Shown here: positions 1-18,288 of the stretch, one piece after another
Layout of the letters: each line of letters starts with the position of its first letter
Position numbering within the stretch: the first letter of the stretch is position 1
Source of the DNA: Gemmatimonadota bacterium
GTDB taxonomy: Bacteria > Latescibacterota > UBA2968 > UBA8231
DNA length: 18,288 nucleotides
Assembly (NCBI GenBank): GCA_002712305.1
Contig: PATE01000093.1
Coordinates: 1 to 18,288 of the forward strand
Reading direction: 5' to 3'
Position numbers and translations under genes: made by a program
Notes under the pieces: generated by a model
Seen by the model: only the letters and a program-made list of their open reading frames with translations
The model's database searches: none
What the model was told of the DNA's origin: nothing

Positions 1-182
1 AACACGGGCCCATGCAGGAATTGTTTCGGCGCGTGGGCGCCCTTGAAGTCGGCCCTTTCGAGCGACCGATACCCGGTCAGGTCGAGGGAGTCGACCTTTG
101 ATAGGTCGAGAGGGGGTCCTGCTGACAGCAGGTTGGGCAAAATGAACAGGAGCAGGCTCGTGAGCATCCGGAGACGTCGCAT
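1..182 (-). CDS. N-terminal part of an exported protein of unknown family (cut by window edge)
   Basis: Read on the minus strand from an ATG at 182-180, the frame stays open for 60 codons to the left edge. An in-frame TAG (185-183) sits directly before the ATG, so this is the first possible start; a second ATG at 167-165 (Met6) is an alternative. The N-terminus is a textbook Sec signal peptide: MRRLRM, then a hydrophobic LTSLLLFILPNLL core, and an SAG cleavage site near residues 20-22. The mature part begins PPLDLSKVDSLDLTGYRSLERADFKG and matches no family I recognise. The gene is divergent from the mutarotase-like gene at 236, with 53 bp between the starts. No clear Shine-Dalgarno precedes either start. 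Other frames here are shadows. An exported protein is likely; its function cannot be read from this fragment. Confidence 0.6.
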   Translation of the reverse strand, partial: MRRLRMLTSLLLFILPNLLSAGPPLDLSKVDSLDLTGYRSLERADFKGAHAPKQFLHGPV

Positions 183-235
183 CTAGATAAACAAGGTCGA
201 GACAGACTCTCGGCCAACTGGCTGATCAGGCACGC

Positions 236-1069
236 ATGTACAGACTCAGCAACGCACATCTCACACTGCAGGTCCTCGATCCGGTCGCGGACGAGGACCG
301 ACTCGGCACTCGATATGTCTCGGGTTGCTATGTATATGCTGTGGTCGACTCAAAACTGGGCAACATGCTGGCGGGGCCCGGATACCCTCACGACCCACCG
401 CCCGTCTTTCATGGTCAGGGTATGCCAGAGGCGTTTCGCGATTCTCTCGCCGTCGACGATGGTCGTCGAATGGTCATCGGTAACGCCATTGTCAGCCAGG
501 AGCCAGATCCGGACGAAATGAACACCTGGCAGATCGAGGAACGCTGCACATGGGAGGTTGAGCACGGCGATACGCAATTGCGCATGGCAACACAGCAAAG
601 CCTGGGAGACTGGTCGGTACAGGTGGAACGTCGACTGGTGCTCAATGATCGAGGTGTGCTCAGCGAGACACGCGTGACCAACGATGGACCTGAGGTGTTA
701 CCCCTCGTGTGGTATGCCCATCCCTTCTTTCCATGGCCCGACGACGGAGTCTGCTGTTCATTCACGAGCGATCTGACGATGCCGGAGAATCCGGGCTTCG
801 GCCTGGACGACGAAGGCCAGATCGTGCGCAAGGCGGATCACGACTGGGACAAGGGTCAGTTCGTCAAGATCGAAGGATGTCAAGGGAGAGATGTAAGGGC
901 GCAGTATCACCACCCTCGAGGGCAAATCACCGTCCATAACGATTTCGAGCTTGCCCAGATGCCAATCTGGGGGAACAGCTGCACCGTCTCCTTTGAGCCT
1001 CACCTGGAAAAAACGCTCGCATCATCCACCGTCTTCAGCTGGTCTCTCGTCTATTCCTTCGAAGAGTGA
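236..1069 (+). CDS. Galactose mutarotase-like (aldose 1-epimerase superfamily) protein
   Basis: This 277-residue protein has the beta-sandwich character of the mutarotase superfamily. A candidate catalytic His lies in the LVWYAHPFFPWP motif (His162), and a candidate catalytic Glu in SFEPHLEKTLASS (Glu254) near the C-terminus, followed by the closing strand FSWSLVYSF. Family members interconvert alpha and beta anomers of aldoses, or bind sugars without known catalysis. There is no signal peptide, so it should be cytoplasmic. It is somewhat shorter than classical GalM (about 340 residues). The ATG at 236 has only a weak AGG five bases upstream. It is followed after 22 bp by a zinc-family dehydrogenase, which suggests the pair presents the correct anomer for oxidation at C1. 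That role is inference; the superfamily call is from motifs and general sequence character. Confidence 0.7.
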   Translation: MYRLSNAHLTLQVLDPVADEDRLGTRYVSGCYVYAVVDSKLGNMLAGPGYPHDPPPVFHGQGMPEAFRDSLAVDDGRRMVIGNAIVSQEPDPDEMNTWQIEERCTWEVEHGDTQLRMATQQSLGDWSVQVERRLVLNDRGVLSETRVTNDGPEVLPLVWYAHPFFPWPDDGVCCSFTSDLTMPENPGFGLDDEGQIVRKADHDWDKGQFVKIEGCQGRDVRAQYHHPRGQITVHNDFELAQMPIWGNSCTVSFEPHLEKTLASSTVFSWSLVYSFEE

Positions 1070-1091
1070 TCGAGCCCTACAGGAGTGATCG

Positions 1092-2057
1092 ATGCAATCT
1101 GCGAGACTGGTCCAACCTCGGCAGTGGGAACTGTTGGATCTTGAGATTCCTTCGGCCACGGACGGGCAGATGCTCGTGCGGCTGGAACGCACGGCGATCT
1201 GCGGAACCGACAAGCCCGCCTGGATCGGGCTTGCGGGAGAATATCCGCTGGCGCCAGGGCAGAGTGGTCACGAAGGAATGGGGATCGTAGAGGCGTGCCC
1301 TTCGGGACGTTATGAGGAAGGCGAGCGTGTCCTGCTGTATGGGTTTGATCGACCGCTCTTTCAGCACTACGTCCTGGCTCAGGACGACGGCGGCTGCATT
1401 CGCCTTCCCGACGACGCCGAATCAGATGTGGTGCTGATGAGTCAGTTGTTCGGCACCGTGCTGCACGCTTTCTACAAACTAGATGACATCATCGGCCAGG
1501 ATGTTGTCGTGCTCGGTCAAGGGCCCGTGGGGCAGCTGTTCAACGCAGCTCTGCGAAATCTCGGAGCACGACGCATTATCGCCGTCGATCCCCTCGTACA
1601 CCGATTGGACATCGCCACCCGCATGGGGGCGACACACACGCTGTCGCCTGACGATGGACTCGTCGAACAGGTTCGTGCTCTGTGTGATGGTGAACTGCCG
1701 CACATGGTGGTCGAGGCGGTCGGCAAACAGGCGTCATTTCAGCTGGCCGCGGCTCTGCTGCGCCGCAATGGAACCCTGTTGTATTTCGGTGTGCCGAACA
1801 AGGAGGAAGGGCGCGGCGTGATGACCATCGACTTCCTCCGGATGTTCAGCAACGAAACCCGAATCGTCACCACCGTTGGGCCCAATCCACACGCCGACTA
1901 CAGCCCGGCACTGCAGTGGATCACCGAAGGCCGCATCGACGTGCGGCCCATGCTGACACACACACTACCCTTCGCCGACATTCAGCAGGCCTTTACCATG
2001 GCCTTCGAAGAAACCGAGAAACACGGCGCGGTGAAGGTGGTCCTGCACTTCGACTGA
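1092..2057 (+). CDS. Zinc-family medium-chain alcohol/sugar dehydrogenase (MDR)
   Basis: This 321-residue MDR enzyme has the N-terminal GroES-like domain with AICGTDKP (Cys37, first catalytic zinc ligand) and PGQSGHEGMG (His60, Glu61). The Rossmann fold shows GQGPVG at 142-147, and Asp166 ends the second strand, which favours NAD over NADP. The position that usually carries the Glu ligand before the LHA segment is Gln118, and the four-cysteine structural-zinc lobe is absent, so the protein is shorter than typical sorbitol or alcohol dehydrogenases (about 340-380). The start is well set by AGGAG at 1081-1085, six bases before the ATG. It forms a likely two-gene operon with the mutarotase-like gene. 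The substrate is probably a sugar or polyol; this is inference. It converges on the next gene with only 12 bp between stops. Confidence 0.85.
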   Translation: MQSARLVQPRQWELLDLEIPSATDGQMLVRLERTAICGTDKPAWIGLAGEYPLAPGQSGHEGMGIVEACPSGRYEEGERVLLYGFDRPLFQHYVLAQDDGGCIRLPDDAESDVVLMSQLFGTVLHAFYKLDDIIGQDVVVLGQGPVGQLFNAALRNLGARRIIAVDPLVHRLDIATRMGATHTLSPDDGLVEQVRALCDGELPHMVVEAVGKQASFQLAAALLRRNGTLLYFGVPNKEEGRGVMTIDFLRMFSNETRIVTTVGPNPHADYSPALQWITEGRIDVRPMLTHTLPFADIQQAFTMAFEETEKHGAVKVVLHFD

Positions 2058-2069
2058 CCTCCCGTCCAG

Positions 2070-3377
2070 TCAGTCTTCGGTGTCGGGCGTACGGCCACCT
2101 GAATAGTTGTTGGTCGGGTCTTCGCCACCGGGGAACCAGCCGCCAGGTGTTTCCTCCCAGGCTCGACCGCACAACGAGGACAGCACGCGCCATTCACTCG
2201 CGCTGATCTGTGGGTCAGGATGAAACAGGAATCGAGTCGCGCCGGCCGCCTGCGAAGCTTCGAGGATCCCTCTCAGATCGCGGGCGGTCATGGCGTCGCC
2301 TGCATGTGGCGCTCGACCCGTGGACACCCAGAAGATCAGCTTCTGCGCGTCACCGCCGACTGCGGCAAGAGCGCGCTGTGTCTCTGATGTGACGATGTCG
2401 TCGAAGAACTCCTGCGGAAAGCCGAGTTCGAGATCCAGCAGGTTGTGAACACCTGGAAGACGCAGACCGAAGAGGTTCTCTACCACGAGCAGGGCATCCG
2501 CTTCGGTAAGGGCATCGTTCCAGCGACACAGTCTCTGCACCCAACGGGCGATGGTTCCGTACAACCCGTCGAATCCACGATGCCAGTAGTAGTGCTTGGG
2601 AAACACCAGGTCGAAGATGCCGCCCATCTGTTCGTAGTCCTGGCCGGTCAAGGGCGAGAAGGTCGCCGTGCGGGGAATCCCCCCCAGCTGTAGGGGGCGA
2701 TCGACGGCATCGACGGCGGCCCTGACATCTGTCCAGCGCTTGAGGGACATGGCGCGTCGTTGACGCAGCCAGTAGAGGGTATCCTCCTCCAGGTCGAACA
2801 GGGTCAGGCCACCGAAAGTTCCGCCCGGGGCCAGATAACGGACGCGCTCCGGGGTCAGTTGATGAAGCCCTCGGCGCAGGGCCTCGATTCCTCGCTGAAG
2901 CCGGTCGACATCGACTCCAGCCTCACTGTAGGAGGCATCTTCTCCCGGTCGGAGCTCCAGCAGTTCGCCTCCATGGTGGAAGGCGAGTTCGTAGTGATTC
3001 TCACCCGGTCCATCCACGATGAATCCACTGGTCTGCGGAAAGGCGTTGGCCTGATCCTGCAGGGCGGCAGAATTCGTGGATCCGCCGAAAATCATGATCT
3101 GCCAGCCTCTATTGGCGGCATTGTCGAGCATCGCCTGCAAGCGTTTCTCGCGGGCTGGGTCGGTGGGGACCTCGGGCACCGGCTCCCCGTGTGCTTCATA
3201 AACCTTGGGGTCTGGTGTCCAGGCACTTGCACTGCCACCATCGGGCAGACCGAATCGCATGTAGCCGATAACGAGTCCCCGAACGCCAGCCTCATGCCAG
3301 GCATCGAATCGCGCCTCGTGGTCGTCCATCCAGCGATCGAAGGGACCCGAGTTGTGGGCAAAGATCCAGAAATTCAT
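2070..3377 (-). CDS. Unrecognised 435-residue protein, translationally coupled to polB
   Basis: I do not recognise a family. The protein starts MNFWIFAHNSGPFDRWMDDH, has no signal peptide or membrane segment, and ends in a Gly/Pro/Asp-rich tail. Alternating hydrophobic strands and helices (GVRGLVIGYMRFG, WQIMIFGGSTN, FDLVFPKHYYWHRG, KLIFWVSTGR, ATRFLFHPDP) and many aromatic residues suggest a TIM-barrel, possibly glycosidase-like; this is only a fold guess. Its ATG overlaps the polB stop as ATGA (3377-3374), with AGGAGA at 3387-3382 four bases upstream, so it is co-transcribed and probably translationally coupled with the polymerase. That pairing is odd, because the other barrel enzymes in this window sit with sugar genes. 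A role in DNA metabolism is possible but unsupported by any motif. Confidence 0.75.
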   Translation of the reverse strand: MNFWIFAHNSGPFDRWMDDHEARFDAWHEAGVRGLVIGYMRFGLPDGGSASAWTPDPKVYEAHGEPVPEVPTDPAREKRLQAMLDNAANRGWQIMIFGGSTNSAALQDQANAFPQTSGFIVDGPGENHYELAFHHGGELLELRPGEDASYSEAGVDVDRLQRGIEALRRGLHQLTPERVRYLAPGGTFGGLTLFDLEEDTLYWLRQRRAMSLKRWTDVRAAVDAVDRPLQLGGIPRTATFSPLTGQDYEQMGGIFDLVFPKHYYWHRGFDGLYGTIARWVQRLCRWNDALTEADALLVVENLFGLRLPGVHNLLDLELGFPQEFFDDIVTSETQRALAAVGGDAQKLIFWVSTGRAPHAGDAMTARDLRGILEASQAAGATRFLFHPDPQISASEWRVLSSLCGRAWEETPGGWFPGGEDPTNNYSGGRTPDTED

Positions 3378-5935
3378 CTCGTCTCCTGTTGCGTCTCGGT
3401 TCCTGTCGCTTCAAAGGGCATGGCGCCATCAGAGGAAGCCGGCCGGCGGCGAAACAAGTCACCCATACCACCCAGGGCGACCTCTACATCGAGATCACAC
3501 ACCTGTCCGATGGTGCGCACAATGGGCCGGATCTGTTTCTCGATGTAGTGTTCATAGTCGATGGGTGCACGCCGATCATTGGCCGGCTGGGGCCCATCGC
3601 GCGTAACAACGTAGGAAATTGTCCCTCGTGGTGACGACTGCTGTCTTGCGGCGGCCACATGAGGCGGCACATTGCTCGTATAACTGTCCACCGATTTGCG
3701 CAGGGCCTTGCGATAGATGAGTTGCTCATCACACTCGCCCCGTCGGACGACATCGACCCATTTCAAAACGCGTGCCTCGAGTAGCTCGCCCGGTGCATCG
3801 TGGAACACCAGATCGAGCAGGTCCCTCTGCAATTCGTGGGCGACATCGGTCCAGTCGCGGCGCACAGCCTCCATGCCGATGATCTCGAGTTCCTCCTCGC
3901 CTTCGGCGGTGACCTTCAGCCCCGCGTATCCCTTGGCGCGGGCCCGTTCACTGTCGCCGCGCATGGGTGGTAGGAAGAAAGTCTGGTAGTACTTCTCAAA
4001 TTCGATTTCCAGGTGACTGTCCGTGTCGAATTGCTCACGCACGTGGACGGCAACCCGTTCGTTGATCCACCTGCAGAGCTCTTCCGCAGCGGCATGAGCC
4101 TCGGCAGGTGTCGAGTCGGCCGGTAGACGGTGATCGACAAACAGAGAGTCCGTATCGCCATAAAGGACCTCTCCCTTGCCACTGGACTGCAACTGCTCCT
4201 TCGCCCATCGAAGCAGGTGATGTCCGAATCCGGTGATGGCCCCGGCCAGTTCCTCTTCGGCAAAACGACATGACCCGGTGGCCAGAACGCCATAGAAGGA
4301 GTTCATCACGATCTTGTACGTGTAGGCAGCCAGATCATCGCCCTGCGCACGTGCCTGGGCCCGCTCCGCGAAAAACTCTTCGAGGATCTGTGGCAGGATT
4401 CCGGGTTCACGCACGAAACGAGCCCCGCCCGGTGCACGGATATAGGTCATGTCCGATTCGGGCAACAGACGATCGGCGGCATCGGATTGATCCAGCCCGC
4501 CTCGTTCAGTCGAATACGCACTTTCGTCCGAACCGTCCCGTGTCTGGGAGTCGAATTGGTGTCGGGCCTGCAGATACGTAAGGGGGTCGATGTTGAACGT
4601 GCGGATAATGGAGGGATAGAGGCTCTTGAAGTCGTAGACGAAGATGTTGCGATACAGACCCGCGGTGGTGGGCATGACCAAGCCACCCGGTGAGCCACCC
4701 AGTTTGACGCGATCGATGCCGGTGGTGGGTGCCACCATCTCACGTTGTCTCAGTCCGCAGATGTAGAGGAAGTCGAAGGCAGCCACCGAACCCCATGCTC
4801 GTTCGAGTGGCAGGCCCGTCAGACCACCGCGACGCAGACTCAACTGTACCAGATCCTCGGCCTGCAGGATGTCGCGAACCAGGCGTGTATCCTCTAGGCA
4901 GTAATCGCAGAAGACGGTACGGTCATTCTTCCAGGCGTCGAGAATCTTCTGCGGCATACTCCCGCCGTCCGCGTCGGCCTCCAGCGTCTTGCCTCGGCCC
5001 ACGACGGCGCGGGCGACCGTGTCGAGTCGGTAGTCGTCGTAGCGCTGCAGGGTGGACCGCACCAGGTGCATGGCATCCAGAACCTGACGGCCGTACACGA
5101 TGACGCGACTGCCCCCCCACGTATCGCCCTCCTGATACCATGAGTCGTCGGTGGACCGACCCAGGTTGAAGGGAATGCCGAGGGCTCGACAACGCTGCTG
5201 TAGAACGGTCAGATCGAAGTCGATCACATTCCATCCGGTGAGCACATCCGGGTCCATCTGGCGGATCCGCTCGACGATAGCCGCCACTAGGTGACGTTCA
5301 TCGGCGTGACAGTACACATGATCCGGGTCGTTGGTGCGCACATCTCCGAGCAGATGCACTTCTTCGACAGATTCATCGCCGCCCCAGTTCACGAAACCGC
5401 AGGACAGGATCTGCGAGGCGTCGGGCAAGGTCTCCAGGTCGAGGGCAAGGACATGCAACTCCGGTTCCCAGTCCGAAGGTGCCAGATCGGGTTCGACGTA
5501 GACACGGTCGACGCCCTGGCCCTTGCGCCAGGTGCCGGCGATGGTGACCGATCCACGAAGGCCGCGGTGAATCAGATACTGGCGGGGATAACCCAGGTCA
5601 GCTTCATAGGTTCGCAGCCCCGCCTTGTGCAGGGTCTCGGCCAGTCCGCGAACCTGAGGGACACGCCGGCAACCGACATGCTGCACCGGTTCGCCATCCA
5701 TCGTCGTCAGGGACGTCGCTTCAGCAGGAGCGATCTGGCCACCCCCGTGGCGGCACAGTTCGATCGCCGCCTCTACCTCGCTGGCACGAAGATAGAACCC
5801 TGGTCGTTGGCGCGGATCGACGAAGGCGAAGGTCTCACCAGATTCGAGTCGACCGATGCCGAAAATCGCCGCACCCGGTCCGTGCTGCCGGTGGTAGACG
5901 TGGAGGAGGAAACCTCTGTCAGAGGATGGATGCAA
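3374..5935 (-). CDS. polB: DNA polymerase II-type family B DNA polymerase
   Basis: This 853-residue protein carries every hallmark of a proofreading family B polymerase. Exo I is DLET (Asp166, Glu168), Exo II is NVIDFD (Asn236-Asp241) and Exo III is YCLED (Tyr345-Asp349). Polymerase motif A is DFKSLYPS (catalytic Asp435), motif B is KIVMNSFYG (541-549), motif C is YGDTDS (592-597), and the KGY motif is at 668-670. The N-terminal GFLLHVYHR and TYEADLGYPRQYL stretches and the C-terminal PIDYEHYIEKQIRPI agree with bacterial Pol II, which acts in DNA damage tolerance and replication restart. The segment between motifs A and B is about 30 residues longer than I recall for E. coli and is Asp/Ser-rich (about 457-500). 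The start is a TTG at 5935; an in-frame TGA lies a few codons upstream and no ATG suits the conserved N-terminus. All catalytic residues appear intact. Confidence 0.95.
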   Translation of the reverse strand: MHPSSDRGFLLHVYHRQHGPGAAIFGIGRLESGETFAFVDPRQRPGFYLRASEVEAAIELCRHGGGQIAPAEATSLTTMDGEPVQHVGCRRVPQVRGLAETLHKAGLRTYEADLGYPRQYLIHRGLRGSVTIAGTWRKGQGVDRVYVEPDLAPSDWEPELHVLALDLETLPDASQILSCGFVNWGGDESVEEVHLLGDVRTNDPDHVYCHADERHLVAAIVERIRQMDPDVLTGWNVIDFDLTVLQQRCRALGIPFNLGRSTDDSWYQEGDTWGGSRVIVYGRQVLDAMHLVRSTLQRYDDYRLDTVARAVVGRGKTLEADADGGSMPQKILDAWKNDRTVFCDYCLEDTRLVRDILQAEDLVQLSLRRGGLTGLPLERAWGSVAAFDFLYICGLRQREMVAPTTGIDRVKLGGSPGGLVMPTTAGLYRNIFVYDFKSLYPSIIRTFNIDPLTYLQARHQFDSQTRDGSDESAYSTERGGLDQSDAADRLLPESDMTYIRAPGGARFVREPGILPQILEEFFAERAQARAQGDDLAAYTYKIVMNSFYGVLATGSCRFAEEELAGAITGFGHHLLRWAKEQLQSSGKGEVLYGDTDSLFVDHRLPADSTPAEAHAAAEELCRWINERVAVHVREQFDTDSHLEIEFEKYYQTFFLPPMRGDSERARAKGYAGLKVTAEGEEELEIIGMEAVRRDWTDVAHELQRDLLDLVFHDAPGELLEARVLKWVDVVRRGECDEQLIYRKALRKSVDSYTSNVPPHVAAARQQSSPRGTISYVVTRDGPQPANDRRAPIDYEHYIEKQIRPIVRTIGQVCDLDVEVALGGMGDLFRRRPASSDGAMPFEATGTETQQETR
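3382..3387 (-). promoter_or_regulatory. Shine-Dalgarno for the gene overlapping polB
   Basis: On the minus strand this reads AGGAGA, four bases before the ATG at 3377, inside the last codons of polB. It supports the ATGA-overlap start and translational coupling. Confidence 0.6.
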
Positions 5936-5975
5936 GGCGGATCCGTGGTTTGATCACCAGATGGAGGGTGGTTCA

Positions 5976-6001
5976 ATCTACTATACATTCGTGTAGTAGA
6001 T
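5976..6001. promoter_or_regulatory. 26-bp imperfect palindrome upstream of polB, candidate operator
   Basis: The two 13-base half-sites agree at 10 of 13 positions: each outer arm is ATCTACTA followed by one variable base and AC. The core has the form ACTAYAC-N4-GTRTAGT. The site lies 41 bp upstream of the polB TTG start. On the minus strand it contains TATAGT (5985-5980), which could serve as the -10 element for polB, so a bound protein would block transcription. E. coli polB is a LexA-regulated SOS gene, so a LexA-type operator is a reasonable hypothesis. This core does not match the classical E. coli or Bacillus boxes, but LexA sites differ strongly between phyla. It could also act on the plus-strand gene at 6199. 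The symmetry is seen; the regulator is inferred. Confidence 0.5.
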
Positions 6002-6198
6002 CAAGCCATGCCTACTTGCACGACAAAGATCGCCAGCGCCTGCACAGGCCTCTGGTTCCTCAGGCGGACGTGATATTGCAGGTGTGATCCGTCACTGTGG
6101 CGAGGATTGACTCCTGCTGCTATCCTCATCAGTTCTACAGGTTCATTCTTCCTCACGGGGATGAATCAGCCCTGGCAATACAAAGCGACGGGGACGCT

Positions 6199-6750
6199 AT
6201 GCCATCGGAAATAGGCGTCGCCGCCGAATCCGCTCACGAAACGATTCTGGACGGGATGCACGGTGGCGATGACCACCCGGACCGGGGCTGGATCAGGTGG
6301 GTTGCTCTTACGGCGATGATCCTGGCCTTGTTTTCGGCGGTCGGTTGGCGGGCATTACGTCCAACGAGTCTCTGATGGAACGCACGGAAGAGATCCTCGA
6401 CCTGTCGAAACTGGAGAGCGACCGTTTGCACATCGAGGTGCTGCGCTTGAAACACGATCTGCTTCGATCGCTGGACAAGCCAGTCGAGGCGCTCTGAGCC
6501 GGAGAGGATTCGCCAGTACGAAGACGAATCCGCCACGCTAGCGATCTCCGTTGCTCGTGAGCAGGTGCAGGTGACGATGGCAGACGCAAAGCACAACATC
6601 TTCGCCCTGGGTGTTACTCTGCTGTCCATTGCCATTACGCTCAGCGGCATGGCCACCGTCGTTGATCGGCCATTGTTGTGGCACGTGGGGATCGTTTTTG
6701 GTGTGGCCGGCAGCGGCCTTGTCGCGCGGGGGATCGTTCGCTACCTGTGA
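6199..6750 (+). pseudogene. DUF4337-like membrane protein, broken by two frame changes
   Basis: Three consecutive frame pieces read as one protein. Piece one (6199 to about 6350) starts MPSEIGVAAESAHETI, with the WIRWVALTAMILALFSAVG transmembrane segment. Piece two (about 6350-6494, shifted frame) reads AGITSNESLMERTEEILDL and then LRLKHDLLRSLDKPVEA. Piece three (about 6491-6750, back in the first frame) reads ERIRQYEDESATLAISV, then two more membrane segments ending GSGLVARGIVRYL. The order (helix, soluble coiled segment, paired C-terminal helices) is that of DUF4337-type proteins. The second break fits loss of one CT unit from a CTCTCT run near 6490; the first fits loss of one base near 6340-6355. 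The two changes restore the frame overall. A sequencing error is as possible as real decay. An upstream GTG at 6097 gives an unconvincing extension. The family function is unknown. Confidence 0.6.
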
Positions 6751-6814
6751 TCTGCGAGCTTGAAAGGCTCCCCACCCTGTAAAACTGTCTGGATCATTCG
6801 AGGACACATCAGAA

Positions 6815-7933
6815 GTGAAGAGCCAACTCTCGACCAATCTCGGACTTCCCCTGATCGACCTGGCAGACGCCCCGCCCCGGCCGGGAGCGCATCGGCACGC
6901 GATCGTGGACCAGGTCGAAGGGTACTATCTGGGACAGCCCGACACGCTGCTGTTGGAGGACGGTCGAACGATTCTGGTGGCCTATCCCAACGGCCACGGT
7001 GGCCCCGACACGATTCTGAAGCGCTCCACCGATGCAGGACTCTCCTGGAGTGATCGTCTGCCGGTGCCAGCCAGTTTCGTCGGAGCGCATAACGCGCCGA
7101 CGATCCATCGACTCATCGATTCTGACGGCAAGCGCAGGATCTTCCTCAACACGTCCTTTCCTGCTATGCGGTCGTCGCTGTCGGAAGACGACGGCAAGAC
7201 ATGGACCGATCTGGAGCTCATGTGGCGAAAAAACAAATGGCGCCGCGGCTTCAAGGGGCATGCGCCGATGAAGTCGGTGATCCCCATCGACTGTGGGGGC
7301 TATCTGGGGATGTATCACGATCATTTCGAGGATGATGCAGGGCAGCAGGTGGTCATCCCCTTCACGACGGTGACAACCGACGGCGGGCTGACGTGGTCGG
7401 ATCCGATCCGCGCGGGCGTGCACACGTCTCAGCCCGGCGCCCAGCCATGCGAGCCCTGTCTGCTGCGCAATCCTGCAGACGGCAGGATCGTGGCACTGCT
7501 GCGGGAAAACTCGGGGGATCACCAATCGCTGATGATGTACAGCGACGACGACGGGCAGAGCTGGTCTGAGATGACGGAGGTACAGCCACCTCTGACCGGC
7601 TCTCGCCACATCGCCCGCTTCTCCCCCGATGGGCGCATCGTCGTCACGATGAGAGACACTGCCACCGACAGCTCGACCCATGGCGACTTTGTCGGCTGGG
7701 TGGGCACCTGGGATGACCTCATCCACGCAAAGCCAGGCCAGTATCGGCTGCGACTGCTGCGTAATCATGGCCGCCCAGGTGACACGGGTTACGCCGGTCT
7801 CGAGGTGTTGCCCGATGGTAGCTTCGTCTCTACGACCTACTGCGTCATGGCCCCCACTGAGTCACCCCTCGTGGTCAGTCTTCGATTTGACCTCGATGAG
7901 ATCGATCAGCTGGCGACGAACCTCGATGGTTGA
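6815..7933 (+). CDS. Sialidase-like Asp-box (BNR repeat) beta-propeller protein
   Basis: This 372-residue protein has four Asp-boxes of the form S/T-x-D-x-G-x-T/S-W: at 71-78, 123-130, 187-194 and 243-250. They are spaced as the blades of a six-bladed sialidase-type propeller. Candidate catalytic residues are Arg230 in LLRENSGD, Arg280 in VTMRDT, and the Tyr pair in FVSTTYCV (341-342) after a typical GYAGLEVLPDG strand. Family members hydrolyse terminal sialic acids or other glycosidic bonds (GH33-like). There is no signal peptide, so it appears cytoplasmic and may act on imported oligosaccharides. The start is GTG at 6815 with AGGA about eleven bases upstream, so the exact N-terminus is uncertain. 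Asp-boxes alone do not prove sialidase activity; a non-sialic acid substrate or a binding role is possible. Confidence 0.8.
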   Translation: MKSQLSTNLGLPLIDLADAPPRPGAHRHAIVDQVEGYYLGQPDTLLLEDGRTILVAYPNGHGGPDTILKRSTDAGLSWSDRLPVPASFVGAHNAPTIHRLIDSDGKRRIFLNTSFPAMRSSLSEDDGKTWTDLELMWRKNKWRRGFKGHAPMKSVIPIDCGGYLGMYHDHFEDDAGQQVVIPFTTVTTDGGLTWSDPIRAGVHTSQPGAQPCEPCLLRNPADGRIVALLRENSGDHQSLMMYSDDDGQSWSEMTEVQPPLTGSRHIARFSPDGRIVVTMRDTATDSSTHGDFVGWVGTWDDLIHAKPGQYRLRLLRNHGRPGDTGYAGLEVLPDGSFVSTTYCVMAPTESPLVVSLRFDLDEIDQLATNLDG

Positions 7934-7944
7934 GGCGGCTGCTG

Positions 7945-7960
7945 GATGGCGACGGCCATC
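7945..7960. terminator. Small hairpin between convergent genes, weak terminator candidate
   Basis: GATGGC and GCCATC form a perfect 6-bp stem with a GACG loop in the 35-bp gap between the sialidase-like stop and the lipoprotein stop. There is only a short TCTTCT stretch after it and no T-run on the other side, so a bidirectional terminator is possible but weakly supported. Confidence 0.3.
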
Positions 7961-7968
7961 GTGATCTT

Positions 7969-8706
7969 CTAGAACTTCAGATCCATGTAGTCCTCGTAGT
8001 AGTGATAGTTCCTTCGAGTGAGCGGCGCCGTAGAGGACAGCTCTGGATCCTCTTCCACACCGCCGTTGTAGTTGTAGCGGCATACAGCGAACTGCCATGC
8101 CGTCCCCAATGCCGGGGGCTCTGTCAGGCCGAAGGCTGCCCAAGGGATCGTGAGTTCAGCAGACCAGGATCCGTCCACGACACGTGTCTGGTAAGTGGTA
8201 CCGCTCTCCGGCGTGATGATGTCCTCCCACGTATGCTCGCCAGACTGCATGCCGGCGCGGGAAGGAATGTGCAGATCCATGAGGAAATTGTTCGGGGTGA
8301 CGTGAACCTCCCAATAGTCTGAGCGGTCGAGACCCGGTTTGACGAAGACTTCGACGACGTCGCCGAGAGTCCACATGCGCTGCTGGTTGGCTGTGGCCGT
8401 GGAGAAGATGTCCGAGTCTTCGAAACGGACGTGAACGCTGAGTCCAGCTGCTGTGGCGCCGATGCGGGCGACACCGGATTCCTTCGGCATCGTTTCGGAC
8501 CAGTTCTGGCGCAGCGGGAGAGGAGCACAGGCCGCATACTTGGAGGGTACATCGGTGGTCAGGTCAGCTGGCCCTTCGGAGAGTCGGGGGCTGGTCACTT
8601 CGGCCATGGCTTCTGCTTTCCTGTCACGCTCGACGATGTCTTTCTTGGCGCACGATATCAGGACTGCCAGCATCAGGCAGCCGACGGGGATGAGTCTGGT
8701 GGGCAT
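7969..8706 (-). CDS. CBM9-like carbohydrate-binding lipoprotein
   Basis: I place the start at the ATG 8706-8704, giving 245 residues. A strong AGGAGA lies six bases upstream, and the resulting N-terminus is a lipoprotein signal: MPTRLIP, a hydrophobic core, and lipobox LISC with Cys19. A longer frame reaching 8808 would bury this signal, so it is rejected. After a Lys/Glu/Asp linker, the domain reads RIGATAAGLSVHVRFEDSD, then LGDVVEVFVKP, YWEVHVTPNNFLMDLHIPSR, WSAELTIPWAAFGL and WQFAVCRYNYNG. This strand pattern is that of CBM9/DOMON-like sugar-binding sandwiches. The protein should be anchored to a membrane facing the exterior and bind sugars or glycans. It is convergent with the sialidase-like gene, so the two are not one operon despite the shared carbohydrate theme. 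Confidence 0.8.
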   Translation of the reverse strand: MPTRLIPVGCLMLAVLISCAKKDIVERDRKAEAMAEVTSPRLSEGPADLTTDVPSKYAACAPLPLRQNWSETMPKESGVARIGATAAGLSVHVRFEDSDIFSTATANQQRMWTLGDVVEVFVKPGLDRSDYWEVHVTPNNFLMDLHIPSRAGMQSGEHTWEDIITPESGTTYQTRVVDGSWSAELTIPWAAFGLTEPPALGTAWQFAVCRYNYNGGVEEDPELSSTAPLTRRNYHYYEDYMDLKF

Positions 8707-8712
8707 GATGGG

Positions 8713-8718
8713 TCTCCT
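8713..8718 (-). promoter_or_regulatory. Shine-Dalgarno that fixes the lipoprotein start
   Basis: On the minus strand this is AGGAGA, six bases before the ATG at 8706. It selects the start directly before the lipoprotein signal peptide over the longer open frame. Confidence 0.7.
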
Positions 8719-8869
8719 GTCCATGTGCGGAAAATGTGGCTTTGATCGAGATTCGCTAGTGAGCGGTAGCAAATGAAGGCCGTATTCATCGCGATACCAA
8801 GAGCCCACGGATAGGGCCTCTGTGCGACGCCAGATCGAGCTGCGCTAGACCTTTACAGGAAACGCTCGG

Positions 8870-9115
8870 ATGAACCTTAGCTCAGCCCCCCATGATCGAT
8901 CCGTGTCTTCATGCGAAATCCTGCGCGTGAATCAGGCGTTTACGAGCCAACTTGGCTTGACCGCCGAGGAACTTGCACATGGCGCCCTGGTCGAATGGAT
9001 CCACCCCGATGATTGGCCCGCCCTCGAGGCAGTCGTGCTCTACTTGGCGAAGCCGTTCACGCCTGATCAATTGCGCCATGAGGTGCATCGAACGCTATTG
9101 CTGGCGGGTTCTTAG
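8870..9115 (+). pseudogene. PAS/receiver remnant of a hybrid sensor kinase or response regulator
   Basis: The 81-residue frame joins parts of two signalling domains. Residues about 14-50 (SCEILRVNQAF, LGLTAEELAHG, VEWIHPDDWPALEAVV) look like the central and C-terminal part of a PAS domain. Residues about 57-78 (LYLAKPFTPDQLRHEVHRTLL) look like the last strand and helix of a receiver domain, including the conserved Lys-Pro. Histidine kinase and ATPase domains and the phospho-acceptor Asp are missing. The simplest reading is a large internal deletion that joined PAS to the end of the receiver in frame. The ATG has AGGAA about eight bases upstream and an in-frame TAG further upstream, so it could still be translated. 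A terminator candidate follows. I consider it non-functional as a kinase or regulator. Confidence 0.6.
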
Positions 9116-9138
9116 CCGTTAGGAGGTCGGGCGACGAA

Positions 9139-9180
9139 CCTTTCGGAGTGTGAGGTCCGAAGGATTTTCTTCACATTTTT
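9139..9180 (+). terminator. Intrinsic terminator after the PAS/receiver remnant
   Basis: CCTTTCGGA (9139-9147) pairs with TCCGAAGG (9156-9163) with one bulged T and an 8-base loop. It is followed by the T-rich ATTTTCTTCACATTTTT to 9180. Position and shape fit a rho-independent terminator 23 bp after the remnant's stop. It implies that the NHL gene at 9214 needs its own promoter. Confidence 0.55.
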
Positions 9181-9202
9181 GTCGCCTTAGCTCACCCGCT
9201 CC

Positions 9203-9208
9203 GGAGGG
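9203..9208 (+). promoter_or_regulatory. Shine-Dalgarno for the NHL-repeat gene
   Basis: GGAGGG lies five bases before the ATG at 9214. It is the strongest ribosome binding site in this stretch and argues that the shortened NHL gene is really translated from this ATG. Confidence 0.55.
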
Positions 9209-9213
9209 ATTTC

Positions 9214-10242
9214 ATGGATGTGGCGCGAAGCAAGCTCTACTTCGCCGATGTCAGCAACCGGCGAGTGCGTGTCGTTGATCTCTCCTCCGGGGTAATCCGA
9301 ACTGTCGCCGGAGGCGGCACCATTTCCGGCGATGCCAGCGATATCGGCGATGGCCGGCCTGCAACATCTGCCGTGTTCTCCACACATCCCATGAGGGTTA
9401 TGGTCGACGATGACGATGCTCTATTCGTCACCGATGCCCATCAGAACAGAGTTCGCCGTGTGGATCCGGTGACGCAGGTCATCAGCACAGTCGCCGGCAA
9501 CGGTGCGGAGACGTTTTCCGGCGATGGCGGTCCGGCGACGCGGGCAGGTCTGTCCATACCACACGGTGCCCGCTTCGATCAATGGGGAAACCTGTTCATC
9601 GCCGACACGCGCAATCACCGCATTCGCCGCGTCGATGGCGTTACGGGGCAAATCAGCACGGTTGCCGGAACAGGTAACGAGGGATATTCGGGCGACGATG
9701 GGCCTGCCACGGCTGCTGACCTGGCGGCGCCTCTTGCCGTCGACATCGACGCCAACGGCAACCTGTTTATCGTGGACACCGACAATGACCGCCTTCGCCG
9801 CGTCGATGCCTCGACGGGCGTGATGACGACCGTCGCCGGCGTGGGTGCGATCGGTGCCCTCGAAGACGGTGTCTCTGCCCATGAGGCGCGTTTCGGTCGC
9901 CTGCGCGATGTCGTTGTCGTAGATGGTGCTCTGATCGTGGCTGACGGCAACAACTCCATCGTGTTCCGTCTTGACCTGACCACAGGTGTCATCCGGCACG
10001 TAGCCGGTACGGGCACCGAGGGCTTCTCGGGTGACGAGGGCCCGGCGACGCAGGCACAACTGCACCATCCCTACAGCATCGCCGTCGACGAAGGGGGCCA
10101 TCTGTTCATCAAGGACAGTCTCAACCAACGTCTCCGCCGGGTCGATCAGGTGACAGGAACGATCTCGACCATCGCTGGTAGTGGCGAAAAGGGTCTCTCA
10201 GGTGACGACGGTCCCGCTTTCGAGGCGAGTCTGTCCTGCTGA
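9214..10242 (+). CDS. NHL-repeat six-bladed beta-propeller protein without signal peptide
   Basis: The 342-residue product is almost entirely made of six NHL-type repeats of about 56 residues. Each has a pattern near LFIAD..N.R.RRVD..TG.ISTVAG.G and, in most, SGD.GPAT. The repeat marks are SNRRVRVVD, QNRVRRVD, NHRIRRVD, NDRLRRVD, a diverged NNSIVFRLD, and NQRLRRVD. It begins at the first strand of blade one and stops just after the linker of blade six, so it holds close to six whole repeat units and could close as a propeller. NHL propellers usually bind proteins or ligands; most relatives I know of with this repeat are exported, but no signal peptide is seen here. The frame is open upstream only to a TGA at 9151-9153 and adds no signal. 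It may be a cut-down copy of a longer exported protein. Confidence 0.75.
   Translation: MDVARSKLYFADVSNRRVRVVDLSSGVIRTVAGGGTISGDASDIGDGRPATSAVFSTHPMRVMVDDDDALFVTDAHQNRVRRVDPVTQVISTVAGNGAETFSGDGGPATRAGLSIPHGARFDQWGNLFIADTRNHRIRRVDGVTGQISTVAGTGNEGYSGDDGPATAADLAAPLAVDIDANGNLFIVDTDNDRLRRVDASTGVMTTVAGVGAIGALEDGVSAHEARFGRLRDVVVVDGALIVADGNNSIVFRLDLTTGVIRHVAGTGTEGFSGDEGPATQAQLHHPYSIAVDEGGHLFIKDSLNQRLRRVDQVTGTISTIAGSGEKGLSGDDGPAFEASLSC
9217..10236 (+). repeat. Six tandem NHL repeat units
   Basis: Six in-frame units of roughly 170 bp. Their VAG.G signatures lie near residues 31, 93, 150, 207, 263 and 320. Unit four lacks the SGD.GPAT stretch and unit five lacks the RRVD motif; the others are close to each other. 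The repeat is visible mainly at protein level, with diverged codons, so recent duplication is unlikely. Confidence 0.7.
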
Positions 10243-10271
10243 GTCGATTTCACGGCGAATCGATCTTCTAA

Positions 10272-10928
10272 GCGGTTCGCCCTCTCAATCGACTCACGAC
10301 GTCAGGCATCACGATCACGGGAGATGTACGCGAGACCCGAGGTGCCGCCGTCGAAACCGAAGTAGATGTGGAGGACAGCAATGTGGCACGTGAACGAGGC
10401 GTGGCGGGAGTGCGGATCGACGACCCTGGCGACGGTGTCACCTTCCGTTTCGAGGACGTCGGCAATGGACGGGTTCGTGCGACGCGGTTCGAAACGCAGA
10501 ACGGTGAGCAAGTAGCGGCGGGCAGTCAGACCCTGTCGATCACCAGTGCAGGGGCCACGGCAGGCCGCGGTGAGGCGCCGGGCACCCTTCGATTCGACGA
10601 GATCGGCTTGGAGTTGGAGCTCGATGCAAACTACACCCCAGGTGATCTGCAGTTCGTCGAGCTTTCTTCCGGGCCATCGACATCAGGCCAGGTCGCCGCA
10701 GGTCGGCAGGATGCGCGTTCCGAGCCTGAGCCCGATCGGACCTCCGTCGCGGAGGCCGCACTGAATCGTACGCTTGACCGTCTGGCGGAACGCGGGCAGC
10801 AGATCGAGAGAGACCTGACGGCGGAGGAGTCGTCTCTGCTGGCCCTTGTCGATCGACTTGCGGGCGATGGCTCTTCGACCGCAGGTTCGCCGGCCCACAA
10901 GACAGTCGAGATGCCCAACTCAGAGTGA
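10272..10928 (+). pseudogene. Open frame of unknown family lacking a convincing start, probable 5'-truncated remnant
   Basis: The frame opens after a TAA at 10269-10271 and runs to a TGA at 10926-10928. Coding-like sequence (NRLTTSGITITGDVRETRG) begins at once, but no ATG or well-placed GTG/TTG with a ribosome binding site is seen. The first GTG, at 10368, would cut into this sequence. The body is beta-rich (VTFRFEDVGNGRVRATRF, TLSITSAGA, TLRFDEIGLELELDANYTPGD), followed by an acidic helical tail (ALNRTLDRLAERGQQIERDL, LLALVDRLAG). The FDEIGLELELD...GD pattern weakly recalls the variable region of flagellin-type proteins; I would not call it on that. It may be the 3' part of a larger structural protein whose 5' end was lost, or a short gene with an unusual start. 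Confidence 0.4.
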
Positions 10929-10946
10929 TGACCAAGGCCCTCGTCG

Positions 10947-10962
10947 CGTAGGCAATCCTACG
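10947..10962. terminator. Hairpin between convergent gene ends, weak terminator candidate
   Basis: CGTAGG and CCTACG form a perfect 6-bp stem around a CAAT loop, with outer GTC/GAC bases able to extend it past a bulge. It lies between the plus-strand remnant and the end of the minus-strand four-gene set. No strong T-run follows on either strand, so its role is uncertain. Confidence 0.35.
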
Positions 10963-11019
10963 ACTGAGCGTGTTCTTCAGTTACTGAGCTGAGCGGCGCC
11001 GCCGGTATCAGACGGTCCG

Positions 11020-11913
11020 TTACACGTGTTCGGGCAGGAAACGTTTCCAATTCTCATAGATGATGTTGTGGATCATTTCGTCAGGCACCTTCGGGAAGCT
11101 AGTGCCCTCGACGACCTGATTGACCTTGTGCTGGCCGGCAATCACCTGCGCAGCGGTGGCGGACGGGAAGTCGGAGCCAAAGATCAGCTTGTGTTCGACG
11201 CCGTATTCAATGGCAGAGATGAAGGCCTGATAGTGCCGTAGCGGTCGGTAGTGAAGGGCGGAGATATTCGAGTACAGATTCGGATGTTTGCGGATCAGTA
11301 CGACGCACTCGTCCTCCCATGGATGTCCCATATGGGCGATCACGATGCGTAGGTCGGGACAGGCGACGGCGATGTCCTCGAGTTGAATGGGATTGGCATA
11401 CTTCAGCGGCCCTGGCCGAACAAAAGAGGTGCCCTGGTGGATGTTCACGGGAATGCCGAGGGACTCGGCTTTCTTGAACAGGGGAAGATGCCGCGGGTCC
11501 TGCGGATCCCAATTCTGATAGATCGGTGAACACTTGAGGCCGCGCAGGCCGAGGTCATTCACATAGTGTTCGAGCTGTTCGATGCAGTCTTCATCATTTG
11601 GGTCGACTGAACACCAACCGATGAACTTGTCGTGCTGGGAGACGAAGTCGGCGACCAGTTGCTGGTCGACATGGATCCCGCAAAAGGGCGCCTTGATTCC
11701 AAAGACGATGACTTTGTCGGCGTCCTGTGTCGCTTCAAGCAGTTGGTCAGGTTTCGAATCGAAGGCATTGGCCTCCGCCACATCGCTCCCTGCGAAGTAG
11801 ACATCATCCGACAACTTCATCTTGGCCCGCTTTGCCTCCCAGGCGAATTCGACGAACTCGTCGGAGAGGTGATCGGGATACCACATCAGGTTCGTATGTG
11901 TGTCAAAAAGCAT
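11020..11913 (-). CDS. Amidohydrolase-2 family metal-dependent hydrolase (TIM barrel)
   Basis: The 297-residue protein fits the amidohydrolase-2 family of hydrolases and decarboxylases. The N-terminal strand reads LFDTHTNLMWYP, where most members have D-x-H-x-H; here the second His is Asn8, leaving His6. Other family marks are intact: VNIHQGTSF (His159), VIAHMGHPWE (His194) and IFGSDFPSA (Asp248). Members cleave cyclic amides or lactones or decarboxylate aromatic and sugar-derived acids. With Asn8 the metal site may be altered, or the enzyme may use a mononuclear site without this ligand. It is cytoplasmic, and last in a set of four minus-strand genes, 47 bp after the cyclodeaminase-family gene. 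No clear ribosome binding site is seen before the ATG at 11913. Substrate unknown; lactone hydrolysis in a sugar pathway is one possibility. Confidence 0.8.
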   Translation of the reverse strand: MLFDTHTNLMWYPDHLSDEFVEFAWEAKRAKMKLSDDVYFAGSDVAEANAFDSKPDQLLEATQDADKVIVFGIKAPFCGIHVDQQLVADFVSQHDKFIGWCSVDPNDEDCIEQLEHYVNDLGLRGLKCSPIYQNWDPQDPRHLPLFKKAESLGIPVNIHQGTSFVRPGPLKYANPIQLEDIAVACPDLRIVIAHMGHPWEDECVVLIRKHPNLYSNISALHYRPLRHYQAFISAIEYGVEHKLIFGSDFPSATAAQVIAGQHKVNQVVEGTSFPKVPDEMIHNIIYENWKRFLPEHV

Positions 11914-11960
11914 GAGACCGTCTGTTTCGGTTGGAAGTTGAAGAGGTTGGCGTAGAGATC

Positions 11961-12950
11961 TTACATCGGCAAGCGCATGCCGAGACCGAGTTCGACGGCA
12001 CGTGCGACAACGGGCATGGCCGTCGCCATGTCCTCCAACGCCAGACCCAGATTGATCGCGATGGTGCGCTCGTCTTCGTGTTCACGACCTGGTTCGAGGC
12101 CCGCCACAATCTGGCCGAGATCGGCGTAGGGCGCAGGCGTGTCACCGAAGTAGCCGGCCTCGCGATAATACCCGAGTTGCCCCACATCGTCGGTGGCCAG
12201 CTTGTCCGCCTGGCGCAGGGCAGCACCCGTCCAGTATGAATCGAAATCGACAGGACAGGCAAAGGCACCTGGCGCCAGCCAGTCCGCCTCGATCACCGGC
12301 GTCGGTTTCTTCAGGATGGGTCCACTGGTCACGACCAGATCGGTATCGACCACGGCCTGCCTGGGGTCGGCGACGATCTCGATATCCAGTTCGAGTTCGG
12401 CAGACATTTCACGGGCAAAACGCTCAGCGGCGTCTGTGTGGAGATCAAAGACACGAACCCGGGTCAGTGAGAACACACAGGCCAGCGCCTGCAGATTGCT
12501 GCGTCCCTGAACGCCACAGGCAATGATGCCTGCCGTAGTGCTGTCGGGTCGGGCGAGGTGTCGGGCGGCTACGGCCGTGGCTGCGCCGGTGCGCTGCGCC
12601 GTGATCCAGGTGGCATCCATGATGGCCGTCGGGATTCCGGTCTCCGGATCATTCAGAATCAGCAACCCGGTGATATAGGGCAGCCCCTTGGCCTGATTGC
12701 CTGGATATCCGGAAATCCACTTCACGCCCGCCGATTCAAGACTTGGGATATAGGCGGGCATGGCGTGAATGAAGGCGTCCTTCCGCGTGTGGATGCCTGG
12801 TTTGGGTGGCATTTCGACACGGCCCTCTCCCTTCTCGGCGAACATCTGCTCCAGAGCGTCGATGATCGACAACATGGGCAGACCCACGGACTCGACATCC
12901 TGCCGGCTCAGATAGAGGATGGTTTCTGGCTGCATCGGTTTTTCCATCAC
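11961..12950 (-). CDS. Ornithine cyclodeaminase / mu-crystallin family protein
   Basis: The 329-residue protein has the full family pattern. The substrate domain includes MPPKPGIHTRKDAFIHAMPAYIP and GVKWISGYPGN (Lys77, the family's substrate-domain lysine), followed by MDATWITAQRTGA (Arg120). The Rossmann part shows GVQGRS (146-151), then FACPVDFDSYW with Asp235 and Asp237 in the region of the catalytic acid, and the C-terminal ERTIAINLGLALEDMATA. Members are NAD(P)-dependent: ornithine cyclodeaminases, alanine dehydrogenases, ketimine reductases or opine-type dehydrogenases. Which reaction occurs here cannot be told. The longest start is GTG at 12950 with ATG directly after (12947), and a third at 12935; none has a clear ribosome binding site. 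It lies 81 bp downstream of the Gfo/Idh/MocA gene, probably in the same operon. Confidence 0.88.
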   Translation of the reverse strand: MMEKPMQPETILYLSRQDVESVGLPMLSIIDALEQMFAEKGEGRVEMPPKPGIHTRKDAFIHAMPAYIPSLESAGVKWISGYPGNQAKGLPYITGLLILNDPETGIPTAIMDATWITAQRTGAATAVAARHLARPDSTTAGIIACGVQGRSNLQALACVFSLTRVRVFDLHTDAAERFAREMSAELELDIEIVADPRQAVVDTDLVVTSGPILKKPTPVIEADWLAPGAFACPVDFDSYWTGAALRQADKLATDDVGQLGYYREAGYFGDTPAPYADLGQIVAGLEPGREHEDERTIAINLGLALEDMATAMPVVARAVELGLGMRLPM

Positions 12951-13031
12951 GTGGTTGAGTGGTGCCGAATCTCGTCTCAGTGTGCAGAGTCATTTGGTGG
13001 CATGGACGATCGGTAACGGTCAGCATACTGT

Positions 13032-14240
13032 CTACAGTTTCCACATCCGATCGACGTCCTTCTGGTAGGCATTCACCTTGCCGCTCAGGACATCCTTCAC
13101 CTTCACCACCTGGCCACATTTCCCAGACTCGTAGACGGCCTCGCTCACCGCTTTGGACCGCAGCCCCTCTTCGACGTCGATCTCCACGGGCCGACCGGTG
13201 CTCAGTGCGTCGATGAAGTCCCACAATTCAAGGGTCACACCGCCCGTGATTCCGTAGGGAAACAGGCGTTCGCGCTTGCGGGGACCGAGGGTTTCCAGAT
13301 ACATGGACTGCAGTTTCTCCATGCTATAGCTGGTACCGTCGAGCATCTGAGCCTCGCCGCGCGCCTGAAAGGCGGCTGGATGGAAAATGTCACTGTCGAT
13401 GAGGGATCCCTTTGTACCACTCATCGTCAGTTGTGTGAAGCCCTTGCCAGGGGCGCTGATCGTCCATGACCACGTGCCGATCAGCCCAGACGAGAAGTTG
13501 AAGATGCTCGTCCAGAAGTCCTCCTGGGCGCTGTTGACGACGCGGTCGCCCTTCGTGTGCGGGCGATCGTAGATCTGTTCGACGCGAGCGTAGACCGAAT
13601 CGATCTCGCCGAACCAGTAGCGCATCGTGTCGACCCAGTGGGCGCCTGAATCCATCACCATGCCACAGCCACCGAGCTTGCGATCGATACGCCAGTGCCA
13701 GCCGCCGATCTGCGCCGGGTCATTCCACGATGCGGCGATGGCCCACCACAACCGGGGTTGACCCAGTAGACCGTCATTGAACGCCCAGTGAATCGTTCGC
13801 TGGCCGATGCTGCGACGACACTGCTCGGCCGTGGCGGCGACGAGGCCTGTCTTCTTCGCCATGGCCGCGATCTTCTTCGATGCCTTCACGGTCACGCCGA
13901 TGGGTTTTTCACACAACACATTGATGCCACCAGCCATCAATTCGCACGACAACACGTGATGCAGACCGTGGGGGCTGCAGATATCGGCCCCATCCACCTG
14001 CAGGCCGCTGTTCAGGAGCTGATCGATGGTCTTGAACGTCTGAACGTCGAAACCACAGCTATCTTTCAGCCGTTGCGAGAATGCCTCTGCCCGTTCCTTC
14101 ACCTCGTCGACAGCGGCGACAATGCGGAAGCGGCCCTCCCCGGCGCGCATCAGTTCCTCGTAGCTATTCAGATGGGCGCCGGCCATGCCTCCGCAGCCGA
14201 CGATCGTCAGATCGATAGATTTGCCCTTCTTGCCTGCCAT
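13032..14240 (-). CDS. Gfo/Idh/MocA family NAD(P)-dependent oxidoreductase
   Basis: The 402-residue protein opens with a Rossmann domain: LTIVGCGGMAGAH (GxGxxA at 15-20) and VAAVDE, with Asp45 ending the second strand, which points to NAD. The family motif CEKPIG lies at 110-115, and GAHWVDTMRYWFG supplies the catalytic His201 and Asp204 pair. The C-terminal sheet domain includes FNFSSGLIGTWSWTIS and LTMSGTKGSLID. Family enzymes oxidise or reduce sugars, inositols and amino-sugar derivatives. No Tat or Sec signal is seen, unlike the many exported relatives, so it is cytoplasmic. AGGTAG lies upstream of the ATG at 14240. The gene is 43 bp downstream of the isomerase-like gene. The partner set suggests inositol-like or uronic acid-like catabolism; this is inference. 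Confidence 0.93.
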   Translation of the reverse strand: MAGKKGKSIDLTIVGCGGMAGAHLNSYEELMRAGEGRFRIVAAVDEVKERAEAFSQRLKDSCGFDVQTFKTIDQLLNSGLQVDGADICSPHGLHHVLSCELMAGGINVLCEKPIGVTVKASKKIAAMAKKTGLVAATAEQCRRSIGQRTIHWAFNDGLLGQPRLWWAIAASWNDPAQIGGWHWRIDRKLGGCGMVMDSGAHWVDTMRYWFGEIDSVYARVEQIYDRPHTKGDRVVNSAQEDFWTSIFNFSSGLIGTWSWTISAPGKGFTQLTMSGTKGSLIDSDIFHPAAFQARGEAQMLDGTSYSMEKLQSMYLETLGPRKRERLFPYGITGGVTLELWDFIDALSTGRPVEIDVEEGLRSKAVSEAVYESGKCGQVVKVKDVLSGKVNAYQKDVDRMWKL

Positions 14241-14283
14241 GGTTGTCTACCTGTTGTCTTGTCGGACGTGAATTGCCAGGGTG

Positions 14284-15111
14284 CTACAGTTGGAGTTCGC
14301 GGAACCACGCCATGAAGAGGAGAAAGATCTCTTCCGGCTCCTCGAGGTCATCGTGCCAACGTTTCTCGTGTTCGAACATGCCCCAGCCGTCGTAGTGGCG
14401 ATCCTTGAGTAGTGACAATGCCTCGGCGATGGGCAGTTGCCCTGTGCCAGGAGGCACGTAGTGCCAGCCATCCTTCATCGCCTGGGCGTGATCTGGATCG
14501 AGGACGGCATCCTTCACATGCAGGTAATAGACGCGTTCGCCCAAGGCCTGGAGCGTGTCTGCAGGTGCTTCGCCGCCGACGCGCGACGTGTGCCCCACAT
14601 CCCAGAGCGCGCCGAACTCGGGCACCGTGACCCGTTCGAGCAGCAGCGCACAATCAGCCGAGGAAATCCAGTGATCGTGGGTCTCAAAGACCCACTTGAA
14701 TCTGCTGGCCCCATCCAGTTCCAGCACACGCATCATCATGTGCTGGCCGATGTCGGCCATCTCCTGCTTCGAGTGACGATCAGGGTGCCCGCCGCCGAAG
14801 ACACGAATCGTTTCGGTGCCAAGGGCCATGGCCACGGGAATCGTGCGACGGGCCTCTTCAAGATTGGCATCCGCCATCGTGTCATCGCAGACCTTCAGAC
14901 TCGTGCTGATGCCATTGACGACCAGACCGGCGTCGGCAAATCGAGTCACCGTCTGCTGCAGGGCAGATGTGAAGGCGGGCAGGGCCGTGATGTCGAGATC
15001 GTCCTGGAGGCCGCGGAAGTCGACGCCGTCGAAACCCAACCTGCTGCCCTGTTCGATGATCCTGGTCAGGTCCCATGCGGGACAACCAAGAGTGGTGAAA
15101 CTCGTCTTCAT
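14284..15111 (-). CDS. Sugar phosphate isomerase/epimerase family TIM-barrel protein
   Basis: With the start at the ATG 15111-15109, preceded by AAGGCG about six bases upstream, the protein is 275 residues and begins at the first barrel strand (MKTSFTTLGCPAWDL). A longer frame to 15162 adds 17 residues that do not look like barrel sequence. Metal ligands of the xylose isomerase-like/AP endonuclease 2 fold can be placed: FETHDHW (Glu143), WDVGHTS (Asp171, His174), YYLHVKD (His198) and FEHEKRW (Glu247). Family members isomerise or epimerise sugars and keto-sugars or act as inosose dehydratases. It is the first gene of the minus-strand set of four, and its start faces the divergent glycosidase-like gene. 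Confidence 0.9.
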   Translation of the reverse strand: MKTSFTTLGCPAWDLTRIIEQGSRLGFDGVDFRGLQDDLDITALPAFTSALQQTVTRFADAGLVVNGISTSLKVCDDTMADANLEEARRTIPVAMALGTETIRVFGGGHPDRHSKQEMADIGQHMMMRVLELDGASRFKWVFETHDHWISSADCALLLERVTVPEFGALWDVGHTSRVGGEAPADTLQALGERVYYLHVKDAVLDPDHAQAMKDGWHYVPPGTGQLPIAEALSLLKDRHYDGWGMFEHEKRWHDDLEEPEEIFLLFMAWFRELQL

Positions 15112-15173
15112 GGGTCGCCTTGATTTGATCTGACAGAGTTGTTGGCCTTCAATAAACGCCATCCCCGTCCTCC

Positions 15174-17276
15174 ATGCAGGGGGGGTGGAATCCGAAAGCG
15201 AGCAGAATGGCCGCCGATCGTTGGTTCAATCGCTTCATCGAATACTGGACACTCCCTAAGGCGGAAGCCGTCCTCGACCACGTCCGCCGAGCTGATGTCC
15301 AGTTGGTGCAGTGCGGCAACTTCGGCCCCGATTTCTACAGCATGGCCTCCGACGATACGATTACGCGATCCTGGGCGGGGATGCCCGGATTCACGGTTGA
15401 AGAGAATCTGGAGATGGCGGCCGAGTTGATTCCGCAGATCCAGGCGGCGGGTGCCGTCGTCGTGGGACAGCTGACGATGACGATGCATTTTGGCGACCAC
15501 AACAAGCGCATCGGTCTCTTCGGCGAGCCCTGGGAACACATGTGGACCCCGGAGATCCTCGGTCCTGCCCCTTTCGAGTCTGTGGATGACCTGGTGCATC
15601 TCGACGAGGCGGGCGTACCCGCGCCGCGTGTCATAGAGGGGCGGCCCTACGCCACCTACCGTGGCTGTGTGCGCAATCCCGACTGGCTCCTGGTGCTGAA
15701 GCGCATGGTCGACAAGGGGCTCGAGTTGGGATTGGATGGCTTCAATGCGATTCATAACTACGAATCGTTCTGCCAGTGTCGTCACTGCACTCAATACATC
15801 CGCAACCATCTGCACCGCACGCAGGCCTTCGAACCGCAACAGATGCAGGCACTGTTCGGCACCGATGAGATCGATGCCATCGAACGCCCCATGTTTCCTC
15901 AAGACGTGGACGACGCTACGGAACGACGCTACAAGGCGGTGATCGAACATGCCGCGTCGCTGGCTCGCAAGGACGCCTTCGACGACGTCTTCATCGACCA
16001 CGGGCGGCGGCAACGGCCCGATCTCTGGCTTGCCCAGTGGTATCACAAATACGGTCTGCGTGTCAACTGCGAGCGTGTGGGGCTCCCCACCGAGCGCTGG
16101 GCTACGGGTGAGGACTACATCTGGTACAGTCAGGGTCCGTATCGCTGGGGCAGCAGCCTGAGCCAGGGATATCTGGCCGACATGGGGCTGCAGTCTCGCC
16201 ACATGCACGCCGCCGGCGGTGGCCGACCCTTCGTGGTCAACAAATACGACTATCGTCGCTGGCGCGTGTGGGCGGCTGAAGCGACCGCTCATGGGGGCGC
16301 GGCGATCGCCTATCACGCAGGGCCCCCGCAGCCGGAAGAGACCGAAGCCGGCCTGGCCCCTGAGGACTTCTATGGTCCCGTCATCCGAGCGCAGCGATTC
16401 CTTGCCGCTCAGGAGTCCTTTCTGCATCCGGCCAGTACCTGGTCTCAGGTAGGGCTCGTCTTTCCACGAGCACAGGAACGCGACAGCGAGATGGAATGTG
16501 TCGATGCCTTCAAGCGAATCGGCGAATGGCTGGAGGATGCACGACTGCTCTTCGATGCGCTGCTCGATGAGCAACTCGCCGAGCGCGCAGATCGGTATCG
16601 TGCGCTGATCCTGCCTGACATCGTGAGGCTGAGCCGGGAGCAGATCGACCTGCTGCAGCGATATGTCGAAGGGGGAGGCGTGCTACTACTGACCAGTGCC
16701 AGTGGCCGATGTGACGAAAGGGGTCACGAGTACGAAGCTGACCCCCTCGCTGATTGGCGACTGTCGACTGAAGGTGTGGCCACAGAAGCCTTCGGGCAGG
16801 GGTACGTCGTCCATTTGCCGACCATGTCATGGGACCCGGTCCCGACACCGATTCACACCCTCGATGATGCGGAAATGCCCGTCTATCCGCGCCTGCCAGA
16901 TGACCCGGTGGGTCAAACCGTCATCGAGTGTCTGGAAGAATGCCTCGGCACCTACTGGCTGCACAGCGATGCACCGTGGTACGTGCGAGTACGTGGCTGG
17001 CTACCGGAAGAGGAATCAGCCCTCGTCGTCCACTGGATCAACTACCTGCAAGATGAACAGGCCGTCGCCGAAACACCGATCCCCATCGGTCCGATTCACG
17101 CCCGGATACGCTGTCCGGACGGGTTCGAGGTAGAATCGATGGACTGGCGGTATCCAGAGATGAAGGCCGTCGAGCCCCTCGACTTCGAGGTCAAAGACGG
17201 GGAGATCCACTTCACGATCCGATCTCTGATCGTGCATGGCATGTGCGTCATGCACCTGCGCCCTGCAAAGAACTGA
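15174..17276 (+). CDS. Large glycosidase-like protein (TIM barrel plus glutamine-amidotransferase-like domain)
   Basis: The 700-residue protein has an N-terminal part that looks like a TIM barrel (RRADVQLVQCGNFGPDFYS, AAGAVVVGQLTMTMHFGD, GLDGFNAIHNYESF). It carries a Cys cluster CQCRHC (Cys200, 202, 205), as in some hypothetical glycosyl hydrolase families. Around 470-510 the stretch YRALILPDIVRLS and LLQRYVEGGGVLLLTSASG matches the trimerisation domain found after GH42-type beta-galactosidase barrels. The C-terminus is beta-rich. Glycoside hydrolase activity is plausible, but I cannot point to catalytic acids with confidence. There is no signal peptide. The ATG at 15174 lacks a ribosome binding site and lies in a possible stem-loop; an in-frame ATG at 15207 (Met12) is a good alternative. 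It diverges from the four-gene set and may share its promoter region. Confidence 0.78.
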   Translation: MQGGWNPKASRMAADRWFNRFIEYWTLPKAEAVLDHVRRADVQLVQCGNFGPDFYSMASDDTITRSWAGMPGFTVEENLEMAAELIPQIQAAGAVVVGQLTMTMHFGDHNKRIGLFGEPWEHMWTPEILGPAPFESVDDLVHLDEAGVPAPRVIEGRPYATYRGCVRNPDWLLVLKRMVDKGLELGLDGFNAIHNYESFCQCRHCTQYIRNHLHRTQAFEPQQMQALFGTDEIDAIERPMFPQDVDDATERRYKAVIEHAASLARKDAFDDVFIDHGRRQRPDLWLAQWYHKYGLRVNCERVGLPTERWATGEDYIWYSQGPYRWGSSLSQGYLADMGLQSRHMHAAGGGRPFVVNKYDYRRWRVWAAEATAHGGAAIAYHAGPPQPEETEAGLAPEDFYGPVIRAQRFLAAQESFLHPASTWSQVGLVFPRAQERDSEMECVDAFKRIGEWLEDARLLFDALLDEQLAERADRYRALILPDIVRLSREQIDLLQRYVEGGGVLLLTSASGRCDERGHEYEADPLADWRLSTEGVATEAFGQGYVVHLPTMSWDPVPTPIHTLDDAEMPVYPRLPDDPVGQTVIECLEECLGTYWLHSDAPWYVRVRGWLPEEESALVVHWINYLQDEQAVAETPIPIGPIHARIRCPDGFEVESMDWRYPEMKAVEPLDFEVKDGEIHFTIRSLIVHGMCVMHLRPAKN

Positions 17277-17286
17277 TCCCGGGGAT

Positions 17287-18288
17287 TCAGTCCTTGAGCA
17301 CCGACGTGATCACCGGTTCCCAGCGCACCGGATCACCGACGACGTAGTCGACGGCGGCCACCCAGTCACCCGGCTGTATCCAGTCGTTGTCCGCCAGCGC
17401 GCCATCCACACCGGGTGCGCCACCTACCTCGAGACTCGTCGTATACCCGTCGGCATTGCGGGCGTGACGGATGGGCCTCCAGTTGCCATCACTCTCACGC
17501 TGCAGACGCGTGTCCATCAGTGTCGCTGTGCGCGTAATCAAGTGAAAGTCGAGTTCGATTCGTTCGCCGTCGACGCTGACGATACGGGCGCGTCCGTGGA
17601 CGCTGTCCATGTCCAACGTTAGGTGTACGCCGCCGTCGATCTGATCCACGGCGGTGACCTCGTAGTTGTGGGCGCGGCCCTGCGAATTCACGACGACCCT
17701 ATCGTGAGGGTGGATTCCGACCAGGCCCTGTACGTCGATCGTGCACCGTCGACGGTCGAGATGAGTGATTGTGCCCGTCTGCCGAGGCTCCGGGATCGTA
17801 ACCTGGACACCACCTACAGACAGACCGACACACGCAACGGTGAGGGCACGCTCGGTCTCGACCAATGCCAGCGGTCCCTGCATGGACGTGTCATCTTCGA
17901 AACGAGTTTCCTCGTCAGGTTCTCGATCCGGTGACCAGTAGATGGACAACTCGCGACCGGCGTGTGTTGTCAAATGCACGCCCGCGGCCTCATCTGCGCC
18001 AGCAGACGAAATGGTCTGCGCCTCTGCCAGTGTCGGGTCGCCCAGGTGGGGTTCGAAGACCAGGTCGATGCAGGTGGTGCCTTGAGCGGCGCGCTGCCAG
18101 GCGAGAGTGTGGTAGTCGTAGCGGGAACGGTCGGGTGAATCCATGACGGCCGTGCTGCGAGCCGTGCGCAGCCGCGTGCCTTCGCTGACATGCAGCTGAT
18201 GTAGATCGAGGCGCGCCGCCTCGTCGTGGCGACTCGTCCACTGGCCTCTGGCACCCCCCGCGTCGATCTGTGCGACCTCATTCATCCA
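17287..18288 (-). CDS. C-terminal part of a possible heparinase II/III-like protein (cut by window edge)
   Basis: The frame is open through the right edge (a Trp codon precedes the first Met at 18285), so these 333 residues are probably only the C-terminal portion. The sequence is beta-rich with repeated short strands: ARLDLHQLHVSEG, STAVMDSPDRSRYDYHTLAW, TCIDLVFEPHLGDP, ALTVACVGLSVGGVQVTI, ARIVSVDGERIELDF. The pattern of sugar-lyase tail strands, in particular an IDLVFEPHLGDP-like segment, recalls the beta-sandwich that follows the helical catalytic domain in heparinase II/III-type polysaccharide lyases. No catalytic residues lie in this part, so the call is tentative. The product ends GDPVRWEPVITSVLKD. 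It converges on the glycosidase-like gene with 10 bp between the stops. Confidence 0.6.
   Translation of the reverse strand, partial: WMNEVAQIDAGGARGQWTSRHDEAARLDLHQLHVSEGTRLRTARSTAVMDSPDRSRYDYHTLAWQRAAQGTTCIDLVFEPHLGDPTLAEAQTISSAGADEAAGVHLTTHAGRELSIYWSPDREPDEETRFEDDTSMQGPLALVETERALTVACVGLSVGGVQVTIPEPRQTGTITHLDRRRCTIDVQGLVGIHPHDRVVVNSQGRAHNYEVTAVDQIDGGVHLTLDMDSVHGRARIVSVDGERIELDFHLITRTATLMDTRLQRESDGNWRPIRHARNADGYTTSLEVGGAPGVDGALADNDWIQPGDWVAAVDYVVGDPVRWEPVITSVLKD

Follow-up and report, generated by a model that had tools for sequence, protein, structure and literature searches.

Does the palindrome just upstream of polB in this stretch of Latescibacterota DNA serve as an operator, and if so, for which regulator? 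The window, by which we mean the whole stretch of 18,288 nucleotides that was analysed, reads ATCTACTATACATTCGTGTAGTAGAT at positions 5976-6001. An earlier note on this DNA had placed the palindrome as an operator for polB, possibly a non-classical SOS box, and the geometry it described is borne out by the sequence: the half-sites agree at 10 of 13 bases, and 41 bp separate the site from the polB start, a TTG at 5935 on the minus strand. Judged on its symmetry alone, the site does not stand out. The 18-kb window has seven 26-bp stretches that reach 10 of 13, where dinucleotide-model shuffles give 4.2 on average, and 11-base arms around a 4-base gap agree at 10 of 11 positions once, with 0.42 expected. 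This symmetry is not significant and lies within chance for 18 kb, so that the evidence has to rest on recurrence and conservation; for this palindrome, conservation is decisive. On these grounds we read the palindrome as the probable LexA (SOS) operator of polB, with a probability of roughly 0.88. The features of the locus are collected in Table 1.

Table 1. Proposed features of polB and its control region (positions in the window)
Feature	Position	Strand	Basis
polB, DNA polymerase II, family B, 853 aa, TTG start	3374..5935	-	Pfam, NCBIfam, solved relatives
Predicted polB -10 element TAGATT (18-bp spacer)	5975..5980	-	Alignment with lexA and recA promoters
Predicted LexA box of polB, TACAC-GAAT-GTATA (5+4+5 bp), inside the -35/-10 spacer	5982..5995	-	Pattern matches and conservation
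Predicted polB -35 element TTGATC	5999..6004	-	Three polB promoters from two genera all share TTGAT
Extended imperfect inverted repeat around the box (arms 17, loop 4)	5970..6007		Sequence and RNA fold

By its domain and model matches, polB is a bona fide DNA polymerase II gene. Its product carries the exonuclease and polymerase domains (Pfam DNA_pol_B_exo1 and DNA_pol_B), scores 632 bits against the NCBIfam DNA polymerase II model NF004421 (cut-off 570), and has as its closest solved structures 1q8i and 3k57, both annotated as DNA polymerase II. A 435-aa open reading frame at 2070-3377 on the minus strand overlaps the end of polB by 4 bases and is a probable operon partner; it has no Pfam or NCBIfam match. 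On the other side, about 0.8 kb (6001-6800) between the polB operator and a BNR-repeat protein gene (6815-7933, plus strand) holds no convincing gene.

The LexA-box pattern TRMACNNNNGTNYASTA matches once in the window, where 0.01 matches are expected. Read on the minus strand, the predicted polB promoter, TTGATC-TAC-TACAC-GAAT-GTATA-G-TAGATT, follows the layout of lexA promoters with a spacer of 18 instead of 17. Relative to the box, its TTGATC is placed just as TTGACA is at lexA and TTGACG at recA (spacers of 17 bp at lexA and 18 bp at recA), and in all three predicted promoters the box sits between -35 and -10. The polB elements are not reported by a generic consensus promoter scan. The suggestion that TATAGT is the polB -10 element had to be given up: once polB is aligned under the lexA promoter layout, TATAGT becomes the inner operator half-site and TAGATT the likely -10. 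Scored with a matrix built from lexA promoters only, under an independent-base null model, the polB site of this genome reaches 9.8 of 22.8 bits, a value that about 1.5-2% of 200-bp stretches attain by chance. It is weaker than the recA site (16.8 bits) and than the orthologous polB sites (12.1 to 20.8 bits) on the same matrix. A null drawn from all fetched loci was dropped, since these loci had been chosen for boxes and were hence contaminated with them. Taken alone, the site is not convincing; together with the placement of the -35 element, the orthologs and the sibling promoters, it is. A weaker operator could leave polB with partial basal expression.

Conservation was followed, as the earlier note had suggested, in the upstream regions of polB relatives, 14 orthologs of which had readable upstream sequence. 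The box is kept in five of them, from three genera (G000, G001, G012, G013 and G019), and the other nine show no convincing box within 200-600 bp upstream. In two of these nine, G005 and G009, polB seems to lie close behind another gene. The same-genus relative G001 has CTTGATCTACTGCACTTTTGTGTAGTAATTT upstream of polB, with the box TGCAC-TTTT-GTGTA, and G012, from another genus and with a polB about 64% identical, shows CTTGATAGCTGCACGAATGTATAGTATCG with the box TGCAC-GAAT-GTATA. In the alignment of these regions, most of the DNA varies around a constant TTGAT, box core and 3' GTA; a gene-proximal stretch, CARACC...GGATC, is similar as well. Further copies stand 83-85 bp upstream of polB in G013 (TGAAC-TGAT-GTNCA-GTA) and G019 (TGTAC-CGAT-GTGCA-GTA).

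A counterpart of these boxes stands in the promoter of lexA itself, a gene found in 55 of the 60 genomes searched, G001 included. In the family, each of the 20 lexA upstream regions read shows TTGACA, a LexA-type box and a TA-rich -10 element, in the arrangement TTGACA-AA-TGMAC-N4-GTKCA-GTA followed by an AT-rich -10, with the box in the -35/-10 spacer. In genus g4, one base of the right half-site is different (for example TGAAC-TTTT-GAGCA-GTA in G017), and the box also precedes further lexA genes of the class beyond these 20. The lexA site of G001, TTGACAAATGCACGAATGTGCAGTAAATAT, has the GAAT spacer and the 3' GTA in common with the polB site of our genome, TTGATCTACTACACGAATGTATAGTAGATT. As read from these alignments, the lineage motif is TGMAC-N4-GTKCA(G/C)TA, and the polB site is a divergent copy of it.

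Domain searches of this genome's assembly found neither LexA nor an S24 domain. To the left of lexA, G001 is matched collinearly by contig C141, which breaks off at its base 7, within an fn3-protein gene and 2.8 kb short of where synteny with G001 would place lexA. Nothing in the assembly matched the genes that follow lexA to the right (MOFRL, era-like, purD), and a dedicated family search did not find purD either. Because the syntenic contig stops before lexA and the neighbouring purD is missing too, the absence of lexA is best and most simply explained by an assembly gap, and a genuine lack of classical LexA is the less likely reading.

Within the genome, the exact core put forward at the outset, ACTAYAC-N4-GTRTAGT, does not recur: a genome-wide motif search finds it only at polB. 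Allowing up to two mismatches gives nine sites, fewer than the 29 of the reversed control. Two of these near-matches, on C37 and C50, were discarded as coding sequence common to two contigs; the near-match is duplicated because the ends of these contigs (L005, L006) share a radical SAM (menaquinone-pathway-like) coding segment, possibly an assembly redundancy. What recurs is the related box. In pattern searches, from which all genome-wide counts derive, the stringent promoter pattern TTGAN{3,6}TRMACNNNNGTNYANTA has exactly two matches, at polB and at recA (TTGACGAGGTGCACAAACGTCCACTATTCT). The box-only pattern has eight, against six for its reversal, so that the count by itself is uninformative and the gene context is what informs. 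Two of the eight lie on contig C108. One precedes an imuB-like gene (L287:4472-5800), whose promoter TTGACC-N17-TATACT carries the box TGCAC-AAAC-GTTCA over the -10 element. The other, TGAAC-AAAT-GTTCA, lies over the -10 element of an equally built promoter (TTGACC-N17-TATACT) before a DUF6504 gene and a dnaE2-like polymerase gene (L287:9410-13386). The first assignment is based on sequence character, position and weak matches to DNA polymerase IV models, with no Pfam match; the dnaE2-like protein has an error-prone polymerase model as its best hit, at 861 bits and thus below the cut-off of 939. Another of the eight leads to ssb, where the promoter-oriented box, TGCAC-ATTA-GAGTA-GTA, is one base off the pattern, and the orthologous place in G001 has the exact box TGCAC-ATGT-GTATA-GTA. 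The remaining relaxed matches, on C91, C100 and C114, fall across reading frames and are probably due to chance. The expectation of one motif before recA, lexA, imuB or dnaE2 thus holds for related boxes, at this genome's recA, imuB-like and dnaE2-like genes and at the lexA genes of relatives, and fails for the exact core.

Two further observations concern recA and ssb. Their promoters contain a 33-nt inverted repeat, GGTGCACA-N17-TGTGCACC (recA, L279, C10:11598-11640; ssb, L288:1903-1940), listed together with that of G001 ssb (L289), which can be read as a pair of LexA-type boxes that overlap and are set 15 bp apart, with one occupying the spacer and the other covering the -10 element. The genome also has two full recA genes, on C10 (L021) and C84 (L022); the SOS promoter box stands only at the C10 copy, with no obvious box in front of the one on C84.

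Across the class, the stringent pattern of promoter and box has 140 matches in 47 genomes, our own included, against 5 for the reversed control. Among about 50 sites read, the first genes downstream include lexA, recA, ssb, uvrA, polA, polB, a gyrB/parE-type topoisomerase, a sigma-70 factor and radical SAM proteins. Less direct downstream genes are an AlkZ-like glycosylase, a macrodomain protein and efflux parts. The downstream gene was taken mechanically as the longest open reading frame starting within 450 bp, which makes individual assignments outside repair uncertain. Outside the class, 13 genomes, most of them with lexA, yield a single match, and none of the few lexA upstream regions read there has such a box. 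What the sequences compared show directly is that the box exists, where it lies in the promoter, that it recurs at SOS genes and that it is conserved. A sigma-70 factor gene stands behind an SOS-type promoter in several genera (L138 and L140 in G046, L144 in G043, L149 in G028, L173 in G044), and a gyrB/parE-type topoisomerase gene stands behind the same kind of promoter pattern in genera g4 and g7 (L161, L165, L166, L167, L176).

Could the site act in RNA instead of DNA, as a hairpin that forms a leader attenuator or terminates an upstream gene? The extended repeat does fold well (-16.7 kcal/mol, z -4.2), but the stem lacks a following T-run, and a terminator scan reports no intrinsic terminator at the palindrome; searches for a tRNA or Rfam element there returned none. 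In the polB upstream alignment, G001 and G012 keep the 14-bp core and the -35 element but not the outer arms, and the same box also stands in front of lexA, recA and further repair genes. Furthermore, by alignment the transcription start of polB lies downstream of the box, which would leave the box out of the transcript from the polB promoter. We regard an RNA hairpin as very unlikely.

A different dimeric repressor, dedicated to polB or belonging to an unrelated regulon, would account for an exact core found only at polB and for an assembly that contains no lexA. Such a protein would, however, have to recognize a site whose core, spacing and promoter placement are those of lexA promoters, and the half-sites at polB of the relatives (TGCAC, GTGTA/GTATA) match lexA-type half-sites; moreover, the loss of lexA coincides with a contig end and with lost neighbours. 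This makes a separate repressor highly improbable. Chance symmetry, shared with the same-genus relative merely through recent common descent, agrees with the expectation of about four palindromes of such quality per 18 kb. It is hardly credible given that the box is also present in G012, where the upstream DNA has largely diverged, and in G013 and G019, and that the site fits the lexA promoter layout. The SOS part of the original proposal, that LexA controls polB, is thus supported by recurrence and conservation; its exact core and its -10 element are not. The motif is also not radically non-classical, as some boxes contain GAAC-N4-GTTC exactly.

By analogy with established SOS biology, we infer LexA binding, repression and induction at polB. 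LexA dimers on TACAC-GAAT-GTATA, between TTGATC and TAGATT, would exclude RNA polymerase. After DNA damage, RecA filaments would promote self-cleavage of LexA, and polB would be released from repression along with recA, ssb, the imuB-like and dnaE2-like genes and lexA.

None of the papers in the collection searched describes LexA in this lineage. Taken together, the data quite likely define, for this Latescibacterota-type class, an SOS regulon and a LexA motif that have not been described before, the motif being TGMAC-N4-GTKCA within the -35/-10 spacer. The regulon would comprise lexA, recA, ssb, uvrA, polA, gyrB/parE-like, sigma-70 and radical SAM genes and, in some members of the lineage, DNA polymerase II beside an imuB-like/dnaE2-like cassette, with tandem overlapping boxes at recA and ssb forming a 33-bp dyad. 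The mechanism as such is ordinary SOS control. Nevertheless, starting from one palindrome, the SOS motif of a largely uncultured lineage can be fixed, which yields a list of probably damage-inducible genes and would place DNA polymerase II under LexA-type control beyond the proteobacteria, where this is textbook knowledge. A motif intermediate between GAAC-N4-GTTC and GCAC-N4-GTGC also helps to trace how LexA specificity drifted between phyla.

The box family itself is already known, in a Gram-positive and in a Fibrobacter-type form. The Gram-positive (Bacillus-type) LexA box has the core GAAC-N4-GTTC. Like it, the lineage boxes are 5+4+5 bp palindromes in or over the promoter, and the core occurs exactly at lexA of G015 and at the dnaE2-like gene of our genome (TGAACAAATGTTCA). 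Unlike it, many lineage sites read TGCAC, so that C replaces the first A of GAAC, and their other half has G, C or A; our polB has ACAC-N4-GTAT. The LexA box of Fibrobacter succinogenes is TGCNC-N4-GTGCA; the lexA boxes of G001 and G005 are exactly TGCAC-N4-GTGCA, although the phylum is different and other lineage boxes use TGAAC and GTTCA. In Escherichia coli, polB (dinA) is the LexA-repressed gene for DNA polymerase II and the LexA motif is CTGT-N8-ACAG, so that the enzyme family and the proposed control are the same and the motif, here TGMAC-N4-GTKCA, is not. For the Balneolaeota, another little-studied phylum, a LexA regulon was inferred from lexA promoters; it includes recA, lexA, translesion polymerases and a radical SAM protein, and binding to its motif, the direct repeat TTACACATATTTTWTACATA, was tested by gel shift (PMC7739468). 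That regulon is the closest parallel to the one proposed here, with a direct repeat as its motif where the proposed lineage motif is a palindrome.
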